A DNA stretch of 64,000 nucleotides, taken from the NCBI RefSeq assembly GCF_000723185.1, contig NZ_CBTY010000009.1:310001-374000 (forward strand), in the 5' to 3' direction. Below the pieces are notes generated by a model. It had not been told where the DNA came from and did no database searches. It worked only from the letters and a program-made list of their open reading frames with translations. Each line of letters begins with the position of its first letter. Position 1 is the stretch's first letter. Shown here one piece after another: positions 1 to 64,000 of the stretch. The position numbers were made by a program, and so were the translations under genes. Source of the stretch: Candidatus Nitrosotenuis uzonensis (GTDB lineage Archaea > Thermoproteota > Nitrososphaeria > Nitrososphaerales > Nitrosopumilaceae).

Positions 1-114
1 CACGCCTGCAAAAAGCTCGCCTACAAGCGCAGGTTGTTTCATACGCTGGGCTACCTCCCCCAATACCCTTGCGGCCACAAGCATTATGATTACACTGATG
101 AAAAACTCGGACAC
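1..114 (-). CDS. Cation:proton antiporter (CPA2/Kef-type), N-terminal part
   Basis: Only the first 38 residues lie in the window. They read as a hydrophobic helix followed by a segment of the form VLGEVAQRMKQPALVGELFAG, the N-terminal signature of Na+/H+ and K+/H+ antiporters of the CPA2 family. These are membrane proteins that exchange cations for protons. The GTG start at 114 is chosen because a TATA box (135-144) lies 25 bases upstream, which fits a leaderless transcript. The rest of the gene is off the left edge, so the subfamily cannot be told. Confidence 0.7.
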   Translation of the reverse strand, partial: MSEFFISVIIMLVAARVLGEVAQRMKQPALVGELFAGV

Positions 115-224
115 TTACTACTGCGACTTGTCATGTTTTATAAAAATTCCTTCACACATTGTTGATTTTGTTCCAGTATATGCGTAATTTTTAACAAATG
201 TTTCCACAACAATAAAACAAGAGT

Positions 225-593
225 TTAGGCTGTCTTTATCTTACTTTCATACAAGAAATTCTTTTTTCCTTCAATGATAATGCCAGAAATCCTTACCAAC
301 TTTTGTTCAACCAGTGAGTGTAGTCGCCGATATGCTGTAGTCAGTGGGATATTCGTACTTTTTGATATTTCTATTGCAGATTTGGGGGCGCTTGTAATTT
401 CTGCAAGTATTCTTTTTGTAACGTTATCAAAAATCATCGGAGATTTCAAATCATTCTTTACGTCAATTTCATCCAAGTGCAATTTTAATTTGATACATTG
501 TAAATGAATTTTTAAATTTACAGAATTGGTGATTTTTTGATATACAGAACACAAACAATCACAGTTGAACACATATGATTGGAGTTTTACCAC
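225..593 (-). CDS. Winged-helix transcription regulator
   Basis: This 122-residue protein has a C-terminal winged helix (about residues 50-120). Its helix-turn-helix reads AIEISKSTNIPLTTAYRRLH and is followed by a wing around VRISGIII. This form is common among small archaeal ArsR/MarR-like regulators. The N-terminal 45 residues contain three cysteines (CDCLC) and match nothing I recognise; they could bind metal or sense redox state. A GTG start with a TATA-like element about 20-25 bases upstream suggests a leaderless mRNA. The target is unknown. Confidence 0.65.
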   Translation of the reverse strand: MVKLQSYVFNCDCLCSVYQKITNSVNLKIHLQCIKLKLHLDEIDVKNDLKSPMIFDNVTKRILAEITSAPKSAIEISKSTNIPLTTAYRRLHSLVEQKLVRISGIIIEGKKNFLYESKIKTA

Positions 594-635
594 AAATTTG
601 GCTAGATTTAACAGTAGTTAGAAACAATTTCTTGC

Positions 636-878
636 ATGAACGAATATTTGCTCTCAAAACAACAGCTTGATTTTGGCTCGCTTGTTTTCATTTTTGGCGC
701 AGTACTATCAGGAATAGGTGAAGCAGGTCTTGTTATGATAATGCTTGATATACAACCATTTCTGCTTCCAGAGGTTTCGTATGGTACTGCACATCTGGCA
801 TTGTCCTACCTTGCAGCTGGCAACATCATAATGTTTATTGAATTAAAGAGAAGCTCTTTTTATTTGTCCGGATCATAG
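636..878 (+). CDS. Small two-helix membrane protein
   Basis: This is an 80-residue protein with two predicted membrane segments (about residues 13-36 and 50-70) and a short hydrophilic N-terminus. No family was recognised. It is transcribed away from the winged-helix gene on its left. Its 3' end overlaps the 3' end of the convergent ribbon-helix-helix gene by 19 bases, which lowers confidence slightly. Function is unknown. Confidence 0.4.
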   Translation: MNEYLLSKQQLDFGSLVFIFGAVLSGIGEAGLVMIMLDIQPFLLPEVSYGTAHLALSYLAAGNIIMFIELKRSSFYLSGS

Positions 879-1414
879 TCTCTGCGGCTTATCTTGTAGG
901 ATATGGTGTTGTTTGTCATGCTAAATTCCACCTCGCACCCAAGTGCCTTGAATGCAGAGTCATAATATGTCTGAAAGTATATCGACCATTTTGCTCCCAT
1001 GTCATGTTTCATTACAAATTTGACATAGTCGTCTTCAGGAATTTCACTGAAATGAAATCCAGCTGCCTTTGCCCTGCTACGTAAAATAGACACCCATTCC
1101 TTTACGTCAAACTTGCCTCTCATTGCAAGGAGGAGATCTCTGGGAACGTTTCTGCCGCTTGCGTCTGCAACCTCTATTATTGTCTTGTCATCAAGTTTTT
1201 CAAAATACGACATCAGGATGTCTTTTGGTATAGGCACCCAACCCGTCTTTGATGCCACAATATCCCAATCCACAGCATGTGAAAGCAGCTGGTTTATCGC
1301 AGAGTTTAGCGTCGTGTTTTCCGCCTTGGCATAGGATCTAAGTTTATCGAGCGTCTGTTTGCTTATTCTTGCCGTAATTGTTTCAGTTTTTTCTGTCTTG
1401 TAGTCGATTGTCAT
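860..1414 (-). CDS. Ribbon-helix-helix domain protein of unknown function
   Basis: This is a 184-residue protein. Residues 8-50 look like a ribbon-helix-helix DNA-binding domain: a strand ETITARIS followed by two helices, with TTLNSAINQLLSHAV in the second. The remaining 130 residues are a globular domain with many charged and aromatic residues and no recognised signature. Similar RHH-plus-unknown proteins recur in ammonia-oxidising archaea (general knowledge, not searched here). It could be a stand-alone regulator. No toxin gene is next to it, so an antitoxin role is not supported. Confidence 0.55.
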   Translation of the reverse strand: MTIDYKTEKTETITARISKQTLDKLRSYAKAENTTLNSAINQLLSHAVDWDIVASKTGWVPIPKDILMSYFEKLDDKTIIEVADASGRNVPRDLLLAMRGKFDVKEWVSILRSRAKAAGFHFSEIPEDDYVKFVMKHDMGAKWSIYFQTYYDSAFKALGCEVEFSMTNNTISYKISRRDYDPDK

Positions 1415-1565
1415 AAGAAGCCAGTAATGTTAGGAATCTACAATTAAAGTATCTTTTCACATGACCGGCATTGTTACAGACTTGCGGTACAAATGAGTAC
1501 AAATAATTACAAAATACGGCATCGATTTGATTACATTTAACAATGATTAAAAAGATCTGTTATAG

Positions 1566-3026
1566 ATGTCAGATCTAGAACCTGTTTGGAGCGAGTACGA
1601 GTCTCCCCAGTACAAGTCTTATACAATTTACAATTTTAGAACAATACCTCAGATTCAGAACCTTTCAGAGGAGAAACAACATGAAATCGAGGTTGTGGCA
1701 AATGTGCTGCCGTTTAAGACCAACAACTATGTTGTAGACCAGCTCATAGACTGGACAAATCCGCTCAAGGATCCGATGTTCATACTTACGTTTCCTCAAA
1801 AAAGGATGCTAAAGACGGCCCATTACAAACAGATGGAGCAAGTCATGGAAAGCGGCGCCAACAGAATGGAGATTCAGGCAGTTGCCAATAACATCAGGAT
1901 GCAGCTCAATCCGCATCCAGCAGGGCAGATGAGTAACATACCGCAGCTCAAGGATGGCACAAGGCTTTATGGATTACAGCACAAATACAAGGAGACGGTG
2001 CTTTTCTTCCCAAGTCAGGGACAGACCTGTCATGCATACTGCACATTCTGCTTCAGATGGCCACAGTTTGTGGGTATTGATGAGCTAAAATTTGCTAGCA
2101 GAGAGATTGCCTCACTTGTCCAGTATCTCAGAGAACACCAAGAGATATCCGATGTCCTCTTTACCGGAGGAGATCCGCTGATAATGAAATCAACCATACT
2201 ATCAGAATACATTAATGCGCTAGCAGATGCGGATCTTCCAAACCTTAAGACCATTAGAATCGGGACGAAATCGCTTTCCTATTGGCCATACAGATTCCTT
2301 ACCGACGATGATGCAGACCAGGTGTTAAAGCTGTTTGAGAGTGTAACAAAGAAAGGAATTCATCTTGCGTTCATGGGACACTTTAACCATCCAGTAGAAT
2401 TATCAACAAAGGCAGTAAAGAGTGCAATATACAGAATACGAAAGACGGGCGCACAGATAAGGACCCAGTCTCCCATACTTGCGCACATAAATGACAATGC
2501 GCATGTGTGGGCAGAGATGTGGCAAAGACAGGTAAGTCTTGGTTGTATTCCTTACTACATGTTTGTCGCAAGGGACACAGGAGCTCAGGACTTTTTTGGT
2601 GTGCCTCTTGTCAAAGCCCAGAGAATATTTCGTGACGCATACCAAAAGGTAAGCGGACTTGCCAGAACGGTTCGTGGCCCAAGCATGTCTGCTACACCAG
2701 GCAAGATACAGGTGCTTGGAACTGTAGACATAGGTAAAAAGCGCGCAATGGTATTACGATTCCTGCAGGGAAGGAACCCAAAGTGGGTGCAAAGACCGTT
2801 TCTGGCAAAGTATGACGAGAAGGCAATTTGGATTGACGATCTCAAGCCGTTTTCAGGTAAGAAATTCTTCTACACTGATGAGCTGGAACGAATACTGAAA
2901 AAACGTTCCAAGGCGGCAAAGATTGCCATGGGCAAAAAGCTGAACGCCAAGCAAGCAGCAAAGAATCACGAGATAAAATTCAAAGAACGATTAGAAGAGC
3001 AACGTATTATAAACAAAAAACCCTAA
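1566..3026 (+). CDS. KamA-family radical SAM protein (lysine 2,3-aminomutase-like)
   Basis: This is a 486-residue radical SAM enzyme. The iron-sulfur motif is CHAYCTFC (C-x3-C-x2-C, about residues 156-163), followed by the GGDP motif of the AdoMet site (about 202-205). The layout matches lysine 2,3-aminomutase, which moves an amino group with SAM and PLP. A lysine in TPGKIQV (about residue 379) could be the PLP lysine, although the usual glycine-rich PGGGGK form is reduced. The C-terminal 40 residues are lysine-rich. The substrate could be lysine or another amino acid. The DUF432 gene follows after 20 bases. Confidence 0.75.
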   Translation: MSDLEPVWSEYESPQYKSYTIYNFRTIPQIQNLSEEKQHEIEVVANVLPFKTNNYVVDQLIDWTNPLKDPMFILTFPQKRMLKTAHYKQMEQVMESGANRMEIQAVANNIRMQLNPHPAGQMSNIPQLKDGTRLYGLQHKYKETVLFFPSQGQTCHAYCTFCFRWPQFVGIDELKFASREIASLVQYLREHQEISDVLFTGGDPLIMKSTILSEYINALADADLPNLKTIRIGTKSLSYWPYRFLTDDDADQVLKLFESVTKKGIHLAFMGHFNHPVELSTKAVKSAIYRIRKTGAQIRTQSPILAHINDNAHVWAEMWQRQVSLGCIPYYMFVARDTGAQDFFGVPLVKAQRIFRDAYQKVSGLARTVRGPSMSATPGKIQVLGTVDIGKKRAMVLRFLQGRNPKWVQRPFLAKYDEKAIWIDDLKPFSGKKFFYTDELERILKKRSKAAKIAMGKKLNAKQAAKNHEIKFKERLEEQRIINKKP

Positions 3027-3046
3027 CAACCCTGAGTATTTACAAA

Positions 3047-3820
3047 ATGTCCACTAGTGAGTTTTCAAGCCTAGCTGGCAATGACTATCCAGAATTTGGC
3101 AGATACATGATTAAAGAAGAGCTTGTGATGAACCTGCCAAGTCAAAAGATAACATGCAGACAGCTAAACGATAACAGTTTTTCCTACAAAAGAGAGTCAT
3201 TTGGTGAAGAAATAATCAAGAAAATAATTCACCCTAAAACAGCAGACTTTCAGATCGGACTGATGCCAATTTTACCAATACATACGCCCACATACAAAAC
3301 GGATTTTTTTTTCATACGATTCAATGAACAGATCTATATATCGCAAAACTCTTCGATGGAAGTAATAGTATCGTTTCCAATAGAGACAGGAATATTTCTT
3401 GTCGAGGAGGAACATTCAGGGCTGATAGACGGGTTTTCCTGTGACCCTGTAGGCACTCATTTTGCTCTTTATGGAAATCCAGAAGAAGGAAAGCTCTGCA
3501 AATATGCGCGGATAGAGTTAGAATCTCCGACTATTCAGCAGTTATTTATGCATGCACAAATGAAGATCAAAATTGTGAACGAGTCAGACGAAGGAGTTTT
3601 TGTAGGAAAGCTTGTATTTCCCGTGACCGATCATGATCTTCATTTTCACAAGACAAACGTAATGATGGACGGCCTTGACGCGATAATAAAAAACAGGATA
3701 GGTGTGCGCGTAATAGACATGGTACAAAACCCCATAACAGGAATAGAGGGATGGAAGAAAGCAATACGCGATACGCAAAAAACTGACTACAAATTTTCCA
3801 TGGAAAGGGGATTTGACTAG
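3047..3820 (+). CDS. DUF432 protein
   Basis: This is a 257-residue soluble protein that I recognise as DUF432, an archaeal family of unknown biochemical role. It is rich in beta strands and has no signal peptide or membrane segment. It ends directly against the mscS start (stop at 3820, ATG at 3821), so the two are co-transcribed and probably translationally coupled. Pairing of DUF432 with MscS-type channels is known in archaea, so a part in osmotic response or channel control is inferred. Confidence 0.7.
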   Translation: MSTSEFSSLAGNDYPEFGRYMIKEELVMNLPSQKITCRQLNDNSFSYKRESFGEEIIKKIIHPKTADFQIGLMPILPIHTPTYKTDFFFIRFNEQIYISQNSSMEVIVSFPIETGIFLVEEEHSGLIDGFSCDPVGTHFALYGNPEEGKLCKYARIELESPTIQQLFMHAQMKIKIVNESDEGVFVGKLVFPVTDHDLHFHKTNVMMDGLDAIIKNRIGVRVIDMVQNPITGIEGWKKAIRDTQKTDYKFSMERGFD

Positions 3821-4660
3821 ATGAGCTGGGAGATATTCTCAGATAGCAACACAGTCAATATTCTTGGAAACGAAATTGCCGTAGGCTCTCTGATTTTAGG
3901 CGCCATAATCATGATAGTTGGTGTTATCATCGCCAGGATCATAAGCACCATATTCAAAAAATATTTTGCCGCAAATCTGCCAGATAATACCGCAAAAAAT
4001 CTGCACAAGCTTCTCTATTACGGCATCATAATCATGACGCTGCTTGCTGTCACAACCAGCCAAGGAATAGATCTTAGCGGGTTGATGGTAGCAGGAGGCA
4101 TATTTGGTATAGTGATAGGATTTGCCACGCAGTCAGTTGTCTCCAACGCCATATCAGGAATATTTTTGATGTTTGATAGACCTGCAAAGACGGGAGATTT
4201 GATAGAGATTCAGGCAAGCAACATTTACGGCAGGCTCATGGATGTCACAATATTTTCCACACGGATAAGGCTCTTTGATGGATCAATAATGCGCGTTCCC
4301 AATGAAAAAGTATTCACATCTGAGATAAGAAATGTTTCAGGTAGCGAAGTAAGACGAATTGAAGTCATGGTAGGAATAGCATACAAAGAAGACGTCGATA
4401 ACGCAATCAGCGTAATACGAAAGGCAGTCTCAAAAAACCAGTACATATTGCGTGAGCCTGCGCCCGAAGTTAGAACCGACTCACTAGGTGACTCTAGCGT
4501 GAACTTGAAGGTTCTCACCTGGATTCCTCGAGACAACTGGGATGATGTTGGACCGACTTTGCTCAAGGATATCAAAAAAGATATCGACGAAGCAGGAATA
4601 GAAATTCCGTTCCCACAGAGAACCATACACTATGCCGATACCTCAAAGGCGGAGCGATAG
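3821..4660 (+). CDS. mscS: MscS-family mechanosensitive channel
   Basis: This is a 279-residue small-conductance mechanosensitive channel. It has three membrane segments (about residues 22-45, 62-80 and 86-110). The last is the glycine/alanine-rich pore helix (VAGGIFGIVIGFATQ) and leads into the conserved beta domain with FMFDRPAKTGDLIE-type sequence. It opens on membrane tension to release solutes. It sits between the DUF432 gene and a RAM-domain gene with no gaps, so all three are likely one transcript. Confidence 0.88.
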   Translation: MSWEIFSDSNTVNILGNEIAVGSLILGAIIMIVGVIIARIISTIFKKYFAANLPDNTAKNLHKLLYYGIIIMTLLAVTTSQGIDLSGLMVAGGIFGIVIGFATQSVVSNAISGIFLMFDRPAKTGDLIEIQASNIYGRLMDVTIFSTRIRLFDGSIMRVPNEKVFTSEIRNVSGSEVRRIEVMVGIAYKEDVDNAISVIRKAVSKNQYILREPAPEVRTDSLGDSSVNLKVLTWIPRDNWDDVGPTLLKDIKKDIDEAGIEIPFPQRTIHYADTSKAER

Positions 4661-4661
4661 C

Positions 4662-4934
4662 GTGTCAGAGAATCAAGATGGCGAGCAATCAAAGCTTTTC
4701 GTTCTGGTAACATGTTTTGAGGGAAAGACAAAGGAAGCAGTCGAAGAAATTCGCAAGATAAGCACGGTCACTGACATCAAGGAAACCGACGGCCAGTATG
4801 ATATACTAGTAACGCTAGAATCAGACTCGAATGAAGAGTTGAAAAAGGCGCTTGTGTACAAGTTAAGAAAAATCAAGGCCATACGAGGAACCCTGACGCT
4901 AAGATCAAGTGACGATCTTGGTCTTTTAGGCTAA
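4662..4934 (+). CDS. Lrp/AsnC-type ligand-binding (RAM) domain protein
   Basis: This is a 90-residue stand-alone RAM domain (beta-alpha-beta-beta-alpha-beta) without the DNA-binding half of Lrp/AsnC regulators. The pattern TDIKETDGQYDILVTL is typical. A GTG start at 4662 is preferred because a GGAG Shine-Dalgarno sequence lies at 4651-4654. An in-frame ATG at 4632 would overlap mscS by 29 bases. Such proteins bind amino acids or form octamers with full Lrp proteins. Its place behind mscS suggests a small-molecule sensor for this operon, which is inference. Confidence 0.7.
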   Translation: MSENQDGEQSKLFVLVTCFEGKTKEAVEEIRKISTVTDIKETDGQYDILVTLESDSNEELKKALVYKLRKIKAIRGTLTLRSSDDLGLLG

Positions 4935-4935
4935 A

Positions 4936-5445
4936 TCAGTACTCAAACTCTATTGCCATCAAAAAAGCGTCCTCGCCGTCGCGATAGTACGCCTTTAGTC
5001 TCTGTTTTATTACAAATCCAATCTTTTCATAAAGCCTGACTGCGTCATTGTTGCTGCATCTGACTTCAAGGTACAGCTCATCGCAACGCTTTGATTTTGC
5101 ACCATTAATTGCCTCCTCTATTATGGCCCGTCCAAGACCAAACCTCCTATGTTCTTCAAGTACTGCCACAGATACCACGTGGCCCTTTTTAACAAAGCCA
5201 AGTTTCTTAAAGTTTGAAAATCCGTATTCTGTTTTACACATTATGTACCCTACTAGCTTGCCATTTTTTTCTGCAACCAAAAACGCTTCCGGCATTTCCG
5301 CAAGCAGACTTTCATAGAAATAATCCGAGTAGTGCTCCGGCAGAGTCTTCAGGTTTATCTCCATTACTGGAATTAAATCGCTAAGATCGCACCTTCTGAT
5401 AATATAATCCCCTACCTGCCTGAGGATGATTTGCATTTGAGTCAA
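4936..5445 (-). CDS. rimI: RimI-type GNAT N-acetyltransferase
   Basis: This is a 169-residue GNAT enzyme. Acetyl-CoA binding motif A is VAVLEEHRRFGLGRAI (R-x2-G-x-G/A, about residues 93-108), and the C-terminal NDAVRLYEKIGF is the typical RimI/Ard1 motif. In archaea such enzymes acetylate protein N-termini, including that of Alba. The gene converges with the RAM gene, with one base between the stops. The first residues (MTQMQIILRQ) may be extra, since a later start is possible. Confidence 0.8.
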   Translation of the reverse strand: MTQMQIILRQVGDYIIRRCDLSDLIPVMEINLKTLPEHYSDYFYESLLAEMPEAFLVAEKNGKLVGYIMCKTEYGFSNFKKLGFVKKGHVVSVAVLEEHRRFGLGRAIIEEAINGAKSKRCDELYLEVRCSNNDAVRLYEKIGFVIKQRLKAYYRDGEDAFLMAIEFEY

Positions 5446-5521
5446 TTTTTCAGCTCAGATATTTAATGTTAGAGCATGAAAATAGCACAAATCAATTAAT
5501 TGCTAGCAGTCAAATGAATTT

Positions 5522-6616
5522 GTGATGGGTGAGCCAACGCAAGAACAGGTCATCTCGATAGTATCATCGATTTTCAACGTAAGAGACATCAACATAACTT
5601 TGGAAAAGATGGAATTTGAGATAGACGACGAGGATTTTAAGCTAAAGTTTGTCACGCTTGCCCAAAAGCTTGAAAGTATTGGAATCGTCTGCTTCCTGAA
5701 AAAATCAAATGAACGCCTGCTAATCCAAGTAAACAGACTACCGCCAGAGCCAGGAGGGCTTAAATTTCTCTCAAGGGCCCAGATTCAAAGAATCCTGTTT
5801 GGCGTGGTAGTAGCATTTGTCATGGTTGATGGATACTACAGAACATTGGGCGTTAATTCAATTGCTTTCATAGGGGATCCCTTTGACTTTGCAGCTTTGT
5901 ACACGCTTTCACTGGTAGGAATACTTGGCGTTCATGAAGCAGGCCATCTTGTGGCTGCAAGAATACACAAGGTACGCACGTCGTGGCCTTATTTTATCCC
6001 CGGAATACCGGTGATTGGACTGCCCACATTTGGTGCCCTTATCCAGTCACGCGGTCTCACCATAAACCGCGATATCTTGTTCGATATTGCCATTGCCGGG
6101 CCGCTTGCAGGTCTTGTGATTGCCATAATAGTATCATTTTACGGGGCATATACATCGCCCGTTCTTGATGAGTTTGTGGCCCAGTCCCTTCCAGAGGGAA
6201 GCCTTCAGGAGCTTAACGATAGCATACTAATGCAGATTGCGCTTTCTGCGTACGGTAAGGGCGGCTCTGACGTTCAAGTTATAATGTCACCCATATTGTT
6301 TGCCGCATGGCTGGGGTTTTTGATCACGTTCTTGAATCTGCTTCCCGCCTGGCAGCTTGACGGGGGCCACATGGCAAGGGCGTTATTTGGTCAGAGAATG
6401 CACCGCTTTGCAACATACGGTAGTGTGGCATTACTTTTTGCGCTGCAATATCACATAATGGCGCTCTTTATCCTGTTGTTTAGCTCAAAAAATACTAGCG
6501 TAAGACCACTCGATGATGTCTCACCTCTCTCAAAGAACAGAAAGTATCTTTACATTGCAGTGATAGTCATAGCGTTCTTGTGCGCGCCGATCCCGCACTC
6601 AATTTGGTTCAAGTAG
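5522..6616 (+). CDS. Site-2 protease-like M50 metalloprotease
   Basis: This is a 364-residue intramembrane zinc protease. HEAGH (His138, Glu139, His142) is the zinc site and NLLPAWQLDGGH (about 271-282) supplies the third ligand. Five or more membrane helices surround them. The first 80 residues form a soluble, acidic domain. Family members cut membrane-bound regulators or signal peptides. The start is GTG 5522 or ATG 5525, with an AT-rich TATA-like element near 5496. The 3' end overlaps the convergent LarA-like gene by 18 bases. Confidence 0.85.
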   Translation: MMGEPTQEQVISIVSSIFNVRDINITLEKMEFEIDDEDFKLKFVTLAQKLESIGIVCFLKKSNERLLIQVNRLPPEPGGLKFLSRAQIQRILFGVVVAFVMVDGYYRTLGVNSIAFIGDPFDFAALYTLSLVGILGVHEAGHLVAARIHKVRTSWPYFIPGIPVIGLPTFGALIQSRGLTINRDILFDIAIAGPLAGLVIAIIVSFYGAYTSPVLDEFVAQSLPEGSLQELNDSILMQIALSAYGKGGSDVQVIMSPILFAAWLGFLITFLNLLPAWQLDGGHMARALFGQRMHRFATYGSVALLFALQYHIMALFILLFSSKNTSVRPLDDVSPLSKNRKYLYIAVIVIAFLCAPIPHSIWFK

Positions 6617-7684
6617 TATTCTTGCTCCGTCCGGGACAAGGGATATCTTTTGTCTTGCACCCTGATGCTTTAGAACATATTCTAGTGTTTCTTTGACTCC
6701 ATCAAACGAGAGAATGCCAAGTTTTTTCAGATACAGCTCAGGAAGAATTGAAACAAGTCCAATCTGAATCTTTTTTTGAATCTCAGAAAGATACAGTAGA
6801 TCTTCCATTCCGTCCACATATTTGGCAGGCTTTTGCAGTCTTTCTATACTCATGCGGCCCTCTATGAACTGCCTTATTGCCTCAGAGCCGATTCCAGCCC
6901 TGCACTCACCTACCAGCATCGCAAGCCCATCATCCTTTATTGCCCTGTAGCAATTCCAAAGAGAGCCAAGAGATCTACCAAAAGTATCGTTGCTTGCATC
7001 CTTTCCAGTGCTGATAAGAAGAGCTCTATGTTTTTCTACCTTTTTTGAAAACGTGCGCAGTGTTCCAGATATCGAAAGTGTGTTTGATGGGTGTCCTACT
7101 GCCACATCGGCTATGCCTCCCTGATGGGCCACAAGCTCGACTGCCAAGACATCAAATGAATCGGCAAACTCTTTTGCAATGTTAATGCTCTGTGTTTGCT
7201 CGCCGGAATTTGGGAGGTTGCCCTGTCTTTTTTCGTATGCGGAAAGCATCCTGTCTTTTCCGAATCGTCGCAAAAGCCTTGTGCAGACAGCGTTAAACCC
7301 AAAGAGGCCGTCAAACTCCATCTCTCCAACAAAGACAAGATCCGGGTTTGCCTTCTCCATTCCGTCAAAGGCTAACACCTGGCCGTCCTGCGGCAGTCCC
7401 GATCTTACCAAATTCATTATTTGCTTGTCTGCAAATATCTTTGGCTTGGGCACCGATTTTTGAGCACACTTGTCGTAGATCAGCAATAGCGTCTTTTGCA
7501 CGGCCGCAGTATAATTGAGGACGACAAGATCCAGCGGCTTGCTCAGATCGATTGCATCAAGCCTCTCTGATAGTATCGTATCATCAAGTATTGGGCCGGA
7601 ATACTCTATTTTCTGATCAAGGTTTTCTGCCTTTATATCCAGCACAACGTCTGTCAGTCCATAGTTTAACCAGATCTCAGGCAC
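6599..7684 (-). CDS. LarA/DUF2088-like protein
   Basis: This protein is 361 residues from a GTG start at 7684. The region LVGECRAGIGSEAIRQFIEG (about residues 262-281) matches the C-terminal domain of the lactate racemase LarA/DUF2088 family. The end LVPDGARILLEPN also fits. The N-terminal nickel-pincer ligand motifs of LarA are not clear, so racemase activity is uncertain. It runs divergently from pyrE with about 50 bases between the starts. A longer reading from 7759 was rejected because it overlaps the pyrE start. Confidence 0.5.
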   Translation of the reverse strand: MPEIWLNYGLTDVVLDIKAENLDQKIEYSGPILDDTILSERLDAIDLSKPLDLVVLNYTAAVQKTLLLIYDKCAQKSVPKPKIFADKQIMNLVRSGLPQDGQVLAFDGMEKANPDLVFVGEMEFDGLFGFNAVCTRLLRRFGKDRMLSAYEKRQGNLPNSGEQTQSINIAKEFADSFDVLAVELVAHQGGIADVAVGHPSNTLSISGTLRTFSKKVEKHRALLISTGKDASNDTFGRSLGSLWNCYRAIKDDGLAMLVGECRAGIGSEAIRQFIEGRMSIERLQKPAKYVDGMEDLLYLSEIQKKIQIGLVSILPELYLKKLGILSFDGVKETLEYVLKHQGARQKISLVPDGARILLEPN

Positions 7685-7734
7685 GATATTCCAACAAAAC
7701 AAAGCAAAATAAATCCAGTTTAGTAAATTTTGGT

Positions 7735-8343
7735 GTGGAGTTTGTAAAAGAATTTGCAACGTTTTTGCATCAGAGTGGAATCATCAGGTTCGGCGATTTT
7801 ACGCTCGCAAGCGGAAAGAAGAGCTCCTACTATGTAGACCTAAGGATAGTTCCAAGCTACCCACACCAGTTCCGGCGCATGATAAAGTACCTACAGAACC
7901 TCATATCAGAGCAGATAGGTTTTGACAGTTTTGATGCAGTTGCCTCCGTTCCAACCGGCGGCCTAGTAATCGCATCAGCACTTGCACTTGAGACCGTAAA
8001 ACCCCTAGTATACGTCAGAAGCGAGGCAAAATCTCATGGAACTGGCAAGCTGATAGAAGGAATAGTTGAGGATGGAATGAAGATTCTTCTAGTAGACGAT
8101 GTTGCAACCACTGGAGGCTCGATCATAAACGGGATAAAGGCACTAAAGGAGGCAGGTGCCAAGATCTCAGATTGTTATGTGATAGTGAACAGAATGGAAG
8201 GCGCGCATCAGGCACTGCAAATGGAAGGTGTCACCCTACACCAAGTCTTGGACATTTCAGAAATAGCAGAGATTTTGCACCAAGCAAGAATGATAAGCGA
8301 GCAGACGCTAAAGAAAGTGCATGCCCAGACATCCAGTCAGTAA
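7735..8343 (+). CDS. pyrE: Orotate phosphoribosyltransferase
   Basis: This protein is 202 residues from a GTG start at 7735. The PRPP-binding motif is ILLVDDVATTGGS (about residues 118-130). The conserved ASGKKSSYYVDLR near residue 25 is the PyrE signature. The enzyme joins orotate to PRPP to make OMP in pyrimidine synthesis. The reading frame runs further upstream, but that part overlaps the divergent LarA-like gene and has no conserved sequence. No other pyrimidine gene is adjacent. Confidence 0.9.
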   Translation: MEFVKEFATFLHQSGIIRFGDFTLASGKKSSYYVDLRIVPSYPHQFRRMIKYLQNLISEQIGFDSFDAVASVPTGGLVIASALALETVKPLVYVRSEAKSHGTGKLIEGIVEDGMKILLVDDVATTGGSIINGIKALKEAGAKISDCYVIVNRMEGAHQALQMEGVTLHQVLDISEIAEILHQARMISEQTLKKVHAQTSSQ

Positions 8344-8552
8344 TGATTCGTTTTTGGTATACGAAAGTCGGTTTAAAATAATGGCAGCTCAGACAAATGC
8401 CTTCACATCATTGCTTCAGATATAACTCTGATTCTTCATTGCAGCCAATACATGCTTGGTATGCGCATATTAAATTGATTTGAGGCTGTGCAAAGTAGAC
8501 TTTTCAGTACGCACAAACTTGTCTATTTTATCTTGAGAATGTCATAAAACGC

Positions 8553-9050
8553 ATGGAAGTGCGGCCCCAGATAGTCTGCAGTGACCTTGAGCACTGCAAT
8601 GCAGTAGGAACATCACTTGTCAAAAACATATTGGTACCTTTTGATAACTCTAAACACGCAGTACGCGCATTCGGGCACGCATTAGATCTGGCAAAAAAAT
8701 ACGGCGCATCAGTAATTGCCGTAGCAGTAACTGATGAAGACCAGGACTCGGAGTGGATAAACGACACTCCCAGTAGGCAGAAAGCAATGAGCAAAAGCAG
8801 AAACTCGGAGCTCAAGCAGATCTTCAAAGATATGGACGCAGTTGCAGCAAAGTTTGGAATTCATTTTGATTCGGTGATTCTAGAATCCACCAAGATAGCA
8901 GAGTCGATAATCTCCTTTGCAAGCATCAGAAGGGTCGATTACATCGTCATGGGAACCCATGGTAAGGGCATGCCAAAAGAAATGATGCTCGGTAGAGTTT
9001 CAACGAGCGTTGCATTAAACGCGCATTGTCCTGTTGTCTTGATAAAATGA
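8553..9050 (+). CDS. Universal stress protein (UspA family)
   Basis: This is a 165-residue single-domain Usp. ILVPFDNSKHA near residue 28 starts the fold. The ATP loop reads GTHGKG followed by LGRVS (about residues 138-152), close to G-2x-G-9x-G-S/T but with Arg after the last Gly, so nucleotide binding is likely yet not certain. A TATA element at 8522-8533 lies 25 bases before the ATG, so the transcript is probably leaderless. The first 25 residues, with two cysteines, precede the usual domain start. Confidence 0.85.
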   Translation: MEVRPQIVCSDLEHCNAVGTSLVKNILVPFDNSKHAVRAFGHALDLAKKYGASVIAVAVTDEDQDSEWINDTPSRQKAMSKSRNSELKQIFKDMDAVAAKFGIHFDSVILESTKIAESIISFASIRRVDYIVMGTHGKGMPKEMMLGRVSTSVALNAHCPVVLIK

Positions 9051-9052
9051 AA

Positions 9053-9913
9053 CTATTTTTTGCATGCTATTAACATGTAGTCTATTATTTTCTTCTTTGA
9101 GACGTTCTTCATTTTTTGAAGTGAGTTGTAAAGAATTCTTTCAACGTAGAACGGATACTGCTCGGCAATCTTTGATTTTAGATGCTTGCGGTTTTTCACA
9201 TAATATTCGGTGAGTGGCTCGTAGACGCTTGAGCCGACTTTCTCTGACGAGATGATCTCAAATCCTTGCTGCCGGATTACAGATTCGACAAAAGCTGCTT
9301 CATAATGCTCTGATGACCAGGTCATCGCAAGAACCCCAAGATCCACCACGGAGGTGGGCTTTTGGACTACAGGTATTGCCATGGCAAGAATGCCTCCTTT
9401 TTTTAGTATCCTGTACGATTCTGAGATGAAATTCTCAAGCGGTTTGAAGTGTTGTGCTGATTCCAATGCCACTACCCTATCAACGGATTGGTCGCAAAAT
9501 GGTAGTATGCGAGCAGTTGCGTTTACACGCATGTTTTTTGCACGCTGCGTGCGGTTTTGCTTTGCGTTACGCAGATGTTCAAAGTTGATATCAACACATG
9601 TTACCTCCAGCGGATCGTACTGTTCATGCCAGATTGATGCAGGAGTTGTAAACCCGCTTCCAACATCAATTATTCTTTGCCCACATTCCAGCTTAGCCAT
9701 TCTTGCAAATACGGTACACATGTTTTTCTGCGCGGAGAGGGGGGAATCATAATTCTCGTTCCAGAATCCAAAGTTTAGCATGTCACCACCAGTTGAGATC
9801 TTCATTATGCCAGAGAGTGAATCGTACATGTTCACCACGTCCTTTTCGTTGCGCCTAATAGTCCACAAAAACAGGTCTACAAGTGATATCTTTTTCAATT
9901 CTACTGATGGCAT
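9053..9913 (-). CDS. SAM-dependent methyltransferase (class I)
   Basis: This is a 286-residue methyltransferase. Motif I is IIDVGSGFTTP (about residues 80-90), motif II is VTCVDIN, and the post-motif region is SVDRVVALESAQHF. The pattern resembles small-molecule methyltransferases of the UbiE/erythromycin/tocopherol type, with FWNENYDSPLSAQKN before motif I. The substrate is not known. The gene converges with uspA, with two bases between the stops, and is divergent from the small gene at 9983. Confidence 0.8.
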   Translation of the reverse strand: MPSVELKKISLVDLFLWTIRRNEKDVVNMYDSLSGIMKISTGGDMLNFGFWNENYDSPLSAQKNMCTVFARMAKLECGQRIIDVGSGFTTPASIWHEQYDPLEVTCVDINFEHLRNAKQNRTQRAKNMRVNATARILPFCDQSVDRVVALESAQHFKPLENFISESYRILKKGGILAMAIPVVQKPTSVVDLGVLAMTWSSEHYEAAFVESVIRQQGFEIISSEKVGSSVYEPLTEYYVKNRKHLKSKIAEQYPFYVERILYNSLQKMKNVSKKKIIDYMLIACKK

Positions 9914-9982
9914 CTTTGCCGGGTAAATAGGTAAGCATGAGCCCGACGCAGATTATAACTGGGATTGGAAAAGACTCCAATA

Positions 9983-10291
9983 ATGAATCCACTGTTCCAG
10001 CTTAGCACAAGAAAATATGACGAAGAAATCGGAGTTATTAGAAAGGCAATGGCTGAGCTTGAGAAAAAGTGCGATGTGAAGGACGGATACAAGATAGGCG
10101 AACCGTTCTCAAAAGCAGGATGGACTTTTTTTAATGTGCAGATAAGCACCGAGATGGAGTCAGTAATAGAGATGTCTGGAATGCTTGAGGGCGCCCTAGG
10201 ATATAGAATAGGCGAGCAGCTGAAGAATTTTTTGGGGCATTTTCTAGAATCTCATGGAAGTAATGTCAGGATTGCAAAAATAGACTACTAG
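9983..10291 (+). CDS. Conserved hypothetical protein
   Basis: This is a 102-residue soluble protein, alpha/beta with no recognised motif. The ATG at 9983 is preferred over a TTG at 9965, because a TATA-like sequence at 9951-9958 lies about 26 bases upstream. It meets the convergent dienelactone hydrolase gene with no gap (stops at 10291 and 10292). Nothing in the sequence shows its role. Confidence 0.5.
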   Translation: MNPLFQLSTRKYDEEIGVIRKAMAELEKKCDVKDGYKIGEPFSKAGWTFFNVQISTEMESVIEMSGMLEGALGYRIGEQLKNFLGHFLESHGSNVRIAKIDY

Positions 10292-11320
10292 TCACTGCTT
10301 TAGTGTGCTCTCAAAGAATGTAAGTGTCTTTTCCCAAGCATCCTTGGTTTCCTCTGGTGCGTACCTTGCTCCCGATGGATTTGCAAAGGCGTGATTGACA
10401 TCAGGGTATATGTGGATCTCGTTTGGAATTCCAAGCTCATCAAGGGCCTTCTCAAACTCGTTAACAGATTCCACAGTTATTCCTGTATCAAGGCCCGCAA
10501 ATATTCCAAGCACCGGCCAGTTTATTGAGGATAGTTGGTCCTTGTCCGATATGACTCGGCCATAGTAGATTACAGTCGCATCCATCTGCTCATTTAATGC
10601 AAGGACAAGAGACTGGCCGCCTCCAAAGCACCAGCCTATAGAGCCAACCTTTTGTGCCCCATAGTTTGTCTTCAGGTATTCTACTGCACCCCTCATGTTC
10701 TTGATTCCTTGTTCCTGATCGTATGCAGACATTAGCTGCCTTGCCTCATCCGAGGTTGCGGCCGCCTCTTCTACGCCGTAAAGATCCACTGCAAGTGCCA
10801 AGTATCCGTGGGATGCAAGCTGTTCTGCCATCTCTTTCATGTTTTCGTTAAGACCCCAGAACTCATGAATCAGTATTATTGCAGGAAATGACTGCTGATC
10901 TTCCGTATCTGGCATTGCAAGGTATCCAGTATAGTTTTCAAAATAGGTCACATCTAGAGTCTTTACTGCAAACGAGCTCTTGCTCTCTTTGAGAAGATCA
11001 GAGTTGTTGTCCTCGTTTTTGTAGTCAGGCAGCACATGGATACCCCATCCTCGCTCAAGTAGTATTGTTGCCGTAGAGTGCTTTACGCACGCAGGCATCC
11101 CGTTTGTCTTTTTCATAATGAGCTCAAGGTCTTCAGAGCACTTGATTGTGGTTAGAGGAACCTTGTCTGCAAATTGCGAGTGCGGTGATTTGTATGCAAT
11201 ATCAATGTGATTATGGACATGTGAGCGGTCTTCAAGCTGGACCGCGCTTACTGGAATGAATAACAGTGATAGAAGTAAGGTAGCTGCAAGGTTCATTGCA
11301 AAAAATTGCTTCCTCCTCAT
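10292..11320 (-). CDS. Secreted dienelactone hydrolase-family protein with cysteine module
   Basis: This is a 342-residue protein with a signal peptide (residues 1-26, ending VSA). The alpha/beta hydrolase domain (about 115-342) has the dienelactone hydrolase nucleophile GWCFGGG (catalytic Cys), the acid in FAGLD and the histidine in VNHAF. Between signal and hydrolase, residues about 60-93 form the module C-x3-L-x-L-I ... PACV ... T-A-x-x-L-x-x-R-G. The same module is at the C-terminus of two other secreted proteins here (41883-42815 and 51301-52086). Substrate unknown; it acts outside the membrane. Confidence 0.8.
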   Translation of the reverse strand: MRRKQFFAMNLAATLLLSLLFIPVSAVQLEDRSHVHNHIDIAYKSPHSQFADKVPLTTIKCSEDLELIMKKTNGMPACVKHSTATILLERGWGIHVLPDYKNEDNNSDLLKESKSSFAVKTLDVTYFENYTGYLAMPDTEDQQSFPAIILIHEFWGLNENMKEMAEQLASHGYLALAVDLYGVEEAAATSDEARQLMSAYDQEQGIKNMRGAVEYLKTNYGAQKVGSIGWCFGGGQSLVLALNEQMDATVIYYGRVISDKDQLSSINWPVLGIFAGLDTGITVESVNEFEKALDELGIPNEIHIYPDVNHAFANPSGARYAPEETKDAWEKTLTFFESTLKQ

Positions 11321-11402
11321 GTTATGTAGTAGATACGATATCTGAATTAAGTATTATCAGTAACATTGTTACCAAGTATTTAATAGCGATTTTTTCCCAT
11401 CT

Positions 11403-11612
11403 ATGCTGAGAACGATGGTAACACCTAAGAAAATCCACATGCTGGCAGTTATTGCCATGGTGGCCATGTTTGCAGTTGTGATATCCCCCATTGCCACAGC
11501 ATTTGCAGAGTCCACCGACGGCGCAAACCTTGAGAACCATCCTGAGAAGACTTACGAAGGTAAAGAAGGCAAGTCTTGTCCTGGGAAGAACAAGGACAAC
11601 ATGAATGCCTAA
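11403..11612 (+). CDS. Small secreted protein
   Basis: This is a 69-residue protein with a clear signal peptide (hydrophobic residues 12-34, cleavage near AFAES). The mature part, about 35 residues, is very hydrophilic, with a single cysteine in KSCPGKN. No family was recognised. The start could also be the second ATG (residue 5). It is divergent from the dienelactone hydrolase gene. Confidence 0.5.
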   Translation: MLRTMVTPKKIHMLAVIAMVAMFAVVISPIATAFAESTDGANLENHPEKTYEGKEGKSCPGKNKDNMNA

Positions 11613-11726
11613 AAGACGCAAAATCACTTCATTTTTTTAACCTTATTTATTCAATAGAATTTCAAATTATCGAAATGATTGATGATATGAAGATCTGCGT
11701 CAGTACGTAATAGATGAAAACTGACA

Positions 11727-11760
11727 GAAACAGGCAGAGAGTCATCGGTGGGCTGACAAT
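11727..11760 (+). repeat. AGAAA-type dispersed repeat, copy A
   Basis: This copy reads CAGGCAGAGAGTC, then CGGTGGGCT and an AAT. It closely matches the right half of the element at 16941-16975 and more loosely the ones at 12257, 12866 and 15342. GGC and GTC around AGAGA could form a short hairpin. It lies between a secreted-protein gene and the hicB promoter. The 190-base intergenic stretch here shows no other gene. Confidence 0.4.
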
Positions 11761-11787
11761 ACCACTTTCCAATTTTTTCTTACCTAA

Positions 11788-11795
11788 TTTTATAT
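11788..11795 (+). promoter_or_regulatory. TATA box of hicBA
   Basis: TTTATATA is centred 26 bases before the ATG at 11818 but only 11 bases before the ATG at 11803. This spacing is why 11818 is taken as the hicB start on a leaderless mRNA. Confidence 0.55.
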
Positions 11796-11817
11796 AGCAA
11801 ACATGATAAATTACTTC

Positions 11818-12030
11818 ATGGTAGAAGAGCGAAAATTCACCGTTCGAGCTACAAAGGATCCAACTGGAGGATATTCTGGAAGATGTCTTGAGCTTCCTGC
11901 AGCGATTAGTGAAGGTGAAACCATGGAAGAATTGCTCGCAAATATGAAGGAAGTGATACAGCTTGTCTTAGAATCAATTGAAAAAGATTGTCCGCCAGAT
12001 GAGAAGATAGTTGTAACCATTCCAACATGA
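11818..12030 (+). CDS. hicB: HicB-type antitoxin
   Basis: This protein is 70 residues from the ATG at 11818. It is a typical partial RNase H-fold HicB: a strand pair, GGYSGRCLELPAAISEGET, then a helix MEELLANMKEVIQLVLES. It neutralises the HicA mRNA interferase and often represses its own promoter. There is no separate C-terminal DNA-binding domain in this short form. It overlaps hicA by 4 bases (ATGA). A decayed copy of the same pair lies at 59055-59380. Confidence 0.85.
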   Translation: MVEERKFTVRATKDPTGGYSGRCLELPAAISEGETMEELLANMKEVIQLVLESIEKDCPPDEKIVVTIPT

Positions 12031-12242
12031 GTTTAAGAAATCACAACTGGCGCGAAATTCTGAAAGTTTTGTCAAAATATGGTTATGTTTTAGATAGACA
12101 ACGCGGAAGCCATATGATTCTTAAAAATTCCTCCGGAAATATTGTTCCTTTGCCAAGGCACGACCCAATAAAACCGAGTACGTTGAGGTCAATATTAGAC
12201 CAAGCCGGAATTTCTCAAGAACAGTTTCTCAAAGAGATTTAA
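12027..12242 (+). CDS. hicA: HicA-type mRNA interferase toxin
   Basis: This is a 71-residue dsRBD-like toxin. The catalytic histidine lies in RQRGSHMIL (about residues 27-35), and PLPRHDPIKPSTLRSIL follows, as in the family. HicA cuts mRNA when not bound by HicB. Here the antitoxin gene comes first and the two overlap by 4 bases. A copy of the 45-bp direct repeat begins 15 bases after the stop. Confidence 0.88.
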   Translation: MSLRNHNWREILKVLSKYGYVLDRQRGSHMILKNSSGNIVPLPRHDPIKPSTLRSILDQAGISQEQFLKEI

Positions 12243-12256
12243 TTCATTAGAAACTG

Positions 12257-12301
12257 CAGAAAGCGAATTGGGACGCTTAGAGTATCCCTTCATTATTTTT
12301 T
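12257..12301 (+). repeat. 45-bp direct repeat, left copy
   Basis: These 45 bases match 15342-15386 with only two differences. Both copies lie in the gap between convergent genes. They include GGGA and TCCC segments that can pair and end in a run of T, so they could act as a terminator for the rightward gene. They share the CAGAAAG core with the other AGAAA repeats of this region. Confidence 0.75.
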
Positions 12302-12313
12302 GAACTCAAGAAT

Positions 12314-12601
12314 TTAGAGCCTGTTATCTCTTCCATAGAGATTTTTGTGATCGTCAAGATCAACTAGCCACACAATATTCTGTTTATAATCAACATAATA
12401 GATCAATGTATGGGATTTTGTCATGTGTCTTCCAGTACAATTTTTGTAGGTTCCGTGCTTTGGCTCTCCTAGTGTGGCCGGATCATCGACATCTTTGAGC
12501 TCTTCTACGAAATTTGTAAAATTCTTAATTAGTGGTTGATTTGATCTGAACTTCTTTAGTTTCTTGTCTATAGTATCATCGAATGGTCGAATTCGCCACA
12601 A
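12314..12601 (-). CDS. RelE/ParE-superfamily toxin-like protein
   Basis: This is a 95-residue basic protein. The helix FDDTIDKKLKKF at the N-terminus and the strand run HTLIYYVDYKQNIVWLVDLDDHKNLYG at the C-terminus follow the RelE/YafQ-type fold. RelE toxins cut mRNA on the ribosome. The small antitoxin gene at 12605-12748 ends 3 bases before the start. The two form an operon on the minus strand. Confidence 0.7.
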   Translation of the reverse strand: MWRIRPFDDTIDKKLKKFRSNQPLIKNFTNFVEELKDVDDPATLGEPKHGTYKNCTGRHMTKSHTLIYYVDYKQNIVWLVDLDDHKNLYGRDNRL

Positions 12602-12604
12602 AGA

Positions 12605-12748
12605 TTATTCATCTAAAACTTTGTTGACATGTTTTAGATATTCATCTGGTGTGTAAGTTTTACCTTTTGCTTTACCGGATTCAATCAGTTTAATCTTTTT
12701 TTCAATTTCTGGATTTAGTTTTTCTTGTTCTTTGTGCACTTTTTGCAT
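12605..12748 (-). CDS. Small antitoxin (RelB-like), 47 residues
   Basis: This very short gene encodes a 47-residue, lysine- and glutamate-rich protein: MQKVHKEQEKLNPEIEKK, then a helix ending EYLKHVNKVLDE. Its size, charge and place 3 bases before a RelE-like toxin mark it as the antitoxin. There is no DNA-binding N-terminal domain, so it may only cap the toxin. A TATA box (12771-12778) about 26 bases upstream supports a leaderless start at 12748. Confidence 0.65.
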   Translation of the reverse strand: MQKVHKEQEKLNPEIEKKIKLIESGKAKGKTYTPDEYLKHVNKVLDE

Positions 12749-12820
12749 ATGTTAGAATTAGTTGATTTTCTATATAAACACAAGTATGGAATGAGCGGAG
12801 AATTTACCAAAGAAAAATCC

Positions 12821-12834
12821 GTGGGCCCAAAGGG
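12821..12834 (-). repeat. 14-bp copy of tRNA(CAU) 3' end (left)
   Basis: GTGGGCCCAAAGGG is identical to 20505-20518, which is the 3' end of the tRNA(CAU) gene plus one flanking base, and to 16893-16906. All three have the same orientation. The copy is the start of a longer element (to about 12905) shared in part with 16893-16975. It could be an attachment-site remnant. Confidence 0.55.
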
Positions 12835-12865
12835 TTTCACTAGACTCAGCTCATCGAAGCCCTAC

Positions 12866-12890
12866 CAAAAACAGGCAGAAAGCCTTGGTG
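12866..12890 (+). repeat. AGAAA-type dispersed repeat, copy C
   Basis: This copy reads AAAACAGGCAGAAAGCC and TTGGTG. AGGC and GCCT around AGAAA can form a 4-bp hairpin. It matches 16944-16965 and follows the tRNA-end copy at 12821 by about 30 bases, as the 16893 element does. It lies just past the stop of the HEPN gene. Confidence 0.5.
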
Positions 12891-12925
12891 TATTGTAAGC
12901 CCACCAACCTAATTTTTTATTTTGA

Positions 12926-13369
12926 CTAAATCTTCATGATCTCTTTTGCTTTGTTCACAAATGCTTCTGCTTTTTCTACCATCTTGGCTGCTTTGTCAGA
13001 AGTTATGATATCCACTTTGTCATACATGAATTCGTGTCGAAGCTTCCTACCTCTAACAAAATATCCCAAAACATCTTCTGGGAATTTTGCTGAAAATACT
13101 GCGATTGTATAATTCACCACTGCAATATGATGGTCATGACCCTTTGGCCTGTATCCCTTGTAAAACATCAGAGCCCTTCCTGCGTGCAGCATTGCGTTGT
13201 AGGCAGCTGCATGAGCCCATTCCCATTCATCTATTCCAAGCATGTTCTTTGCAGAGGCTAGATTTTTGCCTGCGCCTTCCATTTCGTTTCCGACCTGATC
13301 CTTATCAGATTCGAATTTTTCAACCAGATCTTGCTTTAACAAGTCGCTTAAATTCATGCTCGTCACCAA
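12926..13369 (-). CDS. HEPN-domain toxin of a HEPN/MNT pair
   Basis: This is a 147-residue all-helical HEPN protein. The R-x4-6-H RNase motif appears as RGRKLRH (about residues 106-112), and the helix HAAAYNAMLHAGRALMFY is typical. HEPN toxins are RNases that are blocked when the partner nucleotidyltransferase adds AMP near this motif. The gene overlaps the end of its partner (13320-14360) by about 50 bases. The start is ATG 13369 or ATG 13357, both inside the overlap. The overlap implies one mRNA and linked translation. Confidence 0.82.
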   Translation of the reverse strand: MVTSMNLSDLLKQDLVEKFESDKDQVGNEMEGAGKNLASAKNMLGIDEWEWAHAAAYNAMLHAGRALMFYKGYRPKGHDHHIAVVNYTIAVFSAKFPEDVLGYFVRGRKLRHEFMYDKVDIITSDKAAKMVEKAEAFVNKAKEIMKI

Positions 13370-14360
13370 TTATCATCATTATCGGAGTCTTTGATATCTC
13401 TTTTATGAGAGGTATGTTCTTCCTTGCCTTTTCCATTAGATCCTCTTCCTTCCACAATACGAAATTAATCTCACGTCCGGATATCCTTTCTGTTTTCGAT
13501 ACAGATTTCATAAGAGAGTCCTCATCGATATCACCCACAACCAATAGATCTATGTCGCTTGTGGCCGATTCCGTTCCTTTGGCAAACGAGCCGTAGATGA
13601 GCGCATATTTGATGTCCTTGTTGGACAGTCCTTTCATTATCACTTCGTCCAGCATTTCAAATTTCAAAAATATTCTTTTCATCTCCTCAAAAATCACGCT
13701 TTTATCATTGATCTTGTAGAATACCAACGGCCCCTGGCTTTTTCTTGAAACCAGTCCTATGTTTTGCAGTTGAGGCATTTCCTTGGCTATGGTTGATGGG
13801 GCAAGCCCGGTTCTTCTTGCTATGTCATTCATATGAAACTCGCTAGTTGCATTGAGAAACAACAGCTTTAAAATGAGTACCTGTGATCTAGACCTGAACA
13901 AGTGTTCTAAAGAGCTCTTGATGGAAACAGATTTCTGCTTGGTCTTCTTTTCTCCAAAAACAAGTTTTTTGACGGATGGTAAGGCGTCGCTTCTTGTTGG
14001 ACCGACCATCTCTTTGACAGAATCACTGACTAGCAGCAATCCTATTCCCAGATTTTCACAAGAGTTCACAATGGAGTTATCGCTCCTGTCCTTTGGTATG
14101 GCAAGATATGAAAAATTTACCGTATTCCTTTGGTGCAATGCCTGCTCTATTCCGCGGCGTATGTCGCCAGAGCCGCCCTTTACTTCGACTACCGCTATCT
14201 CACCGTTCTTTGTGGCAACTATGTCTGGTATTCTGCCTCTCATTTTTACCTCAAACTGTACCTTCCAGCTTTTCTTCTCTAGGTATTCGACTACCTTGTT
14301 TACAATGATATTTTCTGTCTGTATTAAACTGGTGTTTCTATTTGATGAATGCATATTCAC
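13320..14360 (-). CDS. PD-(D/E)XK nuclease / winged-helix / MNT nucleotidyltransferase fusion
   Basis: This is a 346-residue three-domain protein. Residues about 10-115 carry a PD-(D/E)XK nuclease core with PD46, Glu59 and Lys61 (VVEVKGG), and Gln73 in the following helix. Residues about 150-220 are a winged helix (MNDIARRTGLAPSTIAKEMP). Residues about 240-346 are a minimal nucleotidyltransferase with GS-x10-DxD (Gly257, Ser258, Asp269, Asp271). The last is the antitoxin class that AMPylates HEPN toxins, and a HEPN gene follows with a 50-base overlap. The nuclease domain is unusual for such antitoxins. The start is GTG 14360 or ATG 14354. Confidence 0.8.
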   Translation of the reverse strand: MNMHSSNRNTSLIQTENIIVNKVVEYLEKKSWKVQFEVKMRGRIPDIVATKNGEIAVVEVKGGSGDIRRGIEQALHQRNTVNFSYLAIPKDRSDNSIVNSCENLGIGLLLVSDSVKEMVGPTRSDALPSVKKLVFGEKKTKQKSVSIKSSLEHLFRSRSQVLILKLLFLNATSEFHMNDIARRTGLAPSTIAKEMPQLQNIGLVSRKSQGPLVFYKINDKSVIFEEMKRIFLKFEMLDEVIMKGLSNKDIKYALIYGSFAKGTESATSDIDLLVVGDIDEDSLMKSVSKTERISGREINFVLWKEEDLMEKARKNIPLIKEISKTPIMMIIGDEHEFKRLVKARSG

Positions 14361-14365
14361 TAAAT

Positions 14366-14380
14366 AGAAATAGTATTTCT
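14366..14380. promoter_or_regulatory. Perfect inverted repeat, likely operator of the HEPN/MNT operon
   Basis: AGAAATA and TATTTCT are perfect 7-bp arms around one base. The repeat lies between the TATA box (CTATAAATA on the plus strand, 14380-14388) and the start at 14360/14354. A protein bound here would block transcription. The winged helix of the fusion protein is the obvious candidate for self-control. Confidence 0.6.
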
Positions 14381-14391
14381 TCTATAAATAG

Positions 14392-14544
14392 TTAGTATGT
14401 GTGGGTCTCTGTAAAAACCTCGATGGTTCCCAAATAGTTGCAGTTCTTACACCTGTAGAAGATGGTTCCATTTGAATGACTGACAAATTTTTCCGGCTCT
14501 GCCATTTTGCAGTGTGGTCTTCGCAGATCATGTCCAGTATCCAT
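14392..14544 (-). CDS. Small zinc-ribbon-like protein
   Basis: This protein is 50 residues from the ATG at 14544. It contains RPHCK and YRCKNCNYLG, a plausible knuckle that could bind zinc with His11, Cys12, Cys32 and Cys35, followed by an acidic end. A TATA-like stretch (about 14565-14578) is 27 bases upstream, which fits a leaderless mRNA. A longer reading from 14619 lacks support. It stands just upstream of the HEPN/MNT operon on the same strand. Function unknown. Confidence 0.5.
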   Translation of the reverse strand: MDTGHDLRRPHCKMAEPEKFVSHSNGTIFYRCKNCNYLGTIEVFTETHTY

Positions 14545-14615
14545 ATTTTCATTATACAAAATTCGTTTAAAAATATCCAAAATATCATCAGGACAGAGAT
14601 TCAATGAACAAGTAG

Positions 14616-14906
14616 TCACTCCACCAAATATTTCTCAATGAATTCAATTATCTCGCGCTTTGCTCTTGGATTTAGCGATGCTGTTGTGTTTCTCTTCCAC
14701 AAAATCAGATATCCGTCCTTTGCCAGCTCATCAACCTTCTTTCTAACATTCTTGCCGTTGTTTTGGACTACCTGCCCAAGCCACTTTGCCATTGTATCAA
14801 TAGGAAAATAATGCTCGCCCCATCTTCCCTTTCTCATGATGAAGTTGAGTATCAGTGCCTTGAGTTCTTGATCCGGGTATTCACGTTTCATAAGTACACT
14901 TATCAT
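14616..14906 (-). CDS. Winged-helix-like small protein
   Basis: This is a 96-residue basic protein with a likely winged helix: FPIDTMAKWLGQ, then NVRKKVDELAKDGYLILWKR as recognition helix and wing. It is divergent from another small winged-helix gene (14954), and both share one TATA region between them. Such proteins usually bind DNA. The target is unknown, but the shared promoter suggests joint control. Confidence 0.5.
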   Translation of the reverse strand: MISVLMKREYPDQELKALILNFIMRKGRWGEHYFPIDTMAKWLGQVVQNNGKNVRKKVDELAKDGYLILWKRNTTASLNPRAKREIIEFIEKYLVE

Positions 14907-14924
14907 ACCTTTGGAAGTCTAAAC

Positions 14925-14931
14925 TTATATA
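14925..14931. promoter_or_regulatory. TATA element shared by two divergent leaderless genes
   Basis: TTATATA, inside ACTTATATACTT, is centred at 14928. It lies 26 bases before the ATG at 14954 and 22 bases before the start at 14906 on the other strand. The only 47 bases between the two genes contain no second good TATA box. Confidence 0.5.
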
Positions 14932-14953
14932 CTTTTAAACATCAAGTAATACT

Positions 14954-15292
14954 ATGACAATGGAAAATCAGTCTCTTCTAATGAGAGTTCTAGGCTACTC
15001 GCCAAAGATGAAGATTCTGGATTACCTACTAGACTTTCCAACAAATGATTTCACAAAGAAAGAGATCATAGACGCGCTAGGTATGAGCAAGCAGACTTTC
15101 TACAAGTATTTTGATGATTTAGAAGGCGTTGGAATCGTAAAAGTAAACAGGGCCATAGGAAAAGCAAAACTCTACAAGGTCAACTATGAGAATCCCGTGG
15201 TCACGGACCTAGTGAATATGGAAAAGAAACTTTCCTTACAGATTGCAGATGAGGAAGAGTCGAAATTAAAGAAACCCATTCCTGCAAAATAA
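14954..15292 (+). CDS. Winged-helix transcription regulator
   Basis: This is a 112-residue protein. Residues 15-80 form a winged helix (FTKKEIIDALGMSKQTFYKY as helix-turn-helix, IVKVNRAIGKAKLYKVN as wing). A C-terminal helix rich in charged residues could allow dimerisation. The start matches a leaderless mRNA from the shared TATA element. It resembles many small thaumarchaeal regulators. The regulated genes are unknown; the divergent small protein is a candidate. Confidence 0.65.
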   Translation: MTMENQSLLMRVLGYSPKMKILDYLLDFPTNDFTKKEIIDALGMSKQTFYKYFDDLEGVGIVKVNRAIGKAKLYKVNYENPVVTDLVNMEKKLSLQIADEEESKLKKPIPAK

Positions 15293-15341
15293 TTTGAATA
15301 TTGATATCAATAATCAAAAGAAAACGACAAACTAAAACAGA

Positions 15342-15386
15342 CAGAAAGTGAATTGGGACGCTTACAGTATCCCTTCATTATTTTTT
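15342..15386 (+). repeat. 45-bp direct repeat, right copy
   Basis: This is a near-identical copy (43 of 45) of 12257-12301 in the same orientation. Its right end overlaps the stop codon of the leftward gene at 15378-16337. The two copies bracket about 3.1 kb that holds the relBE-like pair, the HEPN/MNT operon and three small genes. Confidence 0.75.
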
Positions 15387-16337
15387 CTCCCACCATTTTG
15401 CATTTTCAGATATTGCACATAGAGGCGAAAGTTCTTTCGCTAATCCATAATCCTTGACTTGATCATTTACTATTGCCCCTTCAAAATAGTTAATTGTGTT
15501 ATATCCCCCTAATTCGCCACAGTATCCAATCGCAGACGGATCGGTGTAGTTTATGTTAAATTTACCAATCATAAATTTTGGAGTCCTATTGATGTTTTCG
15601 TTTACCAAATAATCTATCAGCGTATTTGCAACTTTTTCTTCCTCTTCTAGGCTGAAATATGACAATCTATCCAATGTCAATGCAGTCAGATCCACCTGTA
15701 CATCACAAAAACAAGACCCTGTGTTTACTTTACATGGGTTTGGATTCTCAGAAAAAATGTTCATCTTTTGCGGCCTTGAAATCGAGTCTATTGCAAACCA
15801 GTGAGTCACAGAATTGACATCTATTACAGCGCCACACCGTTGATCTCCATTAAGCAGAGGCCCACTAGCTACAATTATTTTGTCTGGAATGTATTCAATT
15901 TGGTTTTGAGTCAACAGTCTGGAAATAGTTTCTTTGTCGGGTGTCGAAAAACAGTCTTCCTGTTGCAGATATCTGTTAATGTCTTCGAATGGTATTTTTG
16001 TCGTCCCCAAAGCCTCGTTCTTGCATATCAATTCTATTCTATACGGGCCGTTTCTTCCCTCATGGATTATCATCGTTATTGAACTTCCGTCCACGGCAGA
16101 GGCGGTTAATTCTATTCTGGCAGAAGATGCGCCGTCAATGACAAGTCCATGCACTGGGCCATACTTTTGCTGGAACAATTCTTGCGCCAGATCATAATCG
16201 CTTTTGCTACATTGTAAAAATCCTGTAACTGTACCACCTTGTACTTGACAATTTTGCATATCCTGATATACAAAAACCAGTGCTGTAAACGAGATTCCTA
16301 TTACGGCAATGATTGAAACTAAGAGTACAGTTTTCAT
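15378..16337 (-). CDS. Membrane-anchored or secreted protein, cysteine-containing
   Basis: This is a 319-residue protein with an N-terminal hydrophobic segment (residues 4-25) that is a signal anchor or signal peptide. The outer part holds about eleven cysteines, including CKVNTGSCFCDV near residue 210, which suggests disulfides. No known domain was seen. It overlaps the upstream gene by 4 bases (ATGA), so the two form one operon. Its last codons lie within the 45-bp repeat. Function unknown. Confidence 0.5.
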   Translation of the reverse strand: MKTVLLVSIIAVIGISFTALVFVYQDMQNCQVQGGTVTGFLQCSKSDYDLAQELFQQKYGPVHGLVIDGASSARIELTASAVDGSSITMIIHEGRNGPYRIELICKNEALGTTKIPFEDINRYLQQEDCFSTPDKETISRLLTQNQIEYIPDKIIVASGPLLNGDQRCGAVIDVNSVTHWFAIDSISRPQKMNIFSENPNPCKVNTGSCFCDVQVDLTALTLDRLSYFSLEEEEKVANTLIDYLVNENINRTPKFMIGKFNINYTDPSAIGYCGELGGYNTINYFEGAIVNDQVKDYGLAKELSPLCAISENAKWWEKK

Positions 16338-16792
16338 TTTCGTTTTTTAATTATGAATACTCCTACGATTATTGACGCCAAAATTATTCCGATTATTATG
16401 ATAAACAGCAATACTTGTTGGAACTGTGCATAGTACCTGAAATCATCCTCAAAGAAAGGACGGTCATATTCTGAAGGAAAAGATATCTCTCCTATAGAGT
16501 GATAATAAGAAAACACGTTGTGATTTGCAATGTTGTCGTTCATCCAGTCAGCTAATGTACCATTATTTTTTGCATCAAACATTTCCAGCTTTTTTTGTTC
16601 CATCCACTCTGAACCTTTGTGATCATAGTATGATTCCCAAGCTGTTCTGTATTCTTCGCGGTTTACGGGTAAAACATCAAAACATGGAGCCTCCTGCCAA
16701 TCCGTATTTTGAGCACATGATGCAGAAACATAAGTAAGAGATGCAGACATCCCAAAAATGATTGAACAAAACAAGATTACGAATTTGTTCAT
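16334..16792 (-). CDS. Secreted protein with C-terminal membrane anchor
   Basis: This protein is 152 residues from the ATG at 16792. It has a signal peptide (MNKFVILFCSIIFGMSAS, cleavage near VSAS), an outer domain of about 90 residues rich in Trp, Tyr and acidic residues, and a C-terminal membrane helix (about 120-145) ending IIKKRK. A TATA-like element about 27 bases before 16792 favours this start over the one at 16840. It overlaps the next gene by 4 bases. No family was recognised. Confidence 0.5.
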   Translation of the reverse strand: MNKFVILFCSIIFGMSASLTYVSASCAQNTDWQEAPCFDVLPVNREEYRTAWESYYDHKGSEWMEQKKLEMFDAKNNGTLADWMNDNIANHNVFSYYHSIGEISFPSEYDRPFFEDDFRYYAQFQQVLLFIIIIGIILASIIVGVFIIKKRK

Positions 16793-16892
16793 GATAATAA
16801 TTAGCATTATTTTCCTTAAATCTTGCTCATCTTTCATCAATTAGATAATTTTGAAAAAAGGCTTCGATCCTCTCAGAGTTGTGAAACCGAAG

Positions 16893-16906
16893 GTGGGCCC
16901 AAAGGG
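16893..16906 (-). repeat. 14-bp copy of tRNA(CAU) 3' end (right)
   Basis: GTGGGCCCAAAGGG is identical to 12821-12834 and to the tRNA gene end at 20505-20518. Downstream, at 16921-16937, lies a near copy of the tRNA T-arm in the opposite orientation (AGGGATCGAAGTCCTT). This supports a tRNA-derived origin for the element. Confidence 0.55.
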
Positions 16907-16940
16907 ATGCGCTTGCACATAGGGATCGAAGTCCTTACAT

Positions 16941-16975
16941 CAAAAACGGCAGAAAGCCACTGGTGGGCTTAAAAT
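16941..16975 (+). repeat. AGAAA-type dispersed repeat, copy E
   Basis: This copy reads AAAAACGGCAGAAAGCC, then ACTGGTGGGCTTA. GGC and GCC around AGAAA form a short hairpin. It pairs with the tRNA-end copy at 16893 exactly as copy C pairs with the one at 12821. It lies just after the stop of the leftward membrane-protein gene. Confidence 0.5.
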
Positions 16976-16979
16976 ACAC

Positions 16980-17267
16980 CTACAACAACTTTTTCTTTAA
17001 GAATTGTTTTTTCCCAATTTGTATTATAGCACCAATCATTCCCCAAAACAAAAGACCAGACACCAGTCTTAGAATTATAATTTCATGGGAACTGATAAAG
17101 TAATTTGTTTCGTTGGCTTGATGCAATAAAATTGGAGATATAACGAATCGTTCCACAGGAAAATTTAGAACATAATAAAAAATATGCTCTCCTGATTGTC
17201 CAATTATGGAGATATTTGCAATCGCAACCAAAGTACCATAAATTAAAAAAACAATTAGTATTCGCAT
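16980..17267 (-). CDS. Small membrane protein
   Basis: This protein is 95 residues from the ATG at 17267. It has two predicted membrane segments (about residues 1-20 and 62-85) with a hydrophilic part between, and a lysine-rich end. A TATA-like sequence (about 17290-17298) supports the start. No family was recognised. It lies between two secreted-protein genes on the same strand. Confidence 0.4.
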   Translation of the reverse strand: MRILIVFLIYGTLVAIANISIIGQSGEHIFYYVLNFPVERFVISPILLHQANETNYFISSHEIIILRLVSGLLFWGMIGAIIQIGKKQFLKKKLL

Positions 17268-17292
17268 TACCAAAAAAAATAGAGATGGTTAT

Positions 17293-18210
17293 TTATGTCA
17301 GCTCGATAAGACTAGCTGTTCCATCATTGTATTCGCCTTGCCAATAACCTGAATTGCCTTGATTGTATGTCCCTATACTACCTACACCAGTCTGACCATC
17401 CAAATCATCAGTAAGATCAGACTCTGCAGTTTCCCAAGAGTCAATTTGATGGCATAAACATCCCCAGTTCCACGTCTCTTGATGAGCAGTTCCTACAGAC
17501 CAATCATCATAAACACCATGTGTGTCAAAATCACCGCCAAACAAACGTATGTGTTCTCTTTGACCAACTATGTTTCCCGTGTATTGTTGATGATCACTTT
17601 CCACCCAATCCAAAGTGCCTCCATGGGGCACGTTATTGATTAGGACGTATTGTTGTGGCGATACGCTATCACCGCCCCAATTATTGGTTGCATATGTGTC
17701 AATAACGGTATCGGTTTGAGATGTGGTTGCATCCTCATAAAATACCATATTTACTGGATCTAATGCATTGCCCATCGGGGAATCATATGATTCATCCCCA
17801 AATAGAATAGAGTGCTCACCTATTCTGACCATATTTACAGTCATAACATTGGGTCTGTTCTCAACGGTTGTCTTGAGTTTTGCTTTTAATTCTTCAACTT
17901 TGTCAGAACCGGCATCTCCAAAATTAGTCTCTAACCAATCATAGTAGTTTTGATTGGCTTCCACCAATTCTTCAAATGTTGGAAGTTCATTGGCTTCTAT
18001 GGTCACTTTTAGTCGCTGAACCTTTGTATCACCAGAATAGTATACATCGGTTACCTCGCTGGAAATGATATTAACGGTGTATTTTTTGGGCTTGTCATTT
18101 TCTACGGCTTCAATTTGTTCTACAGTTACTACTGCAAAAGTTGTTAACAACGCAGCAGCAATAATGGATGTCAAGGTTATTGAAGTTATTTTTCTGTTAT
18201 TTTTTGTCAT
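17293..18210 (-). CDS. Secreted protein of unknown function
   Basis: This protein is 305 residues from the ATG at 18210. The signal peptide is residues 1-27 (SLTSIIAAALLTTFAVV-type core). The mature protein has an N-terminal domain with EELVEANQNYYDWLE, and a C-terminal half rich in Trp, Gly, His and Asp with a CLCHQ cysteine pair. An ATG at 18222 also exists, but the TATA box (about 18233-18240) fits 18210. A TCAAT/ATTGA palindrome sits just upstream of the TATA box, as at the gene at 18986. Role unknown; possibly surface binding. Confidence 0.5.
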   Translation of the reverse strand: MTKNNRKITSITLTSIIAAALLTTFAVVTVEQIEAVENDKPKKYTVNIISSEVTDVYYSGDTKVQRLKVTIEANELPTFEELVEANQNYYDWLETNFGDAGSDKVEELKAKLKTTVENRPNVMTVNMVRIGEHSILFGDESYDSPMGNALDPVNMVFYEDATTSQTDTVIDTYATNNWGGDSVSPQQYVLINNVPHGGTLDWVESDHQQYTGNIVGQREHIRLFGGDFDTHGVYDDWSVGTAHQETWNWGCLCHQIDSWETAESDLTDDLDGQTGVGSIGTYNQGNSGYWQGEYNDGTASLIELT

Positions 18211-18247
18211 TACCATTTCCATAACTGGAAATCATAAAACAATTTAG

Positions 18248-18261
18248 TCAATCCAGATTGA
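18248..18261. promoter_or_regulatory. Palindromic site upstream of the secreted-protein gene (minus)
   Basis: TCAATCCAGATTGA has 6-bp arms (TCAATC/GATTGA) around CA. It lies directly upstream of the TATA region of the leftward gene. A matching site, TCAATTTGGATTGA, is at 18933-18946. Placement upstream of TATA is typical for an activator site. Confidence 0.45.
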
Positions 18262-18364
18262 AGAAATTTTTAAGTATTACAAGAAAACCTGTTCGTAAAA
18301 ATACAGTTTTTGGACACAATTGTAGACGTTTTCAGATAATTTTGTAAGATGTAAAATATTTCAA

Positions 18365-18745
18365 TCAATTATTTCCAAAACAATTCTGTTCTTTCAAATA
18401 TACTAGCACATCATCTGTTATTCTGTATTGGCTCTCTATTCCGTCTGGAGTACAGAAGGCAATGGTAGAAAGGGGCATGCCGTATATGTAGTTGATCCTA
18501 AGCATTATCCAGTTACCCTCTTCGTTTGTTGCCTGAAATCCTACCTGATAGGTGTACACCCCATCTGGAAATACAATGACATTGTGATGTCCATACCGCT
18601 GATAGAATGCCGCTACTTCTGGTATCTTTTTGAGCTCCTCAATATGGTCTGCAGGAGAGTCATAGAATGGCTTTATCTTGACAAGCAATGCAAGAATCAC
18701 CACAGCTGCGATTCCCACTATAATCATTTTGTGCATGGTTTTCAT
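18365..18745 (-). CDS. Membrane-anchored small protein
   Basis: This is a 126-residue protein with an N-terminal membrane helix (residues 6-25) and an outer domain of 100 residues with two cysteines (FCTPDG and EQNCFGNN). The domain is beta-rich (VYTYQVGFQ, WIMLRINYIYG). No family was recognised. An inverted repeat ACAAG/CTTGT (18753-18764) lies between a TATA-like element and the start, and may be an operator. Confidence 0.45.
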   Translation of the reverse strand: MKTMHKMIIVGIAAVVILALLVKIKPFYDSPADHIEELKKIPEVAAFYQRYGHHNVIVFPDGVYTYQVGFQATNEEGNWIMLRINYIYGMPLSTIAFCTPDGIESQYRITDDVLVYLKEQNCFGNN

Positions 18746-18932
18746 TTTCTAAACAAGTGCTTGTCAACTATTATAGTTAATGGGTGGGAGTGAGATATTC
18801 TTGTCAAGTCTTGAGCAAAGCATATTGTAACGATCATTATCATTTTGTTATCAGGTTTTGTTTTACATTCTTTTGTCTTCCATTTCTGCAAAATTGGTAT
18901 GACATTATCAGAGTACGCATATAAGAATTAGC

Positions 18933-18946
18933 TCAATTTGGATTGA
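18933..18946. promoter_or_regulatory. Palindromic site upstream of the secreted-protein gene (plus)
   Basis: TCAATTTGGATTGA resembles the site at 18248-18261 and is followed by the same AGA. It lies just before a weak TATA-like sequence (18952-18960), 30 bases before the ATG at 18986. Confidence 0.45.
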
Positions 18947-18985
18947 AGATTTTCTTATTAGAGAAATGTTCTATGTCTAGTCTTA

Positions 18986-19735
18986 ATGATCACAAAGAAA
19001 CTAAAAGCAGCTCTTTTTGCGTTGCTTGTTGTGGCAGTTGCAGTTCCCGCTGCATCAGTTGGATTTGCAAACGAAGCATATTCTGCCAAGCAAGTCGACA
19101 GAGCGCTAAAGGAGTTACAGCCCTTTGTTAAGATGGACGACAGTAAAATAGGAATAATGGACATCGAATCTGCCAAGAAAAATGGCGTAAGCGATGAGTC
19201 CATACAGATCGCAAGCGAGTTCCTAAAGGCTCAGAACAACATGATTCAGCGCATACACGACAACCCGAACCAGAGAATGTATTTGGCAGAGGAGGAGTAT
19301 GCAAAGTTCAGCGACTATAGCAGGTCCATTGAGGAGGGCAAGACAAGAGGCGACAGTCCTGCCAAAATACTTGGCGTTCAGTTTGCTAGCGCCGAGGACG
19401 TTTGTGGAGGATCTGGAGAAAACCCCCATCCCCAGCCCGACACGACAACATCTGGCCCTTGGTCAACTGAGACTGCTGCAATAAACGCGTTGCCTGGTGG
19501 GTACTATCTGGTGCCGTACTATGCATCATACAACTATGGTGCAGACTATCACGATCCCCGAACTCTCTACAGCTGCACCACAGATTCATTCCGATACCAG
19601 TCAATCATATACGAGAGTGGCGGAGACTGGTATCACAGCGAGCATCATTCCCCAGGTGAGCCCAATCCAGAGGTTCTGGCATACACATGGCCTGTCTGGT
19701 GGTGGGGCGGATACGTCGCAGACTGGCACCTCTAG
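18986..19735 (+). CDS. Secreted protein with aromatic-rich C-terminus
   Basis: This is a 249-residue protein. The signal peptide is residues 1-28 (cleavage near GFANE). The first mature part (30-130) is helical and charged. The second (135-249) has two cysteines and is very rich in Tyr, Trp and His, ending WPVWWWGGYVADWHL. No family was recognised. The 240 bases upstream contain the palindrome at 18933 and nothing else recognised. A surface or sheath role is possible but not shown. Confidence 0.5.
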   Translation: MITKKLKAALFALLVVAVAVPAASVGFANEAYSAKQVDRALKELQPFVKMDDSKIGIMDIESAKKNGVSDESIQIASEFLKAQNNMIQRIHDNPNQRMYLAEEEYAKFSDYSRSIEEGKTRGDSPAKILGVQFASAEDVCGGSGENPHPQPDTTTSGPWSTETAAINALPGGYYLVPYYASYNYGADYHDPRTLYSCTTDSFRYQSIIYESGGDWYHSEHHSPGEPNPEVLAYTWPVWWWGGYVADWHL

Positions 19736-19828
19736 AAATACCCCTCTCTTTCTTTTTTTTATTTAATATGTGCCAATCCAACACTGCTTTCATCCACAGA
19801 TGGTAGTGATAGTTTGTATGCTAAATGG

Positions 19829-20386
19829 CTAATGCTTTTTATTCAGAATAGCCTGAACTATGTGGTGGAGTACAAAGCCAGTTACTAATATGACCAGCGG
19901 TATTGTTAGCGATGTTATTTCTGACGTTGTTCCGTCTGGCCGTCTTATGCTGAAAAACTGATAATAAACAACGGCAAATGTAAAAAACGCACCTAGTACG
20001 CTGTACCTTATTCCTCTTTTGAAGATTCTCTTTAGGACGCCATTATCCTCAATGTTTTCTTTTGTTTCATTTAGCAGTAAGAAGAGTGTTGAATTGACGC
20101 GGAAATGTCTGTGTTTGATTCCTTTTTTTATAATTTCCTTGTTGGTAGTTTGCAGCAGTCCCAACTCGTTTAGTTTTTTTAGATGATGAATTACTAGACT
20201 TATCCGCATGTCAAGCTTATTAGCAATTTCATTTGTGTACATTTCCTTGTCTATTAACAACTTAATAATGTCTCTACTGGACTTGTTGCTCAGTAACTCT
20301 CCCAGCGCCTTTAATTTTTCATCGTCTGAAGAAAACACCTGTATATTGTCAAAGATTTCGGCATCTCCTTCCCTAGTTTCCTCCAC
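19829..20386 (-). CDS. Membrane-anchored winged-helix regulator
   Basis: This is a 185-residue protein. Residues 20-105 form an ArsR-like winged helix (SRDIIKLLIDKEMYTNEIAN, then ISLVIHHLKKLNELG as recognition helix). Two membrane segments follow (about 128-145 and 158-178). Membrane-bound one-component regulators of this shape are common in archaea. It starts with GTG. It might control the nearby secreted-protein genes and bind the palindromes at 18248 and 18933, which is a guess from position. Confidence 0.65.
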   Translation of the reverse strand: MEETREGDAEIFDNIQVFSSDDEKLKALGELLSNKSSRDIIKLLIDKEMYTNEIANKLDMRISLVIHHLKKLNELGLLQTTNKEIIKKGIKHRHFRVNSTLFLLLNETKENIEDNGVLKRIFKRGIRYSVLGAFFTFAVVYYQFFSIRRPDGTTSEITSLTIPLVILVTGFVLHHIVQAILNKKH

Positions 20387-20505
20387 TATTTTTTTAGCAA
20401 GTTCCTAGGTTAATAAAATTGCTCAGAATTTTGTATGTTGAACTTGTCGGAACCCTTCCAAACGGCAAGGTCGTGCTAAAGCAGGGCTCGATCCATAAGT
20501 AGGAG

Positions 20506-20579
20506 TGGGCCCAAAGGGCTTCGATCCCTTGGCTCACCGGTTATGAGCCGGTTACTCTACCAAGCTGAGTTATGGGCCC
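20506..20579 (-). tRNA. tRNA with CAU anticodon (elongator Met or Ile2)
   Basis: This 74-base cloverleaf has acceptor GGGCCCA/TGGGCCC with discriminator A, anticodon loop CTCATAA, anticodon stem ACCGG/CCGGT and T-stem AAGGG/CCCTT. CCA is not encoded. The CAU anticodon can be elongator Met or the modified Ile2; the GGGCC acceptor start leans to Ile2 as in other archaea, but this is not certain. Copies of its 3' end occur at 16893 and 12821. No intron is seen. Confidence 0.9.
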
Positions 20580-20609
20580 CAAAAAACAGATTTCTTTTCA
20601 GTATAAATG

Positions 20610-21257
20610 TTATAGAGCTTGGCAGTAGTTTTCATAACAGCTATCAAGCAGATGGTTCTGTGCATCCATCGACTTTGTTGCAACTTTTAAAAGCTCCGCG
20701 TGTCGCTCCTCTGGAATTTTGTCCAATATGTTTGCCCACGTTGCAGCGTGTCTTATGTCAGCTTCCATGTGCAGTCTGAAATACTCGGTTGCCTCATCCG
20801 AGTTTATGCCGTAGAACTTGGCAAGCCCGTCAAGCTTTGTGTGGGAAATGTTTGGAATTTCCTTCTCAAACGCATACATTGCAGCAGCCCCACTCTCAAG
20901 TGAGACCATCAGTTGCGATAGTTCCGATACTGCGCTACCAGTCTTTGCCAGACCAGTATAATTTTCCACTTCGTCTGAACCAACTCCAAGTGAGACTGCA
21001 AAGCGCACCCACGGCTGCAGGTGCTCTGCCTCTTCCTCCATGTTTTGCCTTATCACTGCAGTCATAGAGGAAGGCGCAAACTGTAAGATCTGCTCGACAA
21101 AGGAGGGAACTGCCTTTACCATCTGAAAGTATTCTTTAGAGTATCCAGCAAGAGAATCCTGTGATAGCTTGCCTTCGCTCCACATCTGATAGAACGGATG
21201 TTTGAGTAAGCTTTTTTCTTCTATGATAGCATCAATTTTTTTTGAAAGAGAATTCAT
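20610..21257 (-). CDS. CADD/PqqC-like haem-oxygenase-fold di-metal protein
   Basis: This protein is 215 residues from the ATG at 21257. It has the haem-oxygenase-like fold of the TenA/PqqC/CADD group. Likely metal ligands are the acidic run E74-E76 with H79, a Glu in YAFEKEIP, and the HxxxDxxH motif in FRLHMEADIRHAA. This is the pattern of di-iron proteins such as chlamydial CADD, which makes p-aminobenzoate from its own tyrosine. A thiaminase role is less likely because the TenA catalytic cysteine is not evident. It lies between two tRNA genes. Confidence 0.7.
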   Translation of the reverse strand: MNSLSKKIDAIIEEKSLLKHPFYQMWSEGKLSQDSLAGYSKEYFQMVKAVPSFVEQILQFAPSSMTAVIRQNMEEEAEHLQPWVRFAVSLGVGSDEVENYTGLAKTGSAVSELSQLMVSLESGAAAMYAFEKEIPNISHTKLDGLAKFYGINSDEATEYFRLHMEADIRHAATWANILDKIPEERHAELLKVATKSMDAQNHLLDSCYENYCQAL

Positions 21258-21336
21258 ACCAATACCAAAATGATGCCAATAAAAAAATCTTTCATGGCCA
21301 AAGGATTTTAAGGTCTGAAGACGGCGTTGCAAGCGG

Positions 21337-21412
21337 GCTCCTGTGGTGTAGTCCGGTCAAGCATGTCGCCCTTTCAAGGCGGAGATCCCGGGTCCAAATC
21401 CCGGCGGGAGCA
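21337..21412 (+). tRNA. tRNA-Glu (UUC)
   Basis: This is a 76-base cloverleaf with acceptor GCTCCTG/CGGGAGC (one G-U pair), anticodon loop CTTTCAA (UUC), T-stem CCGGG/CCCGG and discriminator A. CCA is not fully encoded, and a short T run follows. It is divergent from the CADD-like gene. Confidence 0.93.
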
Positions 21413-21499
21413 CCTTTTCAATTCCGAATTATAGTGATATGGTACTGATTCTGCCTACAAACTATTAATATTCACAAACGAAAGGATCCTCGAGTATTT

Positions 21500-22351
21500 T
21501 TGGATCGAAAAAATCTCAAAATCAACCCGCTCCTTGAAACTTACAAAGAATACATCTCAAAAATAGACATAGCACTGGAAGAAGAGCTCACGCTATACTC
21601 AAAATCAGAGTTCATGCAGCCTCTCATGTACGCAATTGAGGGCGGAAAGAGGATCCGCCCACTGATACTTTTGCTTGCAGCGGAGTGTGTGGGCAAGGTC
21701 GACGAGCGCGCATTTGTGGCAGGCTGCGCTGTCGAGTTTTTGCACACAGAATCGGTCATACATGATGACATAATTGATAACGAGACATCAAGGAGGCACA
21801 AAGACCCATTCCACATAAAGTACGGGTACAACACCAGCATACTTACCGGCGATTTCGTATTGGGATTAATCCTCAACATATCATCAAGGCTGAACAACCC
21901 GAGAATCACAAGAGATCTGGCAAACACTGCAATGCTCATGAGCGAGGGCGAAGTCATCGAGACGCGCCTTGAGACAAGCCAAGATCTTACCTTTGATGAC
22001 TATCTGAAGGTAATAGAGTACAAGACTGCCACTGCCTTTGAGACAGCGGCAAGACTTGGCGCAATCATTGGAGGCGGAAACGAAGACCAGATAATCTCCC
22101 TCTCAGAGTACGGCCGGAACATCGGCATCGCATACCAGATAAGGGACGATTTGATTGACTGGAAGAATGAAGACAAGCTTTTCAATCTGCTTGTCAAGCG
22201 CAGCTTGGATCCGCGTGATGTGTTCAACCATATGGAAAAGATGTTAAAAGATTATGCAAACAAGGCCGCATCAAGCCTTAGGATAATTCCCGATAATGAT
22301 GCCAAGTCGCATCTAGAATATCTGCTAAAGCTTACTACTTTGAAACTGTGA
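21500..22351 (+). CDS. idsA: Polyprenyl (geranylgeranyl) diphosphate synthase
   Basis: This is a 283-residue trans-prenyltransferase. EGGKRIRP (about residues 48-55) and the aspartate-rich motif in VIHDDIIDN (about 90-98) bind the allylic substrate, and the second motif is IRDDLIDW (about 215-222). It makes C20 or longer chains for archaeal ether lipids. DDIID is the short archaeal-type motif; chain length cannot be read reliably. The start is TTG at 21500. The 3' end overlaps the convergent nuoN by 17 bases. Confidence 0.88.
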   Translation: MDRKNLKINPLLETYKEYISKIDIALEEELTLYSKSEFMQPLMYAIEGGKRIRPLILLLAAECVGKVDERAFVAGCAVEFLHTESVIHDDIIDNETSRRHKDPFHIKYGYNTSILTGDFVLGLILNISSRLNNPRITRDLANTAMLMSEGEVIETRLETSQDLTFDDYLKVIEYKTATAFETAARLGAIIGGGNEDQIISLSEYGRNIGIAYQIRDDLIDWKNEDKLFNLLVKRSLDPRDVFNHMEKMLKDYANKAASSLRIIPDNDAKSHLEYLLKLTTLKL

Positions 22352-23819
22352 TCGTGCCTAGCACCGGCGTTGCATTTTCCACAAACTGGATTATCGGATC
22401 CGGATAGACACCTATTGCTACAAGGAAGATTATAGAAAATATCATTACCGCAATTATCGACTTTGGCTCCGATACTCTCTTTTCAGTCTCTCCCTCAAAG
22501 TACATCTTGCGTATAATCCAACCATAGTATGCCAAAGACAGAGCAGAGTTTAGAACGCCCGCTATTGCAAGCCATCCGGCCCACGCAGGCAGACCGGGCT
22601 CCAGTGCAGAGCCAAACAGCATCAATTTGCTCCAGAATCCTGCCGTAGGCGGAACTCCGGCAAGTGCCAAAAGCGATATCACAAGTCCAAGCGATGTGAT
22701 CGGCATCTTTCTTCCAAGGCCCTTGAGCTTGTCAAGATTTGTAACAGCAAGCGTGGTGACTATACCTGCAATCGCTATGAATGCAGCACCCTTCATGACT
22801 GCGTGATTTAGAATGTGGAATAAAGAGCCTTGCAGGCCAAGCGTCGTAAACGGTGAGACCGCAAGCCCAATCAATATGTATCCGGCATGACCTATGCTAG
22901 AATATGCAAGCATTCTGGAGATGTTCTTTTGCATCACCGCAGCTATGTTACCTACAGTCATCGTCATCACTGCAATCACCCCCAGTGCGAGCGTCCAGTC
23001 AAGGTTTAGTGCCACAGTTCCCATTATCACAACACGTAAGGCGGCCGCAAACCCTGCCTTTTTGGTTCCAGCCGCAAGAAGCGCTGTAATAGTCGGTGGT
23101 GCACCCTCGTACGTATCAGGTAGCCACATGTGGAACGGCACGAGACCCATCTTGAATCCAAATCCTGCGATGAACATTCCAACTGCAAGAAGTGCAAGCG
23201 GCATAAGTGATGGGTCCACATTGGCAAGTCCCGTTATGACCTCGCCGATGTTAGTAGAGCCCGTAAGACCGTACACTATCGATATTCCGTAAATTATAAT
23301 CGCAGATGATACTGCGCCGAACAAAAAGTACTTGAGTGCAGCCTCGTTTGAGCTAGGATTCTTTTTCATAAATCCTGCAAGAACGTATGTCGGGATACTC
23401 ATCAGTTCCCATGCCACAAAGAGCATGACCAGATCAGTTGAATACGCCACAAGCACCATTCCTATTGTAGAGAGTAAAATTAGCGAATAGTACACAGCAT
23501 GATGCGACTGGTTTCTCATAAAGTTGAACGAGCCCACAGTAGTCATTATTGCCACAATCAGCATCGCTATTGCAAAGAGGCTGCTGAACGCATCATTTGA
23601 TAGCACATCCACTGAGAATACTGTAGCCGATGGGATCTTCTCAGTTACAATCTCATATACAACATATCCCATTGCGGCAATCAGTGCGCCAAATGCGATT
23701 GCAGCATACAGTGAGTTAGAACCCTTTTCCTTTCTTGCGATGCTGATTATAGGCAGTATCATTCCTATTGTGCCTAGAATCGCTATCAGTATTATCGGAG
23801 TTGAAGTAATCTCTATCAT
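22335..23819 (-). CDS. nuoN: NADH-quinone oxidoreductase subunit N
   Basis: This is a 494-residue antiporter-like membrane subunit of complex I with about 13-14 helices. Conserved charged residues are visible in the middle (MFVAWELMSIPTYVLAGF, MGLVPFHMWLPDTYEGAPP). It is the last gene of the leftward nuo operon. In thaumarchaea the complex lacks the NADH-binding module, so the electron donor is probably a ferredoxin or other reduced carrier (family knowledge). Confidence 0.93.
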   Translation of the reverse strand: MIEITSTPIILIAILGTIGMILPIISIARKEKGSNSLYAAIAFGALIAAMGYVVYEIVTEKIPSATVFSVDVLSNDAFSSLFAIAMLIVAIMTTVGSFNFMRNQSHHAVYYSLILLSTIGMVLVAYSTDLVMLFVAWELMSIPTYVLAGFMKKNPSSNEAALKYFLFGAVSSAIIIYGISIVYGLTGSTNIGEVITGLANVDPSLMPLALLAVGMFIAGFGFKMGLVPFHMWLPDTYEGAPPTITALLAAGTKKAGFAAALRVVIMGTVALNLDWTLALGVIAVMTMTVGNIAAVMQKNISRMLAYSSIGHAGYILIGLAVSPFTTLGLQGSLFHILNHAVMKGAAFIAIAGIVTTLAVTNLDKLKGLGRKMPITSLGLVISLLALAGVPPTAGFWSKLMLFGSALEPGLPAWAGWLAIAGVLNSALSLAYYGWIIRKMYFEGETEKRVSEPKSIIAVMIFSIIFLVAIGVYPDPIIQFVENATPVLGTITVSK

Positions 23820-23827
23820 CTAATCAC

Positions 23828-25909
23828 CTATATGAACAAAAACAGGATCACAAAGAGAATTCCTGCTCCAAATACGTAAAGGTATGACTGTGCAACTCCT
23901 GTCTGCGTTCCCTGGACCACCTTTGCACCCCATGCAACTGCCCTCTCAAATCCCACATTCATGCCGGTGTCAATTGCAGTTCGCTCAAAGTACCGCCACA
24001 CGCCCCTTGCAATCCAGAGTGGTGCCACAACAAAGCACCAGTAGACCATCGCGTTAAGGTACCACCTGTTTAGCATTACCTTGTGAAGTGAATAGAAGAA
24101 TAGGTTAGAGTTTACAAATTTGACCGGGTCGACAAACCTGCCTATATAGAAGACGTACCCAAGCGAGATCCCTATTCCAAACGCAGCAAGTGATGCCATA
24201 AGCGCAACAGGATTGATTCCCTCAAGGAATGCAGGCATCTCAGAGTTAGTCTTTACTATATGCTCTGACTCGATGTGGAACGTGTGTGCAAGGTATTCTG
24301 TGAACAGCTCGTGTATGCCATGCTCTGCTGAAAGTCCTATCACTCCTATTCCTATTGTGAGTGCCGCAAGTATTCCATATGGAATCCACATTGACATAGG
24401 TGCCTCGTGGATGTGGTGTCCCTCCTTTTCCATGTGCTCAATGTGCTTGCTCTTGTCCCCAAAGAACACCATTCCGATCATTCGTGTAGTGTAAAACGCG
24501 GTGATTATTGCAGTGAGTACTGCTATTATGAACAAAGGTAAAGCCCACACGTTTCCAGACTCGTAGACTGCCGCAAATATTGCATCCTTGCTCCAAAATC
24601 CTGTAGTGATAAACGGCGCGCCCATCAGCCCAAGCCCTGCTGCCCACATGAATGCGTACGTTTTGCGCATGTGCTTTCTTAGTCCCCCCATATCAGTCAT
24701 GAATCTAGAGCCTACAGTATGGAGCAGTGAGCCGGCAGCCATGAAGAGCGATGCCTTGAACATTGCGTGAGATATCAAGTGGAAAAATCCTGCGGTGTAT
24801 CCGTCTACAAACTGGTGCGACAGCCCTGCAACTCCGAGCGCCATCATCATGTAGCCTATCTGCGAGCCTGTCGAGTATGCCAGTACCTTTTTTATTTCCG
24901 AGTTTACCATTCCCTGCGTTGCCAGCAGCAGTGCAGTGATTGCGCCAACCCAAGCTATTACCATGAAAAAGTCCTCAACTAGGAACCCGGCAGCTCCGAG
25001 CGCAAAGAACAGAGGGCCAAGTCTTGCAACAAGGAACACTCCTGCCTTTACCATGGTTGCAGCGTGAATGAGTGCCGATACTGCGGTAGGCCCTGTCATT
25101 GCCTCAAGCAGCCACTCGTTTAGTGGGAACTGGGCCGACTTGCCAATTGCACCACCGAACAATAGTACTGCTGCTGGAACCAAAAGTCCTTGCGCTTGCA
25201 TCTGTGCAGCCCAGGTAGTCTCGTGCATCAGTTCCCTGAATCCGAACGTGCCTGCAAAGGCGAATATGAGGAACATGCCAGCAAGCATCATGATGTCTCC
25301 TACCTTTGTCATGATGAATGCCTTCATTCCTGCGTGGGTCGGGGCGTAATAATCTGCAAGACCTAGCACCGTGCGGCCCTTTACACCGACATGGTCCTTG
25401 TCCTTGTCGCGGTACCAGAAGCTGATAAGAGCGTATGAAGCAAGCCCTACTCCCTCCCATCCAAAAAACATCATGAGTAGATTGTCAGATAATACGATAA
25501 TTTGCATTGAGCCGATAAAGAAAGTCATCCAGAACCAGAATCTGACAATATCCTTGTCTCCCTTCATGTATCCCGTGCTGTAGACCATAATCAGGAACGC
25601 AATCCATCCAACCACGTTTGCCATTATTACGGCCAGTGGGTCAGCAAGAACTCCTGCCTTTATTCCAATTGACGATATCCAGTTTACCTGATCATGCACT
25701 TCGTGTGACTCTAGGGCACCGGGGAGAAGGGTTGCAGCCGAGATTGCGCTCATCAATGCAAATGCAACTGCTACACCGCCAGTGGCACCCTTGGACACCT
25801 TGCCCACCGCAGGTATGATCAGTGCTGCCACAAATGGCAGTATCCATACCAGCCAGGCGTTAATTCCGCCAAACTCAAATGCAAATCCCATCATGCTGGA
25901 TTCTACCAT
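23828..25909 (-). CDS. nuoL: NADH-quinone oxidoreductase subunit L
   Basis: This is a 693-residue antiporter-like subunit with about 16 helices. FFGWEGVGLASYALI and the following lysine/histidine-bearing helices are typical. The C-terminal lateral helix region is present. Its ATG overlaps the stop of nuoM by one base. It pumps protons as part of complex I. Confidence 0.94.
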   Translation of the reverse strand: MVESSMMGFAFEFGGINAWLVWILPFVAALIIPAVGKVSKGATGGVAVAFALMSAISAATLLPGALESHEVHDQVNWISSIGIKAGVLADPLAVIMANVVGWIAFLIMVYSTGYMKGDKDIVRFWFWMTFFIGSMQIIVLSDNLLMMFFGWEGVGLASYALISFWYRDKDKDHVGVKGRTVLGLADYYAPTHAGMKAFIMTKVGDIMMLAGMFLIFAFAGTFGFRELMHETTWAAQMQAQGLLVPAAVLLFGGAIGKSAQFPLNEWLLEAMTGPTAVSALIHAATMVKAGVFLVARLGPLFFALGAAGFLVEDFFMVIAWVGAITALLLATQGMVNSEIKKVLAYSTGSQIGYMMMALGVAGLSHQFVDGYTAGFFHLISHAMFKASLFMAAGSLLHTVGSRFMTDMGGLRKHMRKTYAFMWAAGLGLMGAPFITTGFWSKDAIFAAVYESGNVWALPLFIIAVLTAIITAFYTTRMIGMVFFGDKSKHIEHMEKEGHHIHEAPMSMWIPYGILAALTIGIGVIGLSAEHGIHELFTEYLAHTFHIESEHIVKTNSEMPAFLEGINPVALMASLAAFGIGISLGYVFYIGRFVDPVKFVNSNLFFYSLHKVMLNRWYLNAMVYWCFVVAPLWIARGVWRYFERTAIDTGMNVGFERAVAWGAKVVQGTQTGVAQSYLYVFGAGILFVILFLFI

Positions 25910-27480
25910 TATGCACCAAGCACTCCTTTCATGTATGGTAAGATCTTGTCAAAAAAGATGTCAGGGTATAATCCAACAACTATGGTAAATCCTGCAAGAA
26001 CCATCATAGGTGCAGTCATGTACCAGCTTGCCTCCTTTACGTGAGAGAGGTGCTCTGGCATTTTTCCAAAGAATACTCGCTTTAGCATCCAGAGCATGTA
26101 AGACATTGTCAGTACGGTTGCAACAAGGCCAAGACCGAATATGACATACCTTAGAATCTCGCCGTTTGCAGCGTTTGCCTTTACCGCGGTATCAAGTGCG
26201 CCTGCAAACAGTGTCCATTCTCCCATAAATCCGCTAGTAGGCGGAACGCCTGCTATTGTGAGCGCGCCTATTACTGCGCACACTGCAGTTATGGGCATCT
26301 TGCCTGCAAGTCCTCCAAGCTTTGAGAGACTTCGCGTGCCGCACTGCGTGATAAGTATGCCTGCAGTCATGAAGAGAAGAGCTTTGCCGAGGCCGTGTGT
26401 AACATACATGAACTCTGCGCCAGTAAGTCCGAGTGCAGAGTAAGAGCCTATGCCAAACAGGATGTAGCCCATCTGGCTCACGCTAGAATATGCAAGTAGT
26501 CGCTTTACGTCATCTTGCATTAGCGCCATAGCCCCGCCGTATATCATGGTGCATAGTCCCCATATGTGGAGCCATATTGCAAGGTCGGCGTACGCGTTTG
26601 GCAGAAACTCGATTATCAGTCTAAAGATTCCGTATGCGCCTATGCCGATCATGGCAGGTGATAAGAGCGCGCTGATTGGTGTCGGAGCTGCACCGTGGAC
26701 GTACGGCAACCATATGTGGAACATAAATGCTGCAAGCTTGACGCCTAGTCCGAGTATTATCGCTACGGCTGCAAGCATCACCACGTCCTCTGGTATCTTG
26801 GACTCTTGGATCGCTGCAAAGTCAAAGCTTCCAACACTGAGTCCGATTGTCAGAAATCCCAAAAGCAGGACCACTGCGCCAACGTGTGTCCAGAACAAGA
26901 ACATTAGCGAGATTCTTCTTCTTGGGCCGTCTCCCCAGAATGCCACAAGGAAGAAACCCGGAATCAGCATTATCTCAAAGAATATGTAAAATTGAATCAG
27001 GTTGGTTGCAAGGACAGTTCCAAGCATTCCCATTGCAAATGCAAGGTATAGCGCAAAGTAGATTCCAGACTGCTTGTTGATGTATTTTGTAAGGTCGGCA
27101 GACTCGATAAGCGACGTCTGAGTTCCGTGTGAGCCCGCATTGTGGCCGTGCACCTGTTCCTCATACATTTCCTTGAACTTGTGGAGCATGTATGGCTTGG
27201 AATAAAGTGCAAGAATCGTGCTCAGCACATAGATTATGATTGCAAACGGTATTGCAAGCCCGTCAAGCTTGAAGCCAAACTCGCCGAACATCTGCGTCCA
27301 GACATAATGCTCTTCGTAGCTGGGTTGCAGTGAAGCATTAATTATCAGGAATGTGGTGTACGCCAGAATGGCAAACGTGAACCAAGTTGCTGCGTTCGTA
27401 CCCATCCTTCTTCCGATGATGTAAGCCACTGGTGCCAGTAGAAGAGGCAGGAAAACTGCCTGTAATAATGCGTATTCCAC
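25909..27480 (-). CDS. nuoM: NADH-quinone oxidoreductase subunit M
   Basis: This is a 523-residue antiporter-like subunit. FFEIMLIPGFFLVAFWG and KLAAFMFHIWLPYVHGAAP mark the conserved core. It sits between nuoK and nuoL and touches both without gaps. This K-M-L-N order is the usual one in ammonia-oxidising archaea. Confidence 0.94.
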   Translation of the reverse strand: MEYALLQAVFLPLLLAPVAYIIGRRMGTNAATWFTFAILAYTTFLIINASLQPSYEEHYVWTQMFGEFGFKLDGLAIPFAIIIYVLSTILALYSKPYMLHKFKEMYEEQVHGHNAGSHGTQTSLIESADLTKYINKQSGIYFALYLAFAMGMLGTVLATNLIQFYIFFEIMLIPGFFLVAFWGDGPRRRISLMFLFWTHVGAVVLLLGFLTIGLSVGSFDFAAIQESKIPEDVVMLAAVAIILGLGVKLAAFMFHIWLPYVHGAAPTPISALLSPAMIGIGAYGIFRLIIEFLPNAYADLAIWLHIWGLCTMIYGGAMALMQDDVKRLLAYSSVSQMGYILFGIGSYSALGLTGAEFMYVTHGLGKALLFMTAGILITQCGTRSLSKLGGLAGKMPITAVCAVIGALTIAGVPPTSGFMGEWTLFAGALDTAVKANAANGEILRYVIFGLGLVATVLTMSYMLWMLKRVFFGKMPEHLSHVKEASWYMTAPMMVLAGFTIVVGLYPDIFFDKILPYMKGVLGA

Positions 27481-27785
27481 TAGCCCTTCAAACTCCTGAA
27501 TTCTGCAATGTCAACGTTCTTGTACATTCTGTATGCCACGATTATTAGCGCCAGGCCAACTCCCACTTCGGCTGCGGCAATTGCGATTGAGAACAGCGCA
27601 AATGTCTGGCCCTCACTTCCAGGCAAGTACCTTGCGAATGCAACAAGGTTGAGGTTGGCTGCGTTCACTATTATCTCGATAGCAAAGAGCATGCGTATTG
27701 CATTTCTCTTTACAGATACCCCGTAGATTCCAATTGCAAGCAATGCAATTGAGACAATCATAAAGTCAAGCAGTGTGTTGCTCAT
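27480..27785 (-). CDS. nuoK: NADH-quinone oxidoreductase subunit K
   Basis: This is a 101-residue subunit with three membrane helices. The conserved glutamates in FAIEIIVNAANLNLVAF and AAAEVGVGLALI are present. Its start overlaps the nuoJ 3' end by 20 bases and its stop meets nuoM. Confidence 0.93.
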   Translation of the reverse strand: MSNTLLDFMIVSIALLAIGIYGVSVKRNAIRMLFAIEIIVNAANLNLVAFARYLPGSEGQTFALFSIAIAAAEVGVGLALIIVAYRMYKNVDIAEFRSLKG

Positions 27786-28302
27786 TTGTTACATCCTCCC
27801 TTCTAGCTAAAGTAAGTGCGCCTATTACTGACGCTGCCAAGATGAATCCCATCAGTACTAGCGCCGGCCAGTAGTATGTCAGAAAGTCGCCTCCGATTTC
27901 CCTAAAGTCTACCGGCGGAGCATCTGTCTGGATTGATTTAATTCCAGAGCCCAATACGACGGCACCTAGTCCTACCATCATTACAAGCATGAGGCCGATT
28001 CCGGCATATCGCCTTCGCTTGTCTTCTATCTTGATAAATATCAGCTGTCTGCGCACAAGCATTACGGTGAAAAGTATCAGCACTGCTATTGAGCCAATAT
28101 ACACGGCAATCTGGAACATAGCTACAAACGGCGAGTCCAAAAGAAGGAAAAATCCGGCAATTCCACCAAGTGTTCCCATCAGAGCAATGGAGCCGTAAAT
28201 GAGCGAGCGGACCTCAAGTGCGGCAATGGCAGAGCCTATTGTCATAATTGACAATGCCAGAAATACAGCGTCAGCCATGCTTGGCACCTCTTGGGTCGTC
28301 AA
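27766..28302 (-). CDS. nuoJ: NADH-quinone oxidoreductase subunit J
   Basis: This is a 178-residue subunit with five membrane helices. AMFQIAVYIGSIAVLILFTVML is the typical helix around the pi-bulge. It overlaps nuoI by 32 bases at its start and nuoK by 20 bases at its end. Confidence 0.92.
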   Translation of the reverse strand: MTTQEVPSMADAVFLALSIMTIGSAIAALEVRSLIYGSIALMGTLGGIAGFFLLLDSPFVAMFQIAVYIGSIAVLILFTVMLVRRQLIFIKIEDKRRRYAGIGLMLVMMVGLGAVVLGSGIKSIQTDAPPVDFREIGGDFLTYYWPALVLMGFILAASVIGALTLARREDVTNEQHTA

Positions 28303-28771
28303 ATATCAGCTCTGCGTCCTGCTGGACATTAGGCTTTACCTGCAGCTGAGCAGGTGTGTAAATTAGCGCCTCTTTTGAAAATGATGATAACTCGTAATCG
28401 TTTGTCATGTATAGTGCGTAGAATGGGCACGCATCAACGCAAAGACCGCAAAAGACGCACTTGCCATAGTCTATCTGTGGCATGATTCCCTTTTTGTTGT
28501 GCTTCCATTCTTCCTGGACCTTTACCATGGCAATTGCCTCTGCCACTCCCTCGCAGGCAATGGAGCACAGCTGGCACCCCGTGCAGTGGTCATGGAACAG
28601 CATGTGTCTTCCCTTGTACCCTGCTATACCTACACCGGTTGTAGGATCGAACTGGTAGCCGTCTCCTACGAACTTTAGTTTTTGTTCAGGATATCTTAGT
28701 GTGAATCGCTTTACCGCAAGATGCTTTATTCCAGAGTTTAGTGCTTTGATGATTCCAGTTGCTGTCCCCAT
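28271..28771 (-). CDS. nuoI: NADH-quinone oxidoreductase subunit I (two 4Fe-4S clusters)
   Basis: This is a 166-residue ferredoxin-like subunit. The two cluster motifs are CTGCQLCSIACEG (about residues 62-74) and CVFCGLCVDACP (about 106-117). In the first, the usual proline after the fourth cysteine is replaced by Glu. It passes electrons from the peripheral arm to NuoB. It abuts nuoH upstream and overlaps nuoJ downstream. Confidence 0.93.
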   Translation of the reverse strand: MGTATGIIKALNSGIKHLAVKRFTLRYPEQKLKFVGDGYQFDPTTGVGIAGYKGRHMLFHDHCTGCQLCSIACEGVAEAIAMVKVQEEWKHNKKGIMPQIDYGKCVFCGLCVDACPFYALYMTNDYELSSFSKEALIYTPAQLQVKPNVQQDAELIFDDPRGAKHG

Positions 28772-30072
28772 TACAATATTCCCTCCGGACCTAGTACCCC
28801 GGCATACAGCAAGCCGAGAGCTATAAAGATGTTAACAAACGCAAGGCCAATTAGCTTGTACCATCCGATGTGCAAAAGCATGTCGATTCTGATTCTTGGA
28901 AACACACCTCTTGGCAGCAGTATGAAAAATATCACTCCGACAACTTTGATCACAAACCACAGGACGTCATTGAGCATCTGCTGATCAAGCAGTGGCAGCC
29001 CTGGAAAGTGCGCCGTGACAGGACCCACCTCTATTCCCTTCTCGATTATCTCCTCCGGGAACGGCGGCCATACGTTCGGGCCGTTCCATCCTCCAAGGAA
29101 CAGTACAACAAACAGAGCTGCAAACGCGTACAGCTTCAGATAGGTTCCAAGCTGCACCAGTCCATACATCATTCCTGAAAACTCGGTGAGCCATCCTGCA
29201 ACTATCTCGCTTTCTGCCTCCGGAAGATCAAACGGAATCCTTTCAAGCTCGGCAAGCATTGCTATAAAGAACACGATTGCGCCAATAGGCAAGAATATTA
29301 TCCACCAGTAAGTGTCCTGGCTTTCTGCAATCTCGGTGAGGTTGAGTGTGCCAGTAAGTATGACAACTCCAAGAACAGACAGGATAAGTGGAATTTCAAA
29401 TGAGACCATCTGGTGTAGTGCCCTGATCCCGCCGATGAATGGGAACTTGCTGTTAGCAGACCATGACGATAGCACAGTTATGACAGGAAAGAATCCTATT
29501 ATTGCAAAGACTGCAATCAGCCCCACATCGAGATCTGCCACCACCCAGCCACCCCCTGCAGCAGGAATAAGCGAGACAAATGCTGCAGCAGTTGCCACAA
29601 AAAGCACCGGCGCTGCCCAGAATATGGGCTTGTCCGCCTTGGCAGGAATTATGATTTCTTTGGATAAAAGCTTGATTCCATCGCTCATAAGCTGCAACAA
29701 CCCTTCTATTTTTCCGCAGTAGAACGGCCCCACTCTTAGCTGTAGTTTTGCAAGCATCTTTCTTTCTACGAATATGGTTCCTGCTGCAAGAAGCGCCGCA
29801 AATCCAAAGCCAGGAAATACTGCTATTTTGAAAAATTCCGTCTGCATGAACGATTTGAGTAGAGGTATCTGCCTTGAAGGGTCCGCAAGTATTGTCAGCG
29901 CAAGATATGGGTCTAGCAGCTTGCCGCCTATTACCGGCAGCTCAAGGTAGAACAGTATAACCTGGACAAAAGGAAGGCCTATGAGTGTGAGCAGTGTTAT
30001 TGCCCAGAACGTGTTGTCCAGAATGGACTTGATAAAATAGCTTAGTCTGAATTTTGGTGCTATCGTTGACAT
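28771..30072 (-). CDS. nuoH: NADH-quinone oxidoreductase subunit H
   Basis: This is a 433-residue membrane subunit with about 8-9 helices. ERKMLAKLQLRVGPFYCGKIEGLLQ and ELERIPFDLPEAESEIVAGW are the quinone-site signatures. It starts one base after nuoD. Confidence 0.95.
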   Translation of the reverse strand: MSTIAPKFRLSYFIKSILDNTFWAITLLTLIGLPFVQVILFYLELPVIGGKLLDPYLALTILADPSRQIPLLKSFMQTEFFKIAVFPGFGFAALLAAGTIFVERKMLAKLQLRVGPFYCGKIEGLLQLMSDGIKLLSKEIIIPAKADKPIFWAAPVLFVATAAAFVSLIPAAGGGWVVADLDVGLIAVFAIIGFFPVITVLSSWSANSKFPFIGGIRALHQMVSFEIPLILSVLGVVILTGTLNLTEIAESQDTYWWIIFLPIGAIVFFIAMLAELERIPFDLPEAESEIVAGWLTEFSGMMYGLVQLGTYLKLYAFAALFVVLFLGGWNGPNVWPPFPEEIIEKGIEVGPVTAHFPGLPLLDQQMLNDVLWFVIKVVGVIFFILLPRGVFPRIRIDMLLHIGWYKLIGLAFVNIFIALGLLYAGVLGPEGIL

Positions 30073-31206
30073 TTATCTGTCAGCCTCCACTGGCCAGTAG
30101 TTCAAGCTCCAGTAAACTGCCGGCATGTTTCCTAGCTTTTCACCCTTGAGAAGATATGGAAGACAGATCATGTTCCTGAACGAACCGACGCTCATCTTTA
30201 CCCGGTACGGTTCTGGCTTGCTATCAGATACAATATAGCATCCAAGCGAGCCTCGGCCCGACTCTACTCTCTTGTAGACCTCATCGTTGCCTCCCTTCGG
30301 ATTTGGCTTTAGCTTCACTCTTACAGAGCCGGACTTGGGCATCTTTTGCACTGCCTGCCTTATGATGTTGCAGCTTTCAAGCATGTCAAGCCAAGGTATC
30401 TTGGATCGCGCGTATGCGTCGCCTTCCTTTAGTACGTTTGAATGAACATCAAGTTCCCCATACACATCGTACGGCTCTTTCTTTCTAAGATCAAAGTCCA
30501 CTCCGCTTGCACGCAGCGTCGAGCCCGTAGTGCCAAGCCTTATTGCGTCCTCTCTTGATAGTATGCCAGCATCTCTTGTCCTGGATATGAGAATTGGGTT
30601 ATCATAAAATACTGCGGCGTATTCTTTGATGCGCTTTTCAAAATAGTTGACTCGCTTGAGCAGCATGTCCTCAAAGTTTGCAGGTACATCATTTCTGATT
30701 CCTCCTGGCACAAAGTATGCGTGTGTCACCCTAGCACCTGTCATCTTCTCTAGTGCGTCGATGAAAAGCTCCCTATCGCCTGCAGGCCACATGAACATAG
30801 TAGAGTGGCCAAGAAATATCCCGTAAATTGCAAGCCAATACTGGATGTAAACGCACCTGTTGAGCTCAGATGCAATCACCCTCAGATACTTGGCCCTTTC
30901 CGGCACCTCTATTCCAAGAAGCTCCTCTACCCCAAGACAGTACGGATACAATATGTTGCACGAATCGTGTATTACAGGCCTCTCAAGGTGCGGTATGTTT
31001 TGTATGTAGTTTCTGTACTCTGCCATCTTTTCCTCTCCACGATGAACGTAGCCCGGGTCAGGATCGCACGATACAATATAGTCGCCATCTATCTTCACTA
31101 TCAGCCTCATGTGGCCAGATCCAGGATGCTGCGGTCCTACATTGAGCGTCATTATTCGCTCGTCGACTTTTTCCATTTGCAGTCCAGGCGGAAGTTGTGT
31201 GCTCAT
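30073..31206 (-). CDS. nuoD: NADH-quinone oxidoreductase subunit D
   Basis: This is a 377-residue subunit homologous to the large subunit of NiFe hydrogenase. LNVGPQHPGSGHMRLIVK near the N-terminus carries the quinone-site histidine, and ARVTHAYFVPGGIRND is conserved. The nickel-binding cysteines are absent, as in all complex I. NuoC is a separate gene 2 bases upstream rather than fused. Confidence 0.95.
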   Translation of the reverse strand: MSTQLPPGLQMEKVDERIMTLNVGPQHPGSGHMRLIVKIDGDYIVSCDPDPGYVHRGEEKMAEYRNYIQNIPHLERPVIHDSCNILYPYCLGVEELLGIEVPERAKYLRVIASELNRCVYIQYWLAIYGIFLGHSTMFMWPAGDRELFIDALEKMTGARVTHAYFVPGGIRNDVPANFEDMLLKRVNYFEKRIKEYAAVFYDNPILISRTRDAGILSREDAIRLGTTGSTLRASGVDFDLRKKEPYDVYGELDVHSNVLKEGDAYARSKIPWLDMLESCNIIRQAVQKMPKSGSVRVKLKPNPKGGNDEVYKRVESGRGSLGCYIVSDSKPEPYRVKMSVGSFRNMICLPYLLKGEKLGNMPAVYWSLNYWPVEADR

Positions 31207-31208
31207 AT

Positions 31209-31757
31209 TTATCGTCCCTTTATCTTAAAGTCCTTGCGAAGTGGTGGAAGGTCGGCCCAGTCCTCTGGAAGCAGCAGTCTTCTGTTATCAGGATGACCTT
31301 CAAAGTAAACTCCAAGCATCTCAAAACACTCTCTTTCATGGAACTCTACGCTGTAGAATATATCTCTAAGACTGGGAAGTCGCGTCGAGTCGTTTCCCGG
31401 ATTTGGGTTCTCCTCCCTTGGCGCCCTTGTGGCAAGAGCAAGAATCTGCTTTGAAAGCTCTGGATCCGTGTACGAGCCAAGATGATACACCACCTCAATT
31501 TCCTTGTCCGAGGGGTAGTCCACCCCCGTTACTGATTCAGCATGATCAAAATGAAGTTCGTCTCGAATGAATTTGGCTACGTCAAGCACGTCTTCTTTGG
31601 CAACCTTGACCCTGATTCTTGTCGGCTTGACAAACTCTATTGCCGCCTTGCCGCCGAATTTTTTCTCTATCTTGTCTGCAATCGACTTTTCAAATTTAGG
31701 AAGCTCCTTTGGCTGCTCTGCCGCTACCGGTTTTGTTTCTTGTTGTGGTTCGCTCAT
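31209..31757 (-). CDS. nuoC: NADH-quinone oxidoreductase subunit C
   Basis: This is a 182-residue subunit. The NuoC signature HERECFEMLGVYFEGHPDNRR is near the C-terminus. The first 30 residues are a Lys/Pro/Glu-rich tail that the core family does not have. It lies between nuoB (9 bases) and nuoD (2 bases). Confidence 0.93.
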   Translation of the reverse strand: MSEPQQETKPVAAEQPKELPKFEKSIADKIEKKFGGKAAIEFVKPTRIRVKVAKEDVLDVAKFIRDELHFDHAESVTGVDYPSDKEIEVVYHLGSYTDPELSKQILALATRAPREENPNPGNDSTRLPSLRDIFYSVEFHERECFEMLGVYFEGHPDNRRLLLPEDWADLPPLRKDFKIKGR

Positions 31758-31766
31758 GTAAGATTT

Positions 31767-32282
31767 CTACCTAGCCTTCATCCTCTTGATTTTTTCCTGC
31801 AATAGCATGCATCCTTGTATGAGGGTTTCAGGTCTAGGGGGGCATCCCGGCACATACACGTCCACTGGTATGATGCCGTCAATTCCTGGCAGGACGTTGT
31901 AAGAGTCAAAATATAGTCCTCCCGTGATTGCGCAGGCACCCATTGCTATGCAGTACTTTGGCTCTGGCATCTGGTCGTAGACAAGTCGCAGTCTTGGCGC
32001 CATCTTTCTTGTAATGGTTCCCTGAACCACCACGAGATCGCACTGTCGCAAGGACCCGAACGCCTCGATGATGCCGAATCTTTCCACATCGTATCTTGGA
32101 CTTGACGCTGCGCCGAACTCTACGCTACAGCATGCCGTCTCGATGTGAACTGGCCACAATGACCACAGTCTGCTCCAGTTGATTGCGTATCCTAGTGGGG
32201 CATCAACTGCTTTGACAAGGACGTCACCTAGCTTTCCAACAAATACGTTGGCATTCTGAGGTGTCAGAAGATCCTTTAGCAA
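31767..32282 (-). CDS. nuoB: NADH-quinone oxidoreductase subunit B (N2 cluster)
   Basis: This is a 171-residue subunit. The N2 cluster ligands are visible: the tandem Cys in ETACCSVEFGA, MGACAITGG, and VPGCPPRPE. It delivers electrons to quinone. It is the second gene of the operon, 43 bases after nuoA. Confidence 0.95.
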   Translation of the reverse strand: MLKDLLTPQNANVFVGKLGDVLVKAVDAPLGYAINWSRLWSLWPVHIETACCSVEFGAASSPRYDVERFGIIEAFGSLRQCDLVVVQGTITRKMAPRLRLVYDQMPEPKYCIAMGACAITGGLYFDSYNVLPGIDGIIPVDVYVPGCPPRPETLIQGCMLLQEKIKRMKAR

Positions 32283-32325
32283 TTCGAACCCTTACCTCCC
32301 ATATCAGATGCAATCGTATAAAGAC

Positions 32326-32700
32326 CTACCATATGTTTCTCCTCTTTGACTGGTATAGTGCAAATGCCATGGCAGCAAACATTATCCCCAAAAACGCGAT
32401 AATAGGCAGGGTCGCAGTCTTGGGCAGATTCAAAAGCGAACTTCCCCAAGCATACAGGAATATTGCCATCACATCAAATATGACGAACATCAGAACGTAC
32501 GCATAATACTGCATCATAAAGTGGGTTCTTCCCTCGCCCTTTGGTACCTGGCCTGCCTCCATTGGCAGGAATTTTACCGGATTGCTCCTCCTACGAGGCG
32601 AGATCATACGTGATATCAACAATGCAGGTCCAACTGCCACTATAGCAAAGCCAAACATCAGAAGAACATGACTATAGTCAGCTGCATATTCCCCAACCAA
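32326..32700 (-). CDS. nuoA: NADH-quinone oxidoreductase subunit A
   Basis: This protein is 124 residues from a TTG at 32700 (a TTG at 32712 is the alternative). It has three membrane helices and the acidic loop segment VKFLPMEAGQVPKGEGR, a variant of the family's ExG region. The TATA box TTTATATAA (32722-32730) is centred 26 bases before 32700, so a leaderless TTG start is likely. It is the first gene of the nuo operon and is divergent from the peroxiredoxin gene. Confidence 0.9.
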   Translation of the reverse strand: MVGEYAADYSHVLLMFGFAIVAVGPALLISRMISPRRRSNPVKFLPMEAGQVPKGEGRTHFMMQYYAYVLMFVIFDVMAIFLYAWGSSLLNLPKTATLPIIAFLGIMFAAMAFALYQSKRRNIW

Positions 32701-32759
32701 ATCAGCTTCCAACCCAGTTTGTTTATATAAAAAGCTATGCAAAAAATTGGATGAAATTT

Positions 32760-32776
32760 TGCGATCAGAAATCGCA
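32760..32776. promoter_or_regulatory. Inverted repeat between nuoA and the peroxiredoxin gene
   Basis: TGCGAT and ATCGCA are perfect 6-bp arms with a 5-base spacer. The site lies just upstream of the peroxiredoxin TATA region (GATATATG, about 32787-32794) and about 30 bases beyond the nuoA TATA box. It could bind a regulator of either gene. Confidence 0.4.
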
Positions 32777-32815
32777 TCTGTTTGATTGATATATGACGGG
32801 CTGAGTTTTTCATGC

Positions 32816-33289
32816 ATGGCAGTAAATGTAGGCGATAAGGCTCCGGAATTTGAGCTGGTCGATACCGATCTGAAAATCAGAAAGCTCTCCGAGTTCAGGG
32901 GCAAAAAGACTGTCCTGTCGTTTTTCGTTGCAGCCAGCTCTCCTGTGTGCACCACTGAGATGTGCACGTTTCAGGACCGATGGGGCGAGATACAAAATCT
33001 CGGAGCTCAGGTAATCGGCATCTCCAACGATGGGCCATTTGCAAACAAGGCGTTCGCTGAAAAGTTCAACATCAAATATCCCATTCTTGGCGACTACAAG
33101 TCCAAGACCATACGCGACTATGACATACTGATGCCGGATCTTTTGCACGTCAAAGGATATGATGCAGCCAAGCGTTCGGTGTTCATACTGGACGAGAACG
33201 GGATAGTCAGATACAAGTGGGTCTCAGACAATCCCCTTGTGGAACCCAACTACCAGGAAATAATCGACTTTCTAAAAAAATCCAATTAA
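32816..33289 (+). CDS. Peroxiredoxin (AhpC/TSA or Bcp-like)
   Basis: This protein is 157 residues from the ATG at 32816. The thioredoxin-fold peroxidase has its active-site region as FVAASSPVCTTEMCTF, with the peroxidatic Cys in PVCTTE (where the usual form is PxxxTxxC) and a second Cys five residues later. Which Cys is peroxidatic needs alignment. It removes peroxides in the cytosol. A TATA box 25 bases upstream indicates a leaderless start. Confidence 0.85.
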   Translation: MAVNVGDKAPEFELVDTDLKIRKLSEFRGKKTVLSFFVAASSPVCTTEMCTFQDRWGEIQNLGAQVIGISNDGPFANKAFAEKFNIKYPILGDYKSKTIRDYDILMPDLLHVKGYDAAKRSVFILDENGIVRYKWVSDNPLVEPNYQEIIDFLKKSN

Positions 33290-33294
33290 ATTTT

Positions 33295-33807
33295 TTATTC
33301 TATTTCTGCAAGCACGTCGTTCTTTGCGACAGAGCCGCCGGTCTTGACTTTGATCTTTCTTACGTTGCCGTCTTTGTGCGCCTTGATTGATACCTGCATC
33401 TTCATCGACTCTAGCACGCATACTACGTCGCCTTTCTTGACAGAGTCTCCTTCTCCTACATTGATGGAGACCACCTTTCCAGGGATCTGGCTGTGCAGGT
33501 TTGTCTGCGAGTTGGCACTGTCCCCGCCGCCGGAATTCTTGTATACTATAGAATCAAACTGCGAGTTCATGCCAATCTTCATAGGCACTCCGTCCACCAC
33601 CATGTTCATCTGAGATGTAGTATTCTCAAGATACTTGACTTTGTGATATTTCTGATCAAGTATGAACTCGATTCCCTTAGAGTCCATGGCAAGAATCCTC
33701 AGATTGTGCTCATCGGATCCTATCTTTATCAAATACTCGTTGTTGCCGAGATTTTTGGTAATCTGGCCGTTGAATGTTCCTGTGACGTCCTCGATTTTGT
33801 ATTCCAT
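33295..33807 (-). CDS. Biotin carboxyl carrier protein of acetyl/propionyl-CoA carboxylase
   Basis: This protein is 170 residues from the ATG at 33807. The C-terminal 75 residues are a biotinyl domain with the biotin lysine in ESMKMQVS. The N-terminal part is a beta-rich spacer. It carries carboxybiotin between the biotin carboxylase and the carboxyltransferase. It is the last gene of the three-gene operon, 2 bases after the biotin carboxylase stop, and converges with the peroxiredoxin gene. Confidence 0.92.
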   Translation of the reverse strand: MEYKIEDVTGTFNGQITKNLGNNEYLIKIGSDEHNLRILAMDSKGIEFILDQKYHKVKYLENTTSQMNMVVDGVPMKIGMNSQFDSIVYKNSGGGDSANSQTNLHSQIPGKVVSINVGEGDSVKKGDVVCVLESMKMQVSIKAHKDGNVRKIKVKTGGSVAKNDVLAEIE

Positions 33808-33809
33808 GT

Positions 33810-35306
33810 TTATCCCAGCATGTTTTTCCATGAGCGGTCGGTGTCAGCACTGTTCTTTACTCGTCCTTTGAGATACTCGGAGTGTATTATTGCTGCAGCA
33901 AGCGCGGTGTCCTTGTTTGCAAGTTTTTCTTCCTTGAGATCCTGCGCCAGCCTCTCTATCATGTTGTATCTTTTCAGAAAGTCAGTTGAAAGATCTCCTC
34001 TTTTGTACTCTTCTGACTTTAGTATTGTCTTGTAGAGAGGAATTGATGTCTCCACACCCTGTATGTAAAAGTCATTTAGTGCGTTAAGCATTCTAAGCCT
34101 TGACTCATCAAATGTCTGTCCCCAAGTACAGAGCTTTGCCATCAGCGAGTCATAGAATGGCGATACGGTGCATCCAGGGTACAAGTATGTATCACATCTG
34201 ACACCAGGCCCTGAAGGTATTGTGACATCAGGCACAGGTCCAGTAGAAGGGGCAAAGTCAAGGAACGTATCCTCTGCATTTATTCTGCATTCTATTGCGT
34301 ACCCATTCATCCTAAGATCCTTTTGTTTGAACGGCAGTGGTTCACCGTTGGCAATGTCAATCTGCAGTTTTACCAGGTCAAGCCCCGATACTAGTTCCGT
34401 GATTGGGTGCTCAACTTGCAGTCTTGCGTTTATCTCGATAAAGTAAAACTCGCCGTTATCGGCCCTGAGAAATTCGGCTGTTCCAAGGTTGGTATAGTCT
34501 ACTGCCTTTGCAGCGTTTACCACAAGCTCACCTACCATGTCTCTTGTCTTTTGGTCTACCACCGGGGAAGGCGTCTGCTCGATTAGCTTCTGGTTGCGTC
34601 GCTGAATTGAGCACTCTCTTTCAAACAGGTGGACAGTGTTGCCGTGCTTGTCCCTTGCCATCTGGTACTCGATGTGACGAGTCTTCTCTAGGAATTTTTC
34701 TACAAGTATTGCAGATTTGCCGAACGCCGCAATAGATTCTCCAGTCACCGTATCGTAAGCCTCACGTAGCTCCTTGTCGTTGTTTACAAGTCTGATACCC
34801 CTGCCCCCTCCGCCGTACACTGACTTGAGAAGAACGGGATACTTGATTTGGTTTGCAATATCAAGTGCCTCTTCCACATCCTTTACAAGGTCAGGGCTTC
34901 CAGGGACGGTCGGCACTTTTGCCTTCAGCATTGCGGCCTTGCATCTCATCTTGTCACCGCAAAGATCCATCGACTCAGAAGACGGGCCGATAAAATTGAT
35001 CTTGTTGTCCTCGCACAATTTTGCAAAGTCAGAGTTCTCAGAGAGGAACCCGTATCCAGGGTGCACAGCGTCAGCTCCTGATGCCAAGATTGCCTGCATT
35101 ATTTTTTCCTGATTCAGATAGCTTTCCTTTGGTGCAGCCTTTCCTATATGGTATGCCTCGTCTGCCTTTTTGACGTGAAGTGAGTTATAGTCCTCATCAG
35201 AGTATACTGCGACCGTCTTTATTCCAAGCGCCTTGCATGTGCGTATCACTCGGAGCGCGATTTCTCCCCTGTTGGAAATTAGAACTTTTTTTATCATATC
35301 GCTCAC
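33810..35306 (-). CDS. accC: Biotin carboxylase subunit of acetyl/propionyl-CoA carboxylase
   Basis: This is a 498-residue ATP-grasp enzyme. VLISNRGEIALRVIRT at the start, the glycine-rich YGGGGRGIRLV loop, EFLRADNGEFYFIEINARLQVEH and the EHPITE motif are all present. It carboxylates biotin with ATP and bicarbonate. In ammonia-oxidising archaea this complex fixes bicarbonate on acetyl-CoA and propionyl-CoA in the hydroxypropionate/hydroxybutyrate cycle. It overlaps the upstream carboxyltransferase gene by 4 bases. Confidence 0.95.
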   Translation of the reverse strand: MSDMIKKVLISNRGEIALRVIRTCKALGIKTVAVYSDEDYNSLHVKKADEAYHIGKAAPKESYLNQEKIMQAILASGADAVHPGYGFLSENSDFAKLCEDNKINFIGPSSESMDLCGDKMRCKAAMLKAKVPTVPGSPDLVKDVEEALDIANQIKYPVLLKSVYGGGGRGIRLVNNDKELREAYDTVTGESIAAFGKSAILVEKFLEKTRHIEYQMARDKHGNTVHLFERECSIQRRNQKLIEQTPSPVVDQKTRDMVGELVVNAAKAVDYTNLGTAEFLRADNGEFYFIEINARLQVEHPITELVSGLDLVKLQIDIANGEPLPFKQKDLRMNGYAIECRINAEDTFLDFAPSTGPVPDVTIPSGPGVRCDTYLYPGCTVSPFYDSLMAKLCTWGQTFDESRLRMLNALNDFYIQGVETSIPLYKTILKSEEYKRGDLSTDFLKRYNMIERLAQDLKEEKLANKDTALAAAIIHSEYLKGRVKNSADTDRSWKNMLG

Positions 35307-36850
35307 AGGTTGATGTTTCCGTGTTTTCGAGGAAGTTGTTTGTCGCGTTTGTTTGCAAGCATCTCAAGTGCCTTTATGAGCATCGGTCTTGTCTGAGCAG
35401 GATCAATTACCGCGTCCACCGAGCCGTTAGAGGCTGCAACATACGGGTTGGCAAACTTTTCGTTGAACTCTGCTGTAAGCTGCTTTTTTAGCTCCTCTGG
35501 GTTCTTTGCTGCATCAAGATCTTTTTTGTTCATGATCTTGACTGCTGCTTCTGAACCGAGCACAGCTATCTGGGCCGTAGGCCATGCATAGTTGATGTCG
35601 GTTCGAAGGTTCTTGCTTCCCATTGCTATGTAGGCACCTCCGTACGCCTTGCCTACTACGAGTGTGATCTTGGGCACTGTTGCCTCGCAGTACGCGTACA
35701 GCAGCTTGCTGCCGTGCCTTATTATCCCGTTGTGCTCCTGGTTGGTTCCTGGCATGTATCCGGGCGTGTCGACAAAAGTGATTATTGGAATGTTGAACGC
35801 ATCACAGAATCGAATAAACCTTGATGCCTTGTTAGAAGAGTCTATGTCAAGTGCCCCTGCAAGGTATAGCGGCTGGTTTGCCACTATTCCAACTGTCTTT
35901 CCGTTCAGCCTTGCAAATCCCACTATGACATTTTGCGCAAACAGTTCATGCACCTCAAAGAACGTGCGGTTGTCAACTACAGAGATGATGATTTCTTTCA
36001 TATCATAGGGTTGTAGGGAGTTCTCCGGTATTTTGTTGATAAGGTTGTGGTCCATCCTGTTCGGATCATCATCAGTCTGCACAACAAGAGGTTCCTGCGC
36101 ATTGTTTGATGGTATGTAGGAAAGAAGCGTCTTTATTTTATCAAAGCAATCATATTCATTTTTTGCGACAAAGTGAGCAACACCGCTTTTTGTTCCGTGT
36201 GTCATGGCTCCTCCAAGGTCTTCAAATGAGACCTCCTCCCCAAGAACAGTCTTTACTACTTCCGGTCCTGTAACATACATGGTTCCTGCCTTTTCCACCA
36301 TTATTACAAAGTCAGTCATAGCAGGAGAGTACACTGCACCACCTGCGGAAGGGCCGATGCTTGCAGTGATCTGCGGTACAACTCCTGATGCAAGCTCGTT
36401 ATGGTAGAAAATGTCGGCAAATCCGTCAAGACTTAGTATGCCCTCCTGGATTCTGGCTCCTCCCGAGTCTATTATTCCTATTATTGGACAGCCTGTGCGC
36501 ACTGCATGATCCATCAGCTTTGTTATCTTTTTTGCCCCCATCTGGCTGAGCGTTCCTCCAAGCACGGTAAAATCATATGCGAATACAAAGACCTGCCTAC
36601 CAGCAACCGTACCATAGCCTGTAACCACACCGTCCGTGAAGAATTTCTTTTTCTGCATGTCATACTCGTAATAGTGGTGAGTCACAAGTGCGTCAATCTC
36701 AGTAAAGCTTCCCTCGTCCAGCAATAATGATATTCTCTCCCTTGCTGTCAGCTTCCCCTTTTCGTGTTGGGCTATGATTCTGTCCTGTCCTCCTGCAGCC
36801 AACGCAGTCTTTTGTTTTTCTAAAAATTTTTCAATTTTATCTGAATGCAT
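35303..36850 (-). CDS. pccB: Carboxyltransferase subunit of acetyl/propionyl-CoA carboxylase
   Basis: This is a 515-residue biotin-dependent carboxyltransferase with two crotonase-like halves. Oxyanion-hole segments are visible around DSGGARIQEG and YGGAYIAMGSK. The length matches PccB. It moves the carboxyl group from biotin to acetyl-CoA or propionyl-CoA. It is the first gene of the operon (carboxyltransferase, biotin carboxylase, carrier protein), followed with a 4-base overlap. Confidence 0.95.
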   Translation of the reverse strand: MHSDKIEKFLEKQKTALAAGGQDRIIAQHEKGKLTARERISLLLDEGSFTEIDALVTHHYYEYDMQKKKFFTDGVVTGYGTVAGRQVFVFAYDFTVLGGTLSQMGAKKITKLMDHAVRTGCPIIGIIDSGGARIQEGILSLDGFADIFYHNELASGVVPQITASIGPSAGGAVYSPAMTDFVIMVEKAGTMYVTGPEVVKTVLGEEVSFEDLGGAMTHGTKSGVAHFVAKNEYDCFDKIKTLLSYIPSNNAQEPLVVQTDDDPNRMDHNLINKIPENSLQPYDMKEIIISVVDNRTFFEVHELFAQNVIVGFARLNGKTVGIVANQPLYLAGALDIDSSNKASRFIRFCDAFNIPIITFVDTPGYMPGTNQEHNGIIRHGSKLLYAYCEATVPKITLVVGKAYGGAYIAMGSKNLRTDINYAWPTAQIAVLGSEAAVKIMNKKDLDAAKNPEELKKQLTAEFNEKFANPYVAASNGSVDAVIDPAQTRPMLIKALEMLANKRDKQLPRKHGNINL

Positions 36851-36927
36851 ACAGCCCGCATTTATGGAAATGCCAGAGGCTATATTAATTTAAGATTTCA
36901 GGTTAACGTTCCAGCCAGATCGCATCT

Positions 36928-37263
36928 CTATTCCCTTAGCTTGTCCCTGCCGCCTTTTGCAGTCCTAAAGACATTCATGCCGATGTGATAATTCTCATAA
37001 AGGTATTCAAGTGTCTTTAGATCTTCTTCTGCCTGACGAATTTGGGCTTGGCTTGCTTCCGGGTCCGCCTTGAGCCTTTCCAGCCGCTCTAGTTTTTCCC
37101 TTCTTAACTGCGCTATTCCGACCTCATAGTTTGATGTTCCCTCGTATTCTGGGCTCAGCACGTGTGTGGGATTGTATGGAGGTACTTGGTATTCGATTTT
37201 TTGCTCCTGCTTTGCTGTCTCCATCTTGGTGCTCTCATCTGCCATTACACTAGGCTCCATCAA
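36928..37263 (-). CDS. Coiled-coil protein, unknown
   Basis: This is a 111-residue, highly charged soluble protein. Residues about 45-95 form a helix with heptads (LRREKLERLERLKADPE, AQIRQAEEDLKTLEYLYENY). The N-terminal 40 residues are likely disordered. It is a conserved-looking thaumarchaeal protein without a known role. Upstream of pccB's start lies a 77-base gap; downstream is the histidine kinase gene on the same strand. Confidence 0.5.
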   Translation of the reverse strand: MMEPSVMADESTKMETAKQEQKIEYQVPPYNPTHVLSPEYEGTSNYEVGIAQLRREKLERLERLKADPEASQAQIRQAEEDLKTLEYLYENYHIGMNVFRTAKGGRDKLRE

Positions 37264-37307
37264 GTCAGATTTTAATCTTTTAGATAAGGTATGAGCGCAC
37301 TTGTGCG

Positions 37308-38366
37308 CTAGCTCGGCTCGGATTTTGGAAGCGTTATGGTAAAGGTCGTAGGCCCATCCCTAACGGAAATCGAGCCTCCGTGATCCTCAATTATCTTCTT
37401 GCATATTGGCAGGCCCAGCCCCGTTCCGTCATTTTTTGTGGTAAACAGTGGCTCGAATATTTTTGGCAAAAGCTCTTCATTTATGCCCTTTCCTGTGTCG
37501 CTTATCTCTATTTTCGTCTCGTTCTGGCCATCTATAATGCTGAATGTGATCGTGCCTCCGTTTTCCATTGCCTGTATAGAGTTTTGGATCATATTTACAA
37601 ACACACGCTGCATTTTGTTGGCATCGCAAAACAGCATAACATCATCTGATGGCATGTCTATTCTCACATTATCCGGTTTTTGGATATATGAAAGTGATTC
37701 TTCCAGTATCTTCAAAAAGCTGACGCTTTCGCACTGTATTGGCGACTCTCTGAGAAAGTTCAGAACGTCGTTGAGCTGATTGGTTATTCCGTACACTGCC
37801 TTTTCCATCCTGTTTAGCGAGTCAAGCATCATGGTATCCTCCTGTTTTGAGTATCGTAGCTTCAAAAGGTCCACCTGTACCTTGATGACGTTGAGCGGAT
37901 TTCGTATGTCGTGCGCCATTTTAGATGAAAGATGTCCCATGATACTGAATTTGTCATTTGTGAACATGCTTGACTTGCGGTTAAGCTCTGCATCAAGCAT
38001 AGACTGTTTTTCTCTGAACAGTTTTCTTGCGCGCTCAAGGCTCTGCGACTGCTTTTTTATCAGCACCTGTATGTTGGCAATTGCCTTTTTTTCTTCCTCT
38101 ATAAGATCAGTAACGGTAGCAATACGGTCCTTCTTTTTTCCCTCAAATATCTTCTCTTCCTGATTTTTTACAAGCTTGGAAAACTCTGTTATCTCCTGTT
38201 GTGTGTCTGTTTTACCGCCTTCTGTTTCTCCAGGATCAGGCGGCGTCTTTGAGAAAAAGATCACTCTTCCATCCCTGTTTTGGGCTTCCTCGCTTTTCTT
38301 GTTGATGAACTTTGCCAAGTAATTTTTATGTTGTTTGTATGGTTTGATATGACCTAATTTGATCAA
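37308..38366 (-). CDS. Soluble sensor histidine kinase
   Basis: This is a 352-residue kinase without membrane segments. A long coiled coil (about residues 60-135) leads to the phospho-acceptor His in KMAHDIRNPLNVIK, and the ATPase domain has the N-box MIQNSIQAM, G1 DTGKGIN and G2 GTGLGLPICKKI. It should autophosphorylate and pass phosphate to a response regulator. None is adjacent, so it is an orphan. The coiled coil may sense an internal signal or bind a partner. Confidence 0.87.
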   Translation of the reverse strand: MIKLGHIKPYKQHKNYLAKFINKKSEEAQNRDGRVIFFSKTPPDPGETEGGKTDTQQEITEFSKLVKNQEEKIFEGKKKDRIATVTDLIEEEKKAIANIQVLIKKQSQSLERARKLFREKQSMLDAELNRKSSMFTNDKFSIMGHLSSKMAHDIRNPLNVIKVQVDLLKLRYSKQEDTMMLDSLNRMEKAVYGITNQLNDVLNFLRESPIQCESVSFLKILEESLSYIQKPDNVRIDMPSDDVMLFCDANKMQRVFVNMIQNSIQAMENGGTITFSIIDGQNETKIEISDTGKGINEELLPKIFEPLFTTKNDGTGLGLPICKKIIEDHGGSISVRDGPTTFTITLPKSEPS

Positions 38367-38404
38367 AACGATGAGCTTGCTTTGAGAGGCCCCTCAGCGG
38401 ATTT

Positions 38405-38731
38405 TCAGTCCGAGTTCATCTCAAAGACAGGAAACCCCTTCATTACGGCTTTCTTGTATGCCAAATACGGATCCTTGGAATCAAGACAGTTTTTGCACAC
38501 ACACATTCCTGAGACCGCTTCCCTGTCGCAGTCATCCTGAAATTCGCACCTTGCGCAACCTGTCGGACCGCCACATATTGCGCAGTTCAGCTCCTTTATT
38601 TCCTTGGCAGCGCACCTTTCGTGTTTTACTCCCGCCCCCTTGGACCACAGTCCTATCTCGTTTACCTCGATTTTCTGGTTGCACACTATGCAGGTGCCGG
38701 GAAACTTCATTGCTATTTTGCGCCAGCTCAT
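38405..38731 (-). CDS. Cysteine-rich zinc-binding protein
   Basis: This is a 108-residue protein with about a dozen cysteines in several Cys pairs: CIVCNQKI, CAICGGPTGCARCEF, and MCVCKNC. The first part resembles the PARP-like or treble-clef CxxC domains found beside DNA-repair functions. It overlaps rfcL by 4 bases and follows it on the same strand, so a role with DNA replication or repair is likely but unproven. Confidence 0.6.
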   Translation of the reverse strand: MSWRKIAMKFPGTCIVCNQKIEVNEIGLWSKGAGVKHERCAAKEIKELNCAICGGPTGCARCEFQDDCDREAVSGMCVCKNCLDSKDPYLAYKKAVMKGFPVFEMNSD

Positions 38732-39888
38732 CTTAAAAGTTCCATCTCTTTTTGTATTGTCTCCTCGTATTCGGAGCCCAGATCAAGTTCTAGCTTTTTG
38801 TTCTTGATACAAAACAGTACATACTGGAAGAAAAACGTCGCAAACGTGCTCCTTGATATGTGAAATTGTTTAGCTAGAGCGCCAGAGATCTCTTTTATCT
38901 TTTTGCCGTCCCACCTTATCCTATTAAGCGTGGGCCAGGGCAGGTTGTACTGGGAGTACTGTACAGGTATGCCCTGCCCATATAGATCCAGGAGTATGTT
39001 ATCAAGGTAACGAAGAAGTCTCCATTCTTGCGTTCTCATTATTCTTCCGTAAAGCACGTCTGCTCGCGAGATGATATCAAGCATGCGCGCCATCTCTTTT
39101 GCCGCAAGGCTGCTTGTCACTATGCTGGAATAGAACGCCGAGATCTTTTCTCTCGGATCAATTCTCATAGAATACAGGACGGCCTGTGCTTCCTCCCTTG
39201 ACTTTGCCTTAAAGAATGCACCAATCGCAGATTCTACATCCAACATTTCAAATGATTTCTCAGTCGCAGGCTCAAATCCAGACACGTTTGCCTGCGCTAT
39301 GTTCAAGAGCGAGCGGATATCCCCCCTTGACTCGGTGATTATTTTTATCATGGCACCCGGGCTCAATTTTGCCCCTTCTTCTTTGAGTACCTTGTGCAGG
39401 TAAAGCGCAAGCAGTCTTGGAGGCAGTGGCTTGAGATGGATAGTCTTTGTTGCTTTTTTTATCGACCGCATCTTATCTGACTGCTCAGAGTTGGCTGCAA
39501 GTATTATCGGCACCGTGGGCTCCTTTAGTATGTCAATTAGAGCCTCTGCACCACCAAAGTCGGCCCTCCCATGTATTCCATCTACCTCGTCAACGAAAAT
39601 CAGAGCTCTTCCAAGAAGTGACGTGTTTCCAAGTAGCGGTGCGAGTATCTCCTTTATGTTGGCCTTGTTTCTCACATCGCTTGCGTTCAGTCCCACAAGA
39701 TCGTATCCGAACTCTTTTGCAGCCACCTTTGCAAGCGTGGTCTTGCCTATGCCAGGCGGTCCCACGAGCAGTATTGGCTTTGTTCCCTTTTTCCATTTGG
39801 CAAGCCATTCAACAAACGACTTGCGCGCCTCCTCGTTGCCAACCATGTCTGAAATTTTCTGCGGGCGGTATTTTTCAGACCACATCAT
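38728..39888 (-). CDS. rfcL: Replication factor C large subunit
   Basis: This is a 386-residue AAA+ clamp loader subunit. WSEKYRPQ starts the RFC family box. Walker A is GPPGIGKTTLAK (about residues 44-55) and Walker B is LIFVDEVDG. The collar domain follows. It loads PCNA with four small subunits, which are encoded elsewhere. It is shorter than many euryarchaeal RfcL proteins, and no clear PCNA-binding box is visible at its end. Confidence 0.92.
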   Translation of the reverse strand: MMWSEKYRPQKISDMVGNEEARKSFVEWLAKWKKGTKPILLVGPPGIGKTTLAKVAAKEFGYDLVGLNASDVRNKANIKEILAPLLGNTSLLGRALIFVDEVDGIHGRADFGGAEALIDILKEPTVPIILAANSEQSDKMRSIKKATKTIHLKPLPPRLLALYLHKVLKEEGAKLSPGAMIKIITESRGDIRSLLNIAQANVSGFEPATEKSFEMLDVESAIGAFFKAKSREEAQAVLYSMRIDPREKISAFYSSIVTSSLAAKEMARMLDIISRADVLYGRIMRTQEWRLLRYLDNILLDLYGQGIPVQYSQYNLPWPTLNRIRWDGKKIKEISGALAKQFHISRSTFATFFFQYVLFCIKNKKLELDLGSEYEETIQKEMELLR

Positions 39889-39894
39889 ATGCTA

Positions 39895-41010
39895 TTACCT
39901 CGGAAGGTTTGCAGACAGCTCTGACCATATGTTGAGCTTGCCTAGCTGGTTGTACCAGTACTGGTTGTAGTGTTCTACAGTAAGGAACAGGAATTCCAGG
40001 AATTCAGAGTGTGTAAAGTCCTTTGGCAAAAGCTCCATTGCAAGCCTTGCATCAGAAAGGTACAGTTCACTTTTTTTCATTGTAAAATCAAAGCCCTGCT
40101 TCACATCATTTGTTAGTAGTGTATAGTATAATGGCCATGATGGCACCTTGACAAACTTGTTTTTTATCGAGTCCTCTATCTCGTTGCCGCATCCGACGCA
40201 TTCTGCAGCCCTTGCCATCCCAAGGTAGAATAGCTCCCCTAGCGGATTTTTTGCAAGTGCCATGTTCCTGCCAGCAGTACCCATTACTGCGCGATATTTT
40301 TTGTAACATTGGTTCATCTGCTCTTCTGTTATCTTTCTTGGGTTCATCTTTAGCTTGGCGTCTATGTACTGACCAAGTCTTGCATCCTTGAATCCGTCCT
40401 CGAACTCCTGAAGCACCTGCTCACCTGCCTTGGCAATCTTGGCCCGGGCAATCTTTAGAATGTATGGGTTCATAAGCTTGTAATCATCAAGATATTCAAG
40501 ATCTTCGTCTTTGTCAATTATCCTGTCCATCGGCTCGCTCAGATCTATTGCGATTATGTGTCCATCCACCAAATCTTGGCGCATTTGCGCATCCTTGTTG
40601 TTATGGTATGCTGCAGCTGCATCATAAAGGGCGTTGAATACAGGAAGCGTCATCTTGACAAAATTTGAATTCAGAATTCTAAGTACCCTGTCCCTGAGGA
40701 TCTCGCGGTTTTCCAGCCTTGATTTTATTGAAGGGATTTGTGAGTCCTGCAGTGTTATCTCCGTGGTACCGACCTCCTGCGCAAACTCTGTTTGCGTGGA
40801 TGCCGGTGATGCGTCACTTTTTATCTCCCGTAGCAGATCGTCTGTGAATCTTTCTGCAAACTTGGGAAACTCTGCCTCTGCTTCCTCCTTATACTGGCTG
40901 AACAGTCTAAAGCCCTTTGATTTGAAAAGCCCCTGCTTGATTATCTGCTTGCCTGATTTTGTAGACATTAGAGCTTCTTTGCTTACAACCGATTGGTCCT
41001 TGCCGCTCAC
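39895..41010 (-). CDS. Conserved hypothetical protein, upstream of rfcL
   Basis: This is a 371-residue mostly helical soluble protein. I recognise no domain. A CVGCGNEIED pair is near residue 285, which could be a half zinc knuckle. Residues 60-110 are charged and likely flexible. It precedes rfcL by 6 bases on the same strand, so it belongs to the operon with rfcL and the zinc protein. A DNA-replication link is inferred from that alone. A TATA element near 41034 supports the start at 41010. Confidence 0.5.
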   Translation of the reverse strand: MSGKDQSVVSKEALMSTKSGKQIIKQGLFKSKGFRLFSQYKEEAEAEFPKFAERFTDDLLREIKSDASPASTQTEFAQEVGTTEITLQDSQIPSIKSRLENREILRDRVLRILNSNFVKMTLPVFNALYDAAAAYHNNKDAQMRQDLVDGHIIAIDLSEPMDRIIDKDEDLEYLDDYKLMNPYILKIARAKIAKAGEQVLQEFEDGFKDARLGQYIDAKLKMNPRKITEEQMNQCYKKYRAVMGTAGRNMALAKNPLGELFYLGMARAAECVGCGNEIEDSIKNKFVKVPSWPLYYTLLTNDVKQGFDFTMKKSELYLSDARLAMELLPKDFTHSEFLEFLFLTVEHYNQYWYNQLGKLNIWSELSANLPR

Positions 41011-41087
41011 AAGAACACGACTCTTTTGTGATTATTTATCCTTTCAAGACTTTCTTAGATTAAATTACGAAAAACTATAGACATGGC

Positions 41088-41888
41088 GTGCAACCAATCA
41101 ACGTTCTCAAGGAGGCATCAAAACTTGTGTATGAAAACGTCAAGGGTCTGGCCGGCACAAAGGCCGCCGCAAAAGATCATGGCGTAGGAGCTGGTGGCGA
41201 CATTTCAAGAAAGATAGACGTTGTTGCAGAAAAGACTGTCCTTGACTATCTGAAGAAAATAAAGTTCGAATGCATTGTGCTCGGCGAGGAATGCGGTAGA
41301 GTAGAGCTTTCAAAAAATCCGAAAGGTTTTGTCATAATGGATGCAATAGATGGCTCTGCTAACGCAGTACGCGGAATTCCATTTTTCTGCTGCTCTCTTG
41401 CGTTTGCAACAGAGGATAAGCTTAGCTCAGTTACTGCTGGGGTGGTAACCGACCTTTCTACAGGTGATATGTACTGGGCTGCAAGGGGCAGGGGGGCCTA
41501 TTGTAATAGTAAGAGAATTCATGTGCATAAAGAAAAACCGGTTTACAAGATAGTCGGGATTAATGTCTCAGGGGCAAAGCCGAGCCTCATAAAGCGCATA
41601 CAGCCGCTCTTTGAGAATTCCAACCACGCAAGGCATTTGGGCGCAAACGCACTTGAGCTTGCACTGTTCTCACGCGGACTGATTGACATCTACATAGACC
41701 TGCGCGAAAAGATTCGTGTAACTGACATGGCCGCAGGATACCTTATAGCAAGGGAGGCGGGCGGCAAGATTTTGGACAAGAACCTTGAGAATCTTGACTC
41801 TGATCTTTCCTACGATACCAGATTATCTTTTATCGCAGCTGCAAATGATGAGCTGCTCAAGGAGATATTGCAACAGATAAAACTATAG
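41088..41888 (+). CDS. Inositol monophosphatase / fructose-1,6-bisphosphatase (archaeal type)
   Basis: This is a 266-residue enzyme with the Li+-sensitive phosphatase motifs: GEECGR (first metal Glu), MDAIDGSANAVRG (D-x-x-D-G-S) and VTDMAAGYLIAREAGGKI for the third. Archaeal members often act on both inositol phosphate and fructose bisphosphate, so the substrate is open; gluconeogenesis is plausible in an autotroph. The start is GTG, with a TATA-like stretch about 26 bases before it. Confidence 0.85.
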   Translation: MQPINVLKEASKLVYENVKGLAGTKAAAKDHGVGAGGDISRKIDVVAEKTVLDYLKKIKFECIVLGEECGRVELSKNPKGFVIMDAIDGSANAVRGIPFFCCSLAFATEDKLSSVTAGVVTDLSTGDMYWAARGRGAYCNSKRIHVHKEKPVYKIVGINVSGAKPSLIKRIQPLFENSNHARHLGANALELALFSRGLIDIYIDLREKIRVTDMAAGYLIAREAGGKILDKNLENLDSDLSYDTRLSFIAAANDELLKEILQQIKL

Positions 41889-42815
41889 CACGAGCCAGCC
41901 GCGCTCTGCAAGTATTTGTGCAGTTTCCGGCCTCACACACGCGCTAGACTGCTTTGTCGCCTTTTGTATCAGCACAAGACCGTCATTGCACAGCACGTTT
42001 TCAGGCAGGATTCCACCTGAGATCTGTTGTATTGGCGATGGCGGTGCAGTCTTTGATACCAGAATTGTTGCAGTGTAATCTCCTGCAGGTTGCGAGCTTG
42101 TTGGATACGGTGTAACATCAGTGAGCATTATAGAATACCTTTGCACAATCTCTTCGCTGCTGCCGCTTCCAGTGTTAATTAGTGTAAACTGGCCCATATC
42201 TGCATCATAATAAGTCACACTCACAATTGCCTTCACATCGCCTGCATGTATGCATGTCACATCTGATGGGCACCTCGAGTCCTCAATTCTTTTTAGTGTT
42301 ATTTGCAGGCCTTCTGATTCGAAAACAGCGCTCTGGTCCATACCAATCTGCACTTGCTTGCCAAGCTGGGCAAGTATGGGCAAATGCTGATGCTTTAGTA
42401 CAAATTGATTGTTGAGCTCATCCCACTGCCCGTCCGTTACTGCAGATATTACTATTCCCTCTGATATTAGCAGGTCCATTTTGTGATGAGTTATCACTTG
42501 CGTGAGTACTTGGCCTTCCCTGTCTCCAAATCCGCCGTGTGCAGAATCAAACGATATTTGCACCCTATACTGCACTGGAAATGACTCCATGGCATGAACA
42601 GAGTCCACCACTAGTGTGTCCTCCATGCCGTCAAATGCAAATGTCGAACTTGATCTTACAAAATCAAGTGCAATTTGGGTTACTTGTGCAATCTCTGCAT
42701 CCTCTAAAGGAATCTGTGCTGGCTGCGTCTCTTCCGCATTCTGCGCCATGCCATGTACAGGCCAGAAGATTGCCGCTGTAATTACTGCTGCAAGCAATAG
42801 TTTTTGATTTCTCAT
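41883..42815 (-). CDS. Secreted protein with C-terminal cysteine module
   Basis: This is a 310-residue protein with a signal peptide (residues 1-25, ending GMAQN). A middle domain of about 230 residues contains a cysteine pair (CPSDVTC) and may be beta-rich. The last 35 residues form the module C-x3-L-x-L-I-x-K ... ACV ... TAQILAERG, also found in the proteins at 10292-11320 and 51301-52086. It converges with the phosphatase gene with a 6-base overlap. Function unknown. Confidence 0.55.
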   Translation of the reverse strand: MRNQKLLLAAVITAAIFWPVHGMAQNAEETQPAQIPLEDAEIAQVTQIALDFVRSSSTFAFDGMEDTLVVDSVHAMESFPVQYRVQISFDSAHGGFGDREGQVLTQVITHHKMDLLISEGIVISAVTDGQWDELNNQFVLKHQHLPILAQLGKQVQIGMDQSAVFESEGLQITLKRIEDSRCPSDVTCIHAGDVKAIVSVTYYDADMGQFTLINTGSGSSEEIVQRYSIMLTDVTPYPTSSQPAGDYTATILVSKTAPPSPIQQISGGILPENVLCNDGLVLIQKATKQSSACVRPETAQILAERGWLVL

Positions 42816-42872
42816 TTCCTAGGATAGGGAGTGTTTGGTTTATAACCTTTGATTAAAATAGAATTGAACCAA

Positions 42873-42886
42873 ACTGACCAGTCAGT
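42873..42886. promoter_or_regulatory. Inverted repeat, probable TetR-family operator
   Basis: ACTGAC and GTCAGT are perfect 6-bp arms around CA, directly upstream of the TATA box (about 42890-42903) of the operon that ends with a TetR-type gene. The arm sequence is like those of other TetR-family sites. Confidence 0.6.
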
Positions 42887-42924
42887 CAGTTATATTTTTA
42901 TATCTGAACATTTGACCCTGACTG

Positions 42925-43134
42925 ATGAATCCTCAAGTGATCCAGACATCCAAGATATGGATGAATTCTCAAATGTTCAAAAAGCCATACGTTCTGAGAA
43001 TTTACGGACCCAAGTTTCCCCACCTGAGATTTTCTTGTCCTGCATGCGGATCACTTGAGGTGTTCATATCCTGGCACGGTCAGCAAAATGACGGTGTGTG
43101 CTTTGATTGCAGTTACGAGTGGAGTAGGGCATGA
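42925..43134 (+). CDS. Zinc-ribbon protein
   Basis: This is a 69-residue protein. The zinc ribbon is FSCPACGS ... VCFDCSYEW (four cysteines, about residues 37-65). The TATA box fits a leaderless ATG at 42925; later in-frame ATGs at 42961 and 42973 are possible. It is the first gene of an operon with an RDD protein (4-base overlap) and a TetR regulator. Confidence 0.6.
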   Translation: MNPQVIQTSKIWMNSQMFKKPYVLRIYGPKFPHLRFSCPACGSLEVFISWHGQQNDGVCFDCSYEWSRA

Positions 43135-43637
43135 CAGAGAACGGAATCAGGGAGATTCGGATTGCAAAGTGGCGCGATAGGTTCTTTGCGTGGCTTGTTG
43201 ATTTTGTCATTATTTGGATAGGAATATTCACTGTGCATTCGATTTTGGTATTTGCACTGTGGCCTGGAGATCTTTTCTGGATGGGCGGGGTGAATTTTGA
43301 ACACCAACCAAGGCTCTGGGCAGCGCACGGATTCTTCTTTGGAATTGGCTCCAGTCTGACATTTTTCGTCTATTGGGCAATACTGGAATTCAGATACGGA
43401 CAGTCGCTTGGAAAGAAAGTGCTTAACATCAAGACAGTAAACCTTGATGGAGGCCCCATATCAGTAAAGCAAAGTCTTGTGAATAGCTTTGGCAAATCGT
43501 TTTTGTTTGTGATTGACGTCATACTAGGGCTCTTGCTGACAAGAAAAAATCGCCAGAGAATATTTGGCAGGCTTGGCAACTGCATTGTAATAAAGATGGA
43601 AGAGCCAGAACCGAGCGTTTCATATAAGATGGACTGA
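43131..43637 (+). CDS. RDD-family membrane protein
   Basis: This is a 168-residue protein. WRDRFFAWLVDFVIIW carries the RDD motif residues in the first helix, and three to four membrane segments follow. RDD proteins are thought to transport small solutes or ions. The gene overlaps the zinc-ribbon gene by 4 bases and is followed by a TetR gene after 10 bases, so it may be the regulator's target. Confidence 0.8.
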   Translation: MTENGIREIRIAKWRDRFFAWLVDFVIIWIGIFTVHSILVFALWPGDLFWMGGVNFEHQPRLWAAHGFFFGIGSSLTFFVYWAILEFRYGQSLGKKVLNIKTVNLDGGPISVKQSLVNSFGKSFLFVIDVILGLLLTRKNRQRIFGRLGNCIVIKMEEPEPSVSYKMD

Positions 43638-43647
43638 GCGTGTCTTT

Positions 43648-44241
43648 ATGCCAAAGGTATCTGAGGAACACAGGGCAAAGATGAAAGGCCTCATTTATCA
43701 GGCTGCGCTCAAAAACTTTTCAAAAAACGGCTATGCCAACACCAAGATGGACGATATTGCCAAAACTGCAGAGGTAAGCAAGGGAACTTTGTATCTGTAC
43801 TTTCAGAGCAAGGAAGACCTGTTCTATCATATGTGCAAGCAGAACCAACAGACGCTAATGGAGATAAGAGAAGGCCTCTTTAAGAACAAATCAAATCTTG
43901 CATCTGATCTGGGCAAGTTTTACGACGATATGGTTGCAAAGGAAAAGAACACCGAGAGAGCTTGGCTTGAAGGGGTGACAGAATCACTGCACAACAAAAA
44001 GATCAAGCAGATGATAATCCAGCAGAGAAAAAATCTCGACGAGATTGTCACAGAGTTTCTAAGGCAGATGAGGACGGATGGTGGATTCTTCAGGGACGAT
44101 GTTGATCTTAGAGCTATTGCCCGAGGCATGATTGCACTTTACAACGGCCTTACCGTCATGAGGGTGACAAACAAGAACGATGAGACCATAAAAAGCGCAT
44201 GGGTCAAGACCATGCACGCTATAATCACAGGGTCCGGATGA
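43648..44241 (+). CDS. TetR/AcrR-family transcription regulator
   Basis: This is a 197-residue regulator. Residues 8-55 form the TetR HTH (MDDIAKTAEVSKGTLYLYFQ with the typical SKEDLF after it). The C-terminal ligand domain is helical. It is the last gene of its own operon and likely represses it through the inverted repeat at 42873-42886. Confidence 0.88.
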   Translation: MPKVSEEHRAKMKGLIYQAALKNFSKNGYANTKMDDIAKTAEVSKGTLYLYFQSKEDLFYHMCKQNQQTLMEIREGLFKNKSNLASDLGKFYDDMVAKEKNTERAWLEGVTESLHNKKIKQMIIQQRKNLDEIVTEFLRQMRTDGGFFRDDVDLRAIARGMIALYNGLTVMRVTNKNDETIKSAWVKTMHAIITGSG

Positions 44242-44360
44242 TCTACGGGTGGGCCTTTGAGCACTCTAATACAACAGACATTAAAAGAAGAAATACCCAG
44301 TCCACCATACCATTACGCAAAAATCATTTTTAAAGATTGATTAGCTCAAAGATTTGAAGG

Positions 44361-44435
44361 CGCCCTTGGCGGGATTTGAACTCGCGTCTCAGCCGTGACA
44401 GGGCCGAATTCTAGACCGGGCTATACTACAAGGGC
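44361..44435 (-). tRNA. tRNA-Asp (GUC)
   Basis: This is a 75-base cloverleaf with acceptor GCCCTTG/CAAGGGC, discriminator G, anticodon loop CTGTCAC (GUC) and T-loop TTCAAAT. One A-C mismatch is in the T-stem. Pairing continues for two more bases beyond the acceptor stem. Confidence 0.92.
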
Positions 44436-44532
44436 GCTAGATTTTGTGTTTGAATTTCCTTTTTTAAAGTTTCACAATTTGCAGAATTGCCTAGTAAAGG
44501 CCTAAATTATACACAATTTGCAGAATTGCGAA

Positions 44533-44606
44533 GGGTTCGTAGCTCAGCCAGGTAGAGTACCGGACTTTTAATCCGGCTGTCCGGGGTCCGAATCCCCGCG
44601 AACCCG
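44533..44606 (+). tRNA. tRNA-Lys (UUU)
   Basis: This is a 74-base cloverleaf with acceptor GGGTTCG/CGAACCC, discriminator G, anticodon loop CTTTTAA (UUU), anticodon stem CCGGA/TCCGG and T-stem CGGGG/CCCCG. CCA is not encoded. It is transcribed away from tRNA-Asp. Confidence 0.93.
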
Positions 44607-44660
44607 CTAAAATTTTTACACCAATCCAAAATTCCCTGATTTGTTCAACTGGAGGCGTAA

Positions 44661-44852
44661 AACTCTCAAGATTTCCTATTCCTGAGGGCATTACCTGTTC
44701 GTAGTCGCCAAAAGAATGCCACGTTCAGGATTTTCAAACTGGAAAAGAAGCTTGTAGACAAACATCAGCACGAGGAGCTAAACGATGTGATCAGATTCGT
44801 TCAGGAGATTCCTCTTTCAAAAATACCAGAGTTTGTCAAAAAGGAAATTTAG
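44661..44852 (+). pseudogene. Gene fragment without a start codon
   Basis: An open frame of 63 codons between stops has no ATG, GTG or TTG that gives a full protein. Its second half reads like real coding sequence: KLEKKLVDKHQHEELNDVIR and then SKIPEFVKKEI. It is probably the 3' end of a lost gene. It lies directly after tRNA-Lys, a common place for insertions. The rest of 44607-45003 shows nothing. Confidence 0.35.
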
Positions 44853-45003
44853 GCATGATTATTTGTCCCTATCAATTAAGTTTTTTGGAATCAGTTGTGA
44901 AGTTGCCGATATGTCGTATCCCCAGCCACGCATTAGTTTTGAAACACTTGATACTGTACTCACGAATGCCACATGTATACTAGCATCATCACAGGAAGAA
45001 AAA

Positions 45004-45510
45004 ATGCAAAACTTGACCAAATCCATAACGCCGTCTCTTGTCGCCGTTTTGATGTTGACTGCATTTGCGGCTTATCCACAAGTAGTATTTTCAGATACCC
45101 CAAAGGAACTATACAACAAGTCAGTTTACGAATCTGAAATAGAGTTCACCGACACCGTTGTTAAAGCAAGAATACAACTAGAGAAGACACTAGAAGAACT
45201 CAATGATGAGCAAAAGCGCCAAGAAGTAAAAAACATTTGATCAGATTATTGCCAACGCAAAAAAAATCAGAGATAATAAAATAGCACAAGCCCAAGAACA
45301 ATACAACAAGTCACTGACTAAACCAAGCCAGACCGATTTGAAAGATGCAAGACTGCCTATCAAAAGGCAGTACTTGATGCACAGAAAACCTACCAGAAGG
45401 CAATCTCAGATGCAAACGGTGATGAGACAAAAATAGCTAAAGTCCAATACAACGCGGCAATAGAAAAGGCTACAAAAGAATACGAGCTTGTAAAATCAGG
45501 CGGATCATAA
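45004..45510 (+). pseudogene. Secreted coiled-coil protein gene with two frameshifts
   Basis: The first frame (45004-45240) encodes a signal peptide and NKSVYESEIEFTDTVVKARI, then stops. After an extra base in the A run near 45230, the second frame continues with FDQIIANAKKIRDNKIAQAQ to about 45345. After one missing A there, the third frame gives KTAYQKAVLDAQKTYQKAIS and ends at 45510. Together they make one coiled-coil protein of about 168 residues. The two shifts cancel. It may be a pseudogene or carry sequencing errors in A runs. Confidence 0.7.
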
Positions 45511-45591
45511 AGTGGTACAGCGTCTGGCTGTACCTTTTTTAAAATGAGATGTTGCGTCTTGCGGTATTGCTAATTTTTCTGCGATTACACA

Positions 45592-47049
45592 TTATTTTAT
45601 TATCGAGTGGATCTTTACAGAAAGTCCTTTGAGTGCAGCATCCACATCGGCTGCCCTTTTTGTCGTTCCCGAGCGATATGCCTGGGCCTTTGCACGCCTG
45701 TCTGCAACCATCCTCTTTTGCTCTGCAAAGCCAGACGAGCCCCTTGACACTCTGCCCTCCAGTGAGGTATTGATATCAATTGAGGAGATTACCTTGAGCA
45801 GTTTCTTTGGCTCTATTTGCTTCTCAGTTAGCGACTTTTTGATTTCCGCCAAACTCAGTTCAGATAGCGATTTGTTTGAGCGGTGGGCAGTGTGCACCAG
45901 CTGGCCTACTATCTTGTGTGCAATCCTGAACGAAATCCCCTCGTTTACAAGTGCCTCTGCAACATCAAGGGCGGCAAGGTAGCCGGAGCCGGCCACTCTT
46001 CTCATCTTTTGCTTGTTTACATGCAAAGTTGCAAACATGGAATTGAGCACCACCAGGGCCGATACGGCTATTTTCGATGTAGAGAAAACTGACGGCTTGA
46101 TCTCCTGCAGGTCCCGTCCATACCCTGAGGCAAGCCCCTTGAGTGTGGTAAGCACTGCCACCAGATTTCCAATCACCCTTGCAGCCTTGCCGCGCGTAAG
46201 CTCTAAAATATCCGGGTTCTTTTTTTGCGGCATCACACTTGATGGTGATGAGAATTTATCTGACAACTCTACGAACGCAAACTCTGAGGTAGACCAGATT
46301 ATCAGGTCTTCTGCCATCCTGGAAAGACCGGTCATTAGTATTGCCACATTGCTTGCATACTCGGCTATCACGTCCCTGCCGCTTGTGGCATCAATCGAGT
46401 TCTCCACCAGCCCCTTAAAGCCGAGCATCCTTGCAGTGCTGTTCCTGTCAATAGGTATGCTTGTTCCGCCAACAGGGCCTGCGCCAAGAGGCGACTCGTT
46501 AATCCTTCCATAAGTGACATACAGCCTGTCAAGGTCGCGGAACAAAGAGTCTGTATACGATAACATAAAGTGTGAAAATGTACCTATTTGCGCCTGCTGA
46601 AGATGTGTATAAAGCGGCATTGGCGTATCAGTGTGCTTTTCTGCAACAGATACCAGTGTATCTATCAAATCCAGTATGCACTTGCATAATATGTTTGTGT
46701 CATCGCGTACCTTCATGCGCAGATCAAGTGCCACCTGGTCGTTCCTTGACCTTGCAGTATGCATCTTGCCTCCGATCTTCAGGCCGATCTTTTTTACCAC
46801 ACGTGATTCTATTAATTCATGAATATCTTCTGCATCAGATGAGGACAGATTTTCTTTTTTTATTTTCTCAAGGGCTGCAAGAATTTTTTTTGTCTCCACT
46901 TTGCTCAAAATTTTATTTTCATGCAGCATCATCACATGGGCCTGACTCCCGATGATATCATACATGGCAATCTCAGAATCATCGGAAATCGATGAGACAT
47001 AGTCTAGCGTGAACTTGTCCAAGCTTTGGTCAAAACGCGACCGATACAT
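45592..47049 (-). CDS. argH: Argininosuccinate lyase
   Basis: This protein is 485 residues from the ATG at 47049. The fumarase/aspartase signature is SSVMPQKKNPD (about residues 273-283), with the catalytic Ser in its loop. HTARSRNDQVALD binds substrate. The enzyme splits argininosuccinate into arginine and fumarate. An upstream in-frame start at 47082 was not used because it adds a hydrophobic tail not seen in the family. It is divergent from the MIP18-like gene with about 50 bases between. Confidence 0.93.
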   Translation of the reverse strand: MYRSRFDQSLDKFTLDYVSSISDDSEIAMYDIIGSQAHVMMLHENKILSKVETKKILAALEKIKKENLSSSDAEDIHELIESRVVKKIGLKIGGKMHTARSRNDQVALDLRMKVRDDTNILCKCILDLIDTLVSVAEKHTDTPMPLYTHLQQAQIGTFSHFMLSYTDSLFRDLDRLYVTYGRINESPLGAGPVGGTSIPIDRNSTARMLGFKGLVENSIDATSGRDVIAEYASNVAILMTGLSRMAEDLIIWSTSEFAFVELSDKFSSPSSVMPQKKNPDILELTRGKAARVIGNLVAVLTTLKGLASGYGRDLQEIKPSVFSTSKIAVSALVVLNSMFATLHVNKQKMRRVAGSGYLAALDVAEALVNEGISFRIAHKIVGQLVHTAHRSNKSLSELSLAEIKKSLTEKQIEPKKLLKVISSIDINTSLEGRVSRGSSGFAEQKRMVADRRAKAQAYRSGTTKRAADVDAALKGLSVKIHSIIK

Positions 47050-47098
47050 CAAACTAGCAATTATAATGGTTATATATAGCATGAACGATTTGTTGTTT

Positions 47099-47422
47099 AT
47101 GACTCAGGATTTACAAGAGTTGAGACGAAAGATCTTCGATGAGCTTTCAGGAATTGTAGACCCTGAGATAAACACGTCAATTACAGACCTTGAGCTTGTA
47201 GACAATGTGGATATAGAAGGCTCCAACGTCAAGGTCGACTTGCATCTCACAAGCCCCTTCTGTCCTGCAGTGTTCGGCTTTAAGATAGCTCAGGACATAC
47301 ACGATAACCTGCTAAAGCTTGACGGCATCAATGACGTCAAGGTAAATGTCTCAAACCATTTTATGGCAGAGCAGATAAACAACCAGGTAAACAACAGCCC
47401 TAACCCGAAAAAGCCAAACTAG
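47099..47422 (+). CDS. MIP18/DUF59-family iron-sulfur assembly protein
   Basis: This protein is 107 residues from the ATG at 47099. VDPEINTSITDLELVDNVDI and the cysteine in HLTSPFCPAVFGFK (T-x-C region) are the family signature. Such proteins help insert Fe-S clusters. A TATA box TTATATATA (47070-47078) about 25 bases upstream supports the leaderless start rather than the ATG at 47081. It converges with sdhB with one base between stops, near the Fe-S-rich sdh operon. Confidence 0.82.
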   Translation: MTQDLQELRRKIFDELSGIVDPEINTSITDLELVDNVDIEGSNVKVDLHLTSPFCPAVFGFKIAQDIHDNLLKLDGINDVKVNVSNHFMAEQINNQVNNSPNPKKPN

Positions 47423-47423
47423 A

Positions 47424-48191
47424 TCATTTTTTAAATCCTAACAGATATCCCCGTAAAAGCTGAATTCCCATTGCAGGGTCCACGCCCTTGGGGCAGACCT
47501 GGCTGCAAGAGCCGGCAAAGTGGCATCTCCATATCCCGTGCGATTCGTCTATTATCCTGAGTCTTTTGTCCTTGCCCTTGTCCCTGTTATCTGCCACGTA
47601 GCGGTACGCCTGGGCAAGCGCCTGCGGCCCCAGAAATGACGAGTCAGTTGCCATAGTTGGGCACGCCGAATTGCACAATCCACACTTGATGCAGTTTGCA
47701 AACTGGATGTATTCTTCAAGCTGCTCCGGCGTCTGTGAGAACTCTTTTGTCGGGGATGTGATCTCCGAGTCCTCTCGTACCACAAATGGCATCATCTTTT
47801 TGTGGTTTGATATTAGCTGCTTTAGGTCAACTACAAGATCCCTTACAACAGGATAGTTGTTCATCGGCTCTATTGTTATTACATCCGAGTTCAGCTCCGA
47901 TATCTTGGTAAAGCACGCAAGTCGCGGCCTGCCATTTATCTTCATTCCGCAAGAGCCGCACGAGGCCTGCCTGCAAGAGTACCTTACTGCCACAGAGTGG
48001 TCAAGGTGCTTTTTGACATCAAGTATGGCATCAAGCACGGTAGTCCACCTCTCGTATGGCACCTTGTAGTCTGCAAACTGCGGGGCGGAATCGTGCTCCG
48101 GGTTGTATTTGGCAATTCGCAAAGTTACAGTCCTTGATGATGATATCTCTGTTGACGAGTCTTCCCTTGCAATATCGCGCGTCTGGCTCAT
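47424..48191 (-). CDS. sdhB: Succinate dehydrogenase iron-sulfur subunit
   Basis: This is a 255-residue subunit. The 2Fe-2S site is CRQASCGSCG with a later Cys in LACF, the 4Fe-4S site is CIKCGLCNSACP, and the third is CHFAGSCSQVCPKG (3Fe-4S type). It passes electrons from SdhA to the membrane anchor. It is the last gene of the operon and abuts the anchor gene. Confidence 0.94.
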   Translation of the reverse strand: MSQTRDIAREDSSTEISSSRTVTLRIAKYNPEHDSAPQFADYKVPYERWTTVLDAILDVKKHLDHSVAVRYSCRQASCGSCGMKINGRPRLACFTKISELNSDVITIEPMNNYPVVRDLVVDLKQLISNHKKMMPFVVREDSEITSPTKEFSQTPEQLEEYIQFANCIKCGLCNSACPTMATDSSFLGPQALAQAYRYVADNRDKGKDKRLRIIDESHGIWRCHFAGSCSQVCPKGVDPAMGIQLLRGYLLGFKK

Positions 48192-48551
48192 CTATGTCAT
48201 CCCCATGCTTGCCATCAATATAGTCCTTGAACCATACGCAATAAGGCCGCCCATTGCAGCGATGCAGCCGTATGTCACTGCCTTCTCGTATGATCTTCCC
48301 TGCTTTAGCTCAAGCAGTATGACCCTCAGGCCGTTAAAGCCGTGCACTGATAATAGCACCAGTATGAGCTCGAGCATTATCGCATAAGGGACGAACTTGT
48401 AGTTTGCAAGCACGTTCTCATAGTGCAGTGATTCGGAATAGTCCATCATCGTAATTCTAAATAAAATATGCACTGCTACCAGCACTACTGCGCCAAGCGC
48501 CGTGGCATAGTGTATTTTCATCACAGTGCTTTCTCGCATTCTATTCACCAA
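48192..48551 (-). CDS. sdhD: Succinate dehydrogenase membrane anchor (SdhD-like)
   Basis: This is a 119-residue protein with three membrane helices. HGFNGLRVILLE matches the anchor motif H-x-x-x-G-x-R that takes part in haem or quinone binding. Its start overlaps the other anchor gene by 11 bases and its stop meets sdhB. Confidence 0.82.
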   Translation of the reverse strand: MVNRMRESTVMKIHYATALGAVVLVAVHILFRITMMDYSESLHYENVLANYKFVPYAIMLELILVLLSVHGFNGLRVILLELKQGRSYEKAVTYGCIAAMGGLIAYGSRTILMASMGMT

Positions 48552-48972
48552 ACAGTACGGATGCCCCGTACATCATTGCAAGTGCGGCAAGCCCGATTGA
48601 TGCGTAAATGCAGAGCTTGTGCATGTTGTTCTGCGATGCCGGAATGTAAGGATAGTCAGGCCTTGCCGGCTTGCCTACGCCGATTCCTCCGTGGCCCAGC
48701 ATCACGCGTATCCCGTTTGCAGTATGAAATACGCACATTCCTATTACAAGTGTAAGCAGTACGTGTCCTTCGGTTGTCTGCGTCATCTCTAGCATCGAGT
48801 CCCATGCATCCTTGCCGCTCAGAATCGAGCTTGTCTCGTAGATGTGGCCGATAAAGTATGCCAGCAGACCTAGCCCCGTTATCCTCATCAGCCAGTATGC
48901 GAGCCTTTCTATTCCGTATCGGCCTGGGTTTGCCATTCCCTTGATGCCTTCCCTGTTTTCGTTTCGCTTCAT
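48541..48972 (-). CDS. sdhC: Succinate dehydrogenase cytochrome b subunit (SdhC-like)
   Basis: This is a 143-residue protein with three membrane helices. ERLAYWLMRITGLGLLAYFIGHI and FHTANGIRVML carry the likely haem-ligand histidines. It begins one base after the sdhA stop. Confidence 0.85.
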   Translation of the reverse strand: MKRNENREGIKGMANPGRYGIERLAYWLMRITGLGLLAYFIGHIYETSSILSGKDAWDSMLEMTQTTEGHVLLTLVIGMCVFHTANGIRVMLGHGGIGVGKPARPDYPYIPASQNNMHKLCIYASIGLAALAMMYGASVLFGE

Positions 48973-50685
48973 CTAGTATTTTCTCTCCACCGGTTGGTAC
49001 CTTGTAATGGTTACTGGGTGCTTTTTCATAATTGGACCTTTTGGATCATAGTATGCAAGTGTGTGGTGTAAAAAGTTTGCATCGTCCCTCTGCGGATAGT
49101 CAAGTCTTGCATGCGAGCCTCGCGATTCTTTTCTGTTGATTGCGCCAATAAGTACGACCTCTGCCACCCTGAACATAGAGTCAAGCTCCATCACGTTGGT
49201 AAAGTTTGTGTTGTATTCTTTTGCCTTATCATCTACGTGCTTCCATGTCCTTGCTCTCAGGTCCTGGAGTTTTTTTAATCCCTCAACAAGCTCGCTTTCG
49301 GTTCTGAACACGTACGCCTTTTCGTTCATTATATCTGTGAGCTCCTGTCTTACCTCGTATGGGTTGTACTCTCCCTGTCCCCGGAAGATTCCATCGTAGA
49401 TTCTCTTTTCCTCAAGCGTCACAAGATGATACGGAAACTGCGATGAGTGTTTGGCGTTCATTGCATACTTTGCTGCAAGCTCGCCGGTTATTTTCCCCCA
49501 CACTATGCACTCTGAGGTCGAGTTGGCCCCGAGTCTGTTTGCCCCATGAACGCTGTTGCATGCTGCCTCGCCTGCGGCCCACACGCCCTTTAGCTCCGTT
49601 GCGCCGTCTATGTTAGTGTGTATTCCCCCCATCATATAGTGGCATACTGGCCTGATGTCCATTGGCTCCTGTGCCGGATCTATTCCGGAAAACTTGATGC
49701 TAATCTCTCGTATGGCGCCTAGCTTTTCCCTGATTACCGCATCTCCTACATGTCGCAGGTCAAGCTTCATGCAGTCAACGCCTGTCTCGTGCTGAAAGCC
49801 GCGGCCTTCCCGTATTTCTGTCATTATCGCTCTTGATACTATATCCCTTGGTGCAAGCTCCATCTTGCTTGGGGCGTATCTTTTCATGAATCTCTCGCCG
49901 TCCTTGTTTATCAGGTATCCACCCTCCCCCCTTGCCCCCTCTGTGATCAGTATTCCGGAGGGAAGTATTCCTGTAGGATGGAACTGGACAAACTCCATGT
50001 CCTTTAGTGCAAGCCCTGCCCGGTACGCCATGTCAAGGCCGTCCGGGGTCGATGATAACGCATAAGTTGAAAAGCTGTAGATTCTTCCTGCGCCGCCAGT
50101 CGATATTATCAGTGCCTTTGCCTTTATGGTGTAAAACGTTCCGCTTGAGAGCTCGATTGCAGTCACGCCAAGGAACTGCTGCCCATCATGGATTATGCTT
50201 GTGACAAACCACTCGTTTAGAAATTCTATGTTGTCAAACTTTTGGCACGTATCATAGAGTGTCTGCATCTCAAAAAATCCGACCTTGTCTGATGCATAAG
50301 TTGCACGCGGAAAGCTGTATCCTCCAAAGTTTCTCTGTCCTATCCTTCCGTCCTTTCTTCTTGACCAGGGCATGCCCCAGTGCTCCAGCTGGTAGACCTC
50401 GCGCGGCATCTCCTTGCACAATCGCTCTGCCACGTCCTGGTCTGCAAGAAAGTCGCTTCCCTTTACGGTATCGTAAATGTGAGACTCTATGGTGTCACCT
50501 TCCTCCTCAAACAGTACTGCGGCAGTTCCGCCCTCGGCAGACACTGAATGCGAGCGCATCACCTGCACCTTTGATACTACCCCGATCTTCAGCGACGGGC
50601 CCGTCTTTGCAGCCTCGATTGCTGCGCGCAGTCCTGCAAGGCCGGAGCCCACTATAATCAAATCATACTCTAAGGAATCGACCAT
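48973..50685 (-). CDS. sdhA: Succinate dehydrogenase flavoprotein subunit
   Basis: This protein is 570 residues from the ATG at 50685. The FAD fold is IIVGSGLAGLRAAIEAA, covalent FAD should be on the His in RSHSVSAEGGTAA, and the active-site region HPTGILPSGILITEGARGEG is present. It oxidises succinate to fumarate. The frame stays open another 61 codons upstream, but that part overlaps the divergent PadR promoter and is not conserved. Confidence 0.95.
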   Translation of the reverse strand: MVDSLEYDLIIVGSGLAGLRAAIEAAKTGPSLKIGVVSKVQVMRSHSVSAEGGTAAVLFEEEGDTIESHIYDTVKGSDFLADQDVAERLCKEMPREVYQLEHWGMPWSRRKDGRIGQRNFGGYSFPRATYASDKVGFFEMQTLYDTCQKFDNIEFLNEWFVTSIIHDGQQFLGVTAIELSSGTFYTIKAKALIISTGGAGRIYSFSTYALSSTPDGLDMAYRAGLALKDMEFVQFHPTGILPSGILITEGARGEGGYLINKDGERFMKRYAPSKMELAPRDIVSRAIMTEIREGRGFQHETGVDCMKLDLRHVGDAVIREKLGAIREISIKFSGIDPAQEPMDIRPVCHYMMGGIHTNIDGATELKGVWAAGEAACNSVHGANRLGANSTSECIVWGKITGELAAKYAMNAKHSSQFPYHLVTLEEKRIYDGIFRGQGEYNPYEVRQELTDIMNEKAYVFRTESELVEGLKKLQDLRARTWKHVDDKAKEYNTNFTNVMELDSMFRVAEVVLIGAINRKESRGSHARLDYPQRDDANFLHHTLAYYDPKGPIMKKHPVTITRYQPVERKY

Positions 50686-50761
50686 GGCTATCTTTTGCTT
50701 CAAAAAATCGCCTAAATATGTGTTGAAACTGGATTTTTCGGATCGCAGAATGCTTATATTT

Positions 50762-50785
50762 ATCGCTAGCGATATCGCTAGTGAT
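50762..50785. promoter_or_regulatory. 24-bp palindrome in the PadR promoter
   Basis: The central 16 bases CTAGCGATATCGCTAG (50766-50781) are a perfect palindrome, and 22 of 24 bases match overall. It lies between the TATA element (50753-50762) and the leaderless ATG at 50784. A bound regulator would block transcription, so self-repression by the PadR protein is likely. Confidence 0.7.
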
Positions 50786-51278
50786 GGCATCAGACTGGCT
50801 GCAGCGCGTCGCAAGCTCCGTGCCAAGGGGCTTCTCAAGGTATTACATCCTGGAGCTGCTGCAGGCAAAGCCGCACACCGGAAAGGAGATCATCGATGCT
50901 GCCGTGGAACAAAGTGAAGGCAGGTGGAGACCCTCGCCCGGACTAATCTATCCGCTTCTTGGCAGGCTTTTAGATGAGGGGCTGATTGAAGAGTCAAAGG
51001 ACGGCAAGTACCAGATAACAAAGAAGGGCCGCGCCACAGCGGACGACATAGAGGCGGTAGGCAAGATAGTGAGGAATCAGCTTGACGTGCTCATGAGGGT
51101 CAAAAATGTAGGCAGGTTCGTGGCCATGGACCTGATAGAGAGGATGGGCATGATGGCATCAGTTCTCGGCCAGAACAGCTCAAAGATGACAAAAGAAGAG
51201 CTGCAAAAGTACAGAAAGTTTCTCGAGTCGGAGCTGCGCAAGCTTGACGAGAACGAGAAAGAAATCAAGATAGAGTAA
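50784..51278 (+). CDS. PadR-family transcription regulator
   Basis: This is a 164-residue PadR protein. Its winged helix (about 15-90) has YYILELLQAKPHTGKEIIDA and the signature SPGLIYPLLGRLLDEGLIEE. The C-terminal part is a charged helix for dimerisation. It is divergent from sdhA, with about 100 bases between the starts, so it may also affect the sdh operon. The effector is unknown. Confidence 0.85.
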   Translation: MASDWLQRVASSVPRGFSRYYILELLQAKPHTGKEIIDAAVEQSEGRWRPSPGLIYPLLGRLLDEGLIEESKDGKYQITKKGRATADDIEAVGKIVRNQLDVLMRVKNVGRFVAMDLIERMGMMASVLGQNSSKMTKEELQKYRKFLESELRKLDENEKEIKIE

Positions 51279-51300
51279 AAATAAGAAAAAGGTTGTAAGT

Positions 51301-52086
51301 CTAGTTTGCCAGGCCCAAGTTCTTTAGAACTTTGGCTGTGAACGGATAGACACATGCGGGCGCACCGTTTGATGTGCGGAATATCAGCTCCATTCCCTGT
51401 CTGCATTCTACGTTTTGCGGTTTGACGCCGCTCTTTACCTGTTGCAGTGGTGCAGGTACATCCCTTGCAGGCTCTGCTGGCTTTTCAACCATCGACTTTC
51501 CAGTTACTGCTATTGCGTCAAGGAAGACGTTGGTCCTTGAGCTTCTGCTCTCATCCACAGTCTGAATCAGTATTGCAGACGCATCAACTGGCTTGGCAAC
51601 GACAAAAGAGAATTCCAGGCTTGTCGTGAACTGGTCAATCGGTGTCGGCTTGACAGAGACGTCCTTTAGGATGCCTTCTGGGTCAACAAGACTGACACTT
51701 TGCACTCCTGTGAAGGCCTGGTTGTATATTATTGTGGCAATCTCGTTCCTGTTGCGGTCGTCCTTATAGTCGGCAATTGATAGCGCAACCTCTCGTATTC
51801 CGGATATTCCGTTGTTCTCATGTACTATCAGGGTTGCCTTTACTTGTCCGCCGGTCTTTACGTTTGTTGTGGTGACAGTCTGGATTTGGTGGGCAACATC
51901 AAAGGCTCTGCCGTTGATTGTCAATCCCTTTTCCACGACTCTCTGTCCGTTGTCCAAGACGCCAAGTGTTGGCGCTTCGCAGTCTCTGCTACAGTTTGCA
52001 TTTTCTGCATACACGTTAACTGTTAGCAATGATACTGATGACAGCATAGCAGCAGCTATTAGCAATGTAAATAGTGCCTTTATCAT
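51301..52086 (-). CDS. Secreted protein with C-terminal cysteine module
   Basis: This is a 261-residue protein with a signal peptide (residues 1-27, ending VYAEN). A cysteine pair CSRDC follows. The middle 150 residues look like a beta-sandwich. The last 35 residues are the shared module C-x3-M-x-L-I ... PACVYPFTAKVLKNLG. A role outside the cell is likely. Converges with the PadR gene. No known domain was named. Confidence 0.55.
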   Translation of the reverse strand: MIKALFTLLIAAAMLSSVSLLTVNVYAENANCSRDCEAPTLGVLDNGQRVVEKGLTINGRAFDVAHQIQTVTTTNVKTGGQVKATLIVHENNGISGIREVALSIADYKDDRNRNEIATIIYNQAFTGVQSVSLVDPEGILKDVSVKPTPIDQFTTSLEFSFVVAKPVDASAILIQTVDESRSSRTNVFLDAIAVTGKSMVEKPAEPARDVPAPLQQVKSGVKPQNVECRQGMELIFRTSNGAPACVYPFTAKVLKNLGLAN

Positions 52087-52201
52087 TGGCTAAACTCGAG
52101 CCCAGACGTAATTAAATCCTATGTAGGATACGTACCTGCCTGTATTCTGATCGGCCTCCTATGGAGAATCGATAAATAATTCTCGTCTGTGATCCTGTTT
52201 G

Positions 52202-53074
52202 TTGAATATCAGAAAGCTCATCAGCAGGCCAGGGCCGCTTGTCATCCCCGGAGTGTACGATGCCATCGGCGCAAAGATAGCTCAGAAGGCAGGATTTGAG
52301 GCAATGTTCCAGACAGGGTACGGCACGTCTGCAACTTTGTTTGGGATGCCCGACTATGGATTCATCGGAGCGACGGAAACTGTAGATAACGCAAGAAGAA
52401 TTTGCAGGGCAGTATCGGTGCCTGTAATAGTGGACTCTGACACAGGATACGGAAACGCGCTGAGTGTCTGGAAGCTTGTAAGCGAGCTTGAAAGTGCCGG
52501 GGCTGCAGGGATGTTTCTTGAGGACCAGAGGTGGCCCAAAAGGTGCGGCCACATGGCAGGCAAGGAAGTTGTGGAAAAGGAAGAGTATGCAGAAAAGATC
52601 CAGGCTGCGCTAGATGCAAGACGCAGTAAGGACTTTGTCATAGTTGCGCGGACCGATGCTAGGGCAACAAGAAGCCTTGATGAGGCAATAGAGAGGGGCA
52701 GATACTACAGGAAGATAGGTGCCGACATTGTATTTGTCGAGGCGCCAAAGACCATAGATGAGATGAGGCAGATAGGCAAGGCCATCAACGCCCCCCTTGT
52801 GGCAAACATGATAGAGGGCGGTGCTACGCCCCTGATACCATCAAAGGAGCTTTACAGGATGGGCTTTAAGATAGTGCTGTACCCGCTCTCGGTGCTATAT
52901 GCCAACACGTTTGCCACTATGCGGGTGCTCAAAGAGCTAAGAAAATCCGGCACAACATCAAAGGTAGGAAAAAATCTTGTAAGCTTTGATCAGTTCAACG
53001 ATATTGTCGAGCTTCCAAAGTTCAGGAACCTTGAGCTGCGCTACAAAAGTGAGAAAATAAAAAAGTACAAGTAA
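52202..53074 (+). CDS. Isocitrate lyase/PEP mutase-family lyase
   Basis: This protein is about 290 residues with a TTG start (52199 or 52202). The TIM-barrel lyase has the Mg2+ site region VDSDTGYGN, EDQRWPKRCGH with the catalytic Cys motif K-R-C-G-H, and ARTDAR. The Cys in KRCGH speaks for a C-C lyase such as methylisocitrate lyase rather than a PEP mutase. The true substrate in ammonia-oxidising archaea is not established. It ends 8 bases before the convergent alba gene. Confidence 0.8.
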   Translation: MNIRKLISRPGPLVIPGVYDAIGAKIAQKAGFEAMFQTGYGTSATLFGMPDYGFIGATETVDNARRICRAVSVPVIVDSDTGYGNALSVWKLVSELESAGAAGMFLEDQRWPKRCGHMAGKEVVEKEEYAEKIQAALDARRSKDFVIVARTDARATRSLDEAIERGRYYRKIGADIVFVEAPKTIDEMRQIGKAINAPLVANMIEGGATPLIPSKELYRMGFKIVLYPLSVLYANTFATMRVLKELRKSGTTSKVGKNLVSFDQFNDIVELPKFRNLELRYKSEKIKKYK

Positions 53075-53081
53075 AGAGACC

Positions 53082-53369
53082 TTAAGGTGCGTTTCTCTTT
53101 ACTTCGATTTCGATTGTCGATACGTTTCGTGACTTACCGTCTTTTGATTCGAGCTGTTCAGAGCCTATCTTTATTTCGCCTATAGAGTATCCAGCATTCT
53201 CTGTCTTTCGCGAGATGATTTGTGCAACGTCTACTGCACGTCCTATGCTGAGTCCTCTGGCTTTGATATGCACTGCTGGCAAGTTCGCCAATTGAATGAG
53301 CGTGGATGTTACATACGCCATCAAAGGTTTCTTGCCAATGAAAATTACGTCTCTGTTTTCGCTGGACAT
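53082..53369 (-). CDS. albA: Alba DNA/RNA-binding chromatin protein
   Basis: This protein is 95 residues from the ATG at 53369. VIFIGKKPLMAYVTST carries the Lys-Lys pair known from Alba (acetylation and DNA contact). IKARGLSIGRAVDVAQII follows as in the family. It coats DNA or RNA as dimers. A longer frame to 53429 adds a non-conserved tail. It is divergent from the HEAT protein gene. Confidence 0.92.
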   Translation of the reverse strand: MSSENRDVIFIGKKPLMAYVTSTLIQLANLPAVHIKARGLSIGRAVDVAQIISRKTENAGYSIGEIKIGSEQLESKDGKSRNVSTIEIEVKRNAP

Positions 53370-53465
53370 GTCATCATAGGAATATTTGGATAATTTAAAG
53401 CTAAAACGGATTTTGCGTGCATATTCCAAAATTTCTTATTTGCATTGCGGCAATACCAATCTAAA

Positions 53466-53996
53466 ATGAGCTCATTTGAGCGGATTTGCAAGATATTGAG
53501 GGAAGGAACAAAGGATGAAAAGAAAAAGATGCTCGAGTCGCTCTCCCAGACGGACGATCCCAAAATAATAGACAAGATAGTATCAAGGCTTGATGATGCT
53601 GACATTGAGATAAGGGGTGAGGCGTTCAGTGCATTATTGCTAAACAGTAACGAGATATCTGATATTCTGGTAAAAAGTCTTGGGCATCAGAGCAAGAACG
53701 TCAGGGGGTACCTGGCGCTCGTTCTTGCCAACAGGAACTCGCATGAGGCCATACCGTCTATAATCGCACTTGCAGATGATCAGAGCGCGATGGTAAGATC
53801 TTGTGCAGTTGGTGCCCTAGGACACCTGAAGGCGCGCCAGGCAGTGCAGACAATAGCAAAGTGCCTTGCCGATCCGAACATCGAGGTCAGAAAGAGTGCG
53901 ATTAAATCAGCAATAGACATAGGCAGCCCCGACCTGCTTGAGAGCGTTGAGAGTGAGGATCCGGAGATAAGGCAGATGCTAGAGTCGGTAAAATGA
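53466..53996 (+). CDS. HEAT-repeat protein
   Basis: This protein is 176 residues from the ATG at 53466. It is built of four or five helix pairs of about 31 residues (for example DPKIIDKIVSRLDDADIEIR and AVQTIAKCLADPNIEVRKSA), the HEAT/PBS-lyase type of repeat. It is a likely protein-binding scaffold. The stop is 4 bases from tRNA-Ala on the other strand. Confidence 0.8.
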   Translation: MSSFERICKILREGTKDEKKKMLESLSQTDDPKIIDKIVSRLDDADIEIRGEAFSALLLNSNEISDILVKSLGHQSKNVRGYLALVLANRNSHEAIPSIIALADDQSAMVRSCAVGALGHLKARQAVQTIAKCLADPNIEVRKSAIKSAIDIGSPDLLESVESEDPEIRQMLESVK

Positions 53997-54000
53997 TAAA

Positions 54001-54074
54001 TGGACCGGGAGGGATTTGAACCCTCGATCTCACCCATGCCAAGGGCGTATCCTACCAGTCTAGACGACCGGCCC
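54001..54074 (-). tRNA. tRNA-Ala (GGC)
   Basis: This is a 74-base cloverleaf with acceptor GGGCCGG/CCGGTCC, discriminator A, anticodon loop TTGGCAT (GGC) and T-stem GAGGG/CCCTC. The G3-U70 wobble pair, the main alanine identity element, is present and supports the assignment. Confidence 0.92.
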
Positions 54075-54199
54075 AATTAACCAGAAAACTTCTGATCGAT
54101 TACCAAGCTGTAGACTGATTATTTACGTTTAGCTAGAAGTGGAAAAAATTGATTATCAACTAACATAAAATATTTAACCGTCATAGCCGAGGTCTGTCT

Positions 54200-55042
54200 G
54201 TGGTTGTAGAAAACAAGGCTACCCTTACTTATGTTCAACTACTAAAAGAGGACTTGGCTATTTTCAGGCTAGTTCCAAACGACGGCATCATCCCTGACTA
54301 CAAGGCAGGACAGTTCATCACAATAGGGATGAATGTGCCAAGCGAGGGAAAGGTCATCAGGCGCGCGTATTCCATTGCATCACATCCTGAGAATAAAAAA
54401 TTCATCGAGCTTGTAATCAGGTGGGTAAGAAAACCATTACCTGGCAGGCTTACAACACAGCTGTTCAACGCAAAGGAAGGCGATGAGGTAACATGGGTCA
54501 AGCCAACGGGCGCAGCACTGCTCATCAATGACAAACTCCCGGACGGCAGAAAAGATGAACGACGTATAGTATGCCTTGGCGGAGGAACCGGGATTGCCCC
54601 ATTTGTCAGCTTTGCGCAGCATTTGCACGCAATAGGTGATAAAAGGGAGATTGTTGTGCTGCATGGGGCAAGCTATGTCGATGAGCTAAGCTACAAGCAG
54701 CTTTTCACTGATTTGGAGATGGAGAGCATAGACAGGGGACGTGACAAGTGGAACTTTAGATACCGCGCCGCAATAAGCAGGCCGCAGGAATGGTTTAACA
54801 GGTCGTGGAGCGGCCAGGCAGGCAGGGTGGAGACTTTTCTTAGATCAAAGGACGGTGAGCCCTCGCCCCTTGAGCAGATGATAGGAGAAAAGGTCACGCC
54901 GCAGAACACAATGTTCTACATATGTGGCTGGCAGGGAACTATAGATGGCTGCATGGACTATCTTGGGGCAAAGGGATTTGTCACCGAGAGAAACAAGCGT
55001 CCTGACGGAAGCTTTGAAGTAAAGTTCGAGTCGTACGGGTAA
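54200..55042 (+). CDS. Ferredoxin/flavodoxin-NADP+ reductase-like flavoprotein
   Basis: This is a 280-residue FNR-family protein. RRAYSIASHP (R-x-Y-S) binds FAD, GGGTGIAPFVSF binds NAD(P), and the C-terminal part ends FYICGWQGTIDG ... EVKFESYG. It moves electrons between NAD(P)H and a small carrier, which is relevant to a cell whose complex I lacks the NADH module. A GTG start at 54200 fits a TATA-like element (about 54167-54176). Confidence 0.82.
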   Translation: MVVENKATLTYVQLLKEDLAIFRLVPNDGIIPDYKAGQFITIGMNVPSEGKVIRRAYSIASHPENKKFIELVIRWVRKPLPGRLTTQLFNAKEGDEVTWVKPTGAALLINDKLPDGRKDERRIVCLGGGTGIAPFVSFAQHLHAIGDKREIVVLHGASYVDELSYKQLFTDLEMESIDRGRDKWNFRYRAAISRPQEWFNRSWSGQAGRVETFLRSKDGEPSPLEQMIGEKVTPQNTMFYICGWQGTIDGCMDYLGAKGFVTERNKRPDGSFEVKFESYG

Positions 55043-55301
55043 GACAATTCATTTTACTCTCATATTGTTAGGTTGAGAGTTTGCAACATGCTATGCATTG
55101 AATCTGTCATTCTAAAATTATGGAATAATGCGATAAAATCTAGAGCATTCTTATTACTGTGAATTAGTATAGCCTAAGCAATACAGGTCACTGCTAAATT
55201 TGCCTACCAAAAATGCGGGAATTGCTATTGGCATTTTGCGGGCCAGTGGCTTGTTTTATTTTCAAAAATTATTTATCAGAAAAAGAGCTGCCAGAGTGTA
55301 A

Positions 55302-55646
55302 TTGAAGGACATCCTCATAGAAATGAACAAGAGCATCAGACCGAATGTCGAGTTTTCAGGTGCCATTACGGTAAACTATGCCGGAAACTACGACTCGGTA
55401 GTGCTGAACACCCAGATACTTGACTCCAATGAGCTGATGCTGTTTACCTCGCTTAACGGCAAAAAGATCTCATCGAGGAGCTCGCGCCTTTTTATCAGCA
55501 AGGACGTCATGCTTCAGAACAGGGCCGAGTTTTCCGCCATAATTACTTTTGAGCCGCAAAAAAGGTACGAGGTCAAATTCCGGGCATCAATAATAGAGCA
55601 GCACAAAGAGGTTGAAAGTGACGTGTTTTTTGCAGAGCTTGCCTAG
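55302..55646 (+). CDS. Conserved hypothetical protein
   Basis: This is a 114-residue beta-rich soluble protein, with alternating strands such as SGAITVNYAGNYDSVVLNTQ. No known family was recognised. A TTG start at 55302 fits a TATA element (about 55266-55276); an ATG at 55323 is the alternative. It overlaps the convergent cupredoxin gene by 4 bases. The 259 bases upstream hold only a short inverted repeat (AAAATGC/GCATTTT). Confidence 0.5.
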   Translation: MKDILIEMNKSIRPNVEFSGAITVNYAGNYDSVVLNTQILDSNELMLFTSLNGKKISSRSSRLFISKDVMLQNRAEFSAIITFEPQKRYEVKFRASIIEQHKEVESDVFFAELA

Positions 55647-56110
55647 AATCTCTGCTTTGTTACAATCAGCTTGCCCTTCATCCACGGGTGCGGTTGACAA
55701 TGGTATTCTATTTCGGTGTCCTCTGTGAACAGGAACTCGTATGTCTCCCCCGCCTTTATGACCCCTGGCGAGCCAAACTGACCGCTGTACGAATCGGCCA
55801 CATTGTGGTCTGGCGTAACAGTATGCGGCGTATCATCAGAGTTGTGCCAGATAACTTTGTTGTCTATTCCAAGCTGTATGTTGACAAGCTTTGGCACAAA
55901 GTTGTCCTTTTGGTCCGGAAGTGCGGATCCGGGGATTATGTCAATTTTTGTGACATCGACCGGCTCTAGTATTTCGTGCGAGACTGACGGCTTTGCCGAT
56001 TCTTCTGGAAGGTAATACATTTGATAGTATCCTATTCCCATTGCAACGCCGACAATGACTGCTATTATGCCAATCCCATATGCATGACTTGATGTTGGGG
56101 TATTGCTCAA
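55643..56110 (-). CDS. Membrane-anchored blue-copper protein (plastocyanin-like)
   Basis: This is a 155-residue protein with an N-terminal membrane helix (about 10-30) and an outer cupredoxin domain. Type 1 copper ligands are the His in DTPHTVTP, then Cys, His and Met in YHCQPHPWMKG. Such proteins replace cytochrome c as electron carriers in ammonia-oxidising archaea. Its nearness to the Rieske/cytochrome b genes suggests it takes electrons from that complex, which is inference. Confidence 0.9.
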   Translation of the reverse strand: MSNTPTSSHAYGIGIIAVIVGVAMGIGYYQMYYLPEESAKPSVSHEILEPVDVTKIDIIPGSALPDQKDNFVPKLVNIQLGIDNKVIWHNSDDTPHTVTPDHNVADSYSGQFGSPGVIKAGETYEFLFTEDTEIEYHCQPHPWMKGKLIVTKQRF

Positions 56111-56147
56111 CGATTTTTTGGGATGTTGTAATTCTTATAAAGCTTGC

Positions 56148-56537
56148 CTAAGAAAAGTCGTATCTCCAGTGATTAAAGATCGCCGCCTGCTTTTTATCAA
56201 ATGTCAACAATTCCACTCTCATCTCTTTTGCAAGTGCGACAAACATGGTGTCGTAGACAGGCACTTTGGTTTTTACCGCAAAATCATATGCATTTTTCAT
56301 AGTTTCAACTTTTGGTGTCAGGAGTTGTATTGTGCCGGAGGATATCAGATCAAAAAGTGCATCCACTATAGGTTGACCATCTTTAATCCGTCTTAGCAAT
56401 GTTTGGTGTTTCCATACAGCATTTAGAATCTCATGCAGACCATAACTAGCAGTACAGACAATCTGATCATCGAATAATGAGGCGTTGTTGAAAAGTCCTT
56501 CCACGATATAACTTGTATCTGCAACTACGACTCTCAA
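56148..56537 (-). CDS. vapC: VapC-type PIN-domain toxin
   Basis: This is a 129-residue PIN nuclease. Conserved acidic residues appear in VVADTSYIVEG, around the central Glu in GLHEILNAVWK, and in VYDTMFVALAK and LLTFDKK. VapC toxins cut tRNA or rRNA. It overlaps vapB by 4 bases. It sits between the cupredoxin and cytochrome b genes. Confidence 0.85.
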   Translation of the reverse strand: MRVVVADTSYIVEGLFNNASLFDDQIVCTASYGLHEILNAVWKHQTLLRRIKDGQPIVDALFDLISSGTIQLLTPKVETMKNAYDFAVKTKVPVYDTMFVALAKEMRVELLTFDKKQAAIFNHWRYDFS

Positions 56538-56752
56538 CGTGTATCTCTGTCAGCTCTTATCATGGCAACTATTTCTTCAGTTGTAGTCACACGGTTTTTC
56601 TTTTGGTATTCTTTTAATTTTTTCAGAGTTTCCACGGATTTTTTGTTGTTAACGTACAGGCGTATTGCCTCCCTCACAACATCAGATATTTTACCATATT
56701 TTTCAAGTGTCGATTTTTCCTCATCAGATAATCGCACATTTATTGTTGCCAT
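56534..56752 (-). CDS. vapB: VapB-type antitoxin
   Basis: This is a 72-residue protein. The N-terminal ribbon-helix-helix (ATINVRLSDEEKSTLEKYGK, then SDVVREAIRLYVNN) binds DNA, and the C-terminal charged part should bind VapC. ATTAC/GTAAT arms at 56755-56776 lie between the start and a TATA-like AAAATATT, a likely operator. Confidence 0.83.
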   Translation of the reverse strand: MATINVRLSDEEKSTLEKYGKISDVVREAIRLYVNNKKSVETLKKLKEYQKKNRVTTTEEIVAMIRADRDTR

Positions 56753-56754
56753 AC

Positions 56755-56776
56755 ATTACGTATTACGCAGTGTAAT
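56755..56776. promoter_or_regulatory. Possible vapBC operator
   Basis: ATTAC and GTAAT arms flank 12 bases, next to the vapB start and before a TATA-like AAAATATT. The left arm is also repeated directly (TTACG twice). The pattern is short, so this is tentative. Confidence 0.35.
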
Positions 56777-56845
56777 ATTTTAACATTAGATGCGACCAAA
56801 AATATCAATCCGACGAGGATCTTGTAACAAAATAAGATGGAAGAA

Positions 56846-58327
56846 TTATTTTGACTCGGGTTTTGGAGCCTCGCCTGGGAGCTCCTTTGTCTCTTCCTGC
56901 TTTATTTCGGATGGCTGCGGTGCCTCTATCTGCGGCTCTTGTGTCTGTGCCGGTGGCGGTGGCGGCGGCCTTTTTGCCTCACTTAGTGCATACCTGTATA
57001 CGTGGAACAGTCCTGCAAACACTATCAGTATCAGGCCGGTAAAGAACAGCGAGAGGTTGTTCAGTCCAGTGATGGCCGCATTGTAGGCGGCAATGTTCAG
57101 GTATACTTGGAACGCGATGAGGCCGACGATTATCCAGTTGAGCCACTTTTGTGAAAGTCTTATCTCTGCTACCTGCTTTGGCCCCTTTTCCTTTCTTAGC
57201 TTTGCCTTGCGCTCTGCCTCCTGGGCCATTTTTATCATCATGTAGCTGAATCCAAAGCCAAGTGGCACCAATAGTATCATGACCAGATAGAAGAAGACAG
57301 GGTCAATTACCAGCCTTTGCACCAGTGGAATGGTAGTGTCCGGAGGGATGTAAAAGCCCCAGTATGTGGTCACCATTATCTGGGCAATTCCTGTTATTCC
57401 AAATGCCGTGATAATCGGTCTGTCCTTCCATGAGAACTTTTTGTATCTATCCATGAATGGTATTAGCAATAACGCCCCTATGAATAGGCCTGGCCAGAGC
57501 ACTCCCGTTACGAACTTGTCATACTGGGTCCTCAAAAAGGCGTAAAGACCCGTCAGGTACCACTCTGGAACTGTGATGCCGGGCGGCACGGTGGGCTCGA
57601 ACTTGAAGCCCATGTCAATTGGGAATACTCCTCCCGTTATCAGTATGGCCCCAGAAATTGCCATGACCATCGGCACGTCAAATACCAGAAATCTTGGAAA
57701 GTGAACAGCCATAAGTCCGAGCATCACCAGTGGCAGAATGAACACGTGCTGCGCGTAGAATCTTAGCACAAAGTCGGAAAATCCCGAGCCGAACATGGCA
57801 TCGCGTATGGTGGGCCCAGCTATCGGTATAGAGTTGGTAAGTGATGCAGCTATGCTGATTGCAAGCTCGGCCCTCTCTGAGAATATTATATCGTATCCTG
57901 TGAACGCCTCAAGTATTGTCACGGTACCCAGTATGACACCTGTTACCCAGAGGACTTCGTTTCTTATCTTGTATCGCCCGCTGAAATACTGGTAATACAT
58001 GTGCAGTATGGCAAGCAACACCATGGCGTTGGAGCCGTGGTAGTGGATGTTTCTTATGTGGAATCCGTAGGGAACTACGTTGTTTATCTTCTCTACGCTG
58101 TCCCAGGCCCTATCAAGTATTGGCATGTAATAGAACATTAGCAGCGCGCCGGAGATCCCAAGTATTACAAATACGATGAATGTGAGCATTCCTAAAAATC
58201 CGAACGGGCTGACAAATCTTGATGGGAACGAGAATTTTATTCCAGTGAATATGGTCCTCTCAAGGCCGTCCCACAGCCAGTAGAAAAAGTTGACTGCGCC
58301 TGTGCGCCTACTTAACGAAACGGCCAT
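56846..58327 (-). CDS. Cytochrome b of the bc1-type complex
   Basis: This is a 493-residue protein with about nine membrane helices. Haem-ligand His pairs are visible in the helices IHYHGSNAMVLLAILHMYY and HVFILPLVMLGLMAVH. PEWYLTGLYAF stands where PEWY of the quinol site is expected. The last 45 residues are a cytosolic or outer tail rich in Pro and Glu. It oxidises quinol together with the Rieske protein, whose gene overlaps by 20 bases. Confidence 0.93.
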   Translation of the reverse strand: MAVSLSRRTGAVNFFYWLWDGLERTIFTGIKFSFPSRFVSPFGFLGMLTFIVFVILGISGALLMFYYMPILDRAWDSVEKINNVVPYGFHIRNIHYHGSNAMVLLAILHMYYQYFSGRYKIRNEVLWVTGVILGTVTILEAFTGYDIIFSERAELAISIAASLTNSIPIAGPTIRDAMFGSGFSDFVLRFYAQHVFILPLVMLGLMAVHFPRFLVFDVPMVMAISGAILITGGVFPIDMGFKFEPTVPPGITVPEWYLTGLYAFLRTQYDKFVTGVLWPGLFIGALLLIPFMDRYKKFSWKDRPIITAFGITGIAQIMVTTYWGFYIPPDTTIPLVQRLVIDPVFFYLVMILLVPLGFGFSYMMIKMAQEAERKAKLRKEKGPKQVAEIRLSQKWLNWIIVGLIAFQVYLNIAAYNAAITGLNNLSLFFTGLILIVFAGLFHVYRYALSEAKRPPPPPPAQTQEPQIEAPQPSEIKQEETKELPGEAPKPESK

Positions 58328-58907
58328 ACCCCACTACTCCATTTTCATTTGGCGAGAACTTTGCTGGAAGAATCCAGAGATCCCCGCTGGCATCTGCCTC
58401 CAGTTCCAGTTTTGCCAGCGTGTTTGACGGTGGCGCCTGAAGCGATGCAGGTCCTGCAAATGCAGTCCCAGTCAGAGGATTGTACATGCTTCCATGGCAC
58501 GGACACTCACCTCTCTTTCTTCCCTCTTGAGGCCAGTACTTCCACAGGCACCACAGATGAAGGCAGACCATGCTGTATGCTCGGAACGAGCTCACATCAT
58601 TTTTCTCGCCGCCAAGTTCTGCAGGAAGCCTGATGAACTGCCATTTCCTGAATGCCTCCTCATCTAGCACCCTGTCCCCGGTTTGCGGGTACGTAATGAC
58701 TTCGGCATGATTTACTGGAAAAGTGTTAACATTTGCCTGGTTTCCATCAGGTAAAATTACCGGTACCTTTTCTAGTTTTGCAGCGTCCGGGTTTGGCATG
58801 AACTTGCCCCACGGAACAAATGGGGCAAATGTGAGCGCAGTTCCTGCAGCACCCATGAGCTTTAAAAAGTCCCTTCTTGATAGTGTACTAGGGCTTTGTT
58901 CAGGCAT
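58308..58907 (-). CDS. Rieske iron-sulfur protein
   Basis: This is a 199-residue protein with a twin-arginine N-terminus (SRRDFLKLMGAAGTAL) that also anchors it. The 2Fe-2S ligands are in MVCLHLWC and ECPCHGSMYNP (C-x-H and C-x2-H). It takes electrons from quinol and passes them to a copper protein. It is co-transcribed with cytochrome b. Confidence 0.93.
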   Translation of the reverse strand: MPEQSPSTLSRRDFLKLMGAAGTALTFAPFVPWGKFMPNPDAAKLEKVPVILPDGNQANVNTFPVNHAEVITYPQTGDRVLDEEAFRKWQFIRLPAELGGEKNDVSSFRAYSMVCLHLWCLWKYWPQEGRKRGECPCHGSMYNPLTGTAFAGPASLQAPPSNTLAKLELEADASGDLWILPAKFSPNENGVVGYGRFVK

Positions 58908-59054
58908 GTACGTTCTTACGTCAAATGGGCTGTCAAATAAGCCTTTTTTCGATCCAAGATTGGTAATAAGGGAAAAGTGATAACAGTATACAGACAGCCA
59001 AGGTAACGGTAAATAATCAGGATATCATATCAAGGTAACATTTGATAAAAATGA

Positions 59055-59195
59055 GAAGTTTGCTACACTGGTCAGTGTCTAGAGTTCCCTAATACCATCT
59101 AAAGGAAAAACCATTAACGAGCTGAAGAAAAACATGAGAGATCATAGAGATATGCTAGAACCCGTGCCAGATGAAATAGTAAACAAAATTGAGTC
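59055..59195 (+). pseudogene. Decayed hicB antitoxin
   Basis: Codons from 59055 read EVCYTGQCLEFPNTI, which aligns with GGYSGRCLELPAAI of the intact hicB at 11818. Two bases are then missing, and the frame resumes with KGKTINELKKNMRDHRDML, matching the second half. No start codon or full frame is left. The end is approximate. Confidence 0.6.
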
Positions 59196-59207
59196 GCCTA
59201 ATCATAT

Positions 59208-59380
59208 TGGCGTGAATCGGGGTTTTGCAGAAATTCGGGTTTTATGCAGTACGACAGCGCGGCAGTCACATCACCATGTACTGTGATGGAAGACCGGTTC
59301 CAGTACCAAATGATCCAATAGCGGAAGGAGCCTTGAGGGCGATCTTGGAAAAGATGGCAAAAGCAAGGAAGATTTTCTAA
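59208..59380 (+). pseudogene. Decayed hicA toxin
   Basis: A WRE start at 59208 is followed by a frameshift, then LQKFGFYAVRQRGSHITMY and VPVPNDPIAEGALRAILEKM to a stop at 59380. The catalytic histidine context (RQRGSH) is intact and aligns with hicA at 12027. The gene cannot make a full protein. Confidence 0.7.
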
Positions 59381-59394
59381 AAGATTGTAGGAAT

Positions 59395-62300
59395 TCAGTG
59401 TTTTTTTGCTTTTTGCACAAACAGTATGGCAGATAATGCGCCGATCGCAATTGCGCCTCCTATTGCCATCAATAAGGGAAGGCTGTCTTCTTTTCTGCTT
59501 GGCTCAGGAACCACCTCTATTGATTCTGTCTTGATTTGAAAAAATGCGGTGGTGCTGGCATAGTTGCCGGCAAGATCGCTTGCATACACTAGCACCCTTT
59601 GCGGTCCTGGGATATCAGGCAGCATTATCCTAGTTATATTGTACAGCCTCTGCCCGTCTGCAAGCGTCACCGATACTGTGGCAGGATTTTGCTCTTCTAC
59701 TTGGAATTCCACCATACCATCAGTTATGGTGTTATTCTGTATGATGATTTTTGGTGGTGTTCTGTCCATTACAAACTCGACTGTCTTGTATGATATGTTC
59801 CCTGCGTTGTCTGTTGCCTCTATTCTAAGTGTGTGATGCCCATCGGGGATAAAATCGCCCGGATTCCACATGTGATCATCGATGTAATATTTTGCAGTTG
59901 TTGGTGATTCGTCTGTTATTTGCGGCACCGGTATCTGGCCATTAAGATAATACGGAATGTCGGCAGATATTTGCGGCGGTGTGTCATCCTTGCTCAGAGA
60001 TGAGAACCTTGCCAGTACTGTAAATGGCTCTGTCTTTGAGCTTCCCCCATATAGCGTGTTGTGGAGCAGCAAAGTGTACGTTCCTGTCTGGTTTATCGGC
60101 ACAAGTAGTATTGATGATGTTGCGTCCTTGTTCTTTACGGGGAAGAATCCGCCGCCCTCGCTAAATATCGTGGTGCCAAGCCAGTCAGATGAGGGCCAGT
60201 CAAGAAAATGCCCGAATGCTCCTGGCGGCGCGTTTGTCTGCACTATCCTTCCCTGCGGGTCGATAACAAACACGGAGAGATTGGTATCAGGGTCCTTCCA
60301 TGATATGTCAATTGATGCAATGTTTACTGTCGGGTTTTGCACCTCAAAATAATACTGGCGCCAATCTCCTGCATTGTACCTGTTTACCATATCAAATGCG
60401 CCCTTAAAGTATCCGTTGCCGTAAATTATCTGGCCATGCGAGCCTGGAATTACTATGGTCTTTTCCCGCTCTGGTATGGGAGTGGTCACCGCATAGGATA
60501 CGGGTGCGTTGACAGTGTGGTTTGCGCTGCTAAACTCCAAAAATCCCTGGTACAGCCCGGGGCTTGCAGATTTGGGTGCAATTATTGTGGCTGTGACGCT
60601 GGATGTAGATTTTGGCTGCACTCTTACTGTGCCGGTGTCAAGCCAGATGCTGCTCCACTCTTGCTTTTTGTAATAGCTTGCAGTTATGGTATAGTCCATC
60701 GAGGTTGCGTTCTTTTTGGTATCGCCAAGCCAGTACGAGTATTTTGTTGGCACTGCATACACCCCGACAAGCGGTGTATGCTGGAACTTTGATTTTGGGT
60801 CAGTTACACGCAGTTCCTGTCCTGTTCCCCAGGAGCCTGCACGGTTCACCATGGAAAGCTCGTCGCTTGAAATTTTTTGGTCCTTGTTCTTATCGTTCCA
60901 GTCATAAAGGTATAATGAGGCGATCTTCATGTCAGCTGCGTATTGTTTTTCGGTCTTGTTCATAAAGTCAGGAAACGCAAAGTTCAGGTTCAGCACTAGT
61001 AGCGAGTCATCAGGGATGGTATTCTCATCAAATAATGATGAGAGATTGCCGGATTTGACCTCGGAGAGCCGGATATAGTCTGGCCGGTACGTTCCTGGCT
61101 TGTTGTATATGGAATCAGTCAGGTTAAGTCTTGTGCTCGAGTGCAGTGATGATTCGGATACCAGCTGGAGCGATTTTGGCATTATACTCACTGTGATTGT
61201 CTGGTTTGTCGGATTCTCTATGGTAAATACGGTGGTTGATTTCTCTCCGGGTGCAATCCTTCCGCCAAACCAGCTTGTCTGCTGCTGGCTTTTCTCAGGA
61301 AGTGACAGGTTGCTTATTCCAAAAGCGGTTGCATTGAGCGTCTTTAGTGGGACATCGAGGATTTTTTTCATGTTGGAATAGGTCGAATTGTTGTACACTG
61401 CAAACATTCCGCCCTCGCCTCGCAAGAGCTGAACTGCGCGGTATGGATTTACAAGTCCTGAGCCCTGCGTGAACGGATCGTTTGCAAGGTCGGTCGCAGT
61501 GGACATGAGCATGCTCTTTATTGTAAATGGAGTATAGTCTTGGTTTTGCGACTTGAGGCTTTCCATCAGTATTGCAGCAGAGCCGGCAACTACTGGCGCT
61601 GCCATGCTTGTTCCGCCGTACATTGTGAACGGCTCTCGCTTTGTGCTCGGCTTTGAGTTTATCACGTTTGATGGGACAAAGCCGTATGCCCCTGTGCCCA
61701 TTATGTCAGGTTTTGGATCGCCAAGTACTGACGGCCCTCTGCTTGAGAAATCCACGATATCGTTTGCATGAATTGTGGTGTTGCCAAACCTTGGCTGCCC
61801 CTTGAAGGCACCATACCCGACGTTTACGTTGTTTGTGACTGCGCCCACCGTGATAACAAACGGTGATGCGTTTGGCAGTCCCATCGTACCGTATCCGTGG
61901 CCGGCATTTCCGGCACTAGATATTATTGTGAGGCCAGGATATCTTGGGTCAATAGAGTTCGGTGTTGAAAGCACGCTTGATACTAGCGACATTGTGTCTA
62001 TTCCGGGCACGGTCTTGAGCGATGGGAATGTGGAGATGCCCCAGCTGTTAGAGATTATATCGGCACGTGGCTCTCCTGTAAAATGCCACGTGCTGTTTAT
62101 GTTATCAAATCCGGCTGCCCACATCCAGGCATAAAGCGTATCGCCGAACCAGAGCGCCTTTATCGGGATTATTTTTGCGCCTTGAGCTACTCCGGGAAGC
62201 GTGTACTTTTTGGTGTTGTTGTAGATATCGTACTGGTTTTTGGCACTTGATGATATGGTACCGGCACTTGAGGTTCCGTGTCCGACAAAATCAGACATTA

Positions 62301-63522
62301 CGCCAAAAAAATTTCCTTTGGGGTCAAGTCCTGGAAGCAGCGTTCCGTTTGTGGCCTTGAGTATCTTGTCGACTGCGGATTTGTTCTGCGATATCACTCC
62401 GTGGACATCAAGTATCTGGGCGCCCACCGTTCCTGCGGAATAGTCTGGCTTGCCGTCCTTGTTGGAATCATAAATTAGAAACTCGTTGCCATCGCCAAGT
62501 CTGATTGGTCTTTCGTCAGTAAAGTCAAAGTCATAAGATGGCTTCTGGCCAGGCCTTAGATCAAATCTGGTATAGTCCTTGTATGATGTTGACATGTCAG
62601 GTATTATGGTATCGTACAATCCTGGCGTTACCGAGTCTACTACCAGTACAGGTACGACCTGCACGCTTGCAAACGGCCCTGAAACGGCGCCCTGGTATAC
62701 CATGCCAAAATGGTACACGCCGCTTGCCGATTTTATAAAATCCCGGTTGCTCTTGCCGATCTTGTAATCATCGATTATGGTGGCGTTGAAAACGGGACTG
62801 GGCCCCGTATTGGGAAAAAACGAATTGTACACCTGTATGTTTGTGCCCTTGTCTTTTTTCAATGACAGGTAGACGCCGTTCTTTGTCACGTATACGGTAG
62901 AGGTTGCATTGTTTTGCAGCGTCTTGTTTTTCTCATCGATTATCTGCTTTGTTGTGTTCTCTATGATTCCGAACTTGTTGATGTTTGCAATAAAAGTGGC
63001 ATTTGTGAGTACCAGTCCCTGTCCGTCTGCATCAAGCATTATGGGGCGATTGTATTTATCACGTGCAACTGCTCCCTGCAGGTCAGGGTTGGAAAAGTCA
63101 ACGCCTGTGTCAACTATGGCAATTTTGATTCCGCTTCCAGTATAGTTGTATTTTACATATGCTGCCTCTGAATCGATTGATTTTCTTATCTGGTTCATCG
63201 AAGAGTATTCGTTTGCGTCGAACTCTAGGGGAAGGTCTCTGATTATTTGGTAGCCTTTGGTTCCAAGGGCTGTTGCAGACTGCTCCTGCATTGTGATTAT
63301 GGAGAACAGTCCGTTTGACATTGGAATATCATCCTGCGGTCCGAACACAAGGTATCTGGAGATGCGGTGGTCCTGGAAAAATTCTTGCGGTACCTGCAGT
63401 AACTCAGAGGACTGGGTTATCTGTGGTCTTGGAAATATCTTTTCGTTTTCTATGAATCCCTCAGAGTTTGAGAAAAATGACACCAGTGCAATGGCAAATA
63501 CAAAGAGTGCTAGCTTGTGCAT
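59395..63522 (-). CDS. Large secreted subtilisin-like serine protease with membrane anchor
   Basis: This is a 1375-residue protein. The signal peptide is residues 1-22. The S8 triad is Asp138 (IAIVDTG), His415 (GHGTSSAG) and Ser639 (GTSMAAP), with the oxyanion Asn539 (SSAGNAGHG). The 277-residue spacing from Asp to His is long, as in pyrolysin and tripeptidyl peptidase II. Beta-rich domains follow, with Ig-like segments near the end (DRTPPKIIIQ), and a C-terminal helix and KKAKKH-type tail anchor it. It likely works at the cell surface. It follows an upstream partner gene by 1 base. Confidence 0.93.
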   Translation of the reverse strand: MHKLALFVFAIALVSFFSNSEGFIENEKIFPRPQITQSSELLQVPQEFFQDHRISRYLVFGPQDDIPMSNGLFSIITMQEQSATALGTKGYQIIRDLPLEFDANEYSSMNQIRKSIDSEAAYVKYNYTGSGIKIAIVDTGVDFSNPDLQGAVARDKYNRPIMLDADGQGLVLTNATFIANINKFGIIENTTKQIIDEKNKTLQNNATSTVYVTKNGVYLSLKKDKGTNIQVYNSFFPNTGPSPVFNATIIDDYKIGKSNRDFIKSASGVYHFGMVYQGAVSGPFASVQVVPVLVVDSVTPGLYDTIIPDMSTSYKDYTRFDLRPGQKPSYDFDFTDERPIRLGDGNEFLIYDSNKDGKPDYSAGTVGAQILDVHGVISQNKSAVDKILKATNGTLLPGLDPKGNFFGVMSDFVGHGTSSAGTISSSAKNQYDIYNNTKKYTLPGVAQGAKIIPIKALWFGDTLYAWMWAAGFDNINSTWHFTGEPRADIISNSWGISTFPSLKTVPGIDTMSLVSSVLSTPNSIDPRYPGLTIISSAGNAGHGYGTMGLPNASPFVITVGAVTNNVNVGYGAFKGQPRFGNTTIHANDIVDFSSRGPSVLGDPKPDIMGTGAYGFVPSNVINSKPSTKREPFTMYGGTSMAAPVVAGSAAILMESLKSQNQDYTPFTIKSMLMSTATDLANDPFTQGSGLVNPYRAVQLLRGEGGMFAVYNNSTYSNMKKILDVPLKTLNATAFGISNLSLPEKSQQQTSWFGGRIAPGEKSTTVFTIENPTNQTITVSIMPKSLQLVSESSLHSSTRLNLTDSIYNKPGTYRPDYIRLSEVKSGNLSSLFDENTIPDDSLLVLNLNFAFPDFMNKTEKQYAADMKIASLYLYDWNDKNKDQKISSDELSMVNRAGSWGTGQELRVTDPKSKFQHTPLVGVYAVPTKYSYWLGDTKKNATSMDYTITASYYKKQEWSSIWLDTGTVRVQPKSTSSVTATIIAPKSASPGLYQGFLEFSSANHTVNAPVSYAVTTPIPEREKTIVIPGSHGQIIYGNGYFKGAFDMVNRYNAGDWRQYYFEVQNPTVNIASIDISWKDPDTNLSVFVIDPQGRIVQTNAPPGAFGHFLDWPSSDWLGTTIFSEGGGFFPVKNKDATSSILLVPINQTGTYTLLLHNTLYGGSSKTEPFTVLARFSSLSKDDTPPQISADIPYYLNGQIPVPQITDESPTTAKYYIDDHMWNPGDFIPDGHHTLRIEATDNAGNISYKTVEFVMDRTPPKIIIQNNTITDGMVEFQVEEQNPATVSVTLADGQRLYNITRIMLPDIPGPQRVLVYASDLAGNYASTTAFFQIKTESIEVVPEPSRKEDSLPLLMAIGGAIAIGALSAILFVQKAKKH

Positions 63523-63523
63523 G

Positions 63524-64000
63524 TTATCTGCGTCTTGCCAAAATGACTATCTGAAGGGCGACCGTAACAGCAATGGATGCCACTATTGGAAACAATAATG
63601 CGTTTAGCTGCCCTGATGCCATCTCTATATTATCAACAGAGTTTGATATTGCATCAACGCTGCTGTCAATGTCCTCGCTTGCAGTACTTAGCGAGGAGCC
63701 AAATCCGGATATCTCTGATTTTAGATTTGCAAGCTCGCCAGATGTATCACTTAGCACTTTGTTAAGCTCAATTATCTGTCTTGAGAGCCCACCTATGTCC
63801 TGGCTCAAAACCGATGTTGCCGCCGAGCCGTGCGAGATTGTTCCCTGCGAGAATGTCACAACATGGAATATGTGGATTCCCTCCTGTGTTGGCGTGTATT
63901 CTGCAAAGTACAGTCCCTGGTGTAGCGTCTTGAAGGAATCTGATAGGTTGACTACCTGCCCATCAGGCAGGTGAACGTGCGATGTGCCGAGCAGCTTGTC
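63524..64000 (-). CDS. Membrane-anchored coiled-coil protein, C-terminal part
   Basis: 158 residues are seen; the start is beyond the right edge. The visible N-terminal part is beta-rich (LPDGQVVNLSDSF, then GIHIFHVVTFSQGTISHG). A helix with heptads follows (QIIELNKVLSDTSGELANLK), then a membrane helix near the end and RRR. It is one base upstream of the subtilase gene on the same strand, so the two are co-transcribed and may work together at the membrane. Confidence 0.6.
   Translation of the reverse strand, partial: DKLLGTSHVHLPDGQVVNLSDSFKTLHQGLYFAEYTPTQEGIHIFHVVTFSQGTISHGSAATSVLSQDIGGLSRQIIELNKVLSDTSGELANLKSEISGFGSSLSTASEDIDSSVDAISNSVDNIEMASGQLNALLFPIVASIAVTVALQIVILARRR

Follow-up and report, generated by a model that had tools for sequence, protein, structure and literature searches.

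The closest described counterparts of the system presented here are ArnR and ArnR1 of Sulfolobus acidocaldarius, which, in the available parts of the literature, appear as membrane-bound one-component activators of the archaellum promoter (PMC6396743). ArnR belongs to arCOG05969/pfam13463 and, in the accessible part of the relevant report, is confined to the neighbourhood of archaellum genes in Sulfolobales and Desulfurococcales (PMC4858521). A further activator, EarA of Methanococcus maripaludis, acts through four 6-bp boxes and controls the fla operon, according to the excerpts available (PMC5512572).

Ammonia-oxidising archaea lack routine genetics and, to our knowledge, very few regulator-operator pairs are known in them. 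The locus described here is located in a 64,000-nucleotide stretch of the genome of Candidatus Nitrosotenuis uzonensis (hereafter the window), and contains two short palindromes at which a winged-helix regulator encoded nearby very probably docks, a prediction founded on the recurrence of regulator, palindrome and secreted gene side by side in related genomes. The prediction is drawn from sequence only, and names a protein, its exact DNA site, a spacing rule and the target genes. Searches of open-access papers for membrane-bound regulators, palindromes and secreted proteins in Nitrosopumilus or other thaumarchaea listed no description of this regulator-palindrome pair.

Two matching palindromes ahead of putative secreted-protein genes

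The two palindromes lie 685 bp apart in front of genes on opposite strands (Table 1), as an earlier note on this DNA had described them, with a spacing of about 700 bases. The note's reading of both downstream genes as encoding secreted proteins is likewise consistent with the hydrophobic, signal-peptide-like segment at the N-terminus of each. Read in the direction of the genes, the two sites are identical at 13 of 14 bases, with one mismatch. The note had also pointed to common arms and a common AGA; both are present, but the AGA, which follows both sites on the forward strand, carries no weight as a likeness, because it is on the gene side at one site and on the far side at the other.

The bare motif TCAAT-N4-ATTGA occurs in the window only at these two sites, against an expectation of 0.20, and two of 100 shuffles of the window reach two occurrences. 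A genome scan had been put forward by the note; the motif is found at four places in the whole 1.64-Mb genome, where about five are predicted by scaling the window expectation, so that it is not enriched genome-wide. Inspection by eye of the other two places found no ATG at promoter spacing in either orientation.

Neither protein A nor protein B is matched by a Pfam family at E values to 0.1 or by an NCBIfam family at E values to 0.05, and neither was matched in 16 other genomes of the genus. Homologues of gene A that are 77% identical, each with the same predicted operator, occur in G112 and G139, two genomes of the family; gene B has homologues in 11 other genomes of the family. A search of solved structures with protein A found no relative (best E 0.066), and its predicted structure, with a mean pLDDT of 35, is an unusable model.

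Table 1. Features of the palindrome-regulator locus, in window coordinates
Feature	Position	Strand	Sequence	Remark
tRNA-Met 3'-end copy, far end of islet with A, B and regulator	16893..16906	+	GTGGGCCCAAAGGG	
Gene A, 305-aa putative secreted protein	17293..18210	-		ATG 18210; signal-peptide-like hydrophobic start
Probable TATA box of gene A	18233..18242	-	TTGTTTTATG	Aligns with TATA region of other sites
Operator palindrome of gene A (predicted)	18248..18261	-	TCAATCTGGATTGA	TCAATCCAGATTGA on + strand; ATG (18210) 37 bp past palindrome end
Upstream flank, extra half-site GAATTAG / outer arm	18919..18932	+	ATATAAGAATTAGC	Kept in most aligned sites
Operator palindrome of gene B (predicted), inner 14 bp	18933..18946	+	TCAATTTGGATTGA	Exact match; ATG 39 bp past end
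Probable TATA box of gene B	18952..18960	+	TTCTTATTA	34 to 26 bp before ATG; kept in aligned sites
Gene B, 249-aa putative secreted protein	18986..19735	+		ATG 18986; signal-peptide-like hydrophobic start
ArsR-type winged-helix regulator, hydrophobic C-terminal helices (predicted)	19829..20386	-		GTG start at 20386; HTH_5
C-terminal remnant	20443..20502	+	LVGTLPNGKVVLKQGSIHK	Resembles coding end beside tRNA-Met in congener L182, GVLPNGKVVLKQGPIIK
tRNA-Met (CAT), islet anchor	20505..20579	-		

The winged-helix regulator

The protein encoded at 19829 matches HTH_5 (PF01022) with an E-value of 5.7e-10 and 39.4 bits against a Pfam cut-off of 22, which identifies it as an ArsR-type winged-helix protein, and its C-terminus is hydrophobic; the earlier description of a winged-helix protein near the palindromes is thereby upheld. 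The protein is 185 aa long, and its predicted model consists of winged-helix blocks (pLDDT 70–90) and two long C-terminal helices modelled at low confidence. At a hydropathy threshold of 1.6, the C-termini of nine orthologues contain two separate stretches in four cases, one in four and none in one; the window regulator has one such stretch, and the G138 regulator has no clear hydrophobic C-terminus.

Foldseek searches with the model return ArsR proteins, and the best sequence and fold matches to the winged-helix part are an archaeal heat-shock regulator from Pyrococcus (2p4w) and PH1932 (1uly), although the sequence match covers about 60–80 residues and these entries show no sign of C-terminal membrane helices. 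The nearest solved relatives are mostly repressors, including those of the ArsR family. For NF033788, the metal-sensing ArsR/SmtB repressors, the score of 34.4 bits falls short of the NCBIfam cut-off of 55.

As far as the accessible parts of the ArnR papers describe that protein, the likeness extends to an N-terminal winged-helix/HTH domain followed by C-terminal membrane segments (predicted here), to short inverted-repeat boxes, here probably upstream of TATA, that are present in more than one copy (the ArnR box being TCGAC-N5-GTCGA), and to cell-surface proteins as targets, putative ones in the present case (PMC6396743, PMC4307647). In contrast to ArnR, the window regulator matches HTH_5, and PF13463 (HTH_27) is absent from its eight Pfam families at E <= 0.1; its 185 residues leave no room for a separate sensor or HAMP domain, its box has another sequence, and its predicted targets are adjacent, soluble-looking secreted proteins. 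Compared with ArnR as the available sources present it, the regulator would work in the same manner but is of a different winged-helix family by the one feature tested, pfam13463. EarA, according to the excerpts available, is an activator that binds a series of short sites directly ahead of BRE/TATA, much as proposed here; it differs in using four 6-bp boxes rather than one palindrome and in having the fla operon as its target, and membrane anchoring is not mentioned for it in those excerpts (PMC5512572).

Relatives of the regulator at E <= 1e-5 are present in 129 of 250 genomes of the family, whilst close orthologues (E <= 2.8e-42, 45–54% identical; next best 9.6e-21) are confined to nine of them: G000, G050, G106, G109, G112, G134, G138, G139 and G192. 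The recognition helix is IQFSLIS in G106 and G192 and mostly RVSLVI in the other orthologues. A viral collection contained no relative of the regulator among 111 candidate stretches.

The palindrome across the family

The palindrome TCAATYTGGATTGA has 42 exact matches in 24 of the 250 family genomes, against two for a reversed-pattern control. Records named Nitrosopumilus and Nitrosarchaeum are included in the family. A layout test, applied in both orientations, asked for an ATG at +34 to +43 as the start of a protein whose N-terminus is hydrophobic; 20 of the 42 matches pass it, all of them with the ATG at +37 to +39. These are distributed over nine genomes, with seven sites in G112, four in G139, two each in G000 and G109, and one each in G037, G050, G106, G118 and G138. 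The remaining 22 comprise 16 inside open frames of 100 codons or more and six that are unexplained (two each in G010 and G166, one each in G106 and G138).

When variants near these loci are included, 24 sites can be listed, of which 21 have the ATG at +37 to +43 and one at +25, and in the other two, with the ATG at +38, the gene runs off the contig. A strongly hydrophobic stretch is found in the first 40 residues of every site-bearing gene with a readable frame (22/22). The 24 sites are not independent cases, because G112 and G139, which supply nine of the 19–24 sites, share near-identical copies.

Relaxing the pattern to TCAAT-N4-ATTGA with ATGAC 37–39 bp further on gives 45 matches in 32 of the 250 genomes, against two for controls, although many of these represent one conserved coding stretch (TCAATGGGAATTGA...). 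In the viral collection there were two motif matches with the ATGAC spacing, neither ahead of a signal-peptide gene. Weak matches of a motif model, R1, occurred in 136 of the 250 genomes (E <= 0.05) and were rejected as regulon members; those examined belonged for the most part to one conserved coding stretch that ends in TGGATTGC. In the window's own genome, the weak R1 match (C6:73787) lacks a pair of arms and is therefore no site.

Regulator, palindrome and secreted gene recur side by side

Of the nine genomes with layout-type exact sites and the nine with a close regulator, seven out of 250 are in common (hypergeometric P 1.1e-10, a value that ignores phylogeny and linkage). All 11 regulator loci examined, namely those of the nine close-regulator genomes, L175 and G037, have the regulator in convergent orientation to a secreted gene, or to a unit of two ORFs, with the element at its start. 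Beside the G134 regulator these elements are the variants TCAATTTGAATTGA and TCAATTAAGATTGA. The G192 locus was read after it had been predicted that it should carry some element. A 16-bp unit, TATCAATTTGAATTAG, is repeated there 7.8 times in tandem, immediately ahead of the TATA region, and the ATG follows 38 bp past the last copy. In G106, two operator copies are 16 bp apart, the second one replacing the flank that corresponds to ATATAAGAATTAGC. The changed recognition helix of G106 and G192 goes with a changed, tandem site.

Two loci were reached from one partner only. When an alignment of the regulator proteins was run against 84,980 named genomes, six loci were returned, one of them new: in L175, filed as an alphaproteobacterial MAG and found by protein alone, the regulator is 36% identical to that of the window and the adjacent gene, which encodes a secreted matrixin (Pfam M10, E 5.5e-9), carries the palindrome TCAATCTATATTGA with its ATG at exactly +38. 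Conversely, G037, found by motif alone, is a 3.6-kb contig on which a matrixin gene (E 1.4e-6) lies tail-to-tail with a copy of the regulator; this copy, at the edge of the contig, is split over two frames, which explains its weak score (E 1.5e-12). The gene accompanying the regulator varies, from gene B in the window to matrixin in L175 and G037 and to proteins without known identity in others; trypsin-like matches in G139, G050 and G106 (E 0.0017 to 0.027) are all below the Pfam cut-off. The target genes have a common leader (MTTKNIKTILFASLIAAM...) joined to unrelated mature parts.

In support of a link to the regulator, 11 of 11 homologues of A or B from nine genomes without the close regulator (G022, G115, G123, G127, G131, G149, G150, G178 with three, and G190) have no palindrome, with one mismatch allowed, in the 120 nt ahead of their possible starts, of which up to five were considered for each. 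This control took 11 of 25 homologue rows, leaving out the window genes, the G112/G139 rows and short or partial matches (e.g. G127:C87, G178:C80, G149:C24 and G242). As the gene A homologues of G112 and G139 do carry the site, it tracks the regulator and not the gene family. There are two exceptions: G118, an 82% complete genome with contig ends, has a matrixin gene with a site, yet no close regulator, and in G150 a secreted gene is preceded at 39 bp by TCAATCTAAATTGA, again without a close regulator. Since regulator and targets are physically linked everywhere, co-inheritance could explain part of the association.

The earlier proposal that the palindrome is the operator of the 19829 protein for the secreted genes gains strong comparative support from the cross-genome co-occurrence, the adjacency and the L175 and G037 loci, which together make this the predicted role. 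Of the surface-protein regulon that was proposed with it, the link between regulator, site and secreted gene is supported, whereas its extent in this genome is two genes only. In G112, G134 and G138 a site is also located about 50–120 bp upstream of the regulator and is common to a divergent secreted gene, so that autoregulation is possible in these three genomes; it is not general.

Promoter architecture and alternative explanations

Among 39 crude gene starts of the window, all-AT 8-mers peak 31 to 28 bp before the ATG (4, 4, 3 and 2 genes, against 0–3 elsewhere; the counts are small), matching the expectation for leaderless transcripts. The box downstream of the palindrome begins about 31 bp before the ATG, at this peak, and has several invariant T and A positions in 18 of 18 aligned sites; by eye, the upstream regions of seven regulator genes have TTTTATT at a similar distance from the start. 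The alternative is that the AT-rich box further upstream (ATATAAGAATTAG) is the real TATA, placing the palindrome between TATA and the start site of an mRNA with a 5' leader. Its ATATAAG resembles the TATA boxes of archaea and, at most of the sites, precedes the palindrome by about 13 bp, but it is missing in G106 and G192, where extra operator copies have replaced it on the upstream side. The position of the AT peak, the conservation of the downstream box and these upstream copies make this alternative improbable and favour a palindrome just upstream of the predicted TATA box, as the earlier note had placed it.

The same operator and regulator could also function in repression, by blocking TBP/TFB at TATA over an extended repeat and being released on a membrane signal. 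In agreement with this, the flanking sequences make up an outer inverted repeat, though an imperfect one (in-register complementarity of 53%, against 23–43% at 16 other registers, over 23 distinct sites), the right arm of which reaches into the TATA region, and the Pyrococcus regulator 2p4w and repressors of the ArsR family are among the nearest solved relatives. The 14-bp core, which is strictly conserved, is nevertheless upstream of the probable TATA box, the copies in G106 and G192 are added upstream, where a repressor would gain little, and the known membrane-bound archaeal analogues ArnR and ArnR1 are activators in the available parts of their description (PMC6396743); on balance, repression is the unlikelier mode, though one to be taken seriously. 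That the palindromes are instead part of a duplicated promoter-plus-leader cassette, conserved because the copies are young, with the regulator a passenger on the same mobile islets, would account for the common leader on unrelated mature parts, the near-identity of several G112 and G139 copies, and the presence of an integrase (G139), an IS4/5-type transposase and tRNA-Met next to the loci. This explanation has little probability, given that core and spacing persist across genera whilst flanks and coding sequences diverge, that A/B homologues with similar leaders but no regulator have no palindrome, and that the variant recognition helix is paired with a changed tandem site. A chance pair of short palindromes, which the near-expected count of four in the genome might suggest, is practically dismissed by the excess of exact matches over the control, the constant ATG spacing and the association with the regulator.

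Proposed mechanism

Taken as a whole, the best explanation, and in our view a probable one, is that a membrane-bound one-component regulator binds the palindromes upstream of TATA and most likely activates genes A and B. A homodimer of the cytoplasmic ArsR-type domain would bind TCAATYTGGATTGA, whilst two C-terminal membrane helices would anchor the protein and link a signal, arising at the membrane or across it, to DNA binding. Sitting just upstream of TATA, on a site that ends 37–39 bp ahead of the ATG of an mRNA that is probably leaderless, the regulator would most likely help to recruit TBP/TFB and so switch on A and B. Activation is the somewhat better supported mode, because of the extra upstream copies and the precedents of ArnR/ArnR1 and EarA; repression retains an appreciable share of the probability, because of the TATA overlap and because repressors are found among the regulator's closest solved relatives. 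What is observed comprises the sites themselves, their constant distance to the ATG, their retention in promoters of secreted-protein genes, and their occurrence together with, and convergent to, close orthologues of the regulator; the binding, the dimer, the membrane topology, the signal and activation are inferred. The circuit is local in this genome, with one regulator and two promoters found on a mobile-looking tRNA-Met islet.

More tentatively, the fixed operator-TATA-leader start might constitute a mobile, cargo-swapping 'secretion cassette' of ammonia-oxidising archaea, accompanied tail-to-tail by a membrane-tethered regulator that senses a cell-surface condition, possibly the secreted product's own activity, and with an operator that can be amplified into tandem arrays to tune output. 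Matrixin metalloproteases, trypsin-like proteins and unknown proteins are the cargo under this proposal. If true, the circuit would explain membrane-linked control of secreted proteases and unknown surface proteins on mobile islets, and the natural variants (the 7.8-copy array, and the changed helix with its changed site) make the prediction directly testable in vitro.

A probable tRNA-anchored islet

The 14-mer GTGGGCCCAAAGGG has three copies in the genome (up to one mismatch), all in this region, at 12821, 16893 and 20505, and genes A, B and the regulator lie between the latter two. The 3' end of the tRNA is thus directly repeated at both ends of the islet, as in a tRNA-integrated islet, although the islet contains no intact integrase; what adjoins the tRNA is a short remnant of coding sequence. 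All 13 congeners that have the neighbouring gene retain tRNA-Met beside it, while the sequence past the 3' end of the tRNA differs. The repeats of the tRNA end, the varying sequence past tRNA-Met and the lack of congener matches for A and B fit the acquisition of A, B and the regulator on a tRNA-anchored islet.

A 410-aa ORF next to tRNA-Met resembles an integrase in L187 alone (PHROG 1, E 9.1e-5), and its L182 counterpart has no match in Pfam or PHROGs. Integrases suspected by eye in L131, L129 and L067 gave no match in Pfam or PHROGs either. An integrase does occur beside the G139 locus, and an IS4/5-type transposase is also found beside the loci.

tRNA-Met islets in the window

Three copies of the tRNA-Met 3' end, GTGGGCCCAAAGGG, lie within window 12821-20579 and bound one segment of 4.1 kb and another of 3.6 kb, both distal copies being followed by a similar sequence (CAAAAACNGGCAGAAAGCC), which has a counterpart near a second tRNA-end copy in a congener (G004). 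The region is a pair of tandem tRNA-Met islets. The HEPN and nucleotidyltransferase-domain genes on or beside the neighbouring islet form a toxin-antitoxin-like pair (Table). A ParE-like toxin match also occurs just outside that islet.

Operators and modules in other genomes

A nearly identical leader, MTTKNIKTILFASLIAAMILPFS, is common to otherwise unrelated secreted proteins (L061, L062, L064-L067, L076, L129, L130 and other loci), a pattern that would arise if a single promoter-plus-signal-peptide start were attached to different mature parts. Palindromes resembling the operator, the predicted regulator site, also occur in genomes with no close orthologue of the regulator: G150 has one ahead of a secreted gene (L226, G150:C2, about 3022), and G010 has two near-identical intergenic ones (L072, L073) with no secreted gene.

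The module of regulator and secreted gene is also present on L175 (JAJFGV010000001.1; GC 0.32), filed under Alphaproteobacteria and probably a misbinned archaeal contig. In G138, the absence of the hydrophobic C-terminus from the regulator and the split in the secreted gene reflect either decay or an assembly error.

Table. Coordinates of islet, operator and module features
Feature	Location	Remarks
Operator-like unit, 16 bp	L167 7031-7154 (G192)	perfect tandem array, 7.8 copies; precedes secreted gene
Regulator without hydrophobic C-terminus	L078 4367-4882 (G138)	
Adjoining secreted gene	L078 3141-4281 (G138)	two ORFs
HEPN protein and nucleotidyltransferase-domain protein, with ParE-like toxin match	window 12314-14360	
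Direct repeat, 45 nt	window 12257-12301 and 15342-15386	96% identical, 3085 bp apart
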